This document shows, one piece after another, positions 1 through 64,000 of a stretch of DNA of 64,000 nt. A program made the translations under genes and the position numbers. The stretch covers positions 65,155-129,154 of the forward strand of contig JAOQAG010000024.1 of assembly GCA_025963715.1 (NCBI GenBank), given 5' to 3'. The notes beneath the pieces were generated by a model that was given only the letters and a program-made list of their open reading frames with translations, did not search any database and was not told the DNA's origin. Source of the DNA: Bacteroidota bacterium (lineage in GTDB: Bacteria; Bacteroidota; Bacteroidia; 2-12-FULL-35-15). Position 1 is the first letter of the stretch, and the number at the start of each line of letters is the position of its first letter.

Positions 1-1534
1 TCATGGTGCAGGAACCCAGGGAGATCATGGAATGGGTCAATGAAAGATCTTTATTTTCCAGGCGTTTGATGTAACGCATCATTTCCGATTCGGAATGATA
101 GGTATTAAAAACCGGGTGTGTAAGGATGTTAGATGTCCGGTATTGGATATTGGACTGTCCGCTAAAAATTTGTTCCTGTGTAATTTTTGTTGCCGGTTTT
201 GCGGCTACTGTTGCAAAAATTTCGATGATGGCATTCAGGTCGTGCGCATCGGTGGTTTGATCCAGTGCAATACATACGCAGCAATTATCCACGTATCGGA
301 AATTAATGTGTGCGCCAACTGCGAGGTTATGGATCATGCCTTCGGAGATTCCTTTTGGCAGGATTACTTTGATGGTATCGAAATAGGTTTCGCTTTCGAT
401 GGTGTACCCTAATTTTTTTAATTCGGTTGCCAGTGCTACGGCAGATAAATTCACTTGTTCCGCAATTCCTTTGATGCCATCCGGCCCGTGGTATACGGCG
501 TACATGCTGGCCATGATGGCAAGCAATGCCTGTGCTGTACAGATGTTGGAAGTGGCTTTATCGCGGCGGATATGCTGCTCGCGGGTTTGCAATGCCATGC
601 GCAATGCGGGATTGCCATGTGCATCCACGGAAACACCAATGATGCGACCGGGAATGATACGTTTATATTCATCGCGGCAAGCGAAAAATGCTGCGTGAGG
701 CCCGCCATAACCCATCGGCACACCGAAACGCTGTGTATTACCAACAACAACATCGGCACCCCATTCGCCCGGAGGCGTTAATAAAACAAGACTTAACAGA
801 TCTGCAGCTACCGCGATGGCGATGCCGTTTGTTTTTGCATTTTTCACAAAATCCGCATACTCATGCACTTTACCATCGACTGTTGGATATTGCAGGATGG
901 CACCGTAAACAGAAGCATCGAGCGTTGCAGTTTTCCAGTCGCCGATTACCAGCTCGATGCCGATTGGGGTGGAGCGTGTTTTTAACAGATCAATGGTTTG
1001 AGGATAACATTCATTGGAAACAAAAAATTTCACCGCGCCGTTTTTCACTTGTTCGCGGCTGCGGTTGCTGTACAGCATTGCCATTGCTTCGGCAGCAGCG
1101 GTAGCTTCATCCAGCAGGGAGGCATTTGCAATTTCCATCCCGGTAAGGTCCATAACCATGGTTTGGAAATTCAGCAATGCTTCGAGGCGGCCTTGTGCGA
1201 TCTCGGCCTGGTAAGGTGTGTAGGCGGTGTACCAGCCCGGGTTTTCGAGCACATTGCGCTGTACTACGGGCGGAACAATGGTATTGGAATAACCCAAACC
1301 AATATAGGTTTTAAATACTTTGTTTTTTGCAGCGAGTGTACGCAGGTGTTTATGGTACTCGTATTCGGTCATTCCTTTCTCAAGTTTTAATGGTGCTTTC
1401 AGGCGAATTGCCGAAGGAATGGTTTGGTTGATCAGTTCATCCACAGATGCTGCTTTTATTTTTGCAAGCATTGTTGTTACATCGTTTGCACGCGGACCGT
1501 TATGACGGTTTACAAATTTATCGGTAGTAATCAT
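1..1534 (-). CDS. gcvP: Glycine dehydrogenase (decarboxylating), P-protein, 3' end missing
   Basis: P-protein of the glycine cleavage system, which decarboxylates glycine with PLP and passes the aminomethyl group to the H-protein lipoyl arm. 511 codons are present from an ATG at 1534; the frame runs off the left edge, so the C-terminal half with the PLP lysine is outside the window. Visible family signatures are the N-terminal MITTDKFVNRHNGP, the IGLGYSNTIVPPVVQRN stretch, NPGWYTAYTPYQAEIAQGR and, at the cut end, LTHPVFNTYHSE followed by SLGSCTM. Residues about 458-470 (SNIQYRTSNI) are encoded by a dispersed repeat that also occurs in tsaB, lying in the variable linker just before LTHPVF. Identity is secure; completeness cannot be judged. 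Confidence 0.95.
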   Translation of the reverse strand, partial: MITTDKFVNRHNGPRANDVTTMLAKIKAASVDELINQTIPSAIRLKAPLKLEKGMTEYEYHKHLRTLAAKNKVFKTYIGLGYSNTIVPPVVQRNVLENPGWYTAYTPYQAEIAQGRLEALLNFQTMVMDLTGMEIANASLLDEATAAAEAMAMLYSNRSREQVKNGAVKFFVSNECYPQTIDLLKTRSTPIGIELVIGDWKTATLDASVYGAILQYPTVDGKVHEYADFVKNAKTNGIAIAVAADLLSLVLLTPPGEWGADVVVGNTQRFGVPMGYGGPHAAFFACRDEYKRIIPGRIIGVSVDAHGNPALRMALQTREQHIRRDKATSNICTAQALLAIMASMYAVYHGPDGIKGIAEQVNLSAVALATELKKLGYTIESETYFDTIKVILPKGISEGMIHNLAVGAHINFRYVDNCCVCIALDQTTDAHDLNAIIEIFATVAAKPATKITQEQIFSGQSNIQYRTSNILTHPVFNTYHSESEMMRYIKRLENKDLSLTHSMISLGSCTM

Positions 1535-1553
1535 GTTATTTTTTTTAGGAATG

Positions 1554-1561
1554 CAAATATA
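1554..1561 (-). promoter_or_regulatory. Candidate -7 promoter element of gcvP
   Basis: Read on the minus strand this is TATATTTG, a match to the Bacteroidota TAnnTTTG -7 element, about 20 bases before the gcvP ATG. No clean TTTG is seen at the usual distance upstream, so only half of the promoter is supported. Confidence 0.35.
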
Positions 1562-1685
1562 ATGATTATTCCGCTAAAAATTATCAACAAAAAAGAGCTT
1601 CTTCCACCCTGCTCCCAATACGAAAAACAGGCCTGTGAAATTTGCCGGAAAACCGATTTTAAAGCACCGAATGTCGGGGAATGGT

Positions 1686-1693
1686 TATATTTG
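1686..1693 (+). promoter_or_regulatory. Candidate -7 promoter element
   Basis: TATATTTG on the plus strand, 22 bases before the ATG of the secreted protein at 1716. Matches TAnnTTTG; no convincing -33 element. If real, the 5' leader is very short. Confidence 0.3.
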
Positions 1694-1715
1694 AGAAATT
1701 TTACGATCCCGGCAT

Positions 1716-2354
1716 ATGCGCAACTCTGTATTTCTATTTTTTTGTTCGATCTTCCTTTTGATTGCCAACAGTGCTTTTTCACAGGCAACGATAAATAAGG
1801 ATACCGTAATTTTGCTGAACGGCGATGAGGTGATCTGCTCTGTGATTGATACTACAGATGGTGTAACCAGCATTAAGAATCCGAAAAATCCAAGAAAAAA
1901 TATCATTATTGAAAACGACCGCATTTTTTCCATAAAAAATGAAAAGGGCGAAAGTATTATGTATGTGTATGATACGGTGATCGGGAATGAGTTTACAGTG
2001 GATGAGATGCGTTATTTTATTTACGGTGAAAAGGATGCGGATAAAAATTTTAAAGCAAACGGATGTTTGGCGCTGGGCGCTGCAGTGGGGATTTTATCAG
2101 GATTATCGGGAAGTTTTTTATGCCCGATCCCGCCTTTTGCTTTTACGGTTCTATCGGGGTTACCGAAAATAAAGATCAAACACGAAACGGTAACCAACCT
2201 GGACTGGCTGACACATGAACCTTACCTGATGGGATATGAACGTGTGGCCCGAAAAAAACGAAAAATAAAATCGCTGATCGGTGGTGGCGCGGGACTTCTT
2301 ATTGGCCTGGGGACGTTTGGAGTGCTGCAATCGTCGGGGAATGCGACGTGGTAG
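1716..2354 (+). CDS. Secreted or envelope protein of unknown function
   Basis: 212 residues. Residues 1-22 form a signal peptide ending in AFSQA, typical of Bacteroidota secreted proteins. The middle part is polar and beta-rich in appearance (KDTVILLNGDEVICSVIDTT, then repeated short strands), resembling periplasmic proteins that begin with 'D-x-I-x-L-x-x-G'. Two glycine-rich hydrophobic stretches follow at about 115-145 and 186-206 (IGGGAGLLIGLGTFGVL), compatible with membrane insertion. I do not recognise a named family. It stands alone, divergent from gcvP, with its own promoter-like TATATTTG. The stop is followed within a few bases by a heptamer repeat. Confidence 0.75.
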   Translation: MRNSVFLFFCSIFLLIANSAFSQATINKDTVILLNGDEVICSVIDTTDGVTSIKNPKNPRKNIIIENDRIFSIKNEKGESIMYVYDTVIGNEFTVDEMRYFIYGEKDADKNFKANGCLALGAAVGILSGLSGSFLCPIPPFAFTVLSGLPKIKIKHETVTNLDWLTHEPYLMGYERVARKKRKIKSLIGGGAGLLIGLGTFGVLQSSGNATW

Positions 2355-2400
2355 GAAGTTTAAAGTTTAAAGTTTGCTGTACGCGGATGCTGTGTTTAAT
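2355..2400. repeat. Heptamer repeat with GCTGTGCGCAGATGCTG-type tail
   Basis: Tandem AAAGTTY heptamers followed by a tail resembling TGCTGTACGCGGATGCTG. One copy of a family seen at 3434, 28207, 33617, 34321, 47646, 49129, 49405, 54325 and 58118. It begins right after the preceding stop codon. Confidence 0.7.
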
Positions 2401-2423
2401 CCGGAGCGCAATTCCCTACTGCC

Positions 2424-2452
2424 TGTCATCCCGGGCTCCGACCCGGGACCTG
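2424..2452. repeat. REP-like palindrome (GTCATCCCGGG type)
   Basis: GTCATCCCGGGCTCCGACCC followed by GGGA forms a short GC-rich hairpin. Relatives occur at 29581, 34239, 34347 and 58958-59039. Confidence 0.65.
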
Positions 2453-2550
2453 TTAATTAAAAAGCAGTTTCAAGATTTCTATTCGTATACCATCTCTCTT
2501 TTAAACTGCATTTGAGCCACCTGAAAGCCATAGTCGGAGAACTACCGGGA

Positions 2551-2656
2551 CACAGATTTTTCCAATCAAATTTTATTTCGCAGATTATTAAATCGCAAAG
2601 CGATTTTCAGAATTCGTGTAATTCCCTTTTTAATTTTTTAATCTGTGAATCTGTGG
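2551..2656. repeat. CACAGATT...AATCTGTGG dispersed palindromic element
   Basis: Opens with CACAGATTTTT, has the central palindrome AATCGCAAAGCGATTTT and closes with AATCTGTGAATCTGTGG. Related copies are at about 39629-39746 and 59097-59182, all in intergenic DNA. Non-coding. Confidence 0.65.
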
Positions 2657-2714
2657 CGGAAATACATTGGTGTAATGGCGGGGGTAGAACACTGTATGTG
2701 CGAATTCCAGCTGC

Positions 2715-2879
2715 ATTTTGAGCCGAAGTACTAACCGTTGATCTACCCCTGCCAGGGACAAAAAAGCCCTTGCAGGGGATACACAAAGAAGTATACATTC
2801 AAAAAAATTTACATTTTGAGCCGAAGTACCAACCGCTGATCTACCCCTGCCAGGGACAAAAAGCCCTTGCAGGGGATGC
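2715..2879. repeat. Two tandem copies of a CCCCTGCCAGGG hairpin unit
   Basis: Two about 68-base copies (2715-2782 and 2812-2879), each with GAGCCGAAGTAC, then CTACCCCTGCCAGGGAC and GCCCTTGCAGGGGAT, which fold into a GC-rich hairpin. The same unit (GGCTGAAGTACT, CTACCCCTGTCAGGG) occurs at 39760-39817, again next to a CACAGATT element. Confidence 0.7.
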
Positions 2880-2891
2880 AACGCAAAAAAT

Positions 2892-3197
2892 TTAATTTTT
2901 AACGATCCACCTTTTGATCAGATACGAATATAGCAATTGAGTGAGTAAAAGCAGTACCGGGCCTATTACCAATGTTATCAGCCATGGCAGCCACATGGTG
3001 ATCCAGACAAAATCATTTTCAAAAAAACCAGGGAACAGATCAGAAGAGATAAATAACGATAGGGGAATCCATACGGCAATACAAACAACGTATACAAACA
3101 TTCCACTGCTGGTAAAATAACGTTTGGAGATCCCGGTTTTATCTAACAGGATATTCAGTATTAATTGTAGCAACAGGACAATTAGTATTATTCTCAT
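2892..3197 (-). CDS. Small integral membrane protein of unknown function
   Basis: 101 residues with three hydrophobic stretches (about 1-14, 30-50 and 65-95) and a basic C-terminus, so probably an inner-membrane protein. The ATG overlaps the hemL stop in an ATGA (3194-3197), which suggests translational coupling and the same transcript as hemL. No named family is recognised and the sequence gives no functional clue. The gene is followed directly by the tandem hairpin repeats at 2715-2879. Confidence 0.65.
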   Translation of the reverse strand: MRIILIVLLLQLILNILLDKTGISKRYFTSSGMFVYVVCIAVWIPLSLFISSDLFPGFFENDFVWITMWLPWLITLVIGPVLLLLTQLLYSYLIKRWIVKN

Positions 3198-4495
3198 TTC
3201 ATGGCTATTTTCAGCGCTTCCGCGAATGCTTTTGCGGTTTGCAGCAAATCATTTTCGGTATGTGCTTCGCAAATAAATCCAACTTCGTATCCGGATGGGC
3301 CAAGGTAAATGCCGCGCTCCAGTAATTCTTTGTGCAGCGTGCGGAAATATTTCATGGAATCCGCATCAATCTCTTCAGCTGTCCGGATCACTTCCTTATC
3401 GGTAAAGGCGATCCAGAAGATAGAACCAACAGAAAAAAGTTTAAAGGTTGAAAGTTCAAAGTTCAAAGTTGCTATACGTGAAAAAATAGCATCAATTAAA
3501 AATTTGGTTTTGCGCTCCAGCTCTTCATAAAAACCGGGCTTTAAACATTCCGTTAATTGTGCAATGCCTGCTGCCATAGCAACGGGATTTCCGCTTAACG
3601 TTCCTGCCTGGTACACATTTCCTTCGGGAGAGATGTTGCTCATGATCTCCGCGGAAGCGCCGTACATACCCACCGGCAGACCGCCTCCAATAATTTTCCC
3701 GTACGTAATAATGTCGGGATGAATGTTGTAATACCCCGCAGCACCTTCAAATCCGATGCGAAAACCATTGATCACTTCATCAAAGAGCAGCAAGGTTTTA
3801 TTGGCTGTGCAGATCTCACGCAGAAATTGCAAATATTCTTTGCGTTGCAGCAACAAACCGTTGTTAGCGGGAATCGGCTCGATGATCACACAGGCGATCT
3901 GGTCTTTAAATTCGGCAAATGCTTGTTTTACCGCAGCTTCATTGTCGAGTGAAACCACAATGGTTTCGTTCACAAAACTTTCGGGCACACCGGCAGAAGA
4001 CGTATTGCCGAATGTTACCAGTCCTGATCCGGCTTTTACCAGCAAGGAATCGCTGTGGCCGTGATAACAGCCTTCAAATTTCAGGATCTTATTTCGTTTT
4101 GTATAACCGCGTGCAAGGCGGATGGCGCTCATCACGGCTTCTGTACCGGAGCTTGTAAAACGGATCTTTTCGATGTATTTATTATTTGACAGGATGAGCT
4201 CAGCCAAATCGTTTTCCAATGCAGTAGGTGCACCAAAAGAGCTGCCGTTCTCTACTGTTTTTTTGATCGCATCCACTACTTTATCATTGGCATGACCAAG
4301 GATCAATGGTCCCCAGGATCCGCAATAATCTATGAATTCATTTCCATCCGCATCCCAAATGTGCGCACCTTTTCCTTTTTGGATAAACAAAGGCGTTCCG
4401 CCTACAGAGCGAAATGCACGCACAGGACTATTGACACCACCGGGAAAATATTTTTTTGCTTTCTCAAATAAAGCTTCTGATTTTTCTCTCTTCAT
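3194..4495 (-). CDS. hemL: Glutamate-1-semialdehyde 2,1-aminomutase
   Basis: PLP enzyme converting glutamate-1-semialdehyde to 5-aminolevulinate in the C5 route to tetrapyrroles. 433 residues, usual length for the family. Signatures: N-terminal FPGGVNSPVRAF, GSWGPLILGHA, FTSSGTEAVMSAIRLARGYT, the YHGHSDSLL box, and ITYGKIIGGGLPVG containing the PLP lysine at about K267. Residues about 342-354 (TLNFELSTFKLFS) are encoded by the AAAGTTY heptamer repeat, which replaces or extends a variable segment just before the conserved VGSIFWIAFTD strand. The frame is intact, so the protein is probably functional, but this segment should be unlike relatives. A small membrane-protein gene overlaps its stop. 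Confidence 0.95.
   Translation of the reverse strand: MKREKSEALFEKAKKYFPGGVNSPVRAFRSVGGTPLFIQKGKGAHIWDADGNEFIDYCGSWGPLILGHANDKVVDAIKKTVENGSSFGAPTALENDLAELILSNNKYIEKIRFTSSGTEAVMSAIRLARGYTKRNKILKFEGCYHGHSDSLLVKAGSGLVTFGNTSSAGVPESFVNETIVVSLDNEAAVKQAFAEFKDQIACVIIEPIPANNGLLLQRKEYLQFLREICTANKTLLLFDEVINGFRIGFEGAAGYYNIHPDIITYGKIIGGGLPVGMYGASAEIMSNISPEGNVYQAGTLSGNPVAMAAGIAQLTECLKPGFYEELERKTKFLIDAIFSRIATLNFELSTFKLFSVGSIFWIAFTDKEVIRTAEEIDADSMKYFRTLHKELLERGIYLGPSGYEVGFICEAHTENDLLQTAKAFAEALKIAMK
3434..3470. repeat. Heptamer repeat inside the hemL coding region
   Basis: Tandem AAAGTTY-type units (seen on the plus strand) lie in the coding sequence of hemL and are translated in frame. Same family as the intergenic copies listed elsewhere. 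Confidence 0.7.
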
Positions 4496-4514
4496 TACTC
4501 AAATTTATTTACTG

Positions 4515-4530
4515 CAAATATATATCTTTG
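4515..4530. promoter_or_regulatory. Back-to-back candidate -7 elements for hemL and kynU
   Basis: On the minus strand 4522-4515 reads TATATTTG, about 20 bases before the hemL ATG. On the plus strand 4523-4530 reads TATCTTTG, about 114 bases before the kynU ATG. Both match TAnnTTTG. No clear -33 partners are visible, so the assignment is tentative. Confidence 0.35.
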
Positions 4531-4553
4531 AAGGCAATAATTTTTCTTTTTCA

Positions 4554-4627
4554 CCACTAAGGCACTAAGCAAGAAGAAGAAACACAAAGAAGAATATCCT
4601 ACAACTTTGGCCTTATTGCCTTAGTGG
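4554..4627. repeat. CCACTAAGGCA palindromic element in the kynU leader
   Basis: CCACTAAGGCACTAAG at the left and GCCTTATTGCCTTAGTGG at the right form an imperfect inverted repeat of about 74 bases, ending 16 bases before the kynU ATG. If kynU is transcribed from 4523-4530 it would lie in its 5' untranslated region. Confidence 0.6.
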
Positions 4628-4643
4628 TAAAAAAATACAGCAT

Positions 4644-5912
4644 ATGAACTACACCAACACACTTGAATTTGCACAGCAACAGGACACTCTTGATCCTCTA
4701 AAAAATTTCCGCAGCAAATTTTATTTCCCCATGATGCATGGCCGCGAAACGATCTATTTTACCGGTAATTCATTGGGATTACAGCCAAAAACCACACAGG
4801 ATTATGTATTGAATGAACTGGAAGACTGGGCCACATTTGGCGTAGAAGGACATTTTCATGCACGTAAGCCATGGCTGTCGTATCACGAACAGTTTGCAGA
4901 ACCACTTTCAAAAATTGTAGGTGCAAAACCCGAAGAAGTAGTGGTAATGAACCAACTAACGGTAAACCTGCATTTATTGCTGGTAAGTTTTTACCGCCCG
5001 ACAAAAACACGCTATAAAATTTTATGCGAAGCAAAAGCATTTCCATCCGATCAGTATGCGCTGGAATCGCAGGTAAAATTTCATGGGCTGGAACCTGCGG
5101 ATGCTATTATAGAAGTGGAGCCGCGTGAAGGTGAAGTATGCATCCGTCCTGAAGATATTTTAGCTGCGATCGAAGAAAATAAAGATTCGATTGCCGTGAT
5201 CATGATCGGTGGTGTGAATTATTACAACGGGCAGGTATTTGATATGAAAGCGATCACGGAAGCGGGACATAAAGCTGGCGCTATTGTTGGCTTTGACCTG
5301 GCACATGCTGCCGGAAATTTAAAGCTGGAGCTGCACAACTGGAATGCAGATTTTGCCTGCTGGTGCAGTTACAAATACTTAAACTCAGGTCCGGGTGGTG
5401 TTTCCGGCGTTTATATAAATGAGCGGCATTTGAACAAGCCCGAGATCATCCGGTTTGCGGGATGGTGGGGACACGATAAAACCACGCGTTTTAAAATGGA
5501 GAAAGGGTTTGTTCCGATGCCAACTGCGGAAGCATGGCAAATGAGCAATGCGCCTGTATTGTCAATGGCGGCGCACAAAGCAGCGCTTGATATTTTTACC
5601 GAAGCAGGCATGGATGCATTGGTAATGAAAACAGAAAAATTAACCGGCTACCTCGAATTTGTGATCGATGAGATCAATAAAACACTGGAGGAAAAACTGG
5701 AAATTATTACACCGCGTGATAAAAAACAAAGAGGTTGCCAGCTCTCAATTGTAGCACATGGCAAAGGGAAAGACCTGTTCAATAAATTAACGCAGGCTGG
5801 TGTGATCTCGGATTGGCGGGAACCGAATGTGATCCGCTGCGCACCGGTGCCATTGTACAATTCATTTGAAGATGTGTTCCGTTTTGGCGAGATCTTGAAA
5901 GCAGCGTTGTAA
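4644..5912 (+). CDS. kynU: Kynureninase
   Basis: PLP-dependent hydrolase that cleaves 3-hydroxykynurenine to 3-hydroxyanthranilate and alanine (or kynurenine to anthranilate). 422 residues, normal length. Family signatures: IYFTGNSLGLQPK near residue 32, the WLSYHEQFAEPLSKIVGA region, VVMNQLTVNLHLLL, FDLAHAAGNLKLELH and WCSYKYLNSGPGG with the PLP lysine at about K244, followed by GWWGHD. The other recognisable pathway genes here are kmo at 8719 and kynA at 34512; they are not in one operon. A palindromic repeat lies just before the start codon. The next gene follows after 18 bases and may be cotranscribed. Confidence 0.96.
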   Translation: MNYTNTLEFAQQQDTLDPLKNFRSKFYFPMMHGRETIYFTGNSLGLQPKTTQDYVLNELEDWATFGVEGHFHARKPWLSYHEQFAEPLSKIVGAKPEEVVVMNQLTVNLHLLLVSFYRPTKTRYKILCEAKAFPSDQYALESQVKFHGLEPADAIIEVEPREGEVCIRPEDILAAIEENKDSIAVIMIGGVNYYNGQVFDMKAITEAGHKAGAIVGFDLAHAAGNLKLELHNWNADFACWCSYKYLNSGPGGVSGVYINERHLNKPEIIRFAGWWGHDKTTRFKMEKGFVPMPTAEAWQMSNAPVLSMAAHKAALDIFTEAGMDALVMKTEKLTGYLEFVIDEINKTLEEKLEIITPRDKKQRGCQLSIVAHGKGKDLFNKLTQAGVISDWREPNVIRCAPVPLYNSFEDVFRFGEILKAAL

Positions 5913-5930
5913 ATTGTAACGTTCACAAAA

Positions 5931-6437
5931 ATGCCAACAAAAAAATTCAAAGTTGTTCTTCAGAAAATGGGTGCCTGGACCATTGTGATCACGCCCATTG
6001 ATGTAAAAAAAGTATTTGGCAAAGCCGGGAGCGTTCGTGTAAAAGGTACGATCGACGGATTTCCATTTGACAATACTTCCCTGATGCCAATGGGAACCGG
6101 CGAACATTGTATGCCGGTTAAAACAATTGTCCGCAAACAGATCCGGAAGGAAGCAGGCGACACCGTTGAAATTATACTGGAAGAAGATTTTGCAGGCGTA
6201 ACTGTTCCACCCGAATTAAAAGAAGCATTTAAAGCCAGCCCGGAAGCAAAAAAATTGTTCGAAGCTTCTTCGCCTTCCATGCAACGGAATTATACAAATT
6301 ATATCAATGATTCAAAAAGGCAGGAAACGCGGGACAAACGCGCAGTGGATTGTGTATTAAAACTGGAAAAAGATTTTTTTGAAAAAGGATTACCTCTTAA
6401 ACGAAAACCGAAAGATGGCAGCAAAAGTAAAACATAA
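5931..6437 (+). CDS. DUF1905 / YdeI-like protein
   Basis: 168 residues. The N-terminal about 90 residues match the DUF1905 barrel (KVVLQKMGAWTIVITP, VRVKGTIDGFPF, KTIVRKQIRKEAGD), and the C-terminus has the YdeI/OmpD-associated helical motif (SPSMQRNYTNYINDSKRQETRDKRA). Such proteins are small and cytoplasmic; some relatives are linked to protection from bacteriocins or membrane stress, but the biochemical role is unknown. Follows kynU closely and overlaps the next gene by 23 bases; both share the same kind of C-terminal domain. Confidence 0.85.
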   Translation: MPTKKFKVVLQKMGAWTIVITPIDVKKVFGKAGSVRVKGTIDGFPFDNTSLMPMGTGEHCMPVKTIVRKQIRKEAGDTVEIILEEDFAGVTVPPELKEAFKASPEAKKLFEASSPSMQRNYTNYINDSKRQETRDKRAVDCVLKLEKDFFEKGLPLKRKPKDGSKSKT

Positions 6438-7029
6438 TCCGGATGCGAAACAGCTGATCGATGAAGGCATTGCAAGTACAGAACCTTTTGCGCAAGCCAT
6501 TTGTAAAAAATTGCGCGCGATCATTTTAAAAGCAGAACCCGCATTTATTGAAGACTGGAAATGGGGCCCCAATTATTACAAAAATGGAATGGTTTGCGGT
6601 TTCTGGTATTTCAAAAAACACGTGTCGCTGGTATTTTACCAGGGCGCTTTGTTAAAAGATAAGAAAAAAGTATTGTTAAAAAATCCGGAAACGCTGCACA
6701 ACCGGCATCTAAAATTTACGGATGTAAACCAGGTGGATGAAAAGCTACTGATCGAATACATTACAGAAGCGGTAATGAACAACGAAAAGGGTTTAAAGCT
6801 GACCGAAGCAAAAGACAAAACAGTGAGCATTCCGGCAGATTTTAAAAAACTGCTTTCAAAAAATAAGCTCCTTCCTTACTTCGAAAAACTGGCATATTCG
6901 CATAAAAAAGAATATGTGCAATGGATTGAATCTGCAAAAAAAGAAGAAACACGGGTAAAAAGAATGGATGCTGCCATCGATAAATTGCATGCAAAAGAAG
7001 GTTTGCTTGATAAATACAAAAAGAACTGA
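6415..7029 (+). CDS. DUF1801 / YdeI-like protein
   Basis: 204 residues from the ATG at 6415 (MAAKVKHNPDAKQL); an ATG 36 bases upstream at 6379 is in frame, but the shorter form starts like other members. The N-terminal DUF1801 domain has the FIEDWKWGPNYYKNG and GFWYFKKHVSLVFYQGA signatures. The C-terminus carries the YdeI motif (AYSHKKEYVQWIESAKKEET, then RVKRMDAAIDKL). Overlaps the preceding DUF1905/YdeI gene by 23 bases, suggesting coupled expression of two proteins with a shared C-terminal module and different N-terminal domains. Function unknown. Confidence 0.85.
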   Translation: MAAKVKHNPDAKQLIDEGIASTEPFAQAICKKLRAIILKAEPAFIEDWKWGPNYYKNGMVCGFWYFKKHVSLVFYQGALLKDKKKVLLKNPETLHNRHLKFTDVNQVDEKLLIEYITEAVMNNEKGLKLTEAKDKTVSIPADFKKLLSKNKLLPYFEKLAYSHKKEYVQWIESAKKEETRVKRMDAAIDKLHAKEGLLDKYKKN

Positions 7030-7041
7030 TATATTTAGAAC

Positions 7042-7536
7042 ATGAAACGTAAATACTCCCTACTTACGCTATTTTCATTGATTACCTTTTTTGCAAAATC
7101 ACAATCGGTGAACCCGGATGTAATTGCAACTGCCGGTGATTTTTATGCCAATAGCAGCGGTCAGCTCCAATGGACATTGGGCGAAGTGATGACCGAAACC
7201 TACCAGAATTCCAGTAATATGTTGACGCAGGGTTTTCACCAGCCCTTTAATTCCACTACCGGAATTGCAAACATATACAGCAACAATTTAATTAGTGTGT
7301 ATCCCAATCCGGCAACGGAATTTGTTTCCATTAATTTTAATACACTGAACGGGAAATACATGGTATCATTGACCGACGTGACCGGCAAACTATTATCATC
7401 CGAAGAAGTGGATGCTACTAATTTCAGCACTTACCAGTTAACTGTAAAAAATTATTCCAACGGAATGTACTTCATTACCATTACCAATTCCGCTACTCAT
7501 TACAATCAATCAACACGCATTATAAAAGCAAACTAA
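7042..7536 (+). CDS. Secreted protein with type IX secretion (type A) C-terminal domain
   Basis: 164 residues. Signal peptide 1-20 (ending AKSQS) for Sec export, a short N-terminal part (IATAGDFYANSSGQLQWTLG, typical of small Bacteroidota T9SS cargo), then from about residue 85 a T9SS type A sorting domain: ISVYPNPATEFVSINF, VSLTDVTGKLLSS, and the C-terminal strand NGMYFITITN. Such proteins are moved across the outer membrane by the T9SS and released or anchored. There is little besides the sorting domain, so a specific role cannot be proposed. Starts 12 bases after the preceding gene and ends 2 bases before the next, so it is likely in one transcript with the collagen-like protein. Confidence 0.85.
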   Translation: MKRKYSLLTLFSLITFFAKSQSVNPDVIATAGDFYANSSGQLQWTLGEVMTETYQNSSNMLTQGFHQPFNSTTGIANIYSNNLISVYPNPATEFVSINFNTLNGKYMVSLTDVTGKLLSSEEVDATNFSTYQLTVKNYSNGMYFITITNSATHYNQSTRIIKAN

Positions 7537-7538
7537 CC

Positions 7539-8501
7539 ATGAAAAAAATACTTTTTGCACTCCTGCTTGTATTGAATTTTTCCGCATTCGCGCAAGCACC
7601 ACAAGCCTTTAAATACCAGGGAATAGCACGCGACAATACCGGCGCTGTATTATCAGGCGCAAGCATCAGCATCCGCCCATCCATCCGCAACGGCTCAGCA
7701 ACGGGATTAATTGTATACCAGGAAACGCATACTGTAACCACCAATGCGCTGGGCTTGTTCAGCATCAGCATTGGAATGGGAACACCAAGCGTAGGAACAT
7801 TTTCCGCGATCAGCTGGGGAACCGGAAGCAAATACATGGAAGTGGAAGTGAATTTCGGCAGCGGTTATGTATCAATGGGAACCTCACAATTATTAAGCGT
7901 ACCGTATGCATTGTATGCGGAAACATCCGGAAGCAGCGGTGTTGCAGGCGCAACAGGAAATACAGGCGCAACCGGAGCTACGGGTGCAACTGGAACCGCA
8001 GGTACAGCAGGTGTTACCGGCGCAACGGGAGTGGCCGGTGCAACGGGCGCTTCGGGAACAACCGGGCAGGATGTATTTGAAGTTTACGGAACCGGACAAC
8101 TGGTAGTAAGCGCTGCAACAACAACCTACACACTAATCCCGGGATTATCGCAAGCGGTAACCATCCCGGCAGGATGCAAAGTAATGGTAAGCACGGATGG
8201 CGGCGTACAGTCTACAGGCGCTACCAGCACTACATATTCCGTACTGGATATTGCTATTTTTGTAGATGGCGTTGCATCCACTTCCGGAGGACAAAGACGG
8301 CTATCGATCCAGAACGGTTCGCTGGCGCAGCTGATCGGGAATTGGTCGATGCACAGAACTTATACCTTAACGGCAGGAAGCCACACATTCCAGGTAAAAG
8401 CCATGGATGGAGGTGCATCAGGATCCTCTAACGCCAATGTGAGCAGCGCATCCGCACCGCAATTGCAGGGCGTGCTTACGGTAACGATCATCAAGCAATA
8501 A
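7539..8501 (+). CDS. Secreted protein with collagen-like Gly-X-Y repeat
   Basis: 320 residues. Signal peptide 1-19. Residues about 22-130 form the N-terminal domain common in Bacteroidota collagen-like or tail-fibre-like proteins (FKYQGIARDNTGAVLSG, YQETHTVTTNALGLFSISIG, GTSQLLSVPYALYAE). Residues 134-176 are a perfect Gly-X-Y run rich in GAT and TGA triplets, predicted to form a collagen-type triple helix. The C-terminal about 140 residues are a beta-rich globular domain resembling trimeric fibre heads. No T9SS sorting domain is seen in it; the preceding gene two bases upstream has one. Probably a trimeric surface or secreted fibre; ligand unknown. Confidence 0.8.
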   Translation: MKKILFALLLVLNFSAFAQAPQAFKYQGIARDNTGAVLSGASISIRPSIRNGSATGLIVYQETHTVTTNALGLFSISIGMGTPSVGTFSAISWGTGSKYMEVEVNFGSGYVSMGTSQLLSVPYALYAETSGSSGVAGATGNTGATGATGATGTAGTAGVTGATGVAGATGASGTTGQDVFEVYGTGQLVVSAATTTYTLIPGLSQAVTIPAGCKVMVSTDGGVQSTGATSTTYSVLDIAIFVDGVASTSGGQRRLSIQNGSLAQLIGNWSMHRTYTLTAGSHTFQVKAMDGGASGSSNANVSSASAPQLQGVLTVTIIKQ

Positions 8502-8634
8502 ATTATTTTAAAATATCAGCCACAGCCCCGATAGCTATCGGGACACAGATTTTTTCTGTACTAAATAAATTATAAAGGATTATACCGCTTGCGCGATTGG
8601 ATGTTGTGTGAGGGAAAATTTTCCAATTTTAAGA

Positions 8635-8674
8635 TCAGCGATCTTTAGTTATTTTTAACTAAAAAGATCGCTGA
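8635..8674. terminator. Long AT-rich hairpin between the collagen-like gene and kmo
   Basis: TCAGCGATCTTTAGTTA (8635-8651) pairs with TAACTAAAAAGATCGCTGA (8656-8674) across a short T loop, with two unpaired bases, and is followed by TTTTCTTTT. It could end transcription of the upstream genes. It lies just before the kmo -7-like TATCTTTG at 8683-8690. A CCGATAGCTATCGG palindrome is also present upstream near 8528. Confidence 0.5.
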
Positions 8675-8682
8675 TTTTCTTT

Positions 8683-8690
8683 TATCTTTG
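8683..8690 (+). promoter_or_regulatory. Candidate -7 element of kmo
   Basis: TATCTTTG, a match to TAnnTTTG, 29 bases before the kmo ATG. The -33 half is not evident. Confidence 0.4.
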
Positions 8691-8718
8691 ATAGAATTTC
8701 AGCACAACGTAATTTCTT

Positions 8719-10086
8719 ATGAATAATAAAAAAGTAACATTGGTGGGAGCCGGTTTGGTTGGCTCATTGCTCTCCATTTATTTTGCAAAACGGGGGTATA
8801 AAATCGACCTTTTTGAACGCCGTCCGGACATGCGCAAAGCAACTGTTTCGGCCGGAAAATCGATCAACCTTGCGCTGAGCGACCGCGGCTGGAAAGGATT
8901 GGAAGGAGTTGGCATTGCAGAAGAGATCAAAAAAATTGCGATCCCGATGTACGGGCGCACCATCCATTTAAAGGACGGAACAAGCGCGTATCAGCCGTAT
9001 GGCAAGGATAACCAGGCGATCTACTCGGTTTCCCGTGCAGAAATAAACATGCGTTTGATGGACCTGGCCGAACAGCAGGAAAATATCAGTATCCATTTTA
9101 ATGAGCGCTGTACTTCCATTGATCGCAAAAATATGGAAACGCATTTTGAGAATTCGGAAACGCATAAAATTACGAATATAAAAAGTGACCTGCTTTTCGG
9201 ATCGGATGGTGCGTTTTCCGCAGCACGTTTAAACATGCAGCTTTCCAGCGATCGTTTTGAATACAACCAGCATTACATTGAATGCGGTTATAAAGAATTA
9301 ATTATTCCTCCGGGGCCAAACGGCGAATTTTTATTAGAAAAAAATTCGTTGCACATCTGGCCGCGCGGTAGTTTTATGATGATCGCGTTACCTAACCTCG
9401 ACGGCGATTTTACCTGTACTTTATTCTTTCCGTTCGAAGGCGAAAAATCATTCGCTGCATTAAAAACAAGAGAGCAGGTAAAAGCATTTTTTGATGCAGA
9501 ATTTCCGGATGCCGCTCCCTTAATGCCGACATTGCTGGACGATTGGATGAACAATCCAACTTCGTCGCTGGTAACGGTAAAATGTTTTCCATGGACATTT
9601 GATCATAAAATTGGTTTGATCGGGGATGCGGCACATGCCATTGTTCCGTTTTACGGACAAGGGATGAACTGTGGTTTTGAAGATTGTGTGGTGCTGAATG
9701 ATCTGATGGAAAAACATTTAGCAAATGAAGATTCGGAAGCAGCCTGGGCGAAGATCATGGATGAATACCAAACGCTGCGCAAGCCTGATGCAGATGCCAT
9801 TGCGGATCTCGCTATAGCGAATTTTATAGAGATGCGCGATAAAACTGCAGATCCGAAATTTTTATTGCAGAAAAAAATCGAAGCGCGTTTCAACAGTAAA
9901 TACCCTGATAAATGGATCCCGCTTTACCCGATGGTAACATTTAGTCCGCAGATCCGTTATTCATACGCTTTGCGCGAAGGGCAAAAACAGGAAGCGATCA
10001 TGCAGCAAATTATGGCGATGCCGGGCATTGCAGATAAATGGGATAGTGAAGAAGTGGAGAAAGCAATTTTAAATAGTATTAAGTAG
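8719..10086 (+). CDS. kmo: Kynurenine 3-monooxygenase
   Basis: FAD- and NADPH-dependent hydroxylase that converts kynurenine to 3-hydroxykynurenine. 455 residues. FAD-binding Rossmann fold at the N-terminus (VTLVGAGLVGSLLSIYFAKR, then DLFERRPDMR), SAGKSINLALSDRGW and the second FAD motif IGDAAHAIVPFYGQGMNCGF, all diagnostic of the family. The C-terminal helix in human KMO is membrane-bound; here the tail is short and polar, so a soluble or peripheral enzyme is likely. Acts between tryptophan dioxygenase/formamidase and kynureninase (kynA and kynU are elsewhere in this window). No formamidase gene was recognised. Confidence 0.96.
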   Translation: MNNKKVTLVGAGLVGSLLSIYFAKRGYKIDLFERRPDMRKATVSAGKSINLALSDRGWKGLEGVGIAEEIKKIAIPMYGRTIHLKDGTSAYQPYGKDNQAIYSVSRAEINMRLMDLAEQQENISIHFNERCTSIDRKNMETHFENSETHKITNIKSDLLFGSDGAFSAARLNMQLSSDRFEYNQHYIECGYKELIIPPGPNGEFLLEKNSLHIWPRGSFMMIALPNLDGDFTCTLFFPFEGEKSFAALKTREQVKAFFDAEFPDAAPLMPTLLDDWMNNPTSSLVTVKCFPWTFDHKIGLIGDAAHAIVPFYGQGMNCGFEDCVVLNDLMEKHLANEDSEAAWAKIMDEYQTLRKPDADAIADLAIANFIEMRDKTADPKFLLQKKIEARFNSKYPDKWIPLYPMVTFSPQIRYSYALREGQKQEAIMQQIMAMPGIADKWDSEEVEKAILNSIK

Positions 10087-10286
10087 TTAGTATCAAGTAT
10101 CAAGACGGGATTGTATTACAAAGAATATTTTTAGTCTTAAATTATAAAATTTAGGATTAAGGATTTTTGAGATTTAAGATTATGCTGTGTGTGAAAAAAG
10201 AAGTTGAAATATAAAAAGTGTGCAGTAACATTATCAAAAGTAGAATCAAGTCTAACTACTTGATACTTTAGACTTGATACTCAAAA
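10084..10286. repeat. Inverted TATCAAG repeats and GGATTAAGGATT-type repeat
   Basis: The left end reads TAGTTAGTATCAAGTATCAA and the right end TCTAACTACTTGATAC, TTGATACTC, giving an inverted arrangement around an AT-rich centre that contains GGATTAAGGATTTTT. TATCAAG units recur at 34183-34206 and the AGGATT units at 31064-31110 and inside tsaB. No coding potential is seen. Confidence 0.55.
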
Positions 10287-10589
10287 ATGATTTATTCAAA
10301 AAAATACCTGGTAGTAAAACTACTCATCGAAAATGTGAGCAAGTATGAGCTGATGGGAATTTATCGCCCGCAGGCATACGTACAGGGAGCAAAAGGATAC
10401 AGTAGTGAATGCCAGGTGGAATTGTATAAAAAGCCAATTGAACCGGGCAAATCGGAAGTATTGAATGCAGTACTGGTGAACCCGCTTGGCTTTGGTGATA
10501 ATTTAAAAGAAGGAAGTTTGATGACACTCAAAAACGGATTGGATACGGAAGCGAAAGCAATGGTGCTGGAGATCATTGGGTATAAATAG
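10287..10589 (+). CDS. Small protein resembling an EF-Tu-type beta barrel
   Basis: 100 residues. The order of motifs (GIYRPQAYV, a central PIEPGKSEVLNAVLVNPLGF, then NLKEGSLMTLKNG and a terminal EIIGY strand) resembles the third beta-barrel domain of translation GTPases such as EF-Tu, where 'GYRPQF', 'PGE' and 'EG..F.LREG' occur in the same order. No GTPase domain is present nearby. The role is unknown; an orphan barrel that binds a partner protein is only a guess. Repeats crowd its 5' side and the gap to the next gene is short. Confidence 0.55.
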   Translation: MIYSKKYLVVKLLIENVSKYELMGIYRPQAYVQGAKGYSSECQVELYKKPIEPGKSEVLNAVLVNPLGFGDNLKEGSLMTLKNGLDTEAKAMVLEIIGYK

Positions 10590-10643
10590 ATCTGAGAATT
10601 GAGATGTGAGAGATCAGATCGGTGTTTGCTAATTAATTGAAAA

Positions 10644-12467
10644 TTGAAAAATTTAAAATACATACTATTCCTTTTTGCGTTTGTGTTGATGCACATGCAC
10701 GCCCTTGCGCAACCAAGTGCGGATGAGCAATTAGCGCAACAGTTTTATCAAAACAAAGAATTTGATAAGGCGCTGGATTATTATGAAAAATTGTATAATA
10801 AAAAATCGCCGGTTACATTTTATACGCCGTACCTCAATTGTTTGATCGAGACAAAAGATTTTAAGAAAGCGGAAAAGATCGCGAAAAAACAAATCAAGAA
10901 TTTTCCGGATGCATTAAATTACAATGTCGATTTGGGTGTGGTGTATCAAAAAGAGGAACAGCCCGATAAAGCAAAAGAGGAATGGGAAAAGGCAATTAAA
11001 CTGATCAAAGCCGACGACCAGGTATTTACACTTGCCAATGCATTTATCGCGATCCACGAATACGATTACGCGATCAATACGTATTTAAAAGGACGAAAAA
11101 TCTCTCAGACAAATTATCCCTTCAATTTTGAACTGGCGGATGTTTATAAAATCAAAGGCGACAAGCTGGCGATGATCAATGAATACCTGGATGCATTGGA
11201 GATCAGCGATTCGTATATTCAAAGCGTGCAGAATGCATTACAAACCAGCTTTGGAAATGATGCAGAAAGCAAACAAAATGAATTATTAAAAACGGAATTA
11301 TTAAGGCGCATTTCACGCAGTCCGGACAAAACCATTTTTTCGGAATTACTCATCTGGATGGAAATTCAGCTGCGCGATTTCGACGGCGCATTTGTGCAGG
11401 CAAAAGCACTCGACAAACGCAAAAAAGAAGAAGGTGTACGTGTAATGGGCCTGGCGCAATTGTTTGCACAGAATGAAAATTACGACCTTGCATCCAAAGC
11501 CTATCAATATGTGATCGCGAAAGGAAGTGATAATTATTATTACACCACCGCGCGGATGGAGTTGCTGAATGTGTCGTTCCTGAAAATTACATCGAAAGGA
11601 AATTACACGGCTGCAGATCTTACGGACCTGGAAAAGAATTTCAACATTACCATTTCAGAATTGGGAAAATCGGCGGGCACTGCACCGCTGTTAAAAAACC
11701 TGGCGCATTTGCAGGCATTTTATCTGAACAAACCAAACGATGCCATTGCCTTGCTGGAGGAAACCATTGCACTACCGCAGCTTCCATCGTTGGCACAGGC
11801 GGAATGCAAACTGGAACTTGCGGATATTTTACTGATGACGGGCGATGTATGGGAAGCATCCCTGCGTTATTCACAGGTAGAAAAATCATTTAAATACGAT
11901 GCGATCGGGCAGGAAGCAAAATTCCGCGTAGCCCGCATTTCGTATTATACCGGCGATTTTAAATGGGCGCTGGCGCAGTTGGATGTATTAAAAGGCGCAA
12001 CATCAAAACTGATCGCGAATGATGCACTGGAATTATCGCTGACCATTACAGATGCATTGGCAACTGATACCAATGAAGCGCCGCTATTAATTTTTGCCCG
12101 TGCGGATCTGCTGACATTTCAAAACAAGGACGACGCGGCAATGCTTACATTGGATTCCATCAATAAATTATATCCGAACCATGCGCTAGCAGATGATATC
12201 CTGTACAAAAAAGCGCAGATCGAATTGAAGCATGGAAAATTTACGGAAGCGGCTGCTTATTATGATACGATCGTGATTAATTACGGAGAAGGGATCTTAG
12301 CGGATGATGCCTTGTTCAAGCTGGCAGATCTGAATGAAAATCAATTTAAAAATATTGACAAAGCAAAAGAACAGTACCAGCAATTGCTTGAAAAATATCC
12401 GGCAAGCTTGTATGTGGTGGAAGCGCGGAAACGCTTCCGCAGATTGCGCGGCGATGTGGTAAACTAA
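10644..12467 (+). CDS. Large tetratricopeptide-repeat protein, exported
   Basis: 607 residues starting at a TTG (10644); no in-frame ATG precedes a complete signal peptide, and residues 1-22 (KNLKYILFLFAFVLMHMHAL) form a good one. The mature part is almost wholly alpha-helical TPR-like repeats: QFYQNKEFDKALDYYEKLYN, a second array at about 80-160, and a C-terminal array (KHGKFTEAAAYYDTIVINYG, NIDKAKEQYQQLLEKYPASL). The C-terminal part resembles YbgF/BamD-like periplasmic repeat proteins. Likely a periplasmic scaffold; the partner is unknown. Confidence 0.8.
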   Translation: MKNLKYILFLFAFVLMHMHALAQPSADEQLAQQFYQNKEFDKALDYYEKLYNKKSPVTFYTPYLNCLIETKDFKKAEKIAKKQIKNFPDALNYNVDLGVVYQKEEQPDKAKEEWEKAIKLIKADDQVFTLANAFIAIHEYDYAINTYLKGRKISQTNYPFNFELADVYKIKGDKLAMINEYLDALEISDSYIQSVQNALQTSFGNDAESKQNELLKTELLRRISRSPDKTIFSELLIWMEIQLRDFDGAFVQAKALDKRKKEEGVRVMGLAQLFAQNENYDLASKAYQYVIAKGSDNYYYTTARMELLNVSFLKITSKGNYTAADLTDLEKNFNITISELGKSAGTAPLLKNLAHLQAFYLNKPNDAIALLEETIALPQLPSLAQAECKLELADILLMTGDVWEASLRYSQVEKSFKYDAIGQEAKFRVARISYYTGDFKWALAQLDVLKGATSKLIANDALELSLTITDALATDTNEAPLLIFARADLLTFQNKDDAAMLTLDSINKLYPNHALADDILYKKAQIELKHGKFTEAAAYYDTIVINYGEGILADDALFKLADLNENQFKNIDKAKEQYQQLLEKYPASLYVVEARKRFRRLRGDVVN

Positions 12468-12552
12468 GTACGGATCACGAATTTGTACCAATTTACGAAT
12501 CTGTTGTGTGCCAGTACCAATCGAATTAATTATAAAAAACGAAATAAAAATT

Positions 12553-12852
12553 ATGATCATATACAACGTAACTATAAACATCGAAAACGATGTGCGTGAA
12601 GAATGGCTGAACTGGATGAAAACCGTACACATTCCGGAAGTAATGGCAACCGGCTATTTTTTAGAATACAAGATCTGCAAAGTGCTGATCGATGAAGAAC
12701 AGGGAACGACCTATTCCATCCAGTATACAGCTGCAAACATGGACGATATGAAAGAATATCAAACCAATCATTCGCCGCGCTTTCAAAAAGAAACAGCAGC
12801 GCGTTATGGCAGCAAAATGGTAGCTTTCCGCACCTTGCTGGAAGTAGTGTAA
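12553..12852 (+). CDS. DUF4286 family protein
   Basis: 99 residues from the ATG at 12553 (MIIYNVTINIENDVREEWL); the longer in-frame ATG at 12508 adds a non-conserved extension. The sequence shows the DUF4286 pattern: an N-terminal strand, EEWLNWMKTVHIPEVMATG, then TTYSIQYTA and a terminal FRTLLEVV, consistent with a ferredoxin-like alpha/beta fold. Function unknown. It lies 40 bases before rsmA; whether they are cotranscribed cannot be told. Confidence 0.8.
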   Translation: MIIYNVTINIENDVREEWLNWMKTVHIPEVMATGYFLEYKICKVLIDEEQGTTYSIQYTAANMDDMKEYQTNHSPRFQKETAARYGSKMVAFRTLLEVV

Positions 12853-12892
12853 TAGTAAATTTTACAAATTAAATTTCATTAAAAAGAGAAAC

Positions 12893-13666
12893 ATGGACGG
12901 ACAGGTAAGGGCAAAAAAGAAATTAGGACAGCATTTTTTAAAGAACGAAGACATTGCTCTGAAGATCGTGGAAAGCCTATCACGCACAACCGAATACAAA
13001 CATGTGCTGGAAGTGGGCCCGGGCATGGGCGTTCTCACAAAGTATTTATTGCAGCATACCGAATATGAAACACATGCGATCGATATTGACAGGGAATCAA
13101 TTGGATATTTGAAAGTGAATTTTCCGTTGTTGGAAAAAAACATCATTGAAGGTGATTTTTTAAAGCTGGACCTTGAAACGCTTTTTAATGGGCAGTTTGC
13201 CGTGATCGGAAATTTTCCTTACAACATTTCTACCGAGATTTTATTTAAAGTGCTGGATCATAAAAACCAGGTTCCGGAAGTAGTTGGCATGTTCCAGAAA
13301 GAAGTAGCAGAACGTATTGCAGCGAAACCGAGAAATAAAACATACGGAATTACCAGCGTGTTATTGCAGGCATTTTACAACATCGAGTATTTATTTACCG
13401 TGGGCGAAAACGAATTTATTCCGCCACCGCGTGTAAAATCAGCAGTGATCCGGTTACACCGCAACGATGTACAGCAGCTGGATTGCGATGAAAAAAAATT
13501 CAAGCAAATTGTAAAAGCAGGCTTCAACCAGCGCCGGAAAACATTACGCAATTCCATCAAAGCATTTCAGCTGAAACCCGGATTTGCAGATCACAAATAT
13601 TTGACGCAACGCGCAGAAGAGTTGTCGGTGGCCGATTTTGTGGCACTGACCAACATGGTAGAATAA
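12893..13666 (+). CDS. rsmA: 16S rRNA (adenine1518/1519-N6) dimethyltransferase
   Basis: Dimethylates two adjacent adenines in the 3'-terminal hairpin of 16S rRNA during 30S assembly, using SAM. 257 residues. Signatures in order: KKKLGQHFLKNEDI at the N-terminus, VLEVGPGMGVLTKYL (SAM loop, residues 38-52), EGDFLKLDL and IGNFPYNIST (catalytic NFPY at 107-110), then the C-terminal helical domain with GFNQRRKTLRNSIK. Full length and intact. Preceded by DUF4286 and followed by mgtE after a promoter-like site. Confidence 0.96.
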   Translation: MDGQVRAKKKLGQHFLKNEDIALKIVESLSRTTEYKHVLEVGPGMGVLTKYLLQHTEYETHAIDIDRESIGYLKVNFPLLEKNIIEGDFLKLDLETLFNGQFAVIGNFPYNISTEILFKVLDHKNQVPEVVGMFQKEVAERIAAKPRNKTYGITSVLLQAFYNIEYLFTVGENEFIPPPRVKSAVIRLHRNDVQQLDCDEKKFKQIVKAGFNQRRKTLRNSIKAFQLKPGFADHKYLTQRAEELSVADFVALTNMVE

Positions 13667-13783
13667 TAACATCGCGAAAGCCACTAAAACTGGCAGTTTA
13701 AACCGCTTTGTATTGTAATTGTTAAAATTCCGTGGAAAGGCATTAAATTTCCCCTGAAAATTCTCCCCGATAATTATAAATCT

Positions 13784-13791
13784 TACCTTTG
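13784..13791 (+). promoter_or_regulatory. Candidate -7 element of mgtE
   Basis: TACCTTTG matches TAnnTTTG and lies 66 bases before the mgtE ATG. No strong -33 partner is visible. Confidence 0.4.
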
Positions 13792-13857
13792 CAGCCGTTA
13801 AATGGCGGCAATATTCCACAATGAATTTGCTGCCCGGTAAAAAAAAGGAACAGGATC

Positions 13858-15252
13858 ATGCAATTCGAACTAACAGACGAATTTTTAACAAGGCTGCAAA
13901 CCGCTATTGATAGCGGCGATAACGCCTTTATTGAAACACAGCTGAAAGAGCTGTACCCGCCTGATATTGCCGAGATCTTTAACAAGCTGGAACTGAAACA
14001 GGTAAAATTTTTATACAATTACCTGGATGAACAGATCGCTGCTGATGTACTGGTAGAGTTGGAAGAAGATGTGCGGGAAGATATTTTGTTATCTCTTACT
14101 TCCAAAGAGATCGCGGAACAGCTGATCGACAACATGGATTCGGATGATGCCGCCGATGTGATCGCGGAATTACCGGACGACGTGCAGGACGAGGTACTCT
14201 CCCACATGGAGGACAGTGAGCAGGCCAGCGACATTGTTGATCTTTTAAATTACGATGAAAATACAGCCGGTGGTTTAATGGCAACCGAGCTGGTGCGTGT
14301 GCATGTAAACAGTAACTCTGTGGAATGTGTCCGCGAGATCCGTACACAAGCCGAAGACATAGATCACATTTACGCTATTTATGTAGTGGATGATGATGAA
14401 AAACTGGTGGGTTTATTATCCCTGAAAAAACTGGTGATCTCCCCTACCCGCTCGCTGGTAGCCGACATTTGCGACCCGAAAGTGATTTCCGTAAAAACAA
14501 ATACCGATGCCGAAGAAGTAGCAAACATCATGGATAAATACAACCTGGTTGTATTGCCGGTGGTCGATGCCTTAGGCCGTTTGGTTGGACGCATTACCGT
14601 GGATGATGTGCTGGATGTAAGAAGGGAAGAGGAAACCGAAGACATGCAAAAGATGGGTGCGATGGAAGCGTTGGAAGAACCATACATGAGTACGCCGTTC
14701 TTACAAATGATCCGCAAACGTGTGGGCTGGCTGGTAATCCTTTTCCTTGGTGAAACGTTAACCGCTACTGCGATGAGCTTTTTTGAAGATCAGATCGCGA
14801 AAGCGGTGATCCTTGCTTTATTTATTCCATTAATTATTTCCAGCGGCGGTAACAGCGGATCACAAGCCTCTACACTGATCATCCGTGCACTCGCATTGGG
14901 AGAGATCACGATCCGTGACTGGTGGAAAATCCTCAAAAAAGAATTCGCCACTGGACTAGTGATCGGTGTAATCCTTGGTATTATTGGTTTTGCGCGGGTT
15001 GGACTCTGGTCGTATTTTATAAGCAGCTACGGCCCGCACTGGCAGCTCATTGCCTGCAGTGTTGGATTTTCATTAGTCGGCGTGGTGATGTGGGGAACCT
15101 TAATGGGATCTTTGCTTCCGCTGATATTGAAACGCTTAGGGCTTGATCCGGCAGTATCTTCCGCTCCGTTTGTAGCCACACTGGTAGATGTTACAGGACT
15201 GGTGATCTATTTCTCTTTTTCCATTATCTTTTTACGGGGTGTATTATTGTAG
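13858..15252 (+). CDS. mgtE: Magnesium transporter MgtE
   Basis: Mg2+ channel of the inner membrane. 464 residues, standard length. The N-terminal acidic helical domain spans about 1-130 (superhelical repeats such as LPDDVQDEVLSHMEDSEQAS). Two CBS domains follow at about 135-260 (DDDEKLVGLLSLKKLV; DALGRLVGRITVDDVLDV), which sense Mg2+. The C-terminal five-helix pore (from about 285) contains the conserved LIISSGGNSGSQASTLIIRA and the terminal VDVTGLVIYFSFS. Gating by Mg2+ in the cytosolic domains is known for the family. The dehydrogenase gene starts 23 bases downstream, so the two may be cotranscribed. Confidence 0.95.
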   Translation: MQFELTDEFLTRLQTAIDSGDNAFIETQLKELYPPDIAEIFNKLELKQVKFLYNYLDEQIAADVLVELEEDVREDILLSLTSKEIAEQLIDNMDSDDAADVIAELPDDVQDEVLSHMEDSEQASDIVDLLNYDENTAGGLMATELVRVHVNSNSVECVREIRTQAEDIDHIYAIYVVDDDEKLVGLLSLKKLVISPTRSLVADICDPKVISVKTNTDAEEVANIMDKYNLVVLPVVDALGRLVGRITVDDVLDVRREEETEDMQKMGAMEALEEPYMSTPFLQMIRKRVGWLVILFLGETLTATAMSFFEDQIAKAVILALFIPLIISSGGNSGSQASTLIIRALALGEITIRDWWKILKKEFATGLVIGVILGIIGFARVGLWSYFISSYGPHWQLIACSVGFSLVGVVMWGTLMGSLLPLILKRLGLDPAVSSAPFVATLVDVTGLVIYFSFSIIFLRGVLL

Positions 15253-15275
15253 TTTCCTGGATTAAAATTAAGTTC

Positions 15276-16208
15276 ATGAAAATTCTTTTTATTGATTCCA
15301 ATCATTCACTGTTGCATGAAATGCTTGAAAAAGCCGGTCACACCTGCGATCTGTATTATCACTGGACAAAAGAAGAGATCATTGCTAACATTCATTTGTA
15401 CGATGGCATTGTGATCCGCAGCAAAATAAAAATCACCAAAGACATACTTGATAAAGCCACACGCTTAAAATTTATTGCGCGTGCCGGTGCCGGAATGGAA
15501 AATATTGATGTGGAACATGCCGAAAGCAAAGGCATAAAATGTTTGCATGCACCCGAAGGAAACCGTGATGCGGTGGGTGAACACGCAATTGGAATGTTAC
15601 TTTCTCTATTCAATAATTTATGCCGCTCCAACAAACAGGTGCGTGAAGGCAAATGGATCCGCGAAGGTAATCGCGGCATCGAGCTGATGGGAAAAACAGT
15701 AGGCATTATCGGCTATGGCAACATGGGCAGCGCTTTCGCAGAACGGTTGAAAGGTTTCGGCGTTACCATTTTGGTATATGATAAATACAAGAAAAATTTT
15801 GGAAACGATACCATTATTGAAAGTGCGCTGGAACAACTTTTTGCGGAAGCAGATGTGATCAGCTTACACACTCCTCTAACGGATGAAACGCATTACATGA
15901 TCAATAATGCATTTATTAATTCATTCAAAAAAAATATTTACATCATCAATACGGCGCGTGGTAAATGTTTAAATACCGCCGATCTTGTAACCAATTTAAA
16001 ATCCGGGAAAGTTGCAGGCGCCTGCCTGGATGTTTCGGAATACGAAATGGTTTCGTTTGAAAACATTGACACGACTGCATTACCCGAAGCATTCCAATAT
16101 CTGATCCAATCCGATCAGGTACTATTATCTTCTCACATTGCAGGCTGGACACACGAAAGCAATGAAAAAATTGCAAAAGTGCTGGCGGAAAAAATTATGA
16201 GCTTGTAG
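15276..16208 (+). CDS. D-2-hydroxyacid dehydrogenase (phosphoglycerate dehydrogenase-like)
   Basis: 310 residues. NAD-dependent oxidoreductase of the D-isomer-specific 2-hydroxyacid dehydrogenase family. The NAD loop is GKTVGIIGYGNMGSAFAERL (about 142-160). The catalytic set is visible: Arg in INTARGK, the acidic residue in CLDVSEYE and His in LLSSHIAGWTHES. Length fits a single-domain SerA-like enzyme without the C-terminal ACT domain. Could act in serine synthesis (SerA) or on another hydroxyacid; there is no serC or serB next door, so the substrate is left open. Convergent with the HAD gene across a strong terminator. Confidence 0.85.
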   Translation: MKILFIDSNHSLLHEMLEKAGHTCDLYYHWTKEEIIANIHLYDGIVIRSKIKITKDILDKATRLKFIARAGAGMENIDVEHAESKGIKCLHAPEGNRDAVGEHAIGMLLSLFNNLCRSNKQVREGKWIREGNRGIELMGKTVGIIGYGNMGSAFAERLKGFGVTILVYDKYKKNFGNDTIIESALEQLFAEADVISLHTPLTDETHYMINNAFINSFKKNIYIINTARGKCLNTADLVTNLKSGKVAGACLDVSEYEMVSFENIDTTALPEAFQYLIQSDQVLLSSHIAGWTHESNEKIAKVLAEKIMSL

Positions 16209-16317
16209 TTTTCTATTACAATATAAACGCTTATATTTTGTAATAATGGATAGAGCTACAACAGATGTTTATCCTTTATTATCTTTTACTTTAATTACGC
16301 AAGTCTAAAATTAATAA

Positions 16318-16353
16318 AAAAGGAAAGCACCCCAATTGGGTGCTTTCCTTTTT
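16318..16353. terminator. Bidirectional intrinsic terminator
   Basis: AAAGGAAAGCACCC and GGGTGCTTTCCTTT form a 16-bp stem with the loop AATT, flanked by A-rich and T-rich tracts, between convergent genes. It can stop transcription from both sides. Confidence 0.85.
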
Positions 16354-16394
16354 ATGCAGTTAGTTTAAAAAAATTATATGGATTGGATAACTAT

Positions 16395-16862
16395 TTATGC
16401 AGCAACCAATGAACGTTTTTTTAGCATATCAATAGCAGAACTCGCATCTTCTTCATTAATACCTACTAAAGATTTTGTCAGAACAAGCTTCTCTTTAATT
16501 TCCGTTGGTAAACCATTCAAATTTTTATCATCGTCAATAATGACAAATTTTTCATAATTCCAATTTTTATCGATCCAATTTAAGATTTCGCCTTTACGGT
16601 CTAAATTATTTAAATTGTCATCAAGTTTCTGAATCTTAACATCAATCCCTCTTGCTTTAAAAATACTTTCCCATTCACTTGTTGAAAATCTTGATTTATG
16701 AGAAGTAGTTAAAACAATAGATGCATTGGTCTCAATCAATATTTGATTGAGATTAGATACTGCTTTCATGCTAAATTGCGGAAAGTCATCATCCAGATTA
16801 GGAGTGGGTTTCCAGCTAGCAGCAGGAATCATTACGCCATCTATGTCTAAGAAAATTAACAT
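16395..16862 (-). CDS. HAD-family phosphatase-like protein (Swiss Army Knife RNA-repair type)
   Basis: 155 residues from the ATG at 16862 (MLIFLDIDGV); an in-frame ATG five codons upstream exists. Motif I DIDGV near the N-terminus, ASIVLTTSHKSR (motif II), and the late acidic motif FVIIDDDKNL place it in the HAD superfamily. The DxDGVxxPA start and TSHK motif resemble the HAD domain described in Swiss Army Knife RNA-repair proteins, but only this single domain is present. A phosphatase on a nucleic-acid end or small molecule is inferred. It follows the ParB-like gene on the same strand after about 45 bases. Confidence 0.7.
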   Translation of the reverse strand: MLIFLDIDGVMIPAASWKPTPNLDDDFPQFSMKAVSNLNQILIETNASIVLTTSHKSRFSTSEWESIFKARGIDVKIQKLDDNLNNLDRKGEILNWIDKNWNYEKFVIIDDDKNLNGLPTEIKEKLVLTKSLVGINEEDASSAIDMLKKRSLVAA

Positions 16863-16907
16863 TCCACAAATGTACAACTAATTATCTGATAAAAAACAAT
16901 ACTAAAA

Positions 16908-17348
16908 TCATTCACCCCCCGAAGTAATCTTTTCTTCATCATACTTATTACGATATTCTTCTCTTTCTTCATCAGTATCATAATCGTTTTCATCAACAAT
17001 CATATCAGGCCAGGGTATTATAGCTGTACCCGAAATGTTTTTTGTCCATGAATTTTGTTCCACTTTCAGCTCCAAAATACTTAAACAAATAAACCGATGA
17101 TGTCCATTAATTATCATATTTCCTTCAACCTGAATTGAACTAAATCTTTTTCCTTCCTTCAATCTTCTATGAATTCTACTTAGAATTGGAAAAGATACTT
17201 TTTCCTGACTGGCATTTAACGTTAAATTGGTATTTCTTAAAAAATCACGTACAAATTCAATATTCAAATCCCCGACAGCATCAATTTTATATCTTATCTT
17301 TTCAGTAATTGCCGCCTTCTGGTTTTTATTCTCTTCCATTTCTAACAT
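16908..17348 (-). CDS. ParB/Srx-like domain protein, function unknown
   Basis: 146 residues. The only recognisable motif is VEGNMIINGHHRFICLSIL at about 72-90, which resembles the 'xDGHHR' nucleotide-binding motif of ParB/sulfiredoxin-like proteins. The C-terminus is very acidic. No toxin or HTH motif is seen. It sits upstream of, and on the same strand as, the HAD gene, so the two may act together. A long imperfect palindrome lies between it and the next gene upstream. Assignment to ParB/Srx is a weak motif-level call. Confidence 0.5.
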   Translation of the reverse strand: MLEMEENKNQKAAITEKIRYKIDAVGDLNIEFVRDFLRNTNLTLNASQEKVSFPILSRIHRRLKEGKRFSSIQVEGNMIINGHHRFICLSILELKVEQNSWTKNISGTAIIPWPDMIVDENDYDTDEEREEYRNKYDEEKITSGGE

Positions 17349-17362
17349 AGTTTATTTCCATA

Positions 17363-17501
17363 AAAACAGGCCACACTCCAGCGAAGCATACAAGTGATGA
17401 ATACCCAAATGAAGTAAAACTGTAGCAAACAGCTTCATCAGAACACACTGAGCTAACCCGGAACAATGTGCGATATTCTGCTCCGCAGGAGCGGCCTGTT
17501 A
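17363..17501. repeat. Long imperfect palindrome between accessory genes
   Basis: The ends read AACAGGCCACACTCCAGCGA on one strand and AACAGGCCGCTCCTGCGGAG on the other, giving an inverted repeat of about 25 bases at the ends of a 139-base segment. An inner GCTCCGCAGGAGC hairpin is also present. It follows directly on the stop codon of the DUF3078 gene. No convincing ORF is present. It resembles an integron attC site in size and symmetry but not in core-site consensus. Confidence 0.45.
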
Positions 17502-17509
17502 ACGTCGGT

Positions 17510-18406
17510 TTATACTTTTTCAAATGTAAACGACAACATCAATTCGTTTCTGAACTGGAATTTATACGGTGGATAAGGCGCATAGCGGATCCGGCTATCC
17601 ACAATAAAATCCAGGTACTTAACTATTTTTACGATCACACGATTGCGAAAATCCACTGTGCATTTTTGCCGGTTGATCGCATTTGCAAAAAAGCGGGAAT
17701 TATTTTCCCAACGGATCCGCTTACCAATACTTTTTCGGATATAGGTTTGAATACCCAAACCATATTCGGAACTGATCAGTGTGTTTTTATAAATGATGCC
17801 GCTGGCTTTATCCGGCACTTCATTATCCAGCAGCGGCATGGTAGATGTATGCAACGTTACAAATGTGAGATCGATCCTGTTCGTTTTCCAAAAGTGAATG
17901 GTAGCACCATACCCGATATCAATATTCATTGGACTACCAAAACCGCTGATCCAGTGTTTAGCATAAAGCCCACTATCATTGTAAATATTTTCATACGCAG
18001 ATAAAAACTGGGAGCTAAAATAAAAACTGAATACATTTTCAAATCGTTTACCGGTCTTTTTTACTACATCGGCTGCAAAATCAAAGTAGTCAGTATTTTT
18101 AACCCAGGTACTATCTATAAATTTTAAATACCCCAATTCGCCGTTGAACCGCAGATGTGTTTCCCAATTGTTTCCTGTGCTATCATAATTAACATTCGAC
18201 CTTAACAAAAACGAATAGCTATTATTCCCGTTGTATTTCCAATTTTTATATTGCACATAGGAAGCAGAAAAATTATTGGTGTACGTGATTGTTGGCGGAA
18301 GATGGAAATGTTTTACTGTTTTTAAAGAATCAGGTTGCTCTTTCGCGTATGTTTTAAAATCAGCCAATAGCAATGCAAGAAACACTAAAAGAAGTTTTCT
18401 TTTCAT
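17510..18406 (-). CDS. DUF3078-type outer-membrane protein
   Basis: 298 residues with a signal peptide (1-21, MKRKLLLVFLALLLADFKTY). The mature protein has alternating aromatic/polar strands typical of an outer-membrane beta barrel (NFSASYVQYKNWKYNGNNSY, WETHLRFNGELGYLKF, FSFYFSSQF) and ends in LMLSFTFEKV, an aromatic-flanked final strand. The order of motifs resembles Bacteroidota DUF3078 proteins. Function unknown. Its stop codon is immediately followed by the palindrome at 17363-17501. Confidence 0.7.
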   Translation of the reverse strand: MKRKLLLVFLALLLADFKTYAKEQPDSLKTVKHFHLPPTITYTNNFSASYVQYKNWKYNGNNSYSFLLRSNVNYDSTGNNWETHLRFNGELGYLKFIDSTWVKNTDYFDFAADVVKKTGKRFENVFSFYFSSQFLSAYENIYNDSGLYAKHWISGFGSPMNIDIGYGATIHFWKTNRIDLTFVTLHTSTMPLLDNEVPDKASGIIYKNTLISSEYGLGIQTYIRKSIGKRIRWENNSRFFANAINRQKCTVDFRNRVIVKIVKYLDFIVDSRIRYAPYPPYKFQFRNELMLSFTFEKV

Positions 18407-18439
18407 TAAAAATGATAAATAAAGAATGTGTGAACCGGG

Positions 18440-19060
18440 TTATTTATTGCCGGAAAGTTTAAACGTAGGAAGAGATTCCTTACTTATTTTCCATGTGTTC
18501 AGATAATCAAGATCAACATAAACAATTGCGATATTACAATTATCGTAATGTTTTCTTATTGAATTATTCCAACCAGGAATATGATTTTTGTTAACCTTAT
18601 GAAAATATTTAGCAAAATCAATAAAAATTAAATAATCATATGGTTTGTCTTTTAAATGAGCTAAAACCTTATTATGATCATCAAGTAAATTGATTAAATT
18701 ATTATAGTCAATTGGTTTATGTTTAGACAAATTTGTGTTTTCAACATCGCAAACCTTTCGTAGAACTGTATCTACAGAAGCATTACAAGCGATAGAATCA
18801 CTTTTATAAGGAACAAATTCTGATCTTTTATTAAAGATAACAATCTCAGGAGATCCCATGAATATATGATTTAATAAGAAATAACTCGTTGAATCCTTTG
18901 TGAATGCAACAAGCGACGAGTCCACATCTATGCTTTTTGCATATTTATTAATTGAATAATAAGTTTCGATCTTAGGGTTTTTGATCCCGAATACTGTTTT
19001 GTAAAAAAGATTACATGATGATAATGCTGTGATTAATAGTAATAAAAAAAAATGTTTCAT
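18440..19060 (-). CDS. Putative lipoprotein of unknown function
   Basis: 206 residues. Lipoprotein signal with lipobox ALSSC (lipidated Cys at 16), so likely a membrane-anchored periplasmic or surface protein. The mature part is Lys/Asn-rich and has no known motif; the PYDYLIFIDFAKYFHKVNKN and IAIVYVDLDYLNTWK stretches suggest an alpha/beta fold resembling TlpA-like proteins, but there is no active-site Cys pair. It belongs to the AT-rich accessory segment and is preceded by a clear terminator. Confidence 0.65.
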   Translation of the reverse strand: MKHFFLLLLITALSSCNLFYKTVFGIKNPKIETYYSINKYAKSIDVDSSLVAFTKDSTSYFLLNHIFMGSPEIVIFNKRSEFVPYKSDSIACNASVDTVLRKVCDVENTNLSKHKPIDYNNLINLLDDHNKVLAHLKDKPYDYLIFIDFAKYFHKVNKNHIPGWNNSIRKHYDNCNIAIVYVDLDYLNTWKISKESLPTFKLSGNK

Positions 19061-19080
19061 AAAATTTATATTAGTTTATT

Positions 19081-19123
19081 AAAAAACTAGCTCAAGCTCC
19101 AATAGCAGTCTGAGCTAGTTTTA
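19081..19123 (-). terminator. Intrinsic terminator of the secreted-protein gene
   Basis: On the minus strand AAAACTAGCTCA pairs with TGAGCTAGTTTTTT across a 16-base loop, ending in a T-tract, just after the stop at 19134. Confidence 0.8.
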
Positions 19124-19133
19124 TAGATTACAA

Positions 19134-19529
19134 TTATTTCAAAGAAATATTAATTTGGTACCCTCCTCTGATTTTAACAAGTTCATAAGTACCTGCTTCA
19201 ATTGTTATTCTGTTTTTTGAACCTAATGCTTTTTGCACATCTGCAGAAAAAGTAAACGCTTCTTCAAAAGTTATTGTATTTCCTTTGAAATATTGTTCTT
19301 TACCTACAATTAGGTCTTTCAGCATAACAATTTGCAATGTATTTGTTGCATCATTAATTTGTATTGTACTTAACTTCCAATCCACATCGACACCAGCTTT
19401 ACAAATACCAAAGTTGGTACATCCCAAGCTTTTTCTGCCAATTTCAAAATGGACGGAAACGACCGGTCCTGCAAACGAAGCAACCGTTGTTGCCACTACT
19501 AATGCTACTGCAATAATTATTTTTTTCAT
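19134..19529 (-). CDS. Small secreted protein of unknown function
   Basis: 131 residues with a signal peptide (1-20, cleavage after SFAG). The mature part (HFEIGRKSLGCTNFGICKAG) has two Cys in a CTNFGIC motif and no known family signature; the pattern continues with alternating strands to a terminal YQINISLK. Followed by its own terminator and preceded by a long leader region that contains a candidate structured RNA. On the minus strand this leader holds two very short ORFs (11 and 15 codons), so a leader-mediated control of this gene is possible. Confidence 0.6.
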   Translation of the reverse strand: MKKIIIAVALVVATTVASFAGPVVSVHFEIGRKSLGCTNFGICKAGVDVDWKLSTIQINDATNTLQIVMLKDLIVGKEQYFKGNTITFEEAFTFSADVQKALGSKNRITIEAGTYELVKIRGGYQINISLK

Positions 19530-19593
19530 ACTTTAATAAAAGGTTAATAGTTGTTAATTTTTGATTTATACTCAATTATTTAATAACTTCAAC

Positions 19594-19746
19594 CCTTGAA
19601 ACGAGACCGCTCAAGGTTTTTTTTCAACGGCTCTTCTAAAGAGTGGTTGATAGTTCATAGTTTAATTACTGTTTATTATTACCTCCTTTCTAATTAAGTA
19701 AGTTTCCTAGGCCTACTTTTTTTTGACATGAAGAGCCGTTTTTTAT
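19594..19746 (+). ncRNA. Candidate structured RNA with an anti-Shine-Dalgarno-like loop
   Basis: On the plus strand CCTTGA/TCAAGG is followed by eight T (19594-19624). Then AACGGCTCTTC (19626-19636) pairs perfectly with GAAGAGCCGTT (19730-19740), followed by TTTTATTT. The about 93-base loop contains ACCTCCTTTCT (19681-19691), which matches the 3' tail of Bacteroidota 16S rRNA. Two hairpin-plus-T-tract units in a row suggest transcription on this strand. The opposite reading is that the minus strand carries an AAAGGAGG site and two mini-ORFs in the leader of the gene at 19529; TATATTTG on the minus strand at 19795-19802 would fit that. Both readings are inference. Confidence 0.35.
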
Positions 19747-20156
19747 TTCGACTCATTCCGTTGCTCAAATAAATTTTTATTTTTTTTAAGCGGGCAAATA
19801 TAAACCCTTATATTTTTTATATCCTAATTTTTTTGAAACACAAAAACGCGAATTATTAGGTTTCGGAAGGCTTTTCGGGAATCACGCCTGATTTTATTTC
19901 TGTAACAGCCTGTTACTAAGACGATAAAAAATTATGCAGAAAAATCACAAATTAAAAAGAGGAAACAAAATCAATACACTTTTAAAAGTGAATATGTGAT
20001 TTTTATAAAATTTAAAAACAATTTCAAATCAAATTAATGTTTGTTTATTTTTTCAGTCAATTTTTTGAATACATTTTAAAGAATAAAACACACTGAAATT
20101 TTTCCTGCCGGTAATTTTATTATTTTTAGATCCAACATCACAACACCATCATCCGC
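19747..20156. other. AT-rich intergenic DNA without a gene
   Basis: No ORF of credible composition is seen. It holds the minus-strand TATATTTG at 19795-19802 (candidate -7 element for the leader region of the secreted-protein gene) and otherwise AT-rich runs. Something upstream of the VF530-like gene may serve as its promoter, but no clean TAnnTTTG match was found there. Confidence 0.4.
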
Positions 20157-20378
20157 ATGAGCGAACAAGCCAACAATCCTTTACACGGTAAAACTTTACA
20201 AATGATTTTGGAAGAATTATTGGAAACCTATCGTTGGGAAGGCCTGGCAGAACAGATCCGCATCAATTGTTTTATGGATAACCCAAGTATAAAATCGAGC
20301 TTGACGTTTTTACGTAAAACGCCCTGGGCAAGGACTAAAGTAGAGGAATTGTATGTGCGCCTGAAAAGCGGCGCCTGA
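20157..20378 (+). CDS. VF530 family (DUF2132) DNA-binding protein
   Basis: 73 residues, the length of the family. Nearly every conserved block is present: [38 protein letters not shown] and [22 protein letters not shown]530-type proteins are small helical proteins described as DNA-binding; the target is unknown. It is monocistronic and convergent with the MtfA-like gene, 22 bases away. Confidence 0.9.
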
Positions 20379-20400
20379 TTTTTTTTGAAATGATAAACGG

Positions 20401-21813
20401 TTATTCTTTTTCCGTTATATAATAATAGCCTTCCAGGTTTTTTATCCCAAGCAATCCGCGCCTGTATATAAATGCCACTTTCAGCTGCCCGGTTTTAGGC
20501 GGCGTTTTCAGCAAAAGTAATTTACTGTTGTACCAATCGGCATCCTCTACTTCCAACTGATAGCCTACAAAAGAATGAGAAGAGTGAGTGCTGTATTTTC
20601 CATAACTGGTTATCCAGCTTTCGGAATAACTAATGATCCGGAACTCTTCTGTTTGTGGCGCTGTAACCGGAATAAAAAAATTGATCCACAACAAAAGTGT
20701 TGTGATAGTAACCCCAAAACCAACGTAAGAATACAGCAGAAAAAAAGCGCCGCTAAAAATATTCCGTTCTTCAAAATACCGTTTTTGCAACAGCCCTATT
20801 GTTCCTATCACCAGCACCGCTGCAAAGTAAAACCAATAGGGCAAAATAAGCTGGTGCATTAAAAACAATATGGTAACTATTCCACCTAAAACGCCAAACA
20901 ATAAAAGCGACAGCGACCAGTGCCAGCTGCTGTATTTATAGCTGGGTTTTACTTCGGCAGCCGTTGGAATGTTAAAACTTTTGAGTTCAAAATAACCGGG
21001 CGCTACTGTATAATCATTGTTCACGTTGGTGGGATCCTGGTTGAGTAAAAACACAATGTAATTGTACAGCTCGGGCAATTGCGTGGAAAATTGGTTGGGA
21101 TTTTCAAAAAATGCTTCGGCACACACCGCAAAAAATTCGGCCATGTTGGTTTTTCCGTATGGGCGCAAAAATTCTTCGGCTTTGCTTCTCAGTTTTTCCA
21201 GTTCGCCTTCCGCCATTGATTCCCAGATATCAATACGGTTTGCAAAATAAACATCAAAACCTGCTCCTACCGAAAGCGATAATTTTAAAGCATGCGTCAT
21301 TTCATGCAAACCCAGGTTTACTTTATCGGTAGCATTTTCATTGCCTTCCCTGAAAGCTTTCCAGGATAAATACATGCGGCCCTGGCTGGTTGCTCCCTTG
21401 TACTCGGTTTTTGCTCCGCCAAGTGTAAAAATATCAGGAAAAATAACAATGGTTTCGAGGTTGGAAAGATTGTATTTAGTAAGTCCGAAGGTAAGCTGAA
21501 CGGCTGATGCGGAAATAAGCACTTTCATTTCTTCGGTTACCATCAATCCATGCATTCCCACAAACTCTTTGTTGTTCATGAAAATAAACAGGCGGTTAAC
21601 AAATCGCCCTTTTCCTTCTTCAGATAAACGCATGTAATAAGGAATGTTTTTTACATAGCTGTTTACAGTTTCAAGATCCTGCACACGGATAAATAATTTT
21701 TGAAGCCCGGTTACATGCAGCAGCAGGTACCAGCCATCCTTCATGGCGCTATACAACAAGTAGCATAACATCAGCAACAAAACCGTTACGACAATGCCTA
21801 TGAAAATTCCCAT
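20401..21813 (-). CDS. MtfA/M90-like zinc peptidase with membrane segments
   Basis: 470 residues from the ATG at 21813 (MGIFIGIVVTVLLLMLCYLL); the open frame reaches 21948, but the extra N-terminus is not hydrophobic in the way expected and this ATG begins a clean first membrane helix. The central part contains NLGLHEMTHALKLS, whose HEMTH is an HExxH zinc site, followed by a downstream AEFFAVCAEAFFENP that fits the M90 (MtfA, DUF980) pattern. Unlike short MtfA proteins it has an N-terminal anchor and three or four C-terminal membrane helices. A membrane-bound peptidase facing the cytoplasm is the best guess; substrate unknown. Confidence 0.75.
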   Translation of the reverse strand: MGIFIGIVVTVLLLMLCYLLYSAMKDGWYLLLHVTGLQKLFIRVQDLETVNSYVKNIPYYMRLSEEGKGRFVNRLFIFMNNKEFVGMHGLMVTEEMKVLISASAVQLTFGLTKYNLSNLETIVIFPDIFTLGGAKTEYKGATSQGRMYLSWKAFREGNENATDKVNLGLHEMTHALKLSLSVGAGFDVYFANRIDIWESMAEGELEKLRSKAEEFLRPYGKTNMAEFFAVCAEAFFENPNQFSTQLPELYNYIVFLLNQDPTNVNNDYTVAPGYFELKSFNIPTAAEVKPSYKYSSWHWSLSLLLFGVLGGIVTILFLMHQLILPYWFYFAAVLVIGTIGLLQKRYFEERNIFSGAFFLLYSYVGFGVTITTLLLWINFFIPVTAPQTEEFRIISYSESWITSYGKYSTHSSHSFVGYQLEVEDADWYNSKLLLLKTPPKTGQLKVAFIYRRGLLGIKNLEGYYYITEKE

Positions 21814-22018
21814 GAAGTTCCTGTTTATTAAATCCACGTAAATGTATGAATTTATGGCAATTTTGTACGGAGGCCGGAATAAACATTGTTTTTTTCTGAA
21901 AATGAGATTTAAAAACACGGAATTTTGTAACAGACACGTCATACACATCCGTTTTTACAACCATGATGAGGCTTACCGGGAATAGCAAAAAATTATTAGC
22001 GGAATAGCAAAACACTGC

Positions 22019-22825
22019 TTAAACAGCGATCCAGTTTTTTTCTCCGTTGCCGGGCATGTGTATAAAATTATTCCTTGCAGGCATGTCCAGGAATGGATAT
22101 GTTATTTTGGATAAGTACAATCCCTGCGGATGTGCAGGAATGATCGTTGGTGGATGTTCTCCCGTGCGCAAACAATGCTCCAGTTGTTCCACTGTAAATT
22201 CACCCCTGCCGATCTCCAGTAATTTACCGGTTAAAATACGGATCATGGCTTTTAAAAAACGGTTGGCCGAGATCTTGAACCTTAACCTGTCGCCGTTTGC
22301 ATCCATATACAAAGTAGCCGAACTTACCAGGCAAATGGTGGAATTGTGTTTTTCCGGCGAACGGCAAAAACCGTGGTAATTGGTATACTTCGGGAATAAT
22401 GCCACTGCGGCTTTCATCTGCTGCAGATCCAGGTCTTTCAGCAAATAAAACGCGCTCATGGTGCTTAAAAAAGGATCTTTATACGTATGGATAAAATAAT
22501 CATAAGTGCGTTGCGTAGCACCAAACCGCGCATGCTGGTTATCCTGTACCGGGATGATGTCGAAAATGGCAATGCTATCCGGCAGCACTTTATTAAGCCG
22601 GAACAGCAGGTCAAAATCCCAGGTTTCCTCTACATCAATGTGAAAGAAATACTGGCTGGCATTTACCTGCGCATCCGTACGGCCGCAACCCACCACCGTA
22701 ACCGGCGTTTTTAAGATCCTGGCAAGGGCATTTTCCAATACCTCCTGCACGCTTACCACACCTGCCTGCCGCTGCCAACCACGGTACTGGTAACCATGGT
22801 AACCGATATGAAAGAAATACCTCAC
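22019..22825 (-). CDS. truA: tRNA pseudouridine(38-40) synthase TruA
   Basis: Converts uridines 38-40 of the tRNA anticodon arm to pseudouridine. 268 residues. The catalytic block is VVGCGRTDAQVNASQYFFH, with the active-site Asp at 51 (family consensus GRTDxGVHA; here Q and N replace two residues of the consensus). Also seen: FNRLNK-like RLNKVLPDSIAI, RFSATQRTYDYFI-like RFGATQRTYDYFIH, and MIRILTGKLLEIGRGE near the C-terminus. Likely functional. The -7-like TACATTTG at 22859-22852 on the minus strand may drive it. Confidence 0.92.
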   Translation of the reverse strand: MRYFFHIGYHGYQYRGWQRQAGVVSVQEVLENALARILKTPVTVVGCGRTDAQVNASQYFFHIDVEETWDFDLLFRLNKVLPDSIAIFDIIPVQDNQHARFGATQRTYDYFIHTYKDPFLSTMSAFYLLKDLDLQQMKAAVALFPKYTNYHGFCRSPEKHNSTICLVSSATLYMDANGDRLRFKISANRFLKAMIRILTGKLLEIGRGEFTVEQLEHCLRTGEHPPTIIPAHPQGLYLSKITYPFLDMPARNNFIHMPGNGEKNWIAV

Positions 22826-22851
22826 GCTTTTTCTGCCGTTTTTTGTACCCG

Positions 22852-22859
22852 CAAATGTA
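22852..22859 (-). promoter_or_regulatory. Candidate -7 element of truA
   Basis: TACATTTG on the minus strand, 26 bases before the truA ATG; matches TAnnTTTG. The -33 half is not clear. Confidence 0.35.
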
Positions 22860-22877
22860 GGGATTTATAGCGTAAAT

Positions 22878-22909
22878 TTTGGCGTTTCGTGAATAGTTGA
22901 GTATCTTTG
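22878..22909 (+). promoter_or_regulatory. Promoter of the SAM-riboswitch/metH transcript
   Basis: TTTG (22878-22881) and TATCTTTG (22902-22909) are separated by 20 bases, a full match to the Bacteroidota -33/-7 pattern. It lies about 100 bases before the SAM riboswitch and points towards it. The clearest promoter in the window. Confidence 0.75.
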
Positions 22910-23012
22910 CAACAGTTCTTTAAATAATCCGGGAAACCGGAAAAGATCCCGAAACAAAAGTTCGGGATTGTAAAATCTAAAATTTTATGAAATCTAAAAT
23001 TTTGATTTTACT

Positions 23013-23162
23013 AACTTATCAAGAAAGGTGGAGGGACGTGCCCTGCGAAACCTTAGCAACCCTATATTAGTTTGAAATGAAAGAGATAAAAAGGAAGATC
23101 TCAAACTAAAAAAGAAGGTGCTAAATCCTGTTCTTACATAACGTAAGAAACAGATAAGTCAG
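23013..23162 (+). promoter_or_regulatory. SAM-I (S-box) riboswitch
   Basis: Contains the conserved S-box core: CTTATCAAGAAAGGTGGAGG, then GGGACGTGCCCTGCGAAACC, TTAGCAACC, the GAAGGTGCTAAATCCTG block and a closing GATAAG that pairs with CTTATC. A paired arm (TTAGTTTGAAA with CTCAAACTAA) is also seen. Binds SAM; when SAM is high the downstream terminator forms. It controls the methyltransferase gene and metH, matching the known role in methionine metabolism. Confidence 0.96.
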
Positions 23163-23202
23163 AATAATAAATTTTTGAAAAATTGATTCCTCAAACTAAT
23201 TT

Positions 23203-23243
23203 ATCTCCTCTGACTATAAACCGTTAGAGGAGATTTTTTTTTG
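23203..23243 (+). terminator. Riboswitch-controlled terminator
   Basis: ATCTCCTCTGAC pairs with GTTAGAGGAGAT around a short loop and is followed by nine T, ending 28 bases before the methyltransferase ATG. Expression platform of the SAM-I riboswitch. Confidence 0.9.
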
Positions 23244-23271
23244 AATAATACCATTTAAATAATTCTGTAAA

Positions 23272-24039
23272 ATGAATTTAAACGATAGCTCACTCACGCG
23301 CTTCAGCAACCGGGTGGAAAATTACATCAAATACCGTCCGGATTATCCCGGGGAGATCATTCCGTTCTTACAACAACAAGGAATGCTGAATGCTCAAAGC
23401 GTGATCGCGGATCTTGGCTCCGGGACAGGCATTTCCGCCGAAATGTTTTTAAAAGAAGGAAATACGGTTTATGGCGTAGAACCAAATAAAGACATGCGCG
23501 AAGCAGGGGAACGTTTGTTAAGCAGCTATAAAAATTTTGTGAGTGTTTCCGCTACAGCGGAAGAAACAACACTTGTAAATAACAGCGTCGATTTAATTAT
23601 AGCCGGACAGGCATTTCACTGGTTCGATAAACAAAAATGCAAAACCGAATTTCAACGCATTTTAAAACCGGCGGGTACGGTAATTTTAATGTGGAACGAT
23701 CGCAGAACAGCGAGCACGCCATTTTTACAGGCGTATGAAGATTGCATCAACATGTTTTCTACGGATTACAAACAAGTGAATCATCAGAATATTACAGAGC
23801 AAACGTTTACTGATTTTTATGGAACAGGGAATTATAACATGAAAGCATTCGATCATTTTCAGTCGGTGGATTTTGAAGGATTAAAAGGCCGCCTGCTTTC
23901 CTCCTCCTACATTCCAACGGAAGAACATCCCGATTTTAATTTCATGATCAGTGTGCTGAAAAAGATCTTTAACCGTTTCCAGGAAAACGGAAAAGTAAAA
24001 ATTGAATACGATACAAAAGTCTATTACGGAAAATTATAA
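23272..24039 (+). CDS. Class I SAM-dependent methyltransferase
   Basis: 255 residues. SAM-binding core: VIADLGSGTGISAEMFLKEG (motif I, about 45-64), VYGVEPNKDMREAG (motif II) and IIAGQAFHWFDKQK (motif IV). The YRPDYPGEIIPFL start and AFHWF motif resemble the Bud23/UbiE-like class that includes putative homocysteine or small-molecule methyltransferases in Bacteroidota; the substrate is not evident. First gene of the SAM-riboswitch transcript and only 6 bases before metH, so a role in methionine or SAM metabolism is likely by context. Confidence 0.85.
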   Translation: MNLNDSSLTRFSNRVENYIKYRPDYPGEIIPFLQQQGMLNAQSVIADLGSGTGISAEMFLKEGNTVYGVEPNKDMREAGERLLSSYKNFVSVSATAEETTLVNNSVDLIIAGQAFHWFDKQKCKTEFQRILKPAGTVILMWNDRRTASTPFLQAYEDCINMFSTDYKQVNHQNITEQTFTDFYGTGNYNMKAFDHFQSVDFEGLKGRLLSSSYIPTEEHPDFNFMISVLKKIFNRFQENGKVKIEYDTKVYYGKL

Positions 24040-24045
24040 CGAGAT

Positions 24046-27000
24046 ATGAATACAACGAAGGAAGCCGGAACACTCATTCCATCCGGCAAAGCAGAGCAGC
24101 AGGCCGATATCCGCAAAGAATTGGAAAAACGCGTGTTGGTGATCGACGGTGCCATGGGAACGATGATCCAGCAATACAAGCTGGAAGAAAAAGATTTCAG
24201 AAGCAAGCGCTTTGCCGATTGGCACAAGGATTTGAAGGGGAATAATGATTTGCTTTCCATCACACAACCGCAGATCATCAAAGCCATTCATAAAGAATAT
24301 TTGAAAGCAGGCGCGGATATTATTGAAACAAATACCTTCAGCGGAACTACCATTGCCATGGCGGATTACGACATGCAGGAGCTGGCATATGAACTGAATT
24401 ACGAATCGGCAAAAATTGCAAAAGAAGCCATTGCGGAATATAATTTACAAAGCGGAAATCAACAGCCGAAATTTGTTGCAGGCGCCATCGGGCCCACCAA
24501 TCGTACACTTTCCTTATCTCCGAATGTGAACGACCCCGGGTTCCGTGCTATTACCTTTGATGAGCTGGTAATTGCGTATACCGAACAGGTAAAAGGATTG
24601 ATTGACGGCGGCGCAGACTTGCTGCTGATCGAAACAATTTTTGATACGCTGAATGCAAAAGCCGCATTGTTTGCGATCCAGAATTATTGCGAAAAAATAA
24701 ATCGTAAAATGCCGGTGATGGTTTCCGGAACCATCACGGATGCCAGCGGACGGACACTATCCGGCCAAACCACCGAAGCATTTTTAAATTCGGTTTCACA
24801 CGTTGATCTGTTAAGCGTTGGTTTAAATTGTGCGCTTGGCGCGAAGGATATGCGCCCGTATTTGGAAGAGCTTTCCAACAAATCGCCTTTCTACGTAAGT
24901 GCCTATCCCAATGCCGGTTTGCCTAACCAGTTTGGCGAATACGACGAGGATGCACACACCATGGGCCACCAGATCGAAGATTTTTTACAAGCGGGATTTA
25001 TCAATATCGTTGGCGGATGCTGTGGCACGACACCGGCACACATCCAACGCATTGCCGAACTGGCAAAGGTAGCGCAGCCGCGTAAAAAACCGGTAGCCGA
25101 TACGCTGATGCATTTAAGCGGTTTGGAACCATTGACACTGCGTCCTGAAAGTAATTTTTTAAATGTGGGTGAACGTACCAACGTGACCGGCTCAAAAAAA
25201 TTCTTACGATTAATTAAAGAAGGGAATTACGAAGAAGCGCTGGCAATTGCCAAAGATCAGGTAGATGGCGGAGCACAGGTGATCGATGTGAACATGGATG
25301 AAGGGATGCTGGACGGCGAAGCGGCAATGACTAAATTTTTAAACCTGATCGCTTCCGAACCGGACATCAGCAAAGTGCCGATCATGATCGATTCCTCGAA
25401 ATGGACCGTGATTGAAGCGGGATTAAAATGTGTGCAGGGAAAAGCCATCGTGAATTCGATCTCGTTAAAAGAAGGCGAAGAAAAATTTATAGAGCAGGCG
25501 CATAAAGTAAAACAATACGGCGCTGCTGTAATTGTAATGGCTTTTGATGAAGTAGGACAAGCCGATACACTGGAACGCAGAAAAGAAATTTGTAAACGCG
25601 CTTACGATATTTTAGTGGACAAAGTACATTTTCCGGCACAGGATATTATTTTCGATCCCAATATTTTTCCGGTTGCAACGGGCATGGAAGAACACCGTTT
25701 GAATGCGCTCGATTTTTTTAATTCCACCAAATGGATCAAGGAAAATTTGCCACATGCAAAAGTAAGCGGCGGTGTAAGTAACGTTTCGTTTTCGTTTCGT
25801 GGAAACGATCACGTCCGTGAAGCCATCCACGGTGCATTTTTATATCATGCCGTAAAAGCCGGTATGGACATGGGAATTGTAAACCCGGCGCAATTGCAGG
25901 TGTATGATGATATTGATAAAAAATTGCTGGAATTAGTAGAAGATGTATTGTTGAACAGAAGGGATGATGCTACGGAAAGACTGGTGGAACACGCAGAATC
26001 GCTGAAAGGCATTACCAAAGAAAAAAAAGAAAAAGATGAAGAATGGCGCAGAGGCACAGTGGAAGAGCGACTGAGTCATGCACTGGTAAAAGGATTGGTG
26101 GAATACATTGATGTGGATACGGAAGAAGCGCGCTTAAAATTAGGCCGTCCGCTGCACGTGATCGAAGGGCCGCTGATGGATGGAATGAATGTGGTGGGTG
26201 ATCTGTTTGGAAGTGGAAAAATGTTTTTACCGCAGGTGGTGAAAAGCGCTCGCGTGATGAAAAAAGCAGTGGCATATTTGGAGCCGTATCTGCAAGCCGA
26301 AAAAGAGGCGAATAAGCTGGCGGGTATTGTGGGTAACGGAAGACAAAATGCAGGAAAAATATTAATGGCCACCGTAAAAGGCGATGTGCATGATATTGGA
26401 AAAAATATTGTGGGCGTTGTATTGGCCTGTAATAATTACGAGATCATCGATTTGGGTGTAATGGTTTCCTGTGATAAAATTTTAGAGGAAGCAAAAAAAC
26501 ACGATGTGGATATTATCGGATTAAGCGGATTGATCACACCATCGCTGGATGAAATGGTGCACGTAGCAAAGGAAATGGAGCGGCTGCAATTTAAAACGCC
26601 CTTGCTGATCGGTGGCGCCACCACTTCAAAAGTACATACGGCAGTAAAAATTGCACAAAATTATTCGGGGCCGGTGGTGCACGTGAACGATGCCAGTAAG
26701 TCCGTACCGGTTGCCAGCAGCCTTATTTCGGATGAGTTAAGAGATGCGTTCATGACAGAAGTATCAAAAGATTACGACCGCGTACGCGAACAAAATAAAA
26801 ATGCGCAATCGCAAAATAAATACATTTCCATCGCGGAAGCGCGCGCCAATAAATTTGCGATCGACTGGAACGCCACAAAGATAAGGAAACCAGCGTTTAC
26901 CGGAAATAAAGTAGTTGATAATTACCCGATTGCAGAATTAGTGGAATACATTGACTGGACACCGTTTTTTATTTCCTGGGAAATGAAAGGCTCGTATCCG

Positions 27001-28206
27001 AAAATTTTAAAAGATCCTGTTCGCGGTGAAGAAGCACGTAAATTATTTGCGGATGCACAAAAAATGCTAAAGCAGATCATTGATGAAAAATGGCTGACAG
27101 CACGCGCCGTGATTGGAATTTATCCGGCTAACGCTGTGGAAGACGACATTGAAGTATATGAAGATGAAAACAGGACAAAAATAAAAACGGTATTTCATAC
27201 GCTTCGGCAGCAAACAAAAAAACCGGCGGGGCAGTATAATGTAGCCTTGTCGGATTTTGTGAAACCCCTCTCTAACTCTCCCCACAGGGGAGAGGACTAT
27301 AAAAACGCTACAAATAAAATTGATTGGCATTTGAATATTGATAATGCAAAAAAACACCGCTCTAATCCAACAGAAACTGAAAAAATAATCTGGAATTTTT
27401 TAAGGGCAAAACAAACCGGCTATAAATTTAGACGGCAGCATCTCATTGATAAATATATAGTTGATTTTGTTTGCCTTGAAAAGATGATCGTTGTTGAAAT
27501 TGATGAAAAATATCATGATCAAATAAAAGAACAAGATGAATTAAGAACTTCTGTTTTACAATCATTAGGATACTATGTTATCAGGTTTACGAATGAGGAA
27601 GTAGTAGCAAACACAGATGCTGTTATAACAACTATTAAGGCTGCGTGCGATGCACAGACAGCTCTCTCCCCTGTGGGGAGAGCCGGAGAGGGGTGTGACT
27701 ATATCGGCGCCTTCGCCCTCACCACCGGCATTGGCATCGATGAGCACGTAGCTCGTTTTGAAAAAGATCACGATGATTATTCTGCCATTATGCTAAAAGC
27801 GCTTGCCGACAGGCTGGCGGAGGCTTTCGCCGAATTGATGCACAAGCGTGTCCGGAAAGAATTCTGGGGATATGCAACCGATGAAGATTTAAAAAATGAG
27901 GAGCTGATCAAGGAAGAATATGCAGGGATCAGGCCTGCACCGGGTTATCCGGCGCAACCCGATCATACCGAAAAGCCAGCACTTTTTAAATTGCTGGATG
28001 CTGAAAAAAATACAGGAATTAAATTAACGGAAAGCATGGCGATGTTCCCCACGGCGGCTGTAAGCGGCTTGTACTTTGCGCATCCGCAATCCCATTATTT
28101 CGGGATCGGTAAAATTCAAAAAGACCAGGTGGAGGAATATGCCATACGAAAAGGCATGAGCCTTGATAAAGCCGAACGCTGGCTGGGGCCAAATCTTGCT
28201 TATTAA
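24046..28206 (+). CDS. metH: Cobalamin-dependent methionine synthase with an in-frame DUF559 insertion
   Basis: Transfers a methyl group from 5-methyltetrahydrofolate to homocysteine through cobalamin. 1386 residues, about 145 more than a usual MetH. Domains: homocysteine/zinc domain (about 25-340) with Zn ligands C262, C325 and C326; pterin-binding domain (about 370-630, [13 protein letters not shown]); cobalamin cap and B12 domain with the DVHDIG ligand (H782); C-terminal reactivation domain with [12 protein letters not shown] (R1296). Residues about 1073-1217 are foreign: the surface loop between DFVKP and DYIGAF of the reactivation domain has been taken by a DUF559 nuclease-like domain flanked by inverted repeats. 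The frame is open throughout. Controlled by the SAM riboswitch upstream. Whether the enzyme still reactivates is unknown. Confidence 0.95.
27264..27694 (+). mobile_element. DUF559-encoding element with 31-bp inverted repeats inside metH
   Basis: 431 bp bounded by ACCCCTCTCTAACTCTCCCC-type ends: 27264-27294 and the reverse complement of 27664-27694 agree at 28 of 31 positions, each with an inner CTCTCCCCACAGGGGAGAG hairpin. GTGA occurs at 27259-27262 and again at 27695-27698, a possible 4-bp target duplication. The inside codes, in the metH frame, for a DUF559 (Vsr-like endonuclease fold) domain: [46 protein letters not shown] and [14 protein letters not shown]. No in-frame ATG precedes the domain, so it is made only as part of MetH unless another start is used. 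Element plus GTGA is 435 bp, exactly 145 codons. Confidence 0.8.
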
Positions 28207-28240
28207 GTTAAAAGTTAGAAAGTTGTAAAGTTTAAAATTC
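28207..28240. repeat. Degenerate heptamer repeat after metH
   Basis: AAGTTAAAAGTTAGAAAGTT followed by GTAAAGTTTAAAA, immediately after the metH stop. A decayed AAAGTTY-type copy. Confidence 0.45.
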
Positions 28241-28304
28241 TGTGTTTGCTATTTCCGCGTTTATCAGGATTAATTAAAATGGATACTAATTTAAATTTAT
28301 TGAA

Positions 28305-28718
28305 ATGAAACACAATTTAAGATCGCTTTGCCTGCTGCTGATTATTGCCATGACTACAAGTACAGCTTTTGCACAAAAAGAAAAAACAAAACAAAAAACC
28401 GGTGTAACCGCTAAGTATGATGCCGCCGGGCCATTTTGTAACGGGCTCGCCAGGGTAAAACTGAATAAAAAATGGGGCTACATCGATACAACAGGAAATG
28501 TGGTGGTAGCGCCTAAATATAATGAAGTGGAAAATTTCTCAAATGGTATTGCTAAAGTAAGGCTTGGCCAAAAATGGGGATTGTTGAATGTTTCCGGACA
28601 GGAAATCATTAAACCTACATTCGACTGGATCTATGATTATGTAAATGGAAAAGCGAAAGTAAAACTAAACGGACAGGAATATTACATGGATCAGAACGGG
28701 AAAATTGTTGATCCGTAA
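28305..28718 (+). CDS. WG-repeat protein, exported
   Basis: 137 residues with a signal peptide (1-23, ending in AFAQK). The rest is three WG-type repeats of about 27 residues: GLARVKLNKKWGYIDTTGNV, GIAKVRLGQKWGLLNVSGQE, and GKAKVKLNGQEYYMDQNGKI, the last lacking the WG pair. WG proteins are beta-rich and usually much longer; this is a minimal one. Function unknown, probably periplasmic. It ends about 60 bases before the leader ORF of the ABC exporter. Confidence 0.8.
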   Translation: MKHNLRSLCLLLIIAMTTSTAFAQKEKTKQKTGVTAKYDAAGPFCNGLARVKLNKKWGYIDTTGNVVVAPKYNEVENFSNGIAKVRLGQKWGLLNVSGQEIIKPTFDWIYDYVNGKAKVKLNGQEYYMDQNGKIVDP

Positions 28719-28740
28719 CTGCAATATTCTTCCACACTCA

Positions 28741-28772
28741 TTGTTATTATTTATTGAGTATCCGGAACTTTG
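28741..28772 (+). promoter_or_regulatory. Candidate promoter of the exporter leader ORF
   Basis: TTG (28741-28743) and GAACTTTG (28765-28772) resemble the -33/-7 pattern with 21 bases between; the -7 box matches TAnnTTTG except its first base. A transcript from here would start at or very near the ATG of the leader ORF at 28777, so it could be leaderless. Tentative. Confidence 0.35.
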
Positions 28773-28776
28773 CACC

Positions 28777-28830
28777 ATGAAAAGAAATTATTTCCTTACC
28801 ATTCCGCCTCCGATGTGTGTATACGGCTAA
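28777..28830 (+). CDS. 17-residue leader peptide with Pro-Pro-Pro, candidate regulatory uORF
   Basis: Encodes MKRNYFLTIPPPMCVYG. The stop codon touches a hairpin followed by T-runs (28829-28857), and the ABC transporter gene begins 69 bases after the stop. A Pro-Pro-Pro stretch is a known cause of slow peptide-bond formation (relieved by EF-P). The arrangement of short ORF, terminator and export gene is that of ribosome-mediated attenuators known for several antibiotic-resistance genes. Function here is inference; too short for ordinary gene finding. Confidence 0.5.
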   Translation: MKRNYFLTIPPPMCVYG

Positions 28831-28857
28831 ATTGCTCCACCAGCGGTAGCAATTTTT
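28829..28857 (+). terminator. Terminator hairpin after the leader ORF
   Basis: AAATTGCT (28829-28836) pairs with AGCAATTT (28848-28855), with ACC/GGT pairing inside, and TTTTT follows; a second T-run is at 28863-28868. Overlaps the leader stop codon, so a stalled or terminating ribosome would affect its folding. Precedes the ABC ATPase gene. Confidence 0.6.
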
Positions 28858-28898
28858 ATGCTTTTTTACCGTATTTTTAGTGTTCAAAACTAAATTGC

Positions 28899-29564
28899 GT
28901 GATCCGTTTAAATCAAATCAATAAATCGTATTCTATCGGCCAGAATAAAATGCATGTGCTGAAAGGAATTGATGCACATATCAAAGAAGGCGAGCTGGTG
29001 TCGATCATGGGTTCATCCGGCTCCGGAAAATCTACATTACTTAACATTTTAGGATTGCTGGATAATTATGATTCGGGCGAATACCGCCTGAACAATATCC
29101 TGATCCGGAACCTTTCACAAACGGAAGCAGCACGCTTACGCAATAAATTTTTAGGCTTTGTATTTCAATCCTTCAATTTACTGGCTTTTAAAAATGCAGT
29201 TGAAAATGTAGCGCTCCCACTCTACTATCAAAAAGTAGGACGGAAGGAACGCAACAAGCTGGCGCTGGAATACCTGGATAAAGTAGGTTTGAAAGAATGG
29301 GCAAATCACTCGCCGGGCGAAATGAGCGGTGGACAAAAACAGCGCGTTGCCATTGCCCGTGCATTGATCTCACAACCCAAAGTGATTTTTGCAGATGAGC
29401 CAACCGGCGCTTTGGATTCCAAAACTTCTTTTGAAGTAATGGATATTTTTAAAGAAGTAAACAAACAGGGAATTACCGTGGTGATTGTTACACACGAAGA
29501 TGATATTAGTAAAATGACGGACAGGATCATCCGGTTGAAAGATGGCTTGATTGTGAGTGAGTAG
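28899..29564 (+). CDS. MacB/LolD-type ABC transporter ATP-binding protein
   Basis: 221 residues from a GTG start (28899). All ABC motifs are present: Walker [15 protein letters not shown] (37-49), Q-loop [11 protein letters not shown], signature [14 protein letters not shown], Walker [14 protein letters not shown] and the H-loop IVVIVTHED. Belongs to the MacB/LolD/FtsE-like group that powers mechanotransmission-type exporters with the two permeases downstream. The short leader ORF and terminator just upstream suggest that its expression is controlled by attenuation. Exported substrate unknown. Confidence 0.92.
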
Positions 29565-29580
29565 GCACACTCTCCGGAGC

Positions 29581-29606
29581 TGTCATCCCGGGCTTGACCC
29601 GGGATC
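29581..29606. repeat. REP-like palindrome (GTCATCCCGGG type)
   Basis: GTCATCCCGGGCTTGACCCG plus GGATC, between the ABC ATPase and the first permease genes. Same family as at 2424, 34239 and 34347. The gap of 265 bases also holds GC-rich stretches (CGCCCGCCCGCCGCGGAC) and no gene. Confidence 0.65.
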
Positions 29607-29829
29607 TCATGAATGGTAGCAGTAACATAATTAAAAAGAAGAGAAAAAAAAGAGTCGTAAATAAGAAGTAAAGGCTCCTAATTAGCAGATCCGCCCGCCC
29701 GCCGCGGACAAGCATGACAATACGGAGGGAAAGAGCGCTCTGGATTAACATCCGGAGGCGGACACAAAAAAGAAATATTTTTCTCCGAATTAAACATCTT
29801 CGGGAATAAAATAATAAACAAAAACAACC

Positions 29830-31053
29830 ATGTTCGATAGCGACAAATGGCAGGAAATATTCAGCACCATCAGCAAAAATAAGCTGAGGACCTTCCTTAC
29901 TGCCTTTAGTGTAGCATGGGGAATCTTCGTATTGATCATTTTACTGGGCGCCGGAAAAGCATTGCACAACGGCGCTGAAAAAGAATTTACGCACGATGCC
30001 GTGAACAGCCTTAATATTGAAGGCGGTGAAACGGTGATGCCTTACAACGGTTTAAAACCCGGACGAAAAATTCAGCTCACAAATGAAGATTTTGAGCTGG
30101 TCAATAGTAAAGTCAATCACATTGAACATTCCAGCGCCAGCTATAACGGCCATGGCGCCAGCATGCTTACCTATAAAAAACAACACGCCTCCTTTACCGT
30201 GCGTCCCTGCATGCCCGATCACCATTTCCTGGAAAATGCAACCATCGTGGAAGGACGCTTTATCGATGAACTGGACATTCGCGAATACCGGAAAGTATGC
30301 GCGATTGGGATGCCGGTAAAAGACGAATTGTTTAAAACGGAAGATCCGATCAATAAATTTATTGATGTGGGCGGTACGCCGTACAAAGTGATCGGTGTTT
30401 TCACGGATCCCGGTAACGGCGATAATGAGCGCATTTACATTCCGCTAACCACTTCGCAACGCGCATCCGATGGGAAACAATTTGTAGATAATATCTGGTC
30501 AAGCATTGACAAAGAAGGCTTGAAAAAAAGCGATGACATGGTTAACCAGGCAAGAACATTGCTTGCCGCGAAATATAATTTTAATCCGGCCGATCTGAAT
30601 GCGGTCCGGATCGAAAACTGGTCGATGGGATACATCCGGATCATGAACATGCTCGACGGGATCCGGATCTTCATCTGGATCATTGGCATTCTTACACTAT
30701 TGGCGGGCGTTATCGGCGTTAGCAACATCATGATGATCATTGTAAAAGAACGCACAAAAGAGATCGGCGTACGCAAAGCGATTGGTGCAACGCCTGTTTC
30801 CATTGTAATGCTGATCGTACAGGAATCTATTTTTATTACAGGCGTTGCCGGTTATACCGGTTTGGTACTGGGTGTTGGTGTATTGCAATTGTGCAGCGGA
30901 TTTGATTTTGATTTTTTTAAACGCCCCGAAGTTGATTTTAACGTGGCCATTTCTGCTACACTGCTGATTGTTGTTTCCGGTGCATTGGCAGGATTGTTCC
31001 CGGCGCTGAAAGCTGCAAAGGTACAGCCGGTGGAAGCGCTTCGCAGTGAATGA
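29830..31053 (+). CDS. MacB-type ABC transporter permease
   Basis: 407 residues. An N-terminal membrane helix (about 21-42, TFLTAFSVAWGIFVLIILLG), a large periplasmic domain of the MacB_PCD type, then three C-terminal helices with the FtsX-like core (ITLLAGVIGVSNIMMIIVKE-like ILTLLAGVIGVSNIM, ERTKEIGVRKAIGATP, and AGLFPALKAAKVQPVEALRSE). Forms an exporter with the ATPase upstream and the adaptor downstream. Its paralogue follows 167 bases later; a heterodimer is plausible. Confidence 0.92.
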   Translation: MFDSDKWQEIFSTISKNKLRTFLTAFSVAWGIFVLIILLGAGKALHNGAEKEFTHDAVNSLNIEGGETVMPYNGLKPGRKIQLTNEDFELVNSKVNHIEHSSASYNGHGASMLTYKKQHASFTVRPCMPDHHFLENATIVEGRFIDELDIREYRKVCAIGMPVKDELFKTEDPINKFIDVGGTPYKVIGVFTDPGNGDNERIYIPLTTSQRASDGKQFVDNIWSSIDKEGLKKSDDMVNQARTLLAAKYNFNPADLNAVRIENWSMGYIRIMNMLDGIRIFIWIIGILTLLAGVIGVSNIMMIIVKERTKEIGVRKAIGATPVSIVMLIVQESIFITGVAGYTGLVLGVGVLQLCSGFDFDFFKRPEVDFNVAISATLLIVVSGALAGLFPALKAAKVQPVEALRSE

Positions 31054-31220
31054 TTGTTGATTTAGGATTTGCTGATTAAGGATTGATTGATTAAGGAATT
31101 AGGATTTTGTGTTTGTAATTCTGTGTTTAGAATTTGAGCAACATTTAGTATTTAGTTTTTCAACATTTAGAAAATTTATAATTCATCATTTATAATTTAT
31201 AATTTATAATTCCTTCAAGG
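31054..31220. repeat. AGGATT- and TTTATAATT-type simple repeats between the permease genes
   Basis: GATTTAGGATTTGCTGATTA, then GGATTGATTGATTAAGGA, and near the end TTATAATTTATAATTTATAA. No gene. The AGGATT units resemble those in the tsaB coding region and at 10150. Confidence 0.5.
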
Positions 31221-32471
31221 ATGTTTGACGTAGATAACTGGCAGGAAATATTTGCAACGATCAAAAAAAATAAGTTGCGCACGTTCCTTACATCATTGGG
31301 TGTAGGCTGGGGAATCTTTATGCTTGTGATCATGCTGGGCGCAGGTACAGGATTGAAGAACGGCGTGATGAATGATTTTAAAGGCACAGCAACCAACAGT
31401 TTTTTTATGTGGACGCAAAAAACCACGAAAGGATATAAAGGCATGAAGCCCGGCCGGAATTACAACTTTAACAATGCGGATGTAAAAGCACTGGAGCAAA
31501 TCAAGGAACTGTCCGTTGTATCGCCACAAAACCAACTGGGCGGCTATCGTGGTGGCAACAATGTGATCCGTGGATTAAAGCTCGGTAATTTTGAAGTGAA
31601 TGGTGTGTATCCCAATCTAAGCCGGATCCAGGAGATAAAAATTACTGAAGGCCGCTTTATAAACGATAATGATATCCGCGAAAAAAGAAAAGTATGTGTG
31701 ATCGGTGCACGTGTAAAAGAAGTATTGTTTGCAAAAGATGAAAACGCGATCGGCGATTACATACAGATCAGCGGCGTTTATTTTAAAGTGATTGGCGTTA
31801 CCATTCCCACAGGTAGCGGCGATGATGCACGCCAGCAATCACAAAAGATCCAGTTGCCTTTCAGCACGTTTCAAAATGCATTTAATTACGGCGATATTGT
31901 TGGTGTGTTCCTCATTTCCTCCAGCAAAAACATTCCGGCTTCGGTTGCGGAAGAAAAAGTAATGGCCATAGTAAAAGAACGCCACAAGGTAGCGCCGGAT
32001 GACAACCTTGCTGTAGGCCACTGGAACATGGAAGAACAATACAATAAAGTAAACGGCTTGTTTGTAGGAATTAATTACCTGGTGTGGTTTGTGGGCGTGG
32101 GAACACTCATTGCAGGCATCATCGGCATCAGCAATATTATGCTGATCGTTGTAAAAGAACGTACAAAAGAAATTGGTGTAAAGCGCGCATTGGGCGCAAC
32201 GCCGGGCACGGTAGTAAAGCAGATCATTTTAGAATCTGTTTTTTTAACGCTGGTTGCCGGTTATTTTGGATTGATCCTCGGTATTTTATTATTGGAAGGT
32301 GTCAATTCTGCGCTGGGCGACAATGTACCAATGTTTAAAAACCCTTCCGTGGATTTGAATGCAGCCCTGATCTCGCTCGGTATATTGGTGATTGCCGGTG
32401 CACTTGCCGGGTTGATCCCCGCAACACGTGCCGTATCCGTTCACCCGGTGGAAGCGCTCAGGGCGGAATAA
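31221..32471 (+). CDS. MacB-type ABC transporter permease
   Basis: 416 residues, similar in plan to the gene before it: first helix at about 21-42 (TFLTSLGVGWGIFMLVIMLG), periplasmic MacB_PCD domain, and C-terminal FtsX-like helices with GTLIAGIIGISNIMLIVVKE, RTKEIGVKRALGATPGTV and the final LIPATRAVSVHPVEALRAE. The start (MFDVDNWQEIFATIKKNKLR) is close to that of its paralogue (MFDSDKWQEIFSTISKNKLR), so the two arose by duplication. Likely pairs with the other permease. The adaptor gene follows after 40 bases. Confidence 0.92.
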   Translation: MFDVDNWQEIFATIKKNKLRTFLTSLGVGWGIFMLVIMLGAGTGLKNGVMNDFKGTATNSFFMWTQKTTKGYKGMKPGRNYNFNNADVKALEQIKELSVVSPQNQLGGYRGGNNVIRGLKLGNFEVNGVYPNLSRIQEIKITEGRFINDNDIREKRKVCVIGARVKEVLFAKDENAIGDYIQISGVYFKVIGVTIPTGSGDDARQQSQKIQLPFSTFQNAFNYGDIVGVFLISSSKNIPASVAEEKVMAIVKERHKVAPDDNLAVGHWNMEEQYNKVNGLFVGINYLVWFVGVGTLIAGIIGISNIMLIVVKERTKEIGVKRALGATPGTVVKQIILESVFLTLVAGYFGLILGILLLEGVNSALGDNVPMFKNPSVDLNAALISLGILVIAGALAGLIPATRAVSVHPVEALRAE

Positions 32472-32511
32472 ATTGTAAGAAAAAAATTTAATAAATTTTA
32501 AAATAAAAAGT

Positions 32512-33615
32512 ATGATTCGTAGAATTTTAAAAATTAGCCTGCTGGTTGTTTTATTAGGTGTATTTGCCTGGACATTTTATTTTTTGTATTCCAAATCCGA
32601 TCAGCCACCGGTGGTGTATCAAACGATTAGTCCATTTGATACCCTGATCGTAAAAAAAACGGTAGCCACCGGAAGCGTGATCCCGCGCCGCGAAGTAAAC
32701 ATGAAATCGCAGGTATCCGGCATTATCGAAAAATTATTTGTAACGGCTGGCAAAGAAATAAAAGAAGGGGATGTGATCGCGAAGATCAAGATCATTCCGA
32801 ACATGATCAACCTCGCCAATGCCGAAAACAGGCTCAACCAGGCGCAGATCACATTTGATAATTCACAAACGGAATACGACCGCAATGAAGGTTTGTTCAA
32901 ACAAAACGTGATCTCAAAAGCCGATTTCCAACCTTACGAATTAAAATTAAAATCATCGAAAGAAGAGCTGAACGCTGCAGAAGATAATTTACAACTGATC
33001 AAAGAAGGCGTTACCAAATCGGCAGGAACGGCTACCAATACACTGATCCGCTCCACCATCTCAGGAATGGTGCTGGATGTGCCGATGAAAGAAGGAAGCA
33101 GCGTGATCGAAAGCAATACCTTTAATGAAGGTACTACCATTGCTTCGGTTGCCAACATGGGTGAAATGATCTTCGAAGGAAAAGTAGACGAAAGTGAAGT
33201 AGGAAAAATTCAGGAAGGCATGGACCTTGTGCTGACGATTGGCGCCATTGATAAAGAAAGTTTTGCTGCAAAATTAGAATACATTGCACCAAAAGGTGTT
33301 ACTGAAAACGGCGCGATCCAGTTTTTGATCCGTGCTGCGTTAGCAAAAAACAACGGTACTTTTTTACGCGCCGGTTACAGCGCTAATGCAGATATTATCC
33401 TGGCAAAAAAAGAAAAAGCATTTTCCATTCCCGAAAGTGTATTGCAGTTTGAAAAAGAAAAAACATTTGTGGAAGTGGAAACCGCAGCCAACAAATATGA
33501 AAAGCGTTACATCAAAACCGGCTTATCAGACGGGATCAACATTGAAGTACTGGATGGGTTGAAAAAAACGGACAAGATAAAAGTACCGCAGATGGCAACG
33601 CCGGGAGAAGGGTAA
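32512..33615 (+). CDS. Periplasmic adaptor (MacA/HlyD type) of the ABC exporter
   Basis: 367 residues. N-terminal membrane anchor (about 6-24), then biotinyl-lipoyl halves (VNMKSQVSGIIEKLFVTAGK and STISGMVLDVPMKEGSSVIE) split by a coiled-coil hairpin (about 100-165, NAENRLNQAQITFDNSQTEY), then beta-barrel and membrane-proximal domains. Bridges the inner-membrane permeases to an outer-membrane channel. No channel gene is adjacent; a TolC-type gene is at 56.5 kb next to a second adaptor. Last gene of this cluster; repeats begin immediately after the stop. Confidence 0.9.
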   Translation: MIRRILKISLLVVLLGVFAWTFYFLYSKSDQPPVVYQTISPFDTLIVKKTVATGSVIPRREVNMKSQVSGIIEKLFVTAGKEIKEGDVIAKIKIIPNMINLANAENRLNQAQITFDNSQTEYDRNEGLFKQNVISKADFQPYELKLKSSKEELNAAEDNLQLIKEGVTKSAGTATNTLIRSTISGMVLDVPMKEGSSVIESNTFNEGTTIASVANMGEMIFEGKVDESEVGKIQEGMDLVLTIGAIDKESFAAKLEYIAPKGVTENGAIQFLIRAALAKNNGTFLRAGYSANADIILAKKEKAFSIPESVLQFEKEKTFVEVETAANKYEKRYIKTGLSDGINIEVLDGLKKTDKIKVPQMATPGEG

Positions 33616-33616
33616 A

Positions 33617-33790
33617 AAAAAGTTCAAAGTTTAAAGTTCGAAAGTTCAAGGTTTTACTGTGCGCAGATGCTGTATGTAAAAAAGAGTTCAAAGTTTAAAG
33701 TTCAAAGTTTTGCTGTGCGCAGATGCTACGTTTGCTAAAAACGGAGACCGATTCTACTCTGTACTGTCATTTCGAGCGGAGTCGAGAAAT
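33617..33790. repeat. Heptamer repeats, inverted copy of the 108-bp unit and a TTTCGAGCGGAG-type REP
   Basis: Two heptamer-plus-GCTGTGCGCAGATGCT modules (33617-33675 and 33684-33730) are followed by TGCTAAAAACGGAGACCGAT, TCTACTCTGTACTGTCAT and a TTTCGAGCGGAGTCGAGAAA palindrome. Region 33684-33770 is a near-exact inverted copy of 34369-34456. No gene. Confidence 0.75.
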
Positions 33791-33959
33791 AGACATTCTA
33801 ATTTTACGAATCTGTGCGATACTGAATTTTTATTCATTGTAAATCACTAAAAAAGCTGTCATACCGGGTGGATTACTTGTTGCGAACGCAAATGTACCTG
33901 ACAAACGCAAGAGATCAATTAATCGCGCAAAAGTAAATTGTAGCATTACCGGAAGTTTG

Positions 33960-34168
33960 TCCTTTGCACATTTGGGATAAATTTTCCCCGGTTTGTTGGG
34001 GAGATGGCTGAAAAACTTAATTACAAAGGAAGTATAGATGTGCTTTTAATCTGGCATTCTTTTTTAGACATAGATATGCAAAAGTATTTCAGGATTATCC
34101 CCCATGTGCAAAATGGAGCAGACAATCTGAAAGTAAAAATCCCCGTTTCCGTAGCAGGACGGGGATTT
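33960..34168 (+). ncRNA. Candidate structured RNA closed by a terminator
   Basis: TTTGCACATTTGGGATAA (33963-33980) can pair with TTATCCCCCATGTGCAAA (34096-34113), enclosing a TCCCC/GGGGA hairpin. Downstream, AATCCCCGT pairs with ACGGGGATT and is followed by eight T (34136-34168), an intrinsic terminator. An ATG-initiated ORF of 58 codons (MAEKLNYKGSIDVLL) from 34003 runs through both structures and ends just after the terminator, so it is more likely accidental. No known RNA family was recognised. The segment is flanked by inverted copies of a repeat. Confidence 0.4.
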
Positions 34169-34238
34169 TTTTTAGCATGAAGTATCAAGTAGTGAGTATC
34201 AAGACCGGGAACAGATTGTGTTATTCGATTCTAATGAA

Positions 34239-34514
34239 CAGATCCCGGGTCAGGCCCGGGATGACAGTACAGAGTAGAATCGGTCCCCGTTTTTTAGCAA
34301 ACATAGCATCTGCGCATAGCAAAACTTTGAACTTACTTCTAATTGGCAGATCCCGGGTCAAGCCCGGGATGACAGTACAGAGTAGAATCGGTCCCCGTTT
34401 TTTAGCAAACGTAGCATCTGCATACAGCAAAACTTTGAACTTTAAACTTTGAACTCTTTTTTACATACAGCATCTGCGCCCAGCAAAACTTTGAACTTTA
34501 AACTTTGAACTTTA
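34239..34514. repeat. Tandem 108-bp repeat units ending at the kynA stop codon
   Basis: Two copies of a 108-base period (from 34239 and 34347): CAGATCCCGGGTCAGGCCCG REP, GATGACAGTACAGAGTAGAA, CGGTCCCCGTTTTTTAGCAA and AGCATCTGC, then CAAAACTTTGAACTT heptamers. A third, partial module (heptamers with CATACAGCATCTGCGCCCAG) runs up to the kynA stop codon at 34512-34514. An open frame across it (34177-34452) is an artefact of the repeat. Confidence 0.8.
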
Positions 34515-35426
34515 TTTCCCCCAGTTCTCCTTCTCCTCCGCTGTCCATAATTGCGGGAAGAAAATCCGTTTTTGGTAGGAAGGATGCAAATATTTTTGCC
34601 ACTCACTTCCACCGGTTGCCGCTTTGTTCTCGCCTTTTGAGTTCAGGTAATAAGCGGCGGTTTTAATGTGTGCCAGCGGCCAGATCACGTTGTATGTATG
34701 ATCAAATTCGCGCAGCGCATGTCTTAATTCCTGTACTTCCGCATCATTTTGATCCAATGCCAAAAAGCGGTTCAGGATGGTTTTTCCCCGGTATTTATGT
34801 GCAGCAGTTTTTAATGCATCAATGTATTTATCTTCAAATTGCTGCAGCATCAGCGATTTTTTCCCCGTTTGCGGATTTACCCCTGCATCCTTCCAGTACA
34901 GCTGATCAAACAAGGTATCTATATCAGTTACCGCTTCCATTTTTTCCTTCACGCGTGTATTCGTCAGTAAATGCAGGTTGGTGCAATAAATTTCTAAAAA
35001 GCGGAACTGTGCCGACTGAAAGCCGCTTGCAGGTGCCAATGCCAGCCGGAACTGGTTGTACTGCTCATAATCCATTCCTTCGCGCATCACGCTGAAAGAG
35101 GCCGTGAGCACACCGGCGTAACGGTTCACACGTTCCATCTTATCTTTAAAAACAGGGGTTTTAATTCCGGGGTTATCGATTACCTGCTTTATTTCATGCG
35201 TGATGAGCTTCAGCAGCAATTCCGTTACCTGGTGATACATGATAAAGATCGATTCGTCCGGAAAATCGGTTTTCGGCTTTTGTAATGATAAAAGCGTTTC
35301 CACTTCAATATATTCCCAATAATTTACCGGTTTGCTATGGTACAAGCCTTTTAAATACATGTTGGGATCCTGGTTCAGATCTTTGTATTTTTCTTCTATG
35401 TTCTTAATGATATCGTCGTTGTCCAT
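34512..35426 (-). CDS. kynA: Tryptophan 2,3-dioxygenase
   Basis: Heme enzyme opening the indole ring of tryptophan to N-formylkynurenine, the first step of the kynurenine pathway. 304 residues from the ATG at 35426 (MDNDDIIKNIEEKY); an in-frame ATG 30 bases upstream is less likely. Features: VNYWEYIEVETLLSLQ, DESIFIMYHQVTELLLKLIT (with the His and Arg/Glu surroundings of the family), SGFQSAQFRFLEIYCTN, and near the C-terminus HIKTAAYYLNSKGENKAATG with GGSEWQKYL. Works with kmo and kynU. Its stop codon is the last codon of a heptamer-repeat block, so transcription termination may be affected by these repeats. Confidence 0.94.
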   Translation of the reverse strand: MDNDDIIKNIEEKYKDLNQDPNMYLKGLYHSKPVNYWEYIEVETLLSLQKPKTDFPDESIFIMYHQVTELLLKLITHEIKQVIDNPGIKTPVFKDKMERVNRYAGVLTASFSVMREGMDYEQYNQFRLALAPASGFQSAQFRFLEIYCTNLHLLTNTRVKEKMEAVTDIDTLFDQLYWKDAGVNPQTGKKSLMLQQFEDKYIDALKTAAHKYRGKTILNRFLALDQNDAEVQELRHALREFDHTYNVIWPLAHIKTAAYYLNSKGENKAATGGSEWQKYLHPSYQKRIFFPQLWTAEEKENWGK

Positions 35427-35607
35427 CTTGCCAAAAATTTTCCCCGAAGATAACACCTCTGCTTCAATATTTAATATGAATGGCTCATTTTTAAGCCGCT
35501 TTGTCCCATTTTGGAAAAAAAAACGGTTTGTTTCTAAATTATTGGGGAATGCAGGATGATTTTTAGTTAAATTTTATTACCATTGCAGGATACTACTCCA
35601 ATGAATA

Positions 35608-37194
35608 ATGTTTAAAAAATTCTGGCTTTTTATATCCAATATCGGTATTGATGATTCGGTTGATCAACTTCAGCAAAAACGGATCAAATTATCCAACCAG
35701 TTAATTTTTTACGCCGCTATTTTCACCTGCCTGTTTACCATTTTTTATGCTGCGCTCGGTTTAAATAAAATAAACATCATCGAAGCCATTTCGGTTGTGA
35801 TCTATACCGGCCTGCTCTTCATCTCTTACCTGAAATATTTTAAAACAGCCCGTTTTTTATTCGTCGTGATCCTCAACATTCACATGTTCATCATCGCTCT
35901 GTGCCTGGGTTTTGAATCACAAATGCAATTATTGCTCATTCCCGTTGCAGCTGTTCCGGTAGTCCTGTATAACATGCGGAGCAGGCTATACATGGCCATT
36001 GGCGTAGGCCTTAGCCTCTGCTGTTTTTGCATCCTTTATTTTGTGGATTTTCACAATCCCCTGCAATTAAGCCTTGGTGAACATTTATTGGCAAACCTGC
36101 GCTTCCTGTTCAACATTACCGCCATCGTTGCCGAAGTGGTAGTGCTGTATTCCATTGTAAGCAATTACGATCGCAGCGAACGCAAGCTGGACGAGAACAA
36201 TGAGCTGCTGCAGCAACAATTTCAATCCATCTTTGAAAATTCCTATGATGCGCTTTTCCTCGTCGATCGTAAAAACAGGGTGATCGTTAAAGCCAATAAA
36301 AGAGCGAAAGAGCTTTTTGAAATGAATTCGGAAGAAGAATTTTACACCAAGTACGGCTTGGACCTGCACAGCGAACAACCCAATGAAATGGAGCTGGAAC
36401 GCATGCGAAACCTGCTGCAGACAAAAGGTATTTTCGAAAACGAGGTTTTATACAAAACTAAAAACGGGAACCAGTTTTGGGGAGCGCTGGCGATCAAAGC
36501 CGTGCAAATAGGCAAACAGGAATACCAATCGGTGCGCGTTACCGATATTACCGTAAATAAAAAAGCAGAAGCGCATGTGGCGGCTTCCCTGCACGAAAAA
36601 GAAGTATTGCTGTCGGAGATCCATCACCGTGTAAAAAATAACATGGCCGTGATCAGCGGCTTGCTGGGGCTTCAATCCAGCTATGTGGAAGATGAGAACC
36701 TGAAATTATTATTTGAGGAAAGCCGTAACCGCATCCACTCGATGGCATTGATCCACGATAAGCTGTACCAGCACGAAACCTTTGCACGTATTGATTTTAA
36801 TACCTATTGCAACGACCTGATCAATTATATTAAAAGTTCGTACGATAGTACTGATACAAAAGTTACGTATTCCATTTCCTGTAACGATGTGTTTGTAGAC
36901 ATGAAAAATGCCGTGCCCTGCGGATTAATCCTGAATGAGCTGATCTCCAATGCTTACAAACATGCGTTTAAAAATAAAAAAGAAGGAGAGATAAAGATCG
37001 TGTGTACTAAAATGGGCGGAAAATTCACCATGATGGTAAGCGACAACGGCATCGGCTTTGATGCGGAGAAAACACTGGAGCAACCGGTTTCACTGGGATT
37101 AACGCTAATCTCGGCATTGGTGGAACAGGTAAGCGGAACCTTAAAAGCAATAAATAAGAACGGTACAACGTATTATATCTCTTTTGAAGAATAA
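35608..37194 (+). CDS. Membrane sensor histidine kinase (PAS, HisKA_2)
   Basis: 528 residues. N-terminal five or six membrane helices (about 29-190, no large periplasmic loop). A PAS domain follows (about 205-320, FQSIFENSYDALFLVDRKNR with PAC-like EYQSVRVTDITVNKKAEAHV). The kinase core is the HisKA_2 type: LLSEIHHRVKNNMAVISGLL with the phospho-His, then an HATPase_c domain (LILNELISNAYKHAFKNK, VSDNGIGFDAEK, LGLTLISALVEQ). The regulator gene starts 6 bases later and must be its partner. The ligand sensed is unknown. Confidence 0.88.
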   Translation: MFKKFWLFISNIGIDDSVDQLQQKRIKLSNQLIFYAAIFTCLFTIFYAALGLNKINIIEAISVVIYTGLLFISYLKYFKTARFLFVVILNIHMFIIALCLGFESQMQLLLIPVAAVPVVLYNMRSRLYMAIGVGLSLCCFCILYFVDFHNPLQLSLGEHLLANLRFLFNITAIVAEVVVLYSIVSNYDRSERKLDENNELLQQQFQSIFENSYDALFLVDRKNRVIVKANKRAKELFEMNSEEEFYTKYGLDLHSEQPNEMELERMRNLLQTKGIFENEVLYKTKNGNQFWGALAIKAVQIGKQEYQSVRVTDITVNKKAEAHVAASLHEKEVLLSEIHHRVKNNMAVISGLLGLQSSYVEDENLKLLFEESRNRIHSMALIHDKLYQHETFARIDFNTYCNDLINYIKSSYDSTDTKVTYSISCNDVFVDMKNAVPCGLILNELISNAYKHAFKNKKEGEIKIVCTKMGGKFTMMVSDNGIGFDAEKTLEQPVSLGLTLISALVEQVSGTLKAINKNGTTYYISFEE

Positions 37195-37199
37195 CAACT

Positions 37200-37559
37200 A
37201 TGGCAAAGATCATTATAGTAGAAGATGAAGCAATTGTAGCAATGGCCAACAGGATGATGCTTGCCAGCCTTTCGCATGAAATTGTGGCGAATACTTCGAG
37301 CGCAGAACAGGCTGTGAATGAAAGCAATGAAAAGGAAGTGGACCTGATCCTGATGGATATTAAATTAAAAGGCGTAATGGACGGCATACAGGCAGCAGAA
37401 GAGATCCGCAAAAATAAAAATACGCCCATTCTTTTTATCACCGGAAATTCGGATGTAAGAACCAAACAACGCATCGACCGCATTTCCAATTCATCCATTC
37501 TTCAAAAACCGATCATGGTGGAAGATCTTAAAATGGCCATCAATAAATTAATCAATTAG
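37200..37559 (+). CDS. Single-domain response regulator
   Basis: 119 residues, receiver domain only. Acidic pair E8/D9, phospho-acceptor D53 (VDLILMDIKL), Thr in ILFITGNSD and Lys in SILQKPI. No output domain, so it probably acts through protein contacts or as a phosphorelay step. Sits between its kinase gene and the helicase gene with gaps of 5 and 4 bases, indicating one transcript. Confidence 0.88.
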   Translation: MAKIIIVEDEAIVAMANRMMLASLSHEIVANTSSAEQAVNESNEKEVDLILMDIKLKGVMDGIQAAEEIRKNKNTPILFITGNSDVRTKQRIDRISNSSILQKPIMVEDLKMAINKLIN

Positions 37560-37563
37560 TGCA

Positions 37564-39498
37564 ATGAAAGAAGAAGGATTGGAGCGACTGAAAAAGTTGC
37601 AGGATCTGTTAACCATCGAGCGCGATGAAGACCTGGCGCAATACAAATCTTTTTTTTCGAGGAACAATATCAATCACCGCAAGGAAAACGGCGTTACCTG
37701 GTACCCCATCATTATCAGCAATGTGGAGATCGGGCTGGGAGAATACCTGATCATTGATATCGAACGCACCACTAATCATAACGAGCCGCACCGTTTTTCG
37801 GGCGGAAAAATTGCATCGCTTTTTTCAAATACGTATCCCGATGCGCATCCCATCAACGGAACCATTAAAGTGATCAGCCAGAATAAGCTGCGCTTGTCGC
37901 TTACGCTGGATGAGCTGCCCGACTGGACCGACGATGGCAAGCTGGGCATTAACTTATTATTTGACGAAACCAGTTACAGGGAAATGGACATTGCGCTGGA
38001 AAAAGTAATGAGCGCCAGCAACAATCGTCTTGCACATTTACGTGATGTGATGAGCGGAATAAAACCGCCGGTGTTTGAAAAAGAAAATGAAACAACGCAA
38101 TTCGGGCGACTGAACCAATCACAAAATAAAGCGGTACAAAAAATTTTAGCGGCAAAGGATCTTGCCATCATTCACGGCCCTCCCGGAACCGGTAAAACCA
38201 CCACGCTAGTGCAGGCCATCCGGCAAACACTGATGACCGAAAAGCAAGTGCTGGTATGCAGTTCCAGCAATACTGCCGTGGATCTGCTTACCGAAAAGCT
38301 GCACCGCGAAGGCATCAATGTATTGCGTTTGGGCAACCCGGCGCGGATCTCGGAAGATGTGATCAACAACACGCTGGATGCAAAAATTGCAGCGCATGAA
38401 TCGTACAAGGATTTAAAAGCGTACCGTAAAACGGCAGATGAATATTTTAGAATGGCCGGTAAATACAAACGTACTTTTGGGAGAGAGGAACGCGAACAGC
38501 GACAGCTTTTTTACCAGGAAGCACGAAAAATATTGCAGGAAGCACGTGTGCTCGAAGATTTTATTTTGAGCGAACAATTCGATAAAGCGCAGGTCATTGC
38601 CTGTACACCGGTGGTTTCGTCCGGACGTATGATGCGCAACAAACAATTCAGCACCGTATTTATTGATGAAGCAGCACAGGCACTGGAACCAATGTGCTGG
38701 ATTCCGATCACACGCAGCAACCGCGTGATTTTCGCAGGCGATCATTTTCAGCTGCCGCCAACAGTAAAATCAAAAAAAGCGGAAGACCTGGGCTTGAAAG
38801 AAACATTGTTTGAACGCTGCATGCATTTAGAAAATGTTTCCGTGATGCTGAACACACAATACCGCATGCACGAAAACATTATGAATTTTTCGAATGCACA
38901 ATTTTACGGCGGCGATCTGAAAGCGGATGCATCCGTGAAGGATACGGTATTGAGCTTCGATGAAAATGAACCGCTGCTGAACACGCCGCTGGATTTTATT
39001 GATACAGCCGGTTGCGGTTATACCGAGATCCTGAATCCCGAAAGTTTAAGCACGGCCAATCCGGAAGAAGCAAAATTATTATTGGATCATTTGAAAATGC
39101 TGATCGAACATTACGAACAAAATAATCCTTCCGGAAAAAAAATACTGATCGGTATAATTTCTCCTTACAAAGAGCAGGTACAGCATTTAACGATCAGAAT
39201 TTCGGAAGATGAATTCCTGAAAAATTACAGTTCACAGATCGCGGTCAAAACCATCGATGGTTTCCAGGGACAGGAACGCGATGTAATTTATATTAGCCTT
39301 GTGCGTTCCAACGACCGCATGGAAATTGGCTTTTTGAGCGATACGCGCCGCATGAATGTAGCGCTTACCCGCGCAAAGAAAAAGCTGGTGGTAATCGGCG
39401 ACAGTGCCACATTTGGTAATCACCCTTTCTATAAAAATTTCCTGGATTATGTAGATTCAATTGGGGCACATAAAAGTGCCTGGGAGTTTATCTATTAA
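37564..39498 (+). CDS. Superfamily 1 helicase, IGHMBP2/DNA2-like
   Basis: 644 residues. Motif I LAIIHGPPGTGKTTTLVQAI (about 201-220), Ia VLVCSSSNTAVDLL, II STVFIDEAAQALEP, III VIFAGDHFQLPPTV, IV ILIGIISPYKEQV, V AVKTIDGFQGQERDVIYISL and VI RRMNVALTRAKKKLVVIGD. This set defines the Upf1/IGHMBP2 type of SF1B helicases, acting on RNA or DNA. The N-terminal about 160 residues form the beta-barrel/stalk region seen in IGHMBP2. It is 4 bases after the response-regulator gene; why a helicase is in this operon is unclear. A role in repair or RNA handling is an inference. Confidence 0.9.
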   Translation: MKEEGLERLKKLQDLLTIERDEDLAQYKSFFSRNNINHRKENGVTWYPIIISNVEIGLGEYLIIDIERTTNHNEPHRFSGGKIASLFSNTYPDAHPINGTIKVISQNKLRLSLTLDELPDWTDDGKLGINLLFDETSYREMDIALEKVMSASNNRLAHLRDVMSGIKPPVFEKENETTQFGRLNQSQNKAVQKILAAKDLAIIHGPPGTGKTTTLVQAIRQTLMTEKQVLVCSSSNTAVDLLTEKLHREGINVLRLGNPARISEDVINNTLDAKIAAHESYKDLKAYRKTADEYFRMAGKYKRTFGREEREQRQLFYQEARKILQEARVLEDFILSEQFDKAQVIACTPVVSSGRMMRNKQFSTVFIDEAAQALEPMCWIPITRSNRVIFAGDHFQLPPTVKSKKAEDLGLKETLFERCMHLENVSVMLNTQYRMHENIMNFSNAQFYGGDLKADASVKDTVLSFDENEPLLNTPLDFIDTAGCGYTEILNPESLSTANPEEAKLLLDHLKMLIEHYEQNNPSGKKILIGIISPYKEQVQHLTIRISEDEFLKNYSSQIAVKTIDGFQGQERDVIYISLVRSNDRMEIGFLSDTRRMNVALTRAKKKLVVIGDSATFGNHPFYKNFLDYVDSIGAHKSAWEFIY

Positions 39499-39550
39499 AT
39501 TTTCCGCAGAACTATGTGTGGTTTCTCGCAGAGACGCAAAGTTCGCAAAG

Positions 39551-39817
39551 CCCCCTGTCAGGGCTTTTTTGTCCCTGACAGGGGTAGATTAACACAAAAA
39601 AATAAAGCCGCGCCTGTGATCTTAATAGCCACAGATTCACAGATTTTTTACTTGAATTAAAATTACACAGACAGGTAATCGCAAAGCGATTTTGAAAACC
39701 ATCTGTGTAATTTTAAATTATTTTTTAATCCGTGAATCTGTGGCAAACTGACAAATCCGGCTGAAGTACTAAACGCTTATTCTACCCCTGTCAGGGACAA
39801 AAAAGCCCTGACAGGGG
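39551..39817. repeat. Composite repeat: CCCCTGTCAGGG hairpins around a CACAGATT element
   Basis: CCCCCTGTCAGGGCTTTTTT with GTCCCTGACAGGGG (39551-39584) and its opposite-facing copy (39783-39817) flank a CACAGATTCACAGATT element (39629-39746, with the central AATCGCAAAGCGATTTT and closing AATCCGTGAATCTGTGG). The 3' part (GGCTGAAGTACTAAACGC, then the hairpin) matches 2715-2879. No gene in the 393-base gap. Confidence 0.75.
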
Positions 39818-39891
39818 CGTTCTTTTCCACGCGCTGCCACACGCAGCAGTTACACAGATTCGTAAATTCGTATAGATTCGTTATTCGTACC

Positions 39892-40521
39892 CTAATGGAT
39901 ATACCCCTGGCGGATCGCCTCGGTAATAAGACCGGTCATGTTGCTGACCTGGAATTTTTCAAATAATTTTTTACGGTGTGATTCTACCGTATTCGCAGAA
40001 ATAAATAATTTCTCCGCTATTTCAGCTGTGGTGAGCTGTTGTGCTATCAATGTCAACACTTCGCGTTCACGTTTACTGATGCCGGGTTCGGTATCCGAAT
40101 CGTATTTTTTTGCAATCAGATGTTTGTATTGTTCCGCAATATAAATACCACCATCATTACCAATGGCACGGATCGCATCTGCTAATTCTTCCAATGGATC
40201 ATTTTTATTTACGTAGCCTTTTACACCTTCTTTAAAAAGCATTTTGATGAGGATCGGGCTGTTTAATGAAGTATAAGCAATGATCCGCAGGTTGGGATAT
40301 GCCTGGAGGATCTCCGAAAAAAGATCGGTAGAGCTTACATCCGGCATTACCACATCCAGGATCAGCATATCCACCAAATGATTTTTCAGCTGCTCCAAAA
40401 GTTCATTCTTGCTTTGTGCCACAAACATGAGCTCCCAGGACGGATCTTTTTTTATCAAAAAAGAAATGCCTTTACTTACAACCGGATGATCATCCGCAAT
40501 CGCTATTCTAAGTGTTTTCAT
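39892..40521 (-). CDS. LuxR-type response regulator
   Basis: 209 residues. N-terminal receiver with the acidic pair DD (10-11) and phospho-acceptor D56 (MLILDVVMPD); C-terminal LuxR/FixJ helix-turn-helix (ISKREREVLTLIAQQLTTAE, IAEKLFISANTVESHRKKLF). A DNA-binding transcription factor. Its first codons overlap the 3' end of the kinase gene by 14 bases, so they form a two-component pair. Confidence 0.92.
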   Translation of the reverse strand: MKTLRIAIADDHPVVSKGISFLIKKDPSWELMFVAQSKNELLEQLKNHLVDMLILDVVMPDVSSTDLFSEILQAYPNLRIIAYTSLNSPILIKMLFKEGVKGYVNKNDPLEELADAIRAIGNDGGIYIAEQYKHLIAKKYDSDTEPGISKREREVLTLIAQQLTTAEIAEKLFISANTVESHRKKLFEKFQVSNMTGLITEAIRQGYIH

Positions 40522-42268
40522 TACCAGGTAATGCTAAAATAAAAATTGTTCCTTTTCCCTGCTCGCTTTTCACCATAATTTTACCGTTTGATTTGTGTAC
40601 CAGCTCGTACGTCATATACAAACCAAGCCCAAAGCCTGTTTCATTGGAAGTGCCTAATTTATTCCCCACCGCTTCCTTAAATAATAATTCCAGTTTTTTA
40701 GGATCGATCCCTACGCCATTATCTTTTATAAAAAATGTACGGTCGGTTGGATCCATTCCAAATTCGATACTACCATTTGTATAACTAAACTTGATAGCAT
40801 TGCTGAGTAAATTCCGGAAAATAATTTTTAAAATATCGGGGAGCATACCCACATTTATACCTTCGGGAATATTGTTTACGATCGTTAATTTTTTCTCTAC
40901 CGCCGGTGATTGTAAATGCGGGATCACCTCCTCCACCACGGTGTGTACATTACTGCTGATCTTCATTCCCGGGAATGGCTGCTGCATGTTCAGCTCTGCC
41001 CGCGCCCAGCTTAATAAATTCTCGAGGATCAGTTTTGATTGGGAGATCTGGTTGCTGATATCGGTAGCGTATTCATCCAGGTCTTCTTTTTGATAATTCA
41101 GGCTTTTTAAAATTTTCAATAATAAATTCATCGACATCAGCGGCGCATGAAAATCGTGCGAGATTACCGAAAAGATCTTTTGATTTAATTTATTCAGGCG
41201 CTCCACTTCTTCCTTCTGCAATTTCAGCTGCGTATTTCTCTTCGCCGTTTGTCGGGCAAAAAGTGCAATGATCACCACTACCAGCACCAGCAGGAACAGC
41301 ACCACAAACATATAATTCCGGAGCTTTAACTGCGATTCCGCTTTTTCTTTCAGCGCAATGCTTTCCTTTTCTTTTTGCTCGTTCCTGTAAAACGTAACCG
41401 TTTCCGCGATCTTGTCGGTGTTCACGCCATGTTCGTATGCGCTTGACAATACCGAATTTTTATCGAGGTAAATAAATGCATTTTTGTAATCTCCAAGATC
41501 AAGATAATGCTCGGATAAAAATTTATAAATGCTGATCGAATCTACCGTAAGCTTTGTATAGGGCAATACACTGGTAAGCAAATCTATTCCTTCTTTGTAT
41601 TTGCGCTGCGCCTGGTACAGGAAATGTCCGGCATAATAATAATTGCGGAACGATTCAATATTTTCCTGCGCTTCTTTTTTTACATCGATCGGCGTAAACA
41701 ATTCTTCCGCTTTTCCGATCACTCGTTTTTGTGAAAAATAGATCGATAGCTGATTTTTGAACATTGCGCAATCCTCATTTTTAAAGGCACGCAGGTAGTT
41801 GTATAATTTATCGGAATAATACAGCCGTTTATCTTCATTGTGCAGCTTATCGCTGATCACCACCACATTGCGGTAAGATTGAATAATACTGAACGTATCC
41901 GTAGATCTAAGGTCGTATTCCAATCCACGCTGGTAATACAGCGCAGCCGTATCCATGTTCATGTTAATGGCATCGTACACACCCGCGATCAGCTTATAGG
42001 CAATAGCAGTAATGCGTTCGTTGTGCGTTTTTTTTGCCTTATCAAGCGCCCGCTGGTAAAAGATCAGCGCCTTGTTATATCCTTCGTAAGTATAGGCCTG
42101 GTAATATTCTGCGCCGATATTGCACATCAGCACCGCATCGGCCGAAGCACTGTCGGCATGGTAAACCGTTAACATACTGTCCAGTTCCCGGTTGTTTTGA
42201 GCCAACACTGTTCCACAATAAAGAAACGCAAACGAAAGAAGTAACTTTCTGATAAACCTGAAATTCAT
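40508..42268 (-). CDS. Sensor histidine kinase with N-terminal TPR region
   Basis: 586 residues. Signal peptide (1-23), then a TPR-like helical sensor (about 30-300, e.g. GYNKALIFYQRALDKAKKTH) in the periplasm, a membrane helix near 320-340 (YMFVVLFLLVLVVVIIALFA), a linker coiled coil and the HisKA box (KIFSVISHDFHAPLMSMNLL, phospho-His in SHDFHAPL). HATPase_c motifs follow: IIFRNLLSNAIKFSY, IKDNGVGIDPKKL and NETGFGLGLYMTYELV. The architecture is common in Bacteroidota. It overlaps its response-regulator gene. Signal unknown. Confidence 0.9.
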   Translation of the reverse strand: MNFRFIRKLLLSFAFLYCGTVLAQNNRELDSMLTVYHADSASADAVLMCNIGAEYYQAYTYEGYNKALIFYQRALDKAKKTHNERITAIAYKLIAGVYDAINMNMDTAALYYQRGLEYDLRSTDTFSIIQSYRNVVVISDKLHNEDKRLYYSDKLYNYLRAFKNEDCAMFKNQLSIYFSQKRVIGKAEELFTPIDVKKEAQENIESFRNYYYAGHFLYQAQRKYKEGIDLLTSVLPYTKLTVDSISIYKFLSEHYLDLGDYKNAFIYLDKNSVLSSAYEHGVNTDKIAETVTFYRNEQKEKESIALKEKAESQLKLRNYMFVVLFLLVLVVVIIALFARQTAKRNTQLKLQKEEVERLNKLNQKIFSVISHDFHAPLMSMNLLLKILKSLNYQKEDLDEYATDISNQISQSKLILENLLSWARAELNMQQPFPGMKISSNVHTVVEEVIPHLQSPAVEKKLTIVNNIPEGINVGMLPDILKIIFRNLLSNAIKFSYTNGSIEFGMDPTDRTFFIKDNGVGIDPKKLELLFKEAVGNKLGTSNETGFGLGLYMTYELVHKSNGKIMVKSEQGKGTIFILALPGNENT

Positions 42269-42347
42269 AATGCTTTCTTATCCTTAACGAATGTTAAGAT
42301 GATACGAATTTATAAAAAAAAGCAGCAGGAGCATTTAAATAAAGGAC

Positions 42348-44495
42348 TTATCTGACAATCACCACATGCCCCGCATATTCATACGCATCGTTGCGTACAT
42401 CATCCAGGAAACTGATCAGGTACACATATACATCGTTACTGCACAGCTTTCCTTTGAACGTTCCATCCCAGCCCTGCTCCGGATCAGTAGTTTCAAAAAG
42501 CTTTTCACCCCAGCGGTCGTAGATCCCGAAACTGTATTCATGCACACCCATCAGCTTCGGTTTAAAAACATCATTCAATCCATTTTGCTGGTAAGGTGTA
42601 AATGCATTAGGAACCCAGAAAATAAATTCGGGCCGGATCAGCACCGTTGAGTACGCTGTATCGGTGCAGCCCGATGCATTTTCAACCACCTGCGTGATGG
42701 TATATGTTCCCGGACGGAAATACTGATGCACCGTATCACAATTGACAGACACCGCTCCATCGCCCCAGTCTACAAAGCATCCGTTACCTCCTGTGCTTTG
42801 GTCGGTCATGCCGATATCTGCATAAAATATAGATGTATCTCTTGGTGTAATGCTAAAACCCGCTACCGGCAAGGGCATAACAGCAACACTTGCAGCCAGC
42901 AAAAATGTATCGGAACAACCAAACGCATTGCTGAGGATCAGTGAGCTGGCATAAGTTCCCGTGGAATCGTACAGGTGATAAGGGTTTTGCTCGGATGATA
43001 CGGTTCCGTCGCCAAACGACCATTGATAACCAAAAGGCCTGTCGCCCTGCGAATTATCAATAAAATGAACCGGCTGCAGCTGGCACACTATCGTATCGTC
43101 CAGTAAATAAGCGGCAACTGGCTGCTGCGATACATTTACATTGGCAGTATACTGATTGGTACAACCGTTTTCCGTGACGGTAAGCGTTACCGGAAATACG
43201 CCCACGGTGTCAAATGAAACAGCATTTACATTGGGAGTTGTTGCTGCCGGTGCAGAAGCATGACTTCCAAAATCCCAGTTAAATGTACCATTACCGGAAA
43301 AATCACCCGCAGCAATAAAATCAAAACTGTTGTTATAAAAACATTTACCCGGACCCGGATCAAATGCAGGAGCCAGTAAATGCTGAAGGTGAAATGTTTC
43401 GCTGGTACTATCCGCACAGGGTGTTCCGGGATTGATGATGAGTGTTACCGTATACGTTCCGGAATCGGGATAAGTCCATACAGGTGCATAATCCGGAGAT
43501 ACATCACTGGTTGTGCCGGGATCGCCAAACGTCCATTGAAAGGAATTTCCATTGATGCTGTTTTGCTGAAAATCTACCTGGTAGCCGGCACAAAATGTAG
43601 TTTGCGGCTGAATGATGGCAACGGGTAAGCCGGGACAGTCGATCACATTGAATTGAAAATCGCGTTTACTTACGTTTAGTAAATTTCCGTTGCGGTATTC
43701 ACTCACACACACGCCTACCACCCATTGCCCCAACTGGTTTGGCGTTCCGGTCATCAGCCCCGTATGCGGATCGATGGCAAGCGCAGGTAATGCGCTCATC
43801 GGGTAGGAGCCGCTGTACGGACTTACAAACAGCACATTGGAATAAGGCGGCGGATCCAGTATCGCCAGGGGATCTAAAGGACTGGTAAATGGGTCGCACA
43901 ATTCGTAATAAAGTGAATCGCCGTCAGCATCCACTGCCGAATGATCAAATACCAAAGGAATGCCGGAACAGACAAAAATGGGAGGAAAATTTGCAAAATG
44001 CGGGCTGCTGTTACAGGATCCCAGTGTTGGGTCGGGAATGTGCGTCATGTAAGTAGCGCCGGTATTAAAAGGATCGGTGATGTTTAAGATCGTCATGTTG
44101 CGGCAACAGCGCTGGTAAGCAATATCATAGCCGCCGGGTATGGGAGGCAGATTGACAATGGCAGAATAAATGGCTTCTTCCACGCAAATATCGCCGGGTG
44201 GCGTAAAACACGGATTACTGATCGTAGGCGGCAATACCACCGAGCCTGGAAATAAGATAGAAACCGTATCTACAAATCCGCCGCTGCTATTAAAAACAGA
44301 AATGTATGCAACGCTGTCGTATGGCGCCTGCCCGTTATAACAATCGCGGTAAAGCTTTAAGGTGATCCTGTAATTATTTCCGCCAAGACAATCATAATAA
44401 AGCTCGCCGCCCACAATGTGCGAAGCTGTTATTTTTAAACTGAACAGGGAGATCAAAAGGAATAAAAAATAACATTTCTTATTCATAGGATTCAT
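42348..44495 (-). CDS. T9SS type B cargo protein with PKD domains
   Basis: 715 residues. Signal peptide (about 1-24, ending KITASH). The N-terminal part (HIVGGELYYDCLGGNNYRIT, KLYRDCYNGQAPYD) is typical of large Bacteroidota surface proteins. At least four PKD-like domains follow (FQWTFGDPGTTSDVSP; FNWDFGSHASAP; YQWSFGDGTVSSEQNPY; VDWGDGAVSVNCDTVHQY). The C-terminus is the gliding-motility/type B sorting domain (FWVPNAFTPYQQNGLNDVFK, FGIYDRWGEKLFET, WDGTFKGK, DVYVYLISFLDD). Exported by the T9SS and probably surface-attached. A close paralogue lies next to it at 44962. Confidence 0.9.
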   Translation of the reverse strand: MNPMNKKCYFLFLLISLFSLKITASHIVGGELYYDCLGGNNYRITLKLYRDCYNGQAPYDSVAYISVFNSSGGFVDTVSILFPGSVVLPPTISNPCFTPPGDICVEEAIYSAIVNLPPIPGGYDIAYQRCCRNMTILNITDPFNTGATYMTHIPDPTLGSCNSSPHFANFPPIFVCSGIPLVFDHSAVDADGDSLYYELCDPFTSPLDPLAILDPPPYSNVLFVSPYSGSYPMSALPALAIDPHTGLMTGTPNQLGQWVVGVCVSEYRNGNLLNVSKRDFQFNVIDCPGLPVAIIQPQTTFCAGYQVDFQQNSINGNSFQWTFGDPGTTSDVSPDYAPVWTYPDSGTYTVTLIINPGTPCADSTSETFHLQHLLAPAFDPGPGKCFYNNSFDFIAAGDFSGNGTFNWDFGSHASAPAATTPNVNAVSFDTVGVFPVTLTVTENGCTNQYTANVNVSQQPVAAYLLDDTIVCQLQPVHFIDNSQGDRPFGYQWSFGDGTVSSEQNPYHLYDSTGTYASSLILSNAFGCSDTFLLAASVAVMPLPVAGFSITPRDTSIFYADIGMTDQSTGGNGCFVDWGDGAVSVNCDTVHQYFRPGTYTITQVVENASGCTDTAYSTVLIRPEFIFWVPNAFTPYQQNGLNDVFKPKLMGVHEYSFGIYDRWGEKLFETTDPEQGWDGTFKGKLCSNDVYVYLISFLDDVRNDAYEYAGHVVIVR

Positions 44496-44961
44496 GCGTA
44501 ATTAATCACGGGGATGATTTTAAGACTTGACAGCTATTTCAGGGGATGAAAAAATGAATGCTGCACTTATTTTGATAATCAAATATAATAAAAAAAATGA
44601 TTATTGGAAAGTTTATAGCAGGTGAATTGGGATTAGTTTCATTCCATCTTCTTTACTTTTTGAAGGCAAAAAGTAACAATCCGCCGCGGCGGACTGGCCT
44701 GTAAGGTAATTTTTCCTTCCGCTGACGCTACAGGAAAACCGCGGTTAATTTCGCGGATACGGTTGATCGCTTCGTAGCTTTAATTCTTCAACCGCTCATT
44801 CCCGCTATTACTGAACAGGCCGAAAGAGTCTGCAGAATGAGCGTTCTATTGTTTTAAAAAGCGCCAGTAGAATGTTTGAGAAGCACGAGCACGATCCTGG
44901 CGTTGGACCTAGCGGGACGCTACGCCCAACGGGTAAAAGTATAAATAGATCTACGAACAGA
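44496..44961. other. Repeat-rich gap between the two PKD genes
   Basis: No gene found. It holds ACTTTTTGAAGGCAAAAAGT (44653-44672, inverted repeat), the palindrome CCGCCGCGGCGG (44681-44692), AACCGCGGTTAATTTCGCGG, and a block with GCGCCAGTAGAATGTTTGAG and CCTGGCGTT that looks like a decayed non-coding repeat. Only the inverted repeats are directly visible. Confidence 0.45.
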
Positions 44962-47157
44962 TTACCGCACCAGCGTTACCCTTCCAATATACTGATGAGG
45001 GTCATTGCGCACATCGTCACGGAAAGTGATCTTGTATACATATACATCATTCGTACATAAGCGGCCTTTGAAACGCCCGTCCCATCCATCATCTGAGTTG
45101 TTGGTCTCGTATATTTTTTCGCCCCAGCGGTCGAAGATCAGGAAACTGTAATCGTGCACACCAATGAGCTTGGGTTTAAAAATATCGTTCAGCCCGTTCG
45201 GCTGATACGGTGTAAATGCATTGGGGATCCAGAAAATAAATTCGGGCCGGATCAATACCTGCGAATAAGCCGTATCCCTGCAGCCCCATTCATTTACCAC
45301 CATTTGCATGATGGTGTACGTGCCCGGATGCGTATACCGGTGAACCGAATCGCAATTACCATAAGAAGCACCGTCGCCCCAGCTTACATTGCAGCCGGTA
45401 GCTCCCGTGCTCTGGTCAACCATGGTTACATCCGGAAAGAAAATAGACGTATCCGCAGGCGTTACAGCAAAACCTGCTTCCGGCGACGGGAACACCGCGG
45501 TTGCCGCCGGTAATGAAACCGTATCCACACAGCCGTGTGCGCTGGTAATGATCAGGGTGGTGGAATAGGAACCGGTATCGTTATAAACGTGATAAGGATT
45601 TTTTTCAGAAGAAACACTACCATCACCAAACAGCCATTGATAGCTGAAAGGCCCGTCGCCAAGGGAATGATCCATAAAATGCACCGGTTGCATCTTGCAT
45701 GCAACAGGCGATTCGAGCGTGTAATCCGCCTCCGGTTTTGCATACACGGTTACATTGTTGGTAAACTGCGCCATACAGCCATTCTCCGTTACGGTAAGCG
45801 TTACCGGAAAGGTGCCTGTGGTATCAAAGGAAACGGTACCGAAGGTTTGCCCGGTAGCAGTATGAACGGGATTGTGCGTTCCGAAATCCCATGCAAATGT
45901 ACCGTTACCTGTAAAATCGCCCGCAGCGGTAAAGCTGAAATGGTTATCGTAAATACATTCTCCCGGATCGACCACAAAATTGGGCTGCAATAAATGCTGG
46001 ATATCAAATGTAGTGGTATTGGTATCAGCGCACAGCGTTCCCGGGTTAATGACCAGCGTCACGGTATAAACGCCCGAATCGGGATAGGTCCAGCTGGGTG
46101 CAAATGCTGTGGATACATCACTGGTAGTGGTAAGATCCCCAAAATCCCACTGGTAAGTAGTAGCGTTTAAGCTGTTTTGTGTAAAATTGGCCTGGTAACC
46201 AAAACAAAAATCGGTTTGTACCGGAATGGATGCCACAGGCAACCCGGGACAGTTGACCACATTGAATTGAAAATCGCGTTTGTTCACATCCACCAGCACG
46301 CCGTTGCGGTATTCGCTGGCGCATACGCCTACTACCCATTGCCCGATGGTGTTTGGCGTACCGGTCATTAAACCCGTATGCGAATCGATGGCCAATGCCG
46401 GTGATGCGCTCATGGGATAAGAAGCGCTGTAGCCTGTAGCCCATGGTACAAAAGGATACGGTGGTGGATCTGCAATGAGGGCGCAGCCGGAGGAACAGCT
46501 TCCGCCGGTTCCTATTGCCTGTCTTCCAAGGATAGGGCAGCAAGGAGTTAAACCGGTAAACGGATCACATAATTCGTAATAGATCGAATCTCCGTCAGGA
46601 TCAGTAGCCGAATGATCAAACACCAGTGGTACCCCGGCGCATAAAAATATGGGTGGAAAATGATTGTAGCGCGGACTGTTGTTATTCAACGCAACGGTTT
46701 GGTCGGGAATGTGCGCCATGTAGGTAGAACCTACATTACCGGGATTAATAAGGTTGAGGATGCTTCCATTGCGGCAACAGCGCTGGTATACAATATCGTA
46801 ACCGCCGGGGATGGCTGGTAAATTGATGTTGTAAGTATAAATGGCTTCTTCCACGCAAACATCCGTGGGCGGTGTAAAACAGGGATTGTTAATAGTGATG
46901 GGAAGCACTACCGAACCTGGAAAAGAGCTGGGAATACTATCAAGAAAACCGCCGCTGCTGTTGAAAATAAAGATCGTTGCCGGATCGTCGTAAGGCGCCT
47001 GCCCCAGGTAACAATCGCGGTAAAGTTTTAAAGTGATTTTATAATTGTTTGCGCCCAGGTAATCGTAAAAGATCTCACCGCCGACAATGTGTGTGGCGTA
47101 AGTTTTAAAACTGAAAAGAGTCAAAAACAGCAATAAAATAATATTCTTTTTACTCAT
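44962..47157 (-). CDS. T9SS type B cargo protein with PKD domains, paralogue
   Basis: 731 residues. Same plan as the gene at 42348: signal peptide, HIVGGEIFYDYLGANNYKIT, four PKD-like domains (YQWDFGDLTTTSDVST; FAWDFGTHNPVH; YQWLFGDGSVSSEKNPY; VSWGDGASYGNCDSVHRY) and a type B sorting domain (FWIPNAFTPYQPNGLNDIFK, FLIFDRWGEKIYETN, WDGRFKGR, DVYVYKITFRDD). It differs by an extra Cys-rich loop (TPCCPILGRQAIGTGGSCSS). The pair looks like a tandem duplication with later divergence. The product is predicted to be surface-exposed; its ligand is unknown. Confidence 0.9.
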   Translation of the reverse strand: MSKKNIILLLFLTLFSFKTYATHIVGGEIFYDYLGANNYKITLKLYRDCYLGQAPYDDPATIFIFNSSGGFLDSIPSSFPGSVVLPITINNPCFTPPTDVCVEEAIYTYNINLPAIPGGYDIVYQRCCRNGSILNLINPGNVGSTYMAHIPDQTVALNNNSPRYNHFPPIFLCAGVPLVFDHSATDPDGDSIYYELCDPFTGLTPCCPILGRQAIGTGGSCSSGCALIADPPPYPFVPWATGYSASYPMSASPALAIDSHTGLMTGTPNTIGQWVVGVCASEYRNGVLVDVNKRDFQFNVVNCPGLPVASIPVQTDFCFGYQANFTQNSLNATTYQWDFGDLTTTSDVSTAFAPSWTYPDSGVYTVTLVINPGTLCADTNTTTFDIQHLLQPNFVVDPGECIYDNHFSFTAAGDFTGNGTFAWDFGTHNPVHTATGQTFGTVSFDTTGTFPVTLTVTENGCMAQFTNNVTVYAKPEADYTLESPVACKMQPVHFMDHSLGDGPFSYQWLFGDGSVSSEKNPYHVYNDTGSYSTTLIITSAHGCVDTVSLPAATAVFPSPEAGFAVTPADTSIFFPDVTMVDQSTGATGCNVSWGDGASYGNCDSVHRYTHPGTYTIMQMVVNEWGCRDTAYSQVLIRPEFIFWIPNAFTPYQPNGLNDIFKPKLIGVHDYSFLIFDRWGEKIYETNNSDDGWDGRFKGRLCTNDVYVYKITFRDDVRNDPHQYIGRVTLVR

Positions 47158-47754
47158 TTCAACAATTCGTAAGTACTAACAGGGGGATGTTATTTTCTGA
47201 AATAAATTCCCGGCAAATTTACCGGGTATGTAGCATAAAATCAATTTATAATGCGTGCCGTGCTGCTGATTTAATAAGTAAATATAGCAAATAATTATTT
47301 TTTTACGTCCTTCCCCCCGCTTTTATTATTCCGCCGGTTTCCCTGATTTTGCTTTCGCAGACGTACAAAATTGGGAATTATTTCCTTCCTCTGCGTTTGC
47401 TACCAATGGAGTAAAGAATTTTTAAGCAGCATCCAAAATTACAACAATCTGAAAATCAATAAATTAAGCTGCATTTAAATGAATTCACATTCTTTTTTTT
47501 CAAAAAATGATCCCTGCATGTATTCAGATGTAAAAACAGTCCGGATAGTTGCAGAAGCCTGCTCTTTCACAAAATCAGGATGCACAGCAAGCGCCTGAAA
47601 TAATGATCCCTTTTTTAGTAAACACAACATTTGCGCAAAGCACGGGTAACAAAACTTTGAACTTTCCAACTTTAAACTTTGAACTTCCTTTTTTGGTTAT
47701 TTTTCAATAATAATTGCAACTTTGTAATCGTCGAATTTTAAAAATCAAAAAATT
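47158..47754. other. AT-rich gap with a hairpin and a heptamer repeat
   Basis: No reliable gene. AATTCCCGGCAAATTTACCG plus GG forms a small hairpin at about 47206-47227. Near the right end (47603-47690) lies a heptamer module: TTTTTTAGTAAACACAACAT, TTGCGCAAAGCACGGG, then CAAAACTTTGAACTTTCC and AACTTTAAACTTTGAACTT, similar to 34290-34340. A 64-codon open frame across it is judged spurious. Confidence 0.5.
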
Positions 47755-49128
47755 ATGAGCAACCAGATCAATGAGTATATCGAAAAAAACAAAGACCGTT
47801 TTATTGAAGAGTTATTTGCATTGTTAAGAATTCCATCGGTAAGCGCCGATCCAAAATATAAAGACGATGTAGTAAAAACTGCAGAAGCTATTAAAAAAAA
47901 CCTGGCCGAAGCCGGTGCTGATAAAGTTGAAATTTGTGAGACTGCCGGTTACCCGATCGTGTACGGTGAAAAGGTCATTGATGCAAAATTACCGACGGTG
48001 CTTGTATACGGGCATTACGATGTACAACCTGCTGACCCGCTGGAATTATGGACTTCAGGACCGTTTGAGCCGGTGATCAAGGACGGAAAAATTTATGCAC
48101 GCGGTGCCTGCGATGATAAAGGACAAATGTACATGCATGTGAAAGCATTTGAACTGATGATGAAAACCAACACCTTGCCCTGCAATGTAAAATTCATGAT
48201 CGAAGGCGAAGAAGAAGTGGGATCGACCAACCTTGGTATTTTTGTAAAAGCAAACAAAGAAAAATTAAAAGCGGATGTGATCGTGATCTCCGACACGGGC
48301 ATTATCGCCAACGATATTCCTTCCATTACTGTAGGTTTGCGCGGATTAAGCTATGTGGAAGTGGAAGTGACCGGGCCTAACCGCGATCTGCACTCCGGCT
48401 TGTACGGCGGCGCTGTAGCCAATCCTATCAATATCCTTTGCGAGATGATCGCGAAAATGAAAGATGATAAAAACCATATTACCATTCCGGGATTTTATGA
48501 CGATGTAGAAATTTTAAGCGCGGAAGAACGCGCTGAGATGGCCAAAGCACCGTTCAGCCTGGATGAATATAAAAAAGCGCTGGATCTTTCCGACATTCAC
48601 GGTGAAGATGGTTACACTACCAACGAGCGTAATTCCATTCGCCCAACACTGGATGTAAACGGCATTTGGGGCGGTTACCAGGGCGAAGGAGCAAAAACAG
48701 TAATTGCATCCAAAGCATACGCAAAAATTTCCATGCGTTTGGTACCACATCAAAACAGCGATAAAATCACTGAATTGTTCAGCAACTATTTTAAAAGCAT
48801 TGCACCTAAATCGGTTAAAGTAAAAGTAACAGCACACCACGGTGGAGAGCCGGTAGTAACACCAAGTACATCGGTTGCTTACAAAGCAGCAAGCATGGCT
48901 ATGGAAACTACTTTCGGTAAAAAACCAGTGCCTGTGCGCAGTGGCGGCAGCATTCCAATTGTAGCGATGTTTAAATCGGAGCTGGGACTGGATTCGGTGT
49001 TGATGGGCTTTGGTTTGGATTCGGATGCGATCCACTCGCCTAACGAACATTACGGCGTGTTCAATTATTTAAAAGGAATTGAAACGATCCCGTATTTTTA
49101 TAAGAATTTCGCGGAGCTTTCTAAATAA
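47755..49128 (+). CDS. M20-family dipeptidase
   Basis: 457 residues. Zinc-dependent dipeptidase of the M20 group that also includes carnosinase-type enzymes. Metal and catalytic motifs: VLVYGHYDVQPADPLELW (His ligand and the catalytic Asp), ARGACDDKGQMYM (bridging Asp) and MIEGEEEVGSTN (catalytic Glu and ligand). The dimerisation (lid) domain is about 200-330 (LHSGLYGGAVANPINILCEM). C-terminal LGFGLDSDAIHSPNEHYG-like MGFGLDSDAIHSPNE holds the last His ligand. Cytoplasmic, no signal peptide. It probably hydrolyses dipeptides during protein turnover; the specific substrate is unknown. Confidence 0.92.
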   Translation: MSNQINEYIEKNKDRFIEELFALLRIPSVSADPKYKDDVVKTAEAIKKNLAEAGADKVEICETAGYPIVYGEKVIDAKLPTVLVYGHYDVQPADPLELWTSGPFEPVIKDGKIYARGACDDKGQMYMHVKAFELMMKTNTLPCNVKFMIEGEEEVGSTNLGIFVKANKEKLKADVIVISDTGIIANDIPSITVGLRGLSYVEVEVTGPNRDLHSGLYGGAVANPINILCEMIAKMKDDKNHITIPGFYDDVEILSAEERAEMAKAPFSLDEYKKALDLSDIHGEDGYTTNERNSIRPTLDVNGIWGGYQGEGAKTVIASKAYAKISMRLVPHQNSDKITELFSNYFKSIAPKSVKVKVTAHHGGEPVVTPSTSVAYKAASMAMETTFGKKPVPVRSGGSIPIVAMFKSELGLDSVLMGFGLDSDAIHSPNEHYGVFNYLKGIETIPYFYKNFAELSK

Positions 49129-49446
49129 GTTCAAAGTTTAAAGTTCAAAAGTTTAAAGTTTTGCTGCGTGTAAACTGTGTGCATTTTTACCGCGGAGACG
49201 AAAAGGCGCAAAAAAAACTCGGAGATTTATTCTGCAGTTATTCAACTTTGGTAACGAGCCGAAAGACTTTTTTTAATTTAAATTAATTAAGCGTAGGCGC
49301 TAGGCTCTGCCTGGTGACATTGTAACCGTCACTTGGCAGAGCCTAGCGCCTACGGTTACTAACAATTAAGATTTTTTTACGCGCACAGCATCCGCGTATG
49401 GCTAACTTTGAACTTTCAACCTTGAACTTTGAACTCTTTAATAATT
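49129..49446. repeat. Two heptamer modules around a 20-bp-arm palindrome
   Basis: Heptamers (49129-49165, GTTCAAAGTTTAAAGTTCAA) and their inverted form (49405-49437, CTTTGAACTTTCAACCTTGA) enclose CGTAGGCGCTAGGCTCTGCC (49292-49311) and its perfect complement GGCAGAGCCTAGCGCCTACG (49335-49354), with a GTGAC/GTCAC inner step. No gene. Confidence 0.75.
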
Positions 49447-49923
49447 ATGAAAAAAATCCTATTCTTCTTTGCCAGCTTCTGTGCTTTTTTAATGCTTTCC
49501 TCCTGCGACGATTTCCAGGACGTAACATTCAGCGGGATCGAAAGTGTGAAGATCATTAAAATGTCGCAGCAAGGTGTGGAAGCGGAGATCAGCGTGAAGA
49601 TCAAAAATCCGAACAACACGGCCTTTCATATTTATCCGAGCGACATGGCGCTTACATTAAATGGTACCAATGCCGGAAAAGCGTTACTTACAAACAATAT
49701 AAAAATCAAAGCGGGTTCGGAAGAGGTGTATGTTTTTAAAATGAAATCGGACTTTACTGAGCTGGATCCGGCAGCGCTTTCCCAGCTAATTGTAATGGCG
49801 ATGAGCAGAAATGCGCTGATAGGTTTAAAAGGTGATGTGAAAGTTGGAAAGTTCCTTGTGCATAAAAAGTTCCCGATCGAATTTTCCAAAAACGTTCCGA
49901 TCGGAAACTTTACAGGTCAATAA
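49447..49923 (+). CDS. LEA14-like lipoprotein
   Basis: 158 residues from the ATG at 49447; the ATG six codons upstream gives a less typical start and lies in the repeat. Lipobox LMLSSC with Cys at 20. The mature part has the LEA14/WHy pattern: VTFSGIESVKI, GVEAEISVKIKNPNNTAFHI, MALTLNGTNAG and LKGDVKVGKF, a beta-sandwich of a single domain. The role in bacteria is unclear, often envelope or desiccation stress by analogy only. The next lipoprotein gene starts 12 bases downstream. Confidence 0.8.
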   Translation: MKKILFFFASFCAFLMLSSCDDFQDVTFSGIESVKIIKMSQQGVEAEISVKIKNPNNTAFHIYPSDMALTLNGTNAGKALLTNNIKIKAGSEEVYVFKMKSDFTELDPAALSQLIVMAMSRNALIGLKGDVKVGKFLVHKKFPIEFSKNVPIGNFTGQ

Positions 49924-49935
49924 AAAATATACAAA

Positions 49936-50415
49936 ATGAAAATTCAAAAAATAATTTTTTTTATTTCCGCGTTCATCTTCATCTCTTCCTGTACTGAGCA
50001 TGCGCCTGTAGCTTTAGCGCCAGCGCAAACTGATAGTTCTGTTACTGCAAACCGAATTACTTTTCCGGATCATACCGCTCCTTCCCTTGATAGTAATTAT
50101 GTGATATTGCATGACGATGATAAGGCGGTGCTCCTTTCTATTACTGAAATTAAGGAGATAGATTCGCTAATGACCGCGTACATTAAAACGAATAAATTAG
50201 ACCTGGAAAATTTATCGGATTATAAAAGACAGTATTTTCCTTCGTATAATGATAAAAATGAAAAAGTGATCTGGGTCAATTATTTTTGCGACGATCCTGA
50301 TAACTGGAAAAAATCAATGGTGATGGTGGATGATGGCGGAAATTGTTATTTTCAGTTTAAGATCAATCTTTCTAAAAAGAAGATCTATGATTTTATGGTT
50401 AATGGAAATGCATAA
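49936..50415 (+). CDS. Putative lipoprotein of unknown function
   Basis: 159 residues. Lipobox IFISSC with Cys at 19. The mature protein is acidic and polar, with VIWVNYFCDDPDNWKKSMVM and DDGGNCYFQFKINLSKKKIY, containing a pair of Cys (probably about 115 and 134) that could form a disulfide. No family is recognised. Follows the LEA14-like gene closely and is convergent with the gene at 50419, only 3 bases apart. Confidence 0.7.
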   Translation: MKIQKIIFFISAFIFISSCTEHAPVALAPAQTDSSVTANRITFPDHTAPSLDSNYVILHDDDKAVLLSITEIKEIDSLMTAYIKTNKLDLENLSDYKRQYFPSYNDKNEKVIWVNYFCDDPDNWKKSMVMVDDGGNCYFQFKINLSKKKIYDFMVNGNA

Positions 50416-50418
50416 GCA

Positions 50419-50970
50419 TCACTGAAATTTACACTCCTTGATCGTATCAAAACCCAACACTCCCGTGGCATATACGATCGTTATTTTTTTCGGTGGCGGA
50501 ACGTCGTTCTCTACATGAAAATGCTCGTTTAAAAACAAGGTTAAATTACGCGAAAGTGCTGCGTCTTCTACAGCTATCGCTTCAAAATTCCCGTAATTCT
50601 GATAGATCCTCACATCAGCGGATGTATAGGTCAGCGTTTTTTCGTGGATACAAACATTGAGATTAATGAACAATAAAAAATTAAGGAAACACATTCCAAA
50701 ACCCGAAAATGCATACATGGCAAACTGGTAATATTCCATTTCCAGGTGATCACGTACGTAACGCCACGGCAACAGTCCTATTGCAAAACAAATAAAAACA
50801 AATAATAGTAATGTGGGAATGGTAACGATGGTAACAGTAGTAAACCATACCAGTAATGGAATACCTGCAAATAAGCCAAGGAACGTGGAAACCATTGCAA
50901 TGTAAATCCCACGTTTGGTGACAAATTTTTGAAAGCGCGATTTTTCTTCTTCGAGTAATAGTTGTGACAT
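50419..50970 (-). CDS. Integral membrane protein of unknown function
   Basis: 183 residues. Three membrane helices at about 21-43, 46-68 and 82-105, followed by a soluble C-terminal domain of about 75 residues (TLTYTSADVRIYQNYGNFEA). No signature motif is seen. It is divergent from the YyaL-type gene. The topology suggests an inner-membrane anchor with a small domain. Confidence 0.65.
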   Translation of the reverse strand: MSQLLLEEEKSRFQKFVTKRGIYIAMVSTFLGLFAGIPLLVWFTTVTIVTIPTLLLFVFICFAIGLLPWRYVRDHLEMEYYQFAMYAFSGFGMCFLNFLLFINLNVCIHEKTLTYTSADVRIYQNYGNFEAIAVEDAALSRNLTLFLNEHFHVENDVPPPKKITIVYATGVLGFDTIKECKFQ

Positions 50971-51061
50971 GCGTGCCCGGAATAAGCTCTGACGAAGGTA
51001 CGTTTTTTTTACAAATCCATTCTGCAGAGTACTTATCTTTATCCTTCAAAAAGTTGAAAAA

Positions 51062-53089
51062 ATGTCCGGAAAAAAACATACAAATTCCCTGATCGATGAA
51101 ACCAGTCCGTATTTGCTGCAGCATGCACACAACCCGGTAAACTGGTATGCCTGGAACGAAAAAACGCTGGAAAAAGCAAAAGCGGAAAACAAGCTGATCC
51201 TGGTAAGTGTGGGCTATTCGGCTTGCCACTGGTGCCACGTAATGGAACACGAAAGTTTTGAGGATGAAACCGTGGCGCAGATCATGAACGATCATTTTAT
51301 CTGCATTAAAGTGGACCGCGAGGAACGCCCGGACATTGACCAGGTATACATGATGGCCGTGCAGCTGATGACAGGACACGGCGGTTGGCCGCTCAATTGT
51401 TTTGCCTTGCCGGATGGCCGCCCGATCTACGGTGGCACGTATTTTCCAAAAGAGCAATGGATCAATATTCTATTAAATCTTACAGATCTGTACCAACACG
51501 ATCAGCAAAAAGCACTGGATTATGCAACGCAATTAACCGAAGGTGTGCGGCTGGCGGAGCTGGTAAAAATAAATGAAGCGTCACCTGCATTTACAATGGA
51601 ATTGCTGCATACATGCTATGAAAACTGGCAAACGCGTTTTGATAATACAGATGGCGGACCAAACAAAGCACCCAAATTTCCTTTACCGAACAACTACCAG
51701 TTTTTGCTGCATTATGCAAAAACAAGCAACAATGAAAAAGCACTGGAGCATGTAAATATTACACTGCAAAAAATGGGGTATGGCGGAATTTACGATCAGA
51801 TTGGCGGCGGCTTTTCGCGCTACTCGGTGGATCATTACTGGAAAGTGCCGCATTTCGAAAAAATGCTGTACGACAATGCACAGCTGGTAACGCTTTACAG
51901 CGAAGCATTCCGGGCAACCGGTAACTTGCTGTACAAGCAAATTGTGTTTGAAACGCTGGCATTTGTGGAGCGCGAATTAACATCGCCGGAAAATGGTTTT
52001 TATTCGGCACTGGATGCGGATTCGGAAGGTGTGGAAGGAAAATACTATGTATGGACAAAAGAAGAGTTGCAAGCATTGTTGAAAAATGATTTTGAAGTGT
52101 TTGCAGATTATTTTAATGTGAATGAGCGCGGCTTGTGGGAACACGGTACTTATATTTTACTACGGAATGATGATGATGAAACCATTGCAAAGCGCCACAG
52201 CATTTCCGCAGAAGCGTTGCTGCAACTGATGGAAAAATGCAAAAAACAATTGCTGGCGCTGCGCGAAAAACGCATTCATCCGGGATTGGATAATAAAATA
52301 TTGACCTCCTGGAATGCATTGATGTTAAAAGGCTACGTGGATGCATACAATGCATTTGGCGAAGAACGTTTTTTAAAAACAGCCGTAAAAAATGCAGATT
52401 TTTTATTAAAATATGCATTATCGGAAGGTAATGAATTAAGTCATTTGGCGGTGGTAAAACCACGCATCGGGCAAAAAAACGGTTTCCTGGAAGATTATTC
52501 ATTTATGATGGAAGCGCTGATCGCTTTGTACCAGGCTACGTTCAACGAATCGTATTTGCTCAAGGCGGAAGAGCTGATGCATTATTGCGAAGAACATTTC
52601 CTGGATAGCAAAAGTGGGATGTTCTTTTTTACTTCCGACCTTGATCATGCGCTGATCACCCGCAAAATGGAATTGTCGGACAATGTGATCCCGGCTTCTA
52701 ATTCCAGCATGGCCAAATGCCTGTTTTTACTCGGGCATTACCTGGAGAATGAAAGCTATGTGGAGCAAAGCAAACAAATGCTGAACAATGTGCTTCCGGA
52801 AATTGAGCATTACGGCGCCGGTTATAGCAACTGGGCTACTTTGCTGCTATATTTCAGCGCTCCATTTTACGAAGTGGCAATTGTTGGTAAAACTGTTGAT
52901 GAAAAATACAGATCCTTCCAAAAACATTACCTGCCAAACGTGATCTTTGCAGGAAGCGCTACTCAAAGTACATTGCCATTGCTGATGAACAGGTTTACAG
53001 AGGATCAGACATTTATTTATGTGTGTGAAAATAAAACGTGTTTGCAGCCGGTAAAAGAAGTAGCGGAAGCTTTGAAGTTGATCCGGTAA
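51062..53089 (+). CDS. YyaL/DUF255 thioredoxin-like protein
   Basis: 675 residues, typical of the DUF255/spermatogenesis-associated-20 family. An N-terminal thioredoxin-like domain ([20 protein letters not shown]) carries a CxxC pair at C55 and C58, with [13 protein letters not shown] after it. The rest is an (alpha/alpha) barrel similar to N-acylglucosamine epimerase/cellobiose epimerase folds: [65 protein letters not shown] and [11 protein letters not shown]. Cytoplasmic; substrate unknown. TATCTTTA upstream at about 51031 may be a -7 element. The next gene starts 17 bases after the stop. Confidence 0.93.
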
Positions 53090-53106
53090 AAACGTTTTTA
53101 AAAAGA

Positions 53107-54090
53107 TTGAAAAAAAGACTCCTGATATTTTTTTTCCTGCTCGCGGTCATGCACCTACAGGCACAGCTCATCAGCACCAAACCGGTGGAGATCGCTGTTG
53201 GGCCGGTAAATTTTAATCCCATCGTTGTAAAACAAAACAAGATCAAAAGCATTGTGCTGGACATGGTGGACAAGCCCGATGGCGCTATTATTATTGACAG
53301 GGATGCCACACAGGGTTTTGAGTTTGATGCCAACGGAAAGATCGTGCGGTATTATTATACCATTTTAGCGAGGACTGAAACGCAGGAAGTGGATGTTCCG
53401 GCAGTAAAGCACCGTGGCAGGATCATTCGCCCGGCAAGCACCAAAACTATTTTGAAATACATCAATGATACTGTTTTTGCAAATGTGTTTTACGATGATG
53501 AGAATCGCGTAATTATAAAGCGTACACGCATCGGCGATTATTATGATGCGTATTATTATGAGTACAACGAAAAAGGAAAAATAAAAAAAGAAACGCATTG
53601 CAGGGAAACCAACATCAGCGAAAATAAAAACGAGTTCAAGCTGGGTGTGCAAACGATCTTATCTTCGGAAACATTCGAGTATGAGCAGCTGACACCGATA
53701 CAACTAAAAAAGAAATGTATCAACGATGAAGGCCGCGAGTATAAAAAAGCGATCATCAATTACGACTCGAAAGGAAATAAATTGTATGAGAATTATGATT
53801 TTATTGTGAGCTGGATGCACGAGGAAAGTGATTATGAATACAACGAACAAAGCTATCTTGTAAAGAAGATCTATATCAATAACCAAAGCGGCGAGGTGCG
53901 TTTGGAAAGCATTTATGAATACGATGCCAACGGCTCCCTGATTTCTGAAAAGAAAATGAAAGGAACGGAAGTGCTGAACGAAGTGAGTTATTTATTTGAT
54001 GATGCTACCAAACTTGTAAAATCGCAGATTGACCGGGATTTTAAAAATGCGTCGATCGGGATCATCAAATATGCGTATACGTATTATTAG
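53107..54090 (+). CDS. Secreted protein of unknown function
   Basis: 327 residues from a TTG start at 53107, chosen because KKRLLIFFFLLAVMHLQAQ then makes a signal peptide and the start falls 17 bases after the YyaL stop; an in-frame ATG at 53038 would overlap the end of the upstream gene. The mature part has about four repeats of an aromatic pattern (YYDAYYYEYNEKGKI, YDSKGNKLYENYDF, YEYNEQSYLVKKIYI, YEYDANGSLISEKKM) like the sugar-binding-type YD/RHS-like repeats of secreted Bacteroidota proteins. Beta-rich; function unknown. Confidence 0.7.
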   Translation: MKKRLLIFFFLLAVMHLQAQLISTKPVEIAVGPVNFNPIVVKQNKIKSIVLDMVDKPDGAIIIDRDATQGFEFDANGKIVRYYYTILARTETQEVDVPAVKHRGRIIRPASTKTILKYINDTVFANVFYDDENRVIIKRTRIGDYYDAYYYEYNEKGKIKKETHCRETNISENKNEFKLGVQTILSSETFEYEQLTPIQLKKKCINDEGREYKKAIINYDSKGNKLYENYDFIVSWMHEESDYEYNEQSYLVKKIYINNQSGEVRLESIYEYDANGSLISEKKMKGTEVLNEVSYLFDDATKLVKSQIDRDFKNASIGIIKYAYTYY

Positions 54091-54127
54091 AATTTGATGT
54101 GCAGATTTTTGATTTGCTAAACGCAGG

Positions 54128-54271
54128 ACACACCCCTAGCCCCTCTCAAGAGGGGAATTGATGCCACTCAATTTTTAAATTATAGCTTTTAAAAGAGTTC
54201 TAAAATAATAATGCATTCACAATTTATGCAGAATGATTTAGTTCCCCTCTTGAGAGGGGTTAGGGGTGTGT
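54128..54271. mobile_element. MITE-like element, about 144 bp
   Basis: Ends ACACACCCCTAGCCCCTCTC on one side and the complement of CCTCTTGAGAGGGGTTAGGG plus TGTGT on the other, giving about 28-bp terminal inverted repeats around an AT-rich centre ending in ATGCAGAATGATTTA. The second copy at 58357 matches in ends and in centre. The ends resemble those of the DUF559 element in metH (ACCCCTCTC). No obvious target duplication. Confidence 0.75.
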
Positions 54272-54324
54272 TACACAGCATGTACACAGATTCGCAGTTT
54301 CGCTCCTGTTCGTGATCCGAACCA

Positions 54325-54361
54325 GCAAACTTTAAACTTTTGAACCTTAAACTTTGAACTA
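54325..54361. repeat. Heptamer repeat ending at the tsaB stop codon
   Basis: AGCAAACTTTAAACTTTTGA, then ACCTTAAACTTTGAACTA; the last three bases are the tsaB stop (TAG on the minus strand). Confidence 0.65.
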
Positions 54362-55105
54362 CTTTTCTTTCTTTTTCCCCGCCACAAAATCCTTTAAATA
54401 AAACGGCTCAAAATAAGCAACATCTTCAAAGTGTTTTTCATCAAATGCTTTTGCCGCAAGTGTGATCATATCCTTTGCAGAGATCACAACATTATCCAAA
54501 AAAACTGCATTTTTATGTTGTGATAAAACGTCTTTGCATTTAGCAGCGCCATCCCCGAAAAAATAAACGGTATGATCCTGCAACAAGCCGGAGAATGAAT
54601 GTTCATCAATGATCTCGGCGGCAGTGGATTTTATTTCTTTTCCTGTAGCATCGTAAACGGCGCAGTATACTTCCATACGGCGCGCATCGATCATCGGACA
54701 GAAAAGGGATTTGGGATTTGGGATTAAGGATTTAGGATTTTGCGATGCCAATGCCGGATGTTTGATGTTGGATATTGGACTTTGTGTTTGCGAAACGCCT
54801 AATGCAAGATATTGCAATGTATCAATAGCGATCAGTGGTTTGTTGAGTGAGTAGCACAATCCCTTTGCGGTGCTTACGCCAATCCGCAAGCCGGTGTAGG
54901 AACCGGGGCCTTTGCTGATCGCGATGGCATCCACGGAAGTGAGTGCAACATTGGCCTGCTGCAACACCTCTTCAATAAATACCGTGAGATTTTCGGCGTG
55001 GGAATACTCGCCGTTTTGTTCTTTTAATGCCAGCAATTTTCCATCGGCTGCCAATGCTACGCTGCAAACGGTGGTTGCTGTTTCTAAATGAAGGATCACT
55101 GCCAT
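54359..55105 (-). CDS. tsaB: tRNA threonylcarbamoyladenosine biosynthesis protein TsaB
   Basis: Partner of TsaD, needed for t6A37 modification of tRNAs. 248 residues. Motifs: VILHLETATTVCSVAL, GEYSHAENLTVFIEEVL, ISKGPGSYTGLRIGVSTAKG (the family hallmark) and CPMIDARRMEVYCAVYD. The N-terminal half is typical in length, but residues about 106-134, between LQYLALG and CPMIDARRM, are encoded by two dispersed repeats (SPISNIKHPALASQNPKSL; NPKSLIPNPKSL). They extend the loop by perhaps 10-20 residues without breaking the frame. Likely functional, since the segment lies in a variable loop. Confidence 0.92.
   Translation of the reverse strand: MAVILHLETATTVCSVALAADGKLLALKEQNGEYSHAENLTVFIEEVLQQANVALTSVDAIAISKGPGSYTGLRIGVSTAKGLCYSLNKPLIAIDTLQYLALGVSQTQSPISNIKHPALASQNPKSLIPNPKSLFCPMIDARRMEVYCAVYDATGKEIKSTAAEIIDEHSFSGLLQDHTVYFFGDGAAKCKDVLSQHKNAVFLDNVVISAKDMITLAAKAFDEKHFEDVAYFEPFYLKDFVAGKKKEK
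54705..54790. repeat. AGGATT and GATATTGGAC repeats inside tsaB
   Basis: Plus strand: GGGATTTGGGATTAAGGATT and TAGGATTTTGCGATGCC, then ATGTTTGATGTTGGATATTG followed by GAC. The first part resembles 10150 and 31064; the second resembles gcvP at 125-161. Both are read in frame by tsaB. Confidence 0.65.
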
Positions 55106-55130
55106 TGGGATGCAACGCGGTTAACTCAGT

Positions 55131-56510
55131 TTATTTTTTTCCGCCGTTAAATAACTCCGACTTCTCTACTTTTTTAATCGCAGTTCCATCTTTCAATGTT
55201 TTTGCAATGGCGCTGTACGGGCCGGAAATTACTTCATCACCTTCTTTTAATCCGTCTTTTATTTCAATGTAATCATTGTCCTGGATCCCGGTTTTTACTT
55301 TCACCATTTTCGCTTTTCCAGCATTCATCACAAATACACACTCTTCTACTTTTACAGGCGCTTTTGTTTCACCGGATTTATCTTTTGCATCCTTGATCAC
55401 AATTTCGTTATCTCCGCCGCCATCTTCTCCATTGCCCCCGCTTTTCTTTTTGTCGCCATTCATGTTGGTGCTATCCGTACGGGTAGTTACCGACTGGATC
55501 GGAACGGTTAAAATGTTGCTTGCTTTTTTTGTTTGTACATCCACGGTAGCGCTCATTCCGGGGCGGAACGGCGAATTGCCTTTGTTATCGGTCATCAGGT
55601 CAGCATACGATTCCTGCAAAATGCGGATCTTTACAGTAAAGTTGGTTACCTGCTCGGCAGTAACGCCGGTAGTATTTGCCGTGTTTGCAATTTCTGTTAC
55701 AATACCTTTGAATTTACGGTCGAGGTAGGCATCTACTTCGATCAGCGATGTATCACCGTTGTGTACGCGCACAATATCATTTTCATTTACATCCACGCTT
55801 ACTTCCATTTCATTCAGGTTTGCAAGGCGCATGATCTCGGTTCCTTCCATTTGCGCGGTTCCAACCACACGTTCGCCTTTCTCTTTATTAAGCTTGGAAA
55901 CCGTTCCGTTTACGGGCGAATAAATATTTGTTTTTGCTAAATTATCATTCGCTTCTTTGAGCGATGCTTCTGTACTTTTCACATTGTAATCGGCAGCATC
56001 CACATTGTCTTCCGCACCTTTCACATCTGCTTTAGCGCCATCGTACGCTGCTTTGGCCGCATCAAAATCGGATTGCGAAATGGCGCCCTGGTCCAGTAAT
56101 TTTTTGTTCCGCATGTACGATGCTTCGGAGTTTGCGAACGATGCTTTGATCTGTTCCAGGCGTGCTTTGGAATTGGACAAGCTGGCTTTTGCACCGTTCA
56201 ATGTCGCCACCATTCTGCTGGAACTGGATTCGTAGATCAATGGATTGATCTTACAAAGCAGGTCGCCTTTTTTTACCTGGTCGCCTTCTTTTACAAACAG
56301 TTCCACAATCTCGCCCGATACATCGGAGCTGATCTTTACTTCCACTTCGGGTTGAATTTTTCCGTTGGCTGAAACCAGTTCGATGATGCTGCGTTTTTGT
56401 ACTTTCTCGATGGTAACGGCTGTGGATTTATCGCCCGAGCAGTTTTTCAGCATTACAATGCTAACCAACAACACAACTCCTGCAATGATGATCCAGATTA
56501 TCTTTTTCAT
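55131..56510 (-). CDS. Efflux RND/ABC periplasmic adaptor (HlyD/MacA-type)
   Basis: 459 residues. N-terminal anchor (5-22, IIWIIIAGVVLLVSIVML). The lipoyl halves are KISSDVSGEIVELFVKEGDQ and NIYSPVNGTVSKLNKEKGER, split by an alpha hairpin (about 80-185, ARLEQIKASFANSEASYMRN). A Gly/Lys-rich linker (KKSGGNGEDGGGDN, about 355-370) lies before the last beta domain. Membrane-fusion protein of a tripartite exporter. The TolC-type gene follows on the same strand, 27 bases upstream in map order, but no pump gene is adjacent. Confidence 0.9.
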   Translation of the reverse strand: MKKIIWIIIAGVVLLVSIVMLKNCSGDKSTAVTIEKVQKRSIIELVSANGKIQPEVEVKISSDVSGEIVELFVKEGDQVKKGDLLCKINPLIYESSSSRMVATLNGAKASLSNSKARLEQIKASFANSEASYMRNKKLLDQGAISQSDFDAAKAAYDGAKADVKGAEDNVDAADYNVKSTEASLKEANDNLAKTNIYSPVNGTVSKLNKEKGERVVGTAQMEGTEIMRLANLNEMEVSVDVNENDIVRVHNGDTSLIEVDAYLDRKFKGIVTEIANTANTTGVTAEQVTNFTVKIRILQESYADLMTDNKGNSPFRPGMSATVDVQTKKASNILTVPIQSVTTRTDSTNMNGDKKKSGGNGEDGGGDNEIVIKDAKDKSGETKAPVKVEECVFVMNAGKAKMVKVKTGIQDNDYIEIKDGLKEGDEVISGPYSAIAKTLKDGTAIKKVEKSELFNGGKK

Positions 56511-56537
56511 TTTTTTGTTTTTATTTTATGCGGAAAA

Positions 56538-57971
56538 TTAAAATTTCAATGGTTTTCCCTGATAAAAATCAAGCACTTTTGATTTGAATACGTACTCGTA
56601 TTTTGCCTGCAACAGATCGGTTTGTGCTTTGATCACTTTATTTTTTGCAGTATTATAATCGGTGGTGTTTACCATACCCACGTTAAAACGCTGCTCGGTA
56701 TATTTGAATGATTCCTGTGTGGCTTCGAGCGCTTTTACGCTGGAACTGTATTTTTTCAACCCGGCATTTGCATCGGCATAAGCCTGCTGCACATTTTTGC
56801 GGATCTGTAATTTGGTAGATTCCACATTGAGATCAGCGCTCAGCTTTTGAATTTTTGCACGGTCGATGGATGTTTTTACCGTTAGTTTATTGAAGATCGG
56901 AACGGTCAGGAAAAACCCGAATGACTTGTTAACGTTGGCTTTGTACTGACTTGCGAATGGTGTTTTTTCGTAAGTAGGATCAGAAAACACGGGCGATAAA
57001 ACGCTATCGCCACCGGTAGTAAGGCTGCCATTGGGCGCATAACCCTGGTATGCAGGCAATGAAACCAATCGCTGGCTTAACCCAGAGTAACCGGTACCGT
57101 AGGAAGCGCTGAACGACAAGCGCGGGCTTAATCCGCCCCATGCTACATCCACAGCTTTATCGGCGCTTTGTACTTTTAGTTCGGCACTTTTTACTTCCGG
57201 TAAATTGCTTACGGCGGTGTTGTAGATCTGCATCGGCGTGGAAGCCAGTAACTGATCTGCCATAGAGCTCAGGTCGGGCTTTACAACGGTAAAACCATCT
57301 GCGGAAGGCAAATTGAGCAGCTGCGCCAGGGAAAGCAGGGAAATGTCCAACTGATTTTGTGCATCGGTAAGGGTTAATTCCTCGGATGCCAATTGTGCCT
57401 GAATATCCAGCAATGCACCTCTTGCAGACGATCCGGCATCTACCAGTAATTTGGTACGGTCCACCTGCAGCTGTGTAATTCCCATTTGGTTGCGGGCCAC
57501 ATCCACGGCATCCATGTTATAAAGTACTTGTAAATAAGCGGTAGCGATGTTGAGGGAAACATCGTTCTTCATTTTATCAATATCGTATTTGCTTGCAAGG
57601 TAATTGTAACGGTTTTCCCTGATGGTGTTGATGGTTTGAAAACCGCCGAACAGCACAATATCGCCGCTGATGCCAAAGTTTTGCGACAGTACTTTTGAAT
57701 CGGCAAACTGGTTGGTAAAACGATCGACGGTGCGGCCGATGTTGTAGGAATGGGAAGCGCTTCCGTTTATTTCCGGCAGCAGCTGACCCTGGCTTTGCAC
57801 GAGGTTTACCTGCGCAATATCAGAGGTATAGACACTTTGCTGGATCTGGATGTTGTTTTTCAGCGCATAGTCGATGCATTCTTCCAGCGACCATGTTTTT
57901 GGTGTAACCGGTTCCTGTGCCACCGCCGTGATTGCTGTAAAGCACAGTAAAATGGATAAGTATTTTAGCAT
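56538..57971 (-). CDS. TolC-family outer-membrane efflux protein
   Basis: 477 residues from the ATG at 57971 (MLKYLSILLCFTAITAVAQE); two upstream in-frame ATGs extend the N-terminus without improving the signal peptide. Two outer-membrane efflux (OEP) repeats, each with long helices: WSLEECIDYALKNNIQIQQS and YAQVLYNMDAVDVARNQMG-like ATAYLQVLYNMDAVDV, and then a second half with VKSAELKVQSADKAVDVAWG and NVESTKLQIRKNVQQAYADA. It forms a trimeric outer-membrane channel. The adaptor gene follows 27 bases after. It could also serve the ABC exporter at 28.9-33.6 kb. Confidence 0.92.
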   Translation of the reverse strand: MLKYLSILLCFTAITAVAQEPVTPKTWSLEECIDYALKNNIQIQQSVYTSDIAQVNLVQSQGQLLPEINGSASHSYNIGRTVDRFTNQFADSKVLSQNFGISGDIVLFGGFQTINTIRENRYNYLASKYDIDKMKNDVSLNIATAYLQVLYNMDAVDVARNQMGITQLQVDRTKLLVDAGSSARGALLDIQAQLASEELTLTDAQNQLDISLLSLAQLLNLPSADGFTVVKPDLSSMADQLLASTPMQIYNTAVSNLPEVKSAELKVQSADKAVDVAWGGLSPRLSFSASYGTGYSGLSQRLVSLPAYQGYAPNGSLTTGGDSVLSPVFSDPTYEKTPFASQYKANVNKSFGFFLTVPIFNKLTVKTSIDRAKIQKLSADLNVESTKLQIRKNVQQAYADANAGLKKYSSSVKALEATQESFKYTEQRFNVGMVNTTDYNTAKNKVIKAQTDLLQAKYEYVFKSKVLDFYQGKPLKF

Positions 57972-58117
57972 ATGTAATTGCATTGAATGCAAATTTAATT
58001 ATTTAGGCACACACGTCGCCAATATTTTTAAGATTATTTTAATAATGGGGATATGGATCGGATTAGTAGCAAAACCGGATGGTTCAGCGTTAAATTTGTC
58101 CGTTTCTGATAGACTAA

Positions 58118-58175
58118 GAAGTTCAAAGTTTAAAGTTCAAAAGTTTAAAGTTTGCTGTGCGCAGATGCTGTACGG
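58118..58175. repeat. Heptamer repeat with GCTGTGCGCAGATGCTGT tail
   Basis: AAGTTCAAAGTTTAAAGTTC, AAAAGTTTAAAGTTT, then GCTGTGCGCAGATGCTGTAC. One of the cleanest copies of the family. Confidence 0.7.
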
Positions 58176-58356
58176 ATTTAACCGCAAAGGCGCAAAGAAA
58201 AAGGAGTACGGATAACGAACAGGAACGAATATTACGAATCTGTGGATCTACTAAATACCAATTTGCACTAATATACTAATCTGTGTGTTATACAGATAGC
58301 GAACAGAAATGAATATTACGAATCTGTGTTTTTACTGTGTGTTATTACTTTAAGCG

Positions 58357-58508
58357 AACACACCCCTAACCCCTCTCAAGAGGGGAATTTGATTCTGCTG
58401 AATTTTTAAAGTATAGTTTTTTACTATAAATTATAAAAAGCAATAACACATTCATCAATTTGTGCAGAATGATTCAGTTCCCCTCTTGAGAGGGGTTAGG
58501 GGTGTGTT
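58357..58508. mobile_element. MITE-like element, about 152 bp
   Basis: AACACACCCCTAACCCCTCT at the left and its complement AGAGGGGTTAGGGGTGTGTT at the right extend to about 30-bp inverted repeats (CTCAAGAGGGGAA / TTCCCCTCTTGAG). The centre resembles that of the 54128 copy, including TGCAGAATGATTCA. No clear target duplication. Flanks hold repeated GAACAGGAACGAATATTACGAATCTGTG (58214, 58308). Confidence 0.75.
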
Positions 58509-58591
58509 CTGCAGTTAGCAAATCAATAATCTGCACATTAGTAATCTGCACATCAAATTGGGATTTTTTTTGTCCTGATACTTCCTGCTAC

Positions 58592-58846
58592 TTATTTATA
58601 CCTGATCTTGTATATCAAAACGGTTGCTGCAAGTGCCAGCGTAATGGTGTTGGAAATGGTCATGGGAAGATCACCGAGGCAAATGCCGTAGGTAAGCCAG
58701 CAGGCTATGCCGAAAGTAAAGATGATGTACATTCCCAGCGAAATGCCTTTTGTTTCTTTTGTGCGCATGACCTGGATTACCTGTGGGATAAAGGAAACAG
58801 TGGTACAGAAAGCTGCTAAAAAACCAATGGTGGTAAAGGAATTCAT
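58592..58846 (-). CDS. SemiSWEET sugar transporter
   Basis: 84 residues from the ATG at 58846 (MNSFTTIGFLAAFCTTVSFI); an ATG six codons upstream is in frame. Single PQ-loop repeat: three membrane helices, with FIPQVIQVMRTKETKGISLG carrying the PQ motif and conserved G, and GMYIIFTFGIACWLTYGICL as the second helix. SemiSWEETs work as homodimers that move sugars by facilitated diffusion. Alone in its locus; repeats lie on both sides. Confidence 0.9.
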   Translation of the reverse strand: MNSFTTIGFLAAFCTTVSFIPQVIQVMRTKETKGISLGMYIIFTFGIACWLTYGICLGDLPMTISNTITLALAATVLIYKIRYK

Positions 58847-58876
58847 AAGGATATTTTTTTGCAAAAATAAAATAAA

Positions 58877-59182
58877 GCCACAGATTCACAGATTTTCAAA
58901 TCAAATGGTTGTGTTGTAGAACAATGTTGATATGAAAACATAAATATTCTCCAGAACTGTCATCCCGCACTCGTTGCGGGATCGGCTAATTAAATACTGC
59001 AAACATTTACGGGATCCCGCAACATTGCGGGATGACAGTATTATTTATGAATATTGCAGAAAAACAACATTTTCCTACAACAACACTAATCAAATTTAAT
59101 TTCACAGATAAAAATCGCAAAGCGATTTTGTGCGAATCGGTGTCATTTGTTTTATCCTTTTTTAATCTGTGAATCTGTGGCT
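58877..59182. repeat. CACAGATTC element pieces and paired REP hairpin
   Basis: CCACAGATTCACAGATTTTC (58877), then GTCATCCCGCACTCGTTGCG (58958-58982) and its inverted partner GGATCCCGCAACATTGCGGG with ATGACAG (59011-59039), then a CACAGAT element (59097-59182) with AATCGCAAAGCGATTTT and closing AATCTGTGAATCTGTGG. No gene in this 360-base gap. Confidence 0.7.
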
Positions 59183-59208
59183 ATGATTCGTTTCCAAAAT
59201 CAACTAAT

Positions 59209-59955
59209 TTAAATAATCGTGAGCGTATCCATGAACTCGTTTTTTTTCCGCTGTGCCAATGGAATTTTATCGCCGTTGCTCATGATGATCAGATCATCGT
59301 TTCTATAATACTGATCCACTTGTTTGATGTTGATGAGATGCGAATGGTGTACCCTGAAAAATAAATCGTGTGGTAATTCATCTTCAAATTCTTTCAGGTT
59401 TTTCGACGACAGCAACGTGCTTTTATCCAACAATACAATTTTGGTATAGCGTCCGTCAGCCTCACAGCGAATGATGTTTAGCGATTCCACAAATTTCAAT
59501 CCACTCTGGCTCGAGATCACAATGCGTTTGTTTTGATTAACCTCCCGTTCTCTTGAGTTCAGCAAATCCTGTAATAATTTTTCGTAATTGATCGTTTTTT
59601 TGTAGCGTTTTACTTTCTCCACCGATTGCTCAAGATCGCTGATGCTGATCGGTTTCAGCAGGTAATCAATGGCATTTACTTTAAATGCTTCGATCGCAAA
59701 TTTATCGAAGGCGGTAACAAATACAATGTGATGTTTGCTGTCCGGCACTTTGCCGAGCAATTCAAAAGCGGTTCCGTCGCCCAGATCAATATCTAAAAAT
59801 ATTAATTCGGGATTTAATTTTCTGATCGCTGCTTCTGCAGTTTCCACGGAGCTTGCTTCTCCTATTATTTTTATATCCGGACAATATTCCGTGATCAGCT
59901 TTACCAGGATTGCCCGGTTGTGCTTATTGTCATCAACGATGAGTGTCGGTATCAT
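59209..59955 (-). CDS. LytTR-type response regulator
   Basis: 248 residues. Receiver domain with DD at 8-9 and phospho-acceptor D55 (LIFLDIDLGDG), then a C-terminal LytTR DNA-binding domain (LNIIRCEADGRYTKIVL, FRVHHSHLINIKQVDQYYR, SNGDKIPLAQRKKNEF). Transcription factor. Overlaps the sensor kinase gene by 23 bases; the two form a pair, as LytS-like kinases with LytTR regulators often do. Confidence 0.92.
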   Translation of the reverse strand: MIPTLIVDDNKHNRAILVKLITEYCPDIKIIGEASSVETAEAAIRKLNPELIFLDIDLGDGTAFELLGKVPDSKHHIVFVTAFDKFAIEAFKVNAIDYLLKPISISDLEQSVEKVKRYKKTINYEKLLQDLLNSREREVNQNKRIVISSQSGLKFVESLNIIRCEADGRYTKIVLLDKSTLLSSKNLKEFEDELPHDLFFRVHHSHLINIKQVDQYYRNDDLIIMSNGDKIPLAQRKKNEFMDTLTII

Positions 59956-62900
59956 GCTGTATCGGATAAATAATTCGTACTACTGTTCCTGTTTTGTTTT
60001 TGTCCACATCGCTAAGATCAATCGTTTCCGTATAAATATTAATATTTTCCAACAGGTTAATGATGTTGATCCGCTCTTTAATAATTTGTAATCCGCGCGA
60101 AATGTGTTTGCTGCCCGTCTGCTTTTTATTCACCATATAGTTGATGCCGTTACCGTTATCAGTGATCTCCACCACAATGGTTTCGCCTTCTTTTTTAAAG
60201 CGGATGGTAATAATTCCTTTGCGGTCGTTGCGCGGTTTTATTCCATGCTTGATGGCATTTTCCACAAAGGTATGAATAATCATTCCATGGATCAGGGTGT
60301 TGTCTTTATCAATTCCGGCATCCACTTTTATAGAAAAATCAAATGCATTTTCCAATTGAATATTTTCGAGCGGCAAATAAATTTCGAGCAATTCCATTTC
60401 TTCGCGGATGCTGATCTTCCGTTTACGGATGTGCTCGATGATCAGGCGCATTAAGCTGGAAAAGCGCGCAGTGTATTCGTTTGCGAGCTTTGTTTGGCCG
60501 GTGATAAAAAGTGCCTGAATGGTGTTCAAACAATTAAAAACAAAATGCGGGTTCATTTGTGCCTGGATCCCTTCGAGCTGTAATTCGGCCAGCTGACGTT
60601 TTACAGTGTTTTCTTTTTCCAGCAATTCTTTATTTTTTTTCGTGCGCCAGCGGATCACCATGATCGTAAGTGCACAAATGAGCAATGCAACGCTGAGCTT
60701 AAACCAGTTGGTTTCATAAAAATAAGGAAGGATCCGGAAATTAAAAACCGTTTCCACCGGATGCGTATCATTACCGCTGTCGATGGCACGGATAACAAAT
60801 TTATAATTACCGGGAGGCAGCTGATAAAATGAAAAATCGCTTTCTTTTTGCGGAGCGCTCCAGTCCTGCGCTATTTCATCTTTCACTACTTTGTATTGAA
60901 AATACACATTAAATCTTTCAGAAAAATTAACGCAGCTTGCTTTAAAATTTATGACGGAAATATTCCGTTCAAATATATATTTACCGGAATCGCCTGTTAT
61001 TTTATTTTGTTTGGTCAGTACAATTTTTGGAAACAATTTTCTGTATGTTGGTGTATCCGGAGTAACCACCACCACACCTTCTATAGTTGGGAAATAAAAA
61101 TGGCCTTGTTTTGTTTTCAAATAATTATTCTGAAATCCGCCATTGAATTCGGTATTTAAAATTCCGTTCTCCTGCGTGTAATGTTCCGGGATCAAAAAGT
61201 CGGTTTTACCTTTGTAAAAATCATCCAATGCTTTGTATGAAATTTTCCATAATCCATAATTGGAGCTCATAAATAATTGCCCGAAATCATCGATCGCCAA
61301 ACAAAATGCATCTTCAAACAGCATGCAATTTTTCATTGCGTTGATGGACGTGAGCTTATTTTTTTCATAACAATACACACCGCCGCTATACGTGCCAATC
61401 CATAGTTTTCCTTCTTTATCTTCCAGGAACGACCGCACTTCCTTAGCGTTTAATCCTTCTTCTTTCCCAACTATTTTTTCTACTTTATTTTCCGAAACAA
61501 TGTAAAATCCGTTTTCGCCGCCAAGGCAAATGTTGCCATTCCTTAACTGGTACATGCACACGATCTTGGAATTTATTTCTTTTGAAAATACAGGTTTGAT
61601 GGTTTCAGGGGTCATCCCTTTTCCAACGCCTTTGTGTGTGCCCACCCAGGTATAACCTTGCCTGTCTTTGAAAACAGAAAATACAACAGAACCCGGTATG
61701 GCAGGCGGAGCAATCGTTTCTGTAACTTTACCATCGTGCATTATCAGCACTCCGGCACCCCATGTACCGCAATAAATATTTTTATCAATTTCAGCGATAC
61801 AGGCATACGATCCCTCAATATTGTTATAAGGGATCACGGTATCTATTTTCATCTGGTAAACACGGCAACAATTTTCACCGACCAGTACTTTCCCGTCGGA
61901 AGTTTTGATGATCGAATTTAGAGAAGAGGCAGCAAATCCTTCTTTTTTAAAAAGAGAATAAGCCGTTTTGAACTGAAGTTTTAAAAGTCCTTTTTCTTCC
62001 GTACCAACGAACAAACAATTTTCGGCTTTGTTATAATGCAAGCTGCTGAGGGATTCGGAGGGCAATCCATCTGCAAACGTATAATGCTGCGTGTACTCCG
62101 GGCTGTAAAAAAACAAACCCTGGTTGGTGGTCACATAAAACTCTGAGTCGCTCACAAATTCGATCCCCTTGCACATATCCGAAGGATCCCTGATCTGAAT
62201 ACCTATATCTGCTATTTTTTTTACAGAATCGTTTACCTCGAAAACCGAAGTACGTGTTAATGCATATACATGGTGATTGAAGGGATTGGCTTTTACCCGC
62301 AGAGAGGGCTCATCTGTAATTTTGAGAAGTGTATGCGTGACCATGTTATAGGTATACAATCCTGTAGTGGTAGCACAATAAACAATATGGTTGTAATAAT
62401 AAAGATAGTTGGGCGGAACCGGTATTTTACAATTTAATTTGGTGATCTTAAAATCAGGCAGGCTTGCACTATATAATTGATAATTCACATCACAAAGGAT
62501 CAGGCTGTCGTTTTGTTCCGATGCAAGATAAAAAGAGTACTGCGCGCTGCTTTCCATTTTATATACCGGCAAGAGCTGCACCAGCCTGGAGGTATTAAAA
62601 TCCTTGCCGTATAAAATATGGTAGTGATTACTCCAGTACAGGCGGTCAAAAAAATGATAGCGGTATTTTTTATCGATCGGGGGTTCCGAAAATTCATATC
62701 CGTTAAACGTACTGATACCATTGGCGGTAGAAAGAAAAAGAGAACCGTCGGAATTTTCAATGATATCGGCCACCTGGCTTTGTGTAAGCCCATCCTTGGT
62801 GGAATATTGCGTAACGGTAAATGGTACTTCTTTTTGCAGGCTCAGCTCGTTTAACCTGCCAATGGAATTTTGTGCAATGCCGCTGCCCGCAAAAAAAATA

Positions 62901-63067
62901 ACCGCTGCTGTTAACAGGGCTTTATTTTGAGAGAGAGACAATAATCTATGTAACTGATTCCGCACGGGCTTTAAAAAAGCTTTTTCATAAGGTACAAAAA
63001 AAACAATTTTAATTGAATGCAAAAACGTTTTTTGCAGGAAAATAAAATCTAAATGATTGAATTTCAA
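59933..63067 (-). CDS. Propeller-type sensor histidine kinase, LytS class
   Basis: 1044 residues in the full frame. A GTG at 62965 (34 codons in) starts a better signal peptide (RNQLHRLLSLSQNKALLTAA, ending in GSGIAQ), so the true start may be there. The periplasmic part is two-component-regulator propeller repeats (e.g. DGSLFLSTANGISTFNGYEF, EGKLWIGTYSGGVYCYEKNK), closed by a Y_Y_Y domain (NVYFQYKVVKDEIAQDWS-like). A membrane helix at about 785-810 is followed by a LytS-type kinase core (QLEGIQAQMNPHFVFNCLNT with phospho-His and TFVENAIKHGI). Regulates, with the LytTR protein, unknown targets; polysaccharide or cell-envelope signals are possible. Confidence 0.9.
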   Translation of the reverse strand: MKFNHLDFIFLQKTFLHSIKIVFFVPYEKAFLKPVRNQLHRLLSLSQNKALLTAAVIFFAGSGIAQNSIGRLNELSLQKEVPFTVTQYSTKDGLTQSQVADIIENSDGSLFLSTANGISTFNGYEFSEPPIDKKYRYHFFDRLYWSNHYHILYGKDFNTSRLVQLLPVYKMESSAQYSFYLASEQNDSLILCDVNYQLYSASLPDFKITKLNCKIPVPPNYLYYYNHIVYCATTTGLYTYNMVTHTLLKITDEPSLRVKANPFNHHVYALTRTSVFEVNDSVKKIADIGIQIRDPSDMCKGIEFVSDSEFYVTTNQGLFFYSPEYTQHYTFADGLPSESLSSLHYNKAENCLFVGTEEKGLLKLQFKTAYSLFKKEGFAASSLNSIIKTSDGKVLVGENCCRVYQMKIDTVIPYNNIEGSYACIAEIDKNIYCGTWGAGVLIMHDGKVTETIAPPAIPGSVVFSVFKDRQGYTWVGTHKGVGKGMTPETIKPVFSKEINSKIVCMYQLRNGNICLGGENGFYIVSENKVEKIVGKEEGLNAKEVRSFLEDKEGKLWIGTYSGGVYCYEKNKLTSINAMKNCMLFEDAFCLAIDDFGQLFMSSNYGLWKISYKALDDFYKGKTDFLIPEHYTQENGILNTEFNGGFQNNYLKTKQGHFYFPTIEGVVVVTPDTPTYRKLFPKIVLTKQNKITGDSGKYIFERNISVINFKASCVNFSERFNVYFQYKVVKDEIAQDWSAPQKESDFSFYQLPPGNYKFVIRAIDSGNDTHPVETVFNFRILPYFYETNWFKLSVALLICALTIMVIRWRTKKNKELLEKENTVKRQLAELQLEGIQAQMNPHFVFNCLNTIQALFITGQTKLANEYTARFSSLMRLIIEHIRKRKISIREEMELLEIYLPLENIQLENAFDFSIKVDAGIDKDNTLIHGMIIHTFVENAIKHGIKPRNDRKGIITIRFKKEGETIVVEITDNGNGINYMVNKKQTGSKHISRGLQIIKERINIINLLENINIYTETIDLSDVDKNKTGTVVRIIYPIQHDTDTHR

Positions 63068-63319
63068 ATAAATATATTTAAGAACATCACTTATCCATCA
63101 AATTCAATCAATTATCCTTCTTTAGGCTTCAATTGTTAAGTCCCTACTACCTCATCCCTGAATGTGCACTAATATTGCGCAAAAATAGAGGAAAAACCAT
63201 TTTCGCGCAAAACCTTACACCACGCCTGCTCATTTTGTAAAAATCACAGAAAACCGTGAATGCTGCCGGAAGTAGCCAGTCGATATTTGCCGCAAAATAT
63301 TTTATAATAAAAAACTAAA

Positions 63320-63679
63320 ATGAAACACAAAATCACACTCCGCTTTGTAGCTGCATTTACAGCAATCTTATTATCATTATCCCTGAACGCAGCAGTTGCA
63401 GGTACTCCCACAACCGATAGCGGCGAATTGAAACTGAACCAAACCATTGCGTATTCAACGCCTGTGGTACAAATTTCATTTAACGGGAACGACGGCGAAA
63501 CCGGTTTTTTCCAGGTATTGGATGCTTCCGGTGTAGTGATCCGCCAGATCGAAACAGTGGAGCTGATCAAATCCCCTTCTTATTTCACCATTGATATTTC
63601 CGAGTTCCACGAAGGCACATACACCTTTTTGATCAAAACACATACAAAAACATATACCTCTACACTTACCATTAAATAA
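63320..63679 (+). CDS. Small secreted beta-sandwich protein
   Basis: 119 residues. Signal peptide 1-26 (ending in AVAG). The rest is one beta-sandwich domain (VVQISFNGNDGETGFFQVLD, VVIRQIETVEL, then the last strands YTFLIKTHTKTYTSTLTIK) that resembles the core of T9SS type A sorting domains or DUF3244 proteins but lacks the 'YPNP' start. Function unknown. A partial gene for a secreted protein follows 44 bases later. Confidence 0.7.
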   Translation: MKHKITLRFVAAFTAILLSLSLNAAVAGTPTTDSGELKLNQTIAYSTPVVQISFNGNDGETGFFQVLDASGVVIRQIETVELIKSPSYFTIDISEFHEGTYTFLIKTHTKTYTSTLTIK

Positions 63680-63723
63680 TAGTAAAGCATTAATTATATA
63701 GTACACTTATTCCTATCTCAATT

Positions 63724-64000
63724 ATGAAAAAAATTTTACTATCCCTTGTATTTCTGTCATTATGCCTGGGGGCTTTCGCTCAGCTGATCACACCATTTAC
63801 AATCCGTAAGCAGATCACGCAAAAAGGAGGGATCCGTTATGTTTCCAACTCATCCGTTACCTGTACAACAAGTGCCAGCTGTACTTCTGCAAAAAACGAA
63901 GTTCCACCTTCCGGGACCAGTAGTGATAATGGTTTTACCGCCGCGTATATTGATATTGATGCGGATGGAACTACATTCCAGTCGAGCAACGATAGTTTAA
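63724..64000 (+). CDS. Secreted protein, 3' end cut by the window
   Basis: 92 codons are visible from ATG at 63724 to the right edge; no stop. Signal peptide (MKKILLSLVFLSLCLGAFAQ), then LITPFTIRKQITQKGGIRYV, a stretch typical of large Bacteroidota repeat proteins of the gliding-motility/SprB-associated type, followed by a Ser/Thr-rich segment. The rest of the gene, which would show domains or a sorting signal, is outside the window. Confidence 0.75.
   Translation, partial: MKKILLSLVFLSLCLGAFAQLITPFTIRKQITQKGGIRYVSNSSVTCTTSASCTSAKNEVPPSGTSSDNGFTAAYIDIDADGTTFQSSNDSL

Follow-up and report, generated by a model that had tools for sequence, protein, structure and literature searches.

The element at 19594-19746 of the window, the whole 64,000 nt stretch of DNA analysed here, appears to belong to a structured minus-strand leader of about 255 nt, in which an extended Shine-Dalgarno (SD) sequence, followed by no start codon, lies about 150 nt upstream of the start of the first gene of an operon. 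That this start-less SD docks the 30S subunit, probably protecting or gating the operon mRNA, is judged from the comparative evidence to be an evenly balanced proposition; that the leader is transcribed, that 30S binds it in the cell and what this binding brings about are all inferred. The structured leader itself is well supported as a minus-strand RNA by the pattern of base pairing among related genomes.

Location of the element and the operon behind it

Past the low end of the element the genes run on the minus strand. The closest of them starts at 19529, and the element therefore lies in its upstream region. This gene encodes a 131 aa protein (19134-19529, minus strand) with a signal peptide and a CxxFGIC motif, belonging to no known family. 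The second gene of the conserved cassette encodes a lipoprotein (18440-19060, minus strand) and the third a DUF3078 protein (17510-18406, minus strand; Pfam PF11276, E=1.9e-7), which is possibly an outer-membrane beta-barrel. A PDB sequence search with the 131 aa protein returned nothing significant, and its structure model (mean pLDDT 75.6) gave no hit at E<0.001 with Foldseek and none at a Z of 5 or more with VIA-align, which does not show that the fold is new.

Strand and structure of the leader

Read on the plus strand, the region contains what the initial annotation described: a perfect 11 bp stem, AACGGCTCTTC (19626-19636) with GAAGAGCCGTT (19730-19740), followed by a T-run; a second terminator-like hairpin, CCTTGAAACGAGACCGCTCAAGG (19594-19616), followed by T8; and, inside the loop of the stem, ACCTCCTTTCT (19681-19691), which was equated with the 3' end of the 16S rRNA. 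Two readings had been suggested: a small RNA showing the anti-SD, which on the plus strand would end at one of these hairpins and compete with ribosomes for mRNAs that keep SD sites, or else a leader on the other strand with a strong SD and two mini-ORFs. The leader and its SD have stood up to comparison with related genomes and the mini-ORFs have not, while the plus-strand RNA, for which the stems and T-runs in the window genome and the identity of ACCTCCTTTCT with the 16S tail might be cited, is now very improbable.

On the minus strand, a scan for TAnnTTTG identified a Bacteroidota-type -7 promoter box, TATATTTG, at 19795-19802, from which transcription would be expected to start near 19788; from 17749 to 22902 the plus strand has none. 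The box is common window-wide, with 78 found and 74 expected. What gives it weight as evidence is that its position is conserved: the ATTTG is invariant and in the same place in all ten leaders. A tentative 5'-terminal hairpin, P0 (GCTTAAA/TTTGAGC, 19763-19791, minus strand), has a 5' arm that may overlap the transcription start, and similar pairs, GCTTAA/TTAAGC or GATTAAT/ATTAATC, are found in several relatives with modest z-scores of -0.1 to -2.8. There follow, all on the minus strand, the P1 5' arm (AACGGCTCTTC, 19730-19740), the P2 hairpin (AGTAGGcctaggaaaCTTACT, 19697-19717), the extended SD (AGAAAGGAGGT, 19681-19691), a mostly unpaired AGTAATTAAAC (19660-19670; consensus AGTANTTAAAC) conserved in 10 of 10 leaders, the proximal arm CACTCTTT (19638-19645), the P1 3' arm (GAAGAGCCGTT, 19626-19636), which pairs with the 5' arm over 11 bp, and the P4 hairpin (CCTTGA...TCAAGG, 19594-19616). 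The proximal arm is nearly invariant, being CACTCTTC in the remaining complete leaders, and is predicted to form a weak helix, P3, with the SD.

Conservation of the stem in relatives, which had been proposed as a check, is borne out by a nine-species alignment. Read on the minus strand, P1, P2 and P4 are paired in 99.5% of cells, falling to 28-52% when the partners are slid by 1-3 columns as a control, and there are compensatory changes at three pairs: A-U for G-C in P1 (G019), A-U to U-A in P2 and A-U to C-G in P4 (both in G032, G006 and G011), P2 having in addition an invariant G-U pair. There are 16 G-U cells on the minus strand, which would be A-C on the plus strand, against 1 in the reverse orientation. 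The T-run that follows P4 on the plus strand is 8 T in the window and 3-5 in relatives, and these runs are the A-rich linkers of the minus-strand leader, variable in length. P1 as a terminator would also need a loop of approximately 93 nt, and a terminator scan lists neither hairpin, although it accepts loops of up to 8 only and both fall outside that limit. As far as can be read from the sequence, neither transcription of the CCUCC strand nor a conserved terminator, as would be looked for in an anti-SD decoy, is indicated.

Two further readings of P1 were considered and set aside. Its CTCTTC/GAAGAG repeats could be a DNA operator, but P2 and P4 have compensatory changes and G-U pairs, which speak for an RNA. 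Opening of P1 as a switch is disfavoured in the predicted ensembles, where P1 is preferred by 5-12 kcal/mol, and P1 is therefore probably constitutive.

Distribution of the leader

The leader was found by DNA search in 10 of 36 genomes of an uncultured Bacteroidota genus, including that of the window, in one copy each, and a covariance model built from nine leaders identified the same ten genomes, again with single copies. The named relatives that carry it are Bacteroidota metagenome-assembled genomes. In every case the leader sits 5' of a small secreted-protein gene of the same type, the lipoprotein gene usually being next, and this constant placement ahead of a gene on the opposite strand is also contrary to a plus-strand RNA. 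The secreted proteins are 21-66% identical to that of the window; the leader is better conserved and aligns almost end to end. The leader of G029 has lost the P1 3' arm, the proximal arm and P4 and has kept P2, the SD and AGTAATTAAAC. Single-base insertions and deletions are seen among the leaders in the region of the SD and the short ORFs.

When the covariance search was widened to 395 genomes of the class, the only addition was a weak match in G226 (30 bits), the surroundings of which resemble coding sequence, and it was treated as chance. A first protein scan of genome contigs gave no match, while a contig scan with the pattern CACTCTTYWGAAGAGYCGTTRA recovered the same eight relatives and two matches in Sulfurimonas, both apparently in coding sequence of a different sort. 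In viral contigs, the single pattern match was inside an unrelated phage-like contig and was taken as chance; a protein search and a looser pattern found none.

An extended Shine-Dalgarno without a start codon

Most Bacteroidota genes do not use SD sites, which makes a strong start-less SD surprising. Bacteroidia ribosomes normally hide the anti-SD, which counts against docking, although the phylum retains its sequence, and in published screens rpsU is the main remaining anti-SD partner in Flavobacteriales.

The full-length 16S genes of the genus, among them that of the leader-bearing G019, end in ...GGAACACCTCCTTTCTAG, which confirms the match of ACCTCCTTTCT to the 16S 3' end; a 16S pattern with GGAT matched nothing because the genus has GGAA. 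AAAGGAGG is the core of an extended SD that in all ten leaders forms 9-11 bp with the genus's own 16S tail, with a predicted energy of pairing to ACCUCCUUUCU of -13.3 to -17.5 kcal/mol, and in none of the ten is there an NTG within 22 nt after it. The window's AGAAAGGAGGT site (-17.5 kcal/mol) is the best anti-SD match on either strand of the 64 kb, the runner-up being at -13.3 kcal/mol. Identity among the leaders is 0.81 across the SD, compared to 0.57 and 0.71 in its flanks, and two sites in the SD have A-to-G changes that face U, so preserving the pairing with 16S. The SD of G025, which carries GGAGA, is weakened to -13.3 kcal/mol. The two mini-ORFs of the window are not conserved across the leaders of the genus.

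As counted by one pattern search, there are three copies of GAAAGGAGGT in the 4.9 Mb genome: the one in the leader, one upstream of a DUF3606 gene and one within sequence unrelated to either. The DUF3606 gene (L080, 1501-1684), which encodes 56 aa, has its perfect extended SD (AGAAAGGAGGT) at normal spacing from the ATG. The initial annotation had named rpsU as a likely SD-bearing target; however, 0 of the 28 rpsU genes examined in the genus (loci L051-L079) has an SD. In having no SD on rpsU despite an intact 16S anti-SD, the genus departs from what has been published for many Bacteroidota. The lack of an SD on rpsU and the presence of GAAAGGAGGT only twice elsewhere in the genome both count against a plus-strand anti-SD RNA.

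Within the leader the SD has a second partner, in P3, and its conservation could therefore reflect RNA folding alone. The consensus fold from RNAalifold includes the SD-like strand in P3. In the predicted structures the cover over the SD is weak and comes mainly from the proximal arm, and opening it costs 2-6 kcal/mol. Against this cost stand the 13-17 kcal/mol gained with 16S, so that an anti-SD that is free should prevail. A riboswitch-like or protein-binding RNA, in which the P1-P2-P3 junction binds a ligand and the SD-like strand matters only through its pairing with CACTCTTC, would account for the compensatory pairs around the junction, the conserved unpaired AGTANTTAAAC and the near invariance of the proximal arm. 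It is nevertheless a doubtful explanation, as the SD matches 16S over a greater length and more strongly than it does its partner in P3, the SD persists in G029 although the proximal arm is gone, and homologous operons of other families retain an SD amid different surrounding sequence. In addition, the minus strand has no conserved terminator, no structure is seen to cover the region of the true start, and Rfam, at the gathering score, has no family at the element. On balance, the SD more probably than not acts through pairing with 16S, the internal pairing in P3 being the main rival, and the proposal that a 30S subunit docks there rests on comparative evidence.

Homologous operons in other families

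In a sample of 196 genera of the class, 13 have relatives of the secreted protein by profile search. The hairpin structure of the window type is limited to the ten leaders of one genus. In family f3, homology by profile is clear for both the proteins (E=8.5e-13) and the lipoproteins (1.1e-17), and the leaders have a predicted SD as strong as that of the window's genus directly after the TAnnTTTG box. In five of six f3 leaders the SD is followed by a two-codon ORF, ATG-ACT-TAA, ATG-ACA-TAG or ATG-ACT-TAG, and the variation in the third base and the stop codon suggests that it is the two-codon ORF itself that is kept. In G250 (f22) there is a -13.9 kcal/mol site with no start at normal spacing, and, as a point against docking, families f28 and f61 have the same operon with no strong SD. 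The fetched loci, 152,676 nt in all, contain nine sites at or below -13 kcal/mol; six are within operon leaders, although five of these six are from one family and they are thus not six independent events. The 16S tails were read for the window's genus. The f1 and f3 leaders would have in common a strong docking site that yields no peptide, or a dipeptide only.

The two-codon ORF of f3, together with the strong SD and the two short ORFs in the window genome, might suggest leader-peptide attenuation, in which translation of a short ORF behind the SD alters the folding of P1 and P4. A conserved short ORF behind the SD is, however, seen only as the ATG-ACN-stop of f3: in the window's genus none of the ten leaders has a start codon in the 22 nt following the SD, the short ORFs are not conserved and the leaders differ there by single-base indels. 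Attenuation is therefore a poor candidate.

Different conserved sequences are present upstream of some of these operons. The f28 leaders (L105-L112) have another conserved hairpin, of the CCGACACGTTGTCGG type, several with ATG-TAA, and in f3 (L116-L119) there are TTTTGCGT/ACGCAAAA inverted repeats upstream of the promoter box, which are possibly an operator.

Proposed mechanism and comparison with known systems

It is proposed that the folded 5' leader heads the mRNA of the secreted-protein and lipoprotein operon, with P1 closing a domain that contains P2 and the extended SD, and with the proximal CACTCTTC arm covering the SD weakly. A 30S subunit, or ribosome, would park on the SD and, there being no start codon after it, would make no protein. 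The parked 30S might shield the leader from ribonuclease or might hold ribosomes near the A/U-rich true start, and expression of the operon would thereby be tied to 30S subunits with a free anti-SD. Docking without a start codon is made plausible by F. johnsoniae, whose ribosomes bind the extended SD of rpsU in complexes of unusual stability that depend only in part on tRNA (PMC9976891).

The same anatomy would serve for a site that traps inactive or anti-SD-exposed 30S and so lowers expression of the operon, the direction of the effect being inferred in either case. Since the precedents for start-less SDs are mostly protective, such a trap is considered improbable. In the cry3A STAB-SD of Bacillus thuringiensis, a docked 30S at a start-less SD protects the mRNA (PMC4113751), and in the EHEC LEE4 esp mRNA and axe-txe, SDs that are start-less or have a mini-ORF are likewise described as protective (PMC8708949).

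Like cry3A, where the SD is near -129, the leader has a non-translating SD far upstream, here by about 150 nt, and 30S docking is proposed for both; indeed all ten leaders have a 5' UTR SD complementary to the 16S tail with no start codon. Unlike cry3A, the SD of the window has a conserved leader of several helices around it and comes from a phylum in which SDs are seldom used, and its genus has no RNase J over the cut-off: with TIGR00649 at the family cut-off, RNase J was found in 0 of 36 genomes of the genus and in 9 of 14 controls. The strict STAB-SD mechanism would therefore not apply, so that another nuclease or a standby role would be needed, and the leader is not filed as a member of the STAB-SD class.

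The similarity to the extended SD of rpsU lies in 9-13 bp with the 16S tail, at an energy below -13 kcal/mol, which is the mark of rpsU in the phylum, and in being exceptional in the genome (PMC9976891). That SD starts translation, whereas the SD of the window has no start codon and its gene is non-ribosomal. Autoregulation of the rpsU type is not indicated, the gene not being rpsU and rpsU of the genus having no SD in 28 of 28 cases. The EHEC LEE4 esp and axe-txe leaders (PMC8708949) share a strong leader SD, to which the f3 homologues add a two-codon ORF, and a likely cis action on mRNA stability or translation; the window version differs from them in having no ORF and in being in another phylum with other genes.

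Docking of this kind, if true, would give the anti-SD a further partner and a further use, in a genus whose rpsU has no SD, and makes testable the regulation of genes outside the ribosome by anti-SD-exposed ribosomes. A further suggestion, and a rather unlikely one, is that the start-less or two-codon SD senses 30S with an exposed anti-SD, for example 30S lacking bS21, and so couples ribosome composition to an envelope operon.

Other features of the window

The only Rfam match in the window is a SAM riboswitch (RF00162, 79.5 bits) at 23013-23160 on the plus strand, ahead of a methyltransferase ORF and metH. The metH ORF (B12-dependent methionine synthase, 24046-28206, plus strand) has an in-frame DUF559 insert at 27268-27693 (Pfam 7e-32), which splits the activation domain and is flanked by the text SPHRGE and SPVGRAGEG. 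Similar text, GRAGDG, is found at the N-terminus of a methyltransferase in L003 and L010.
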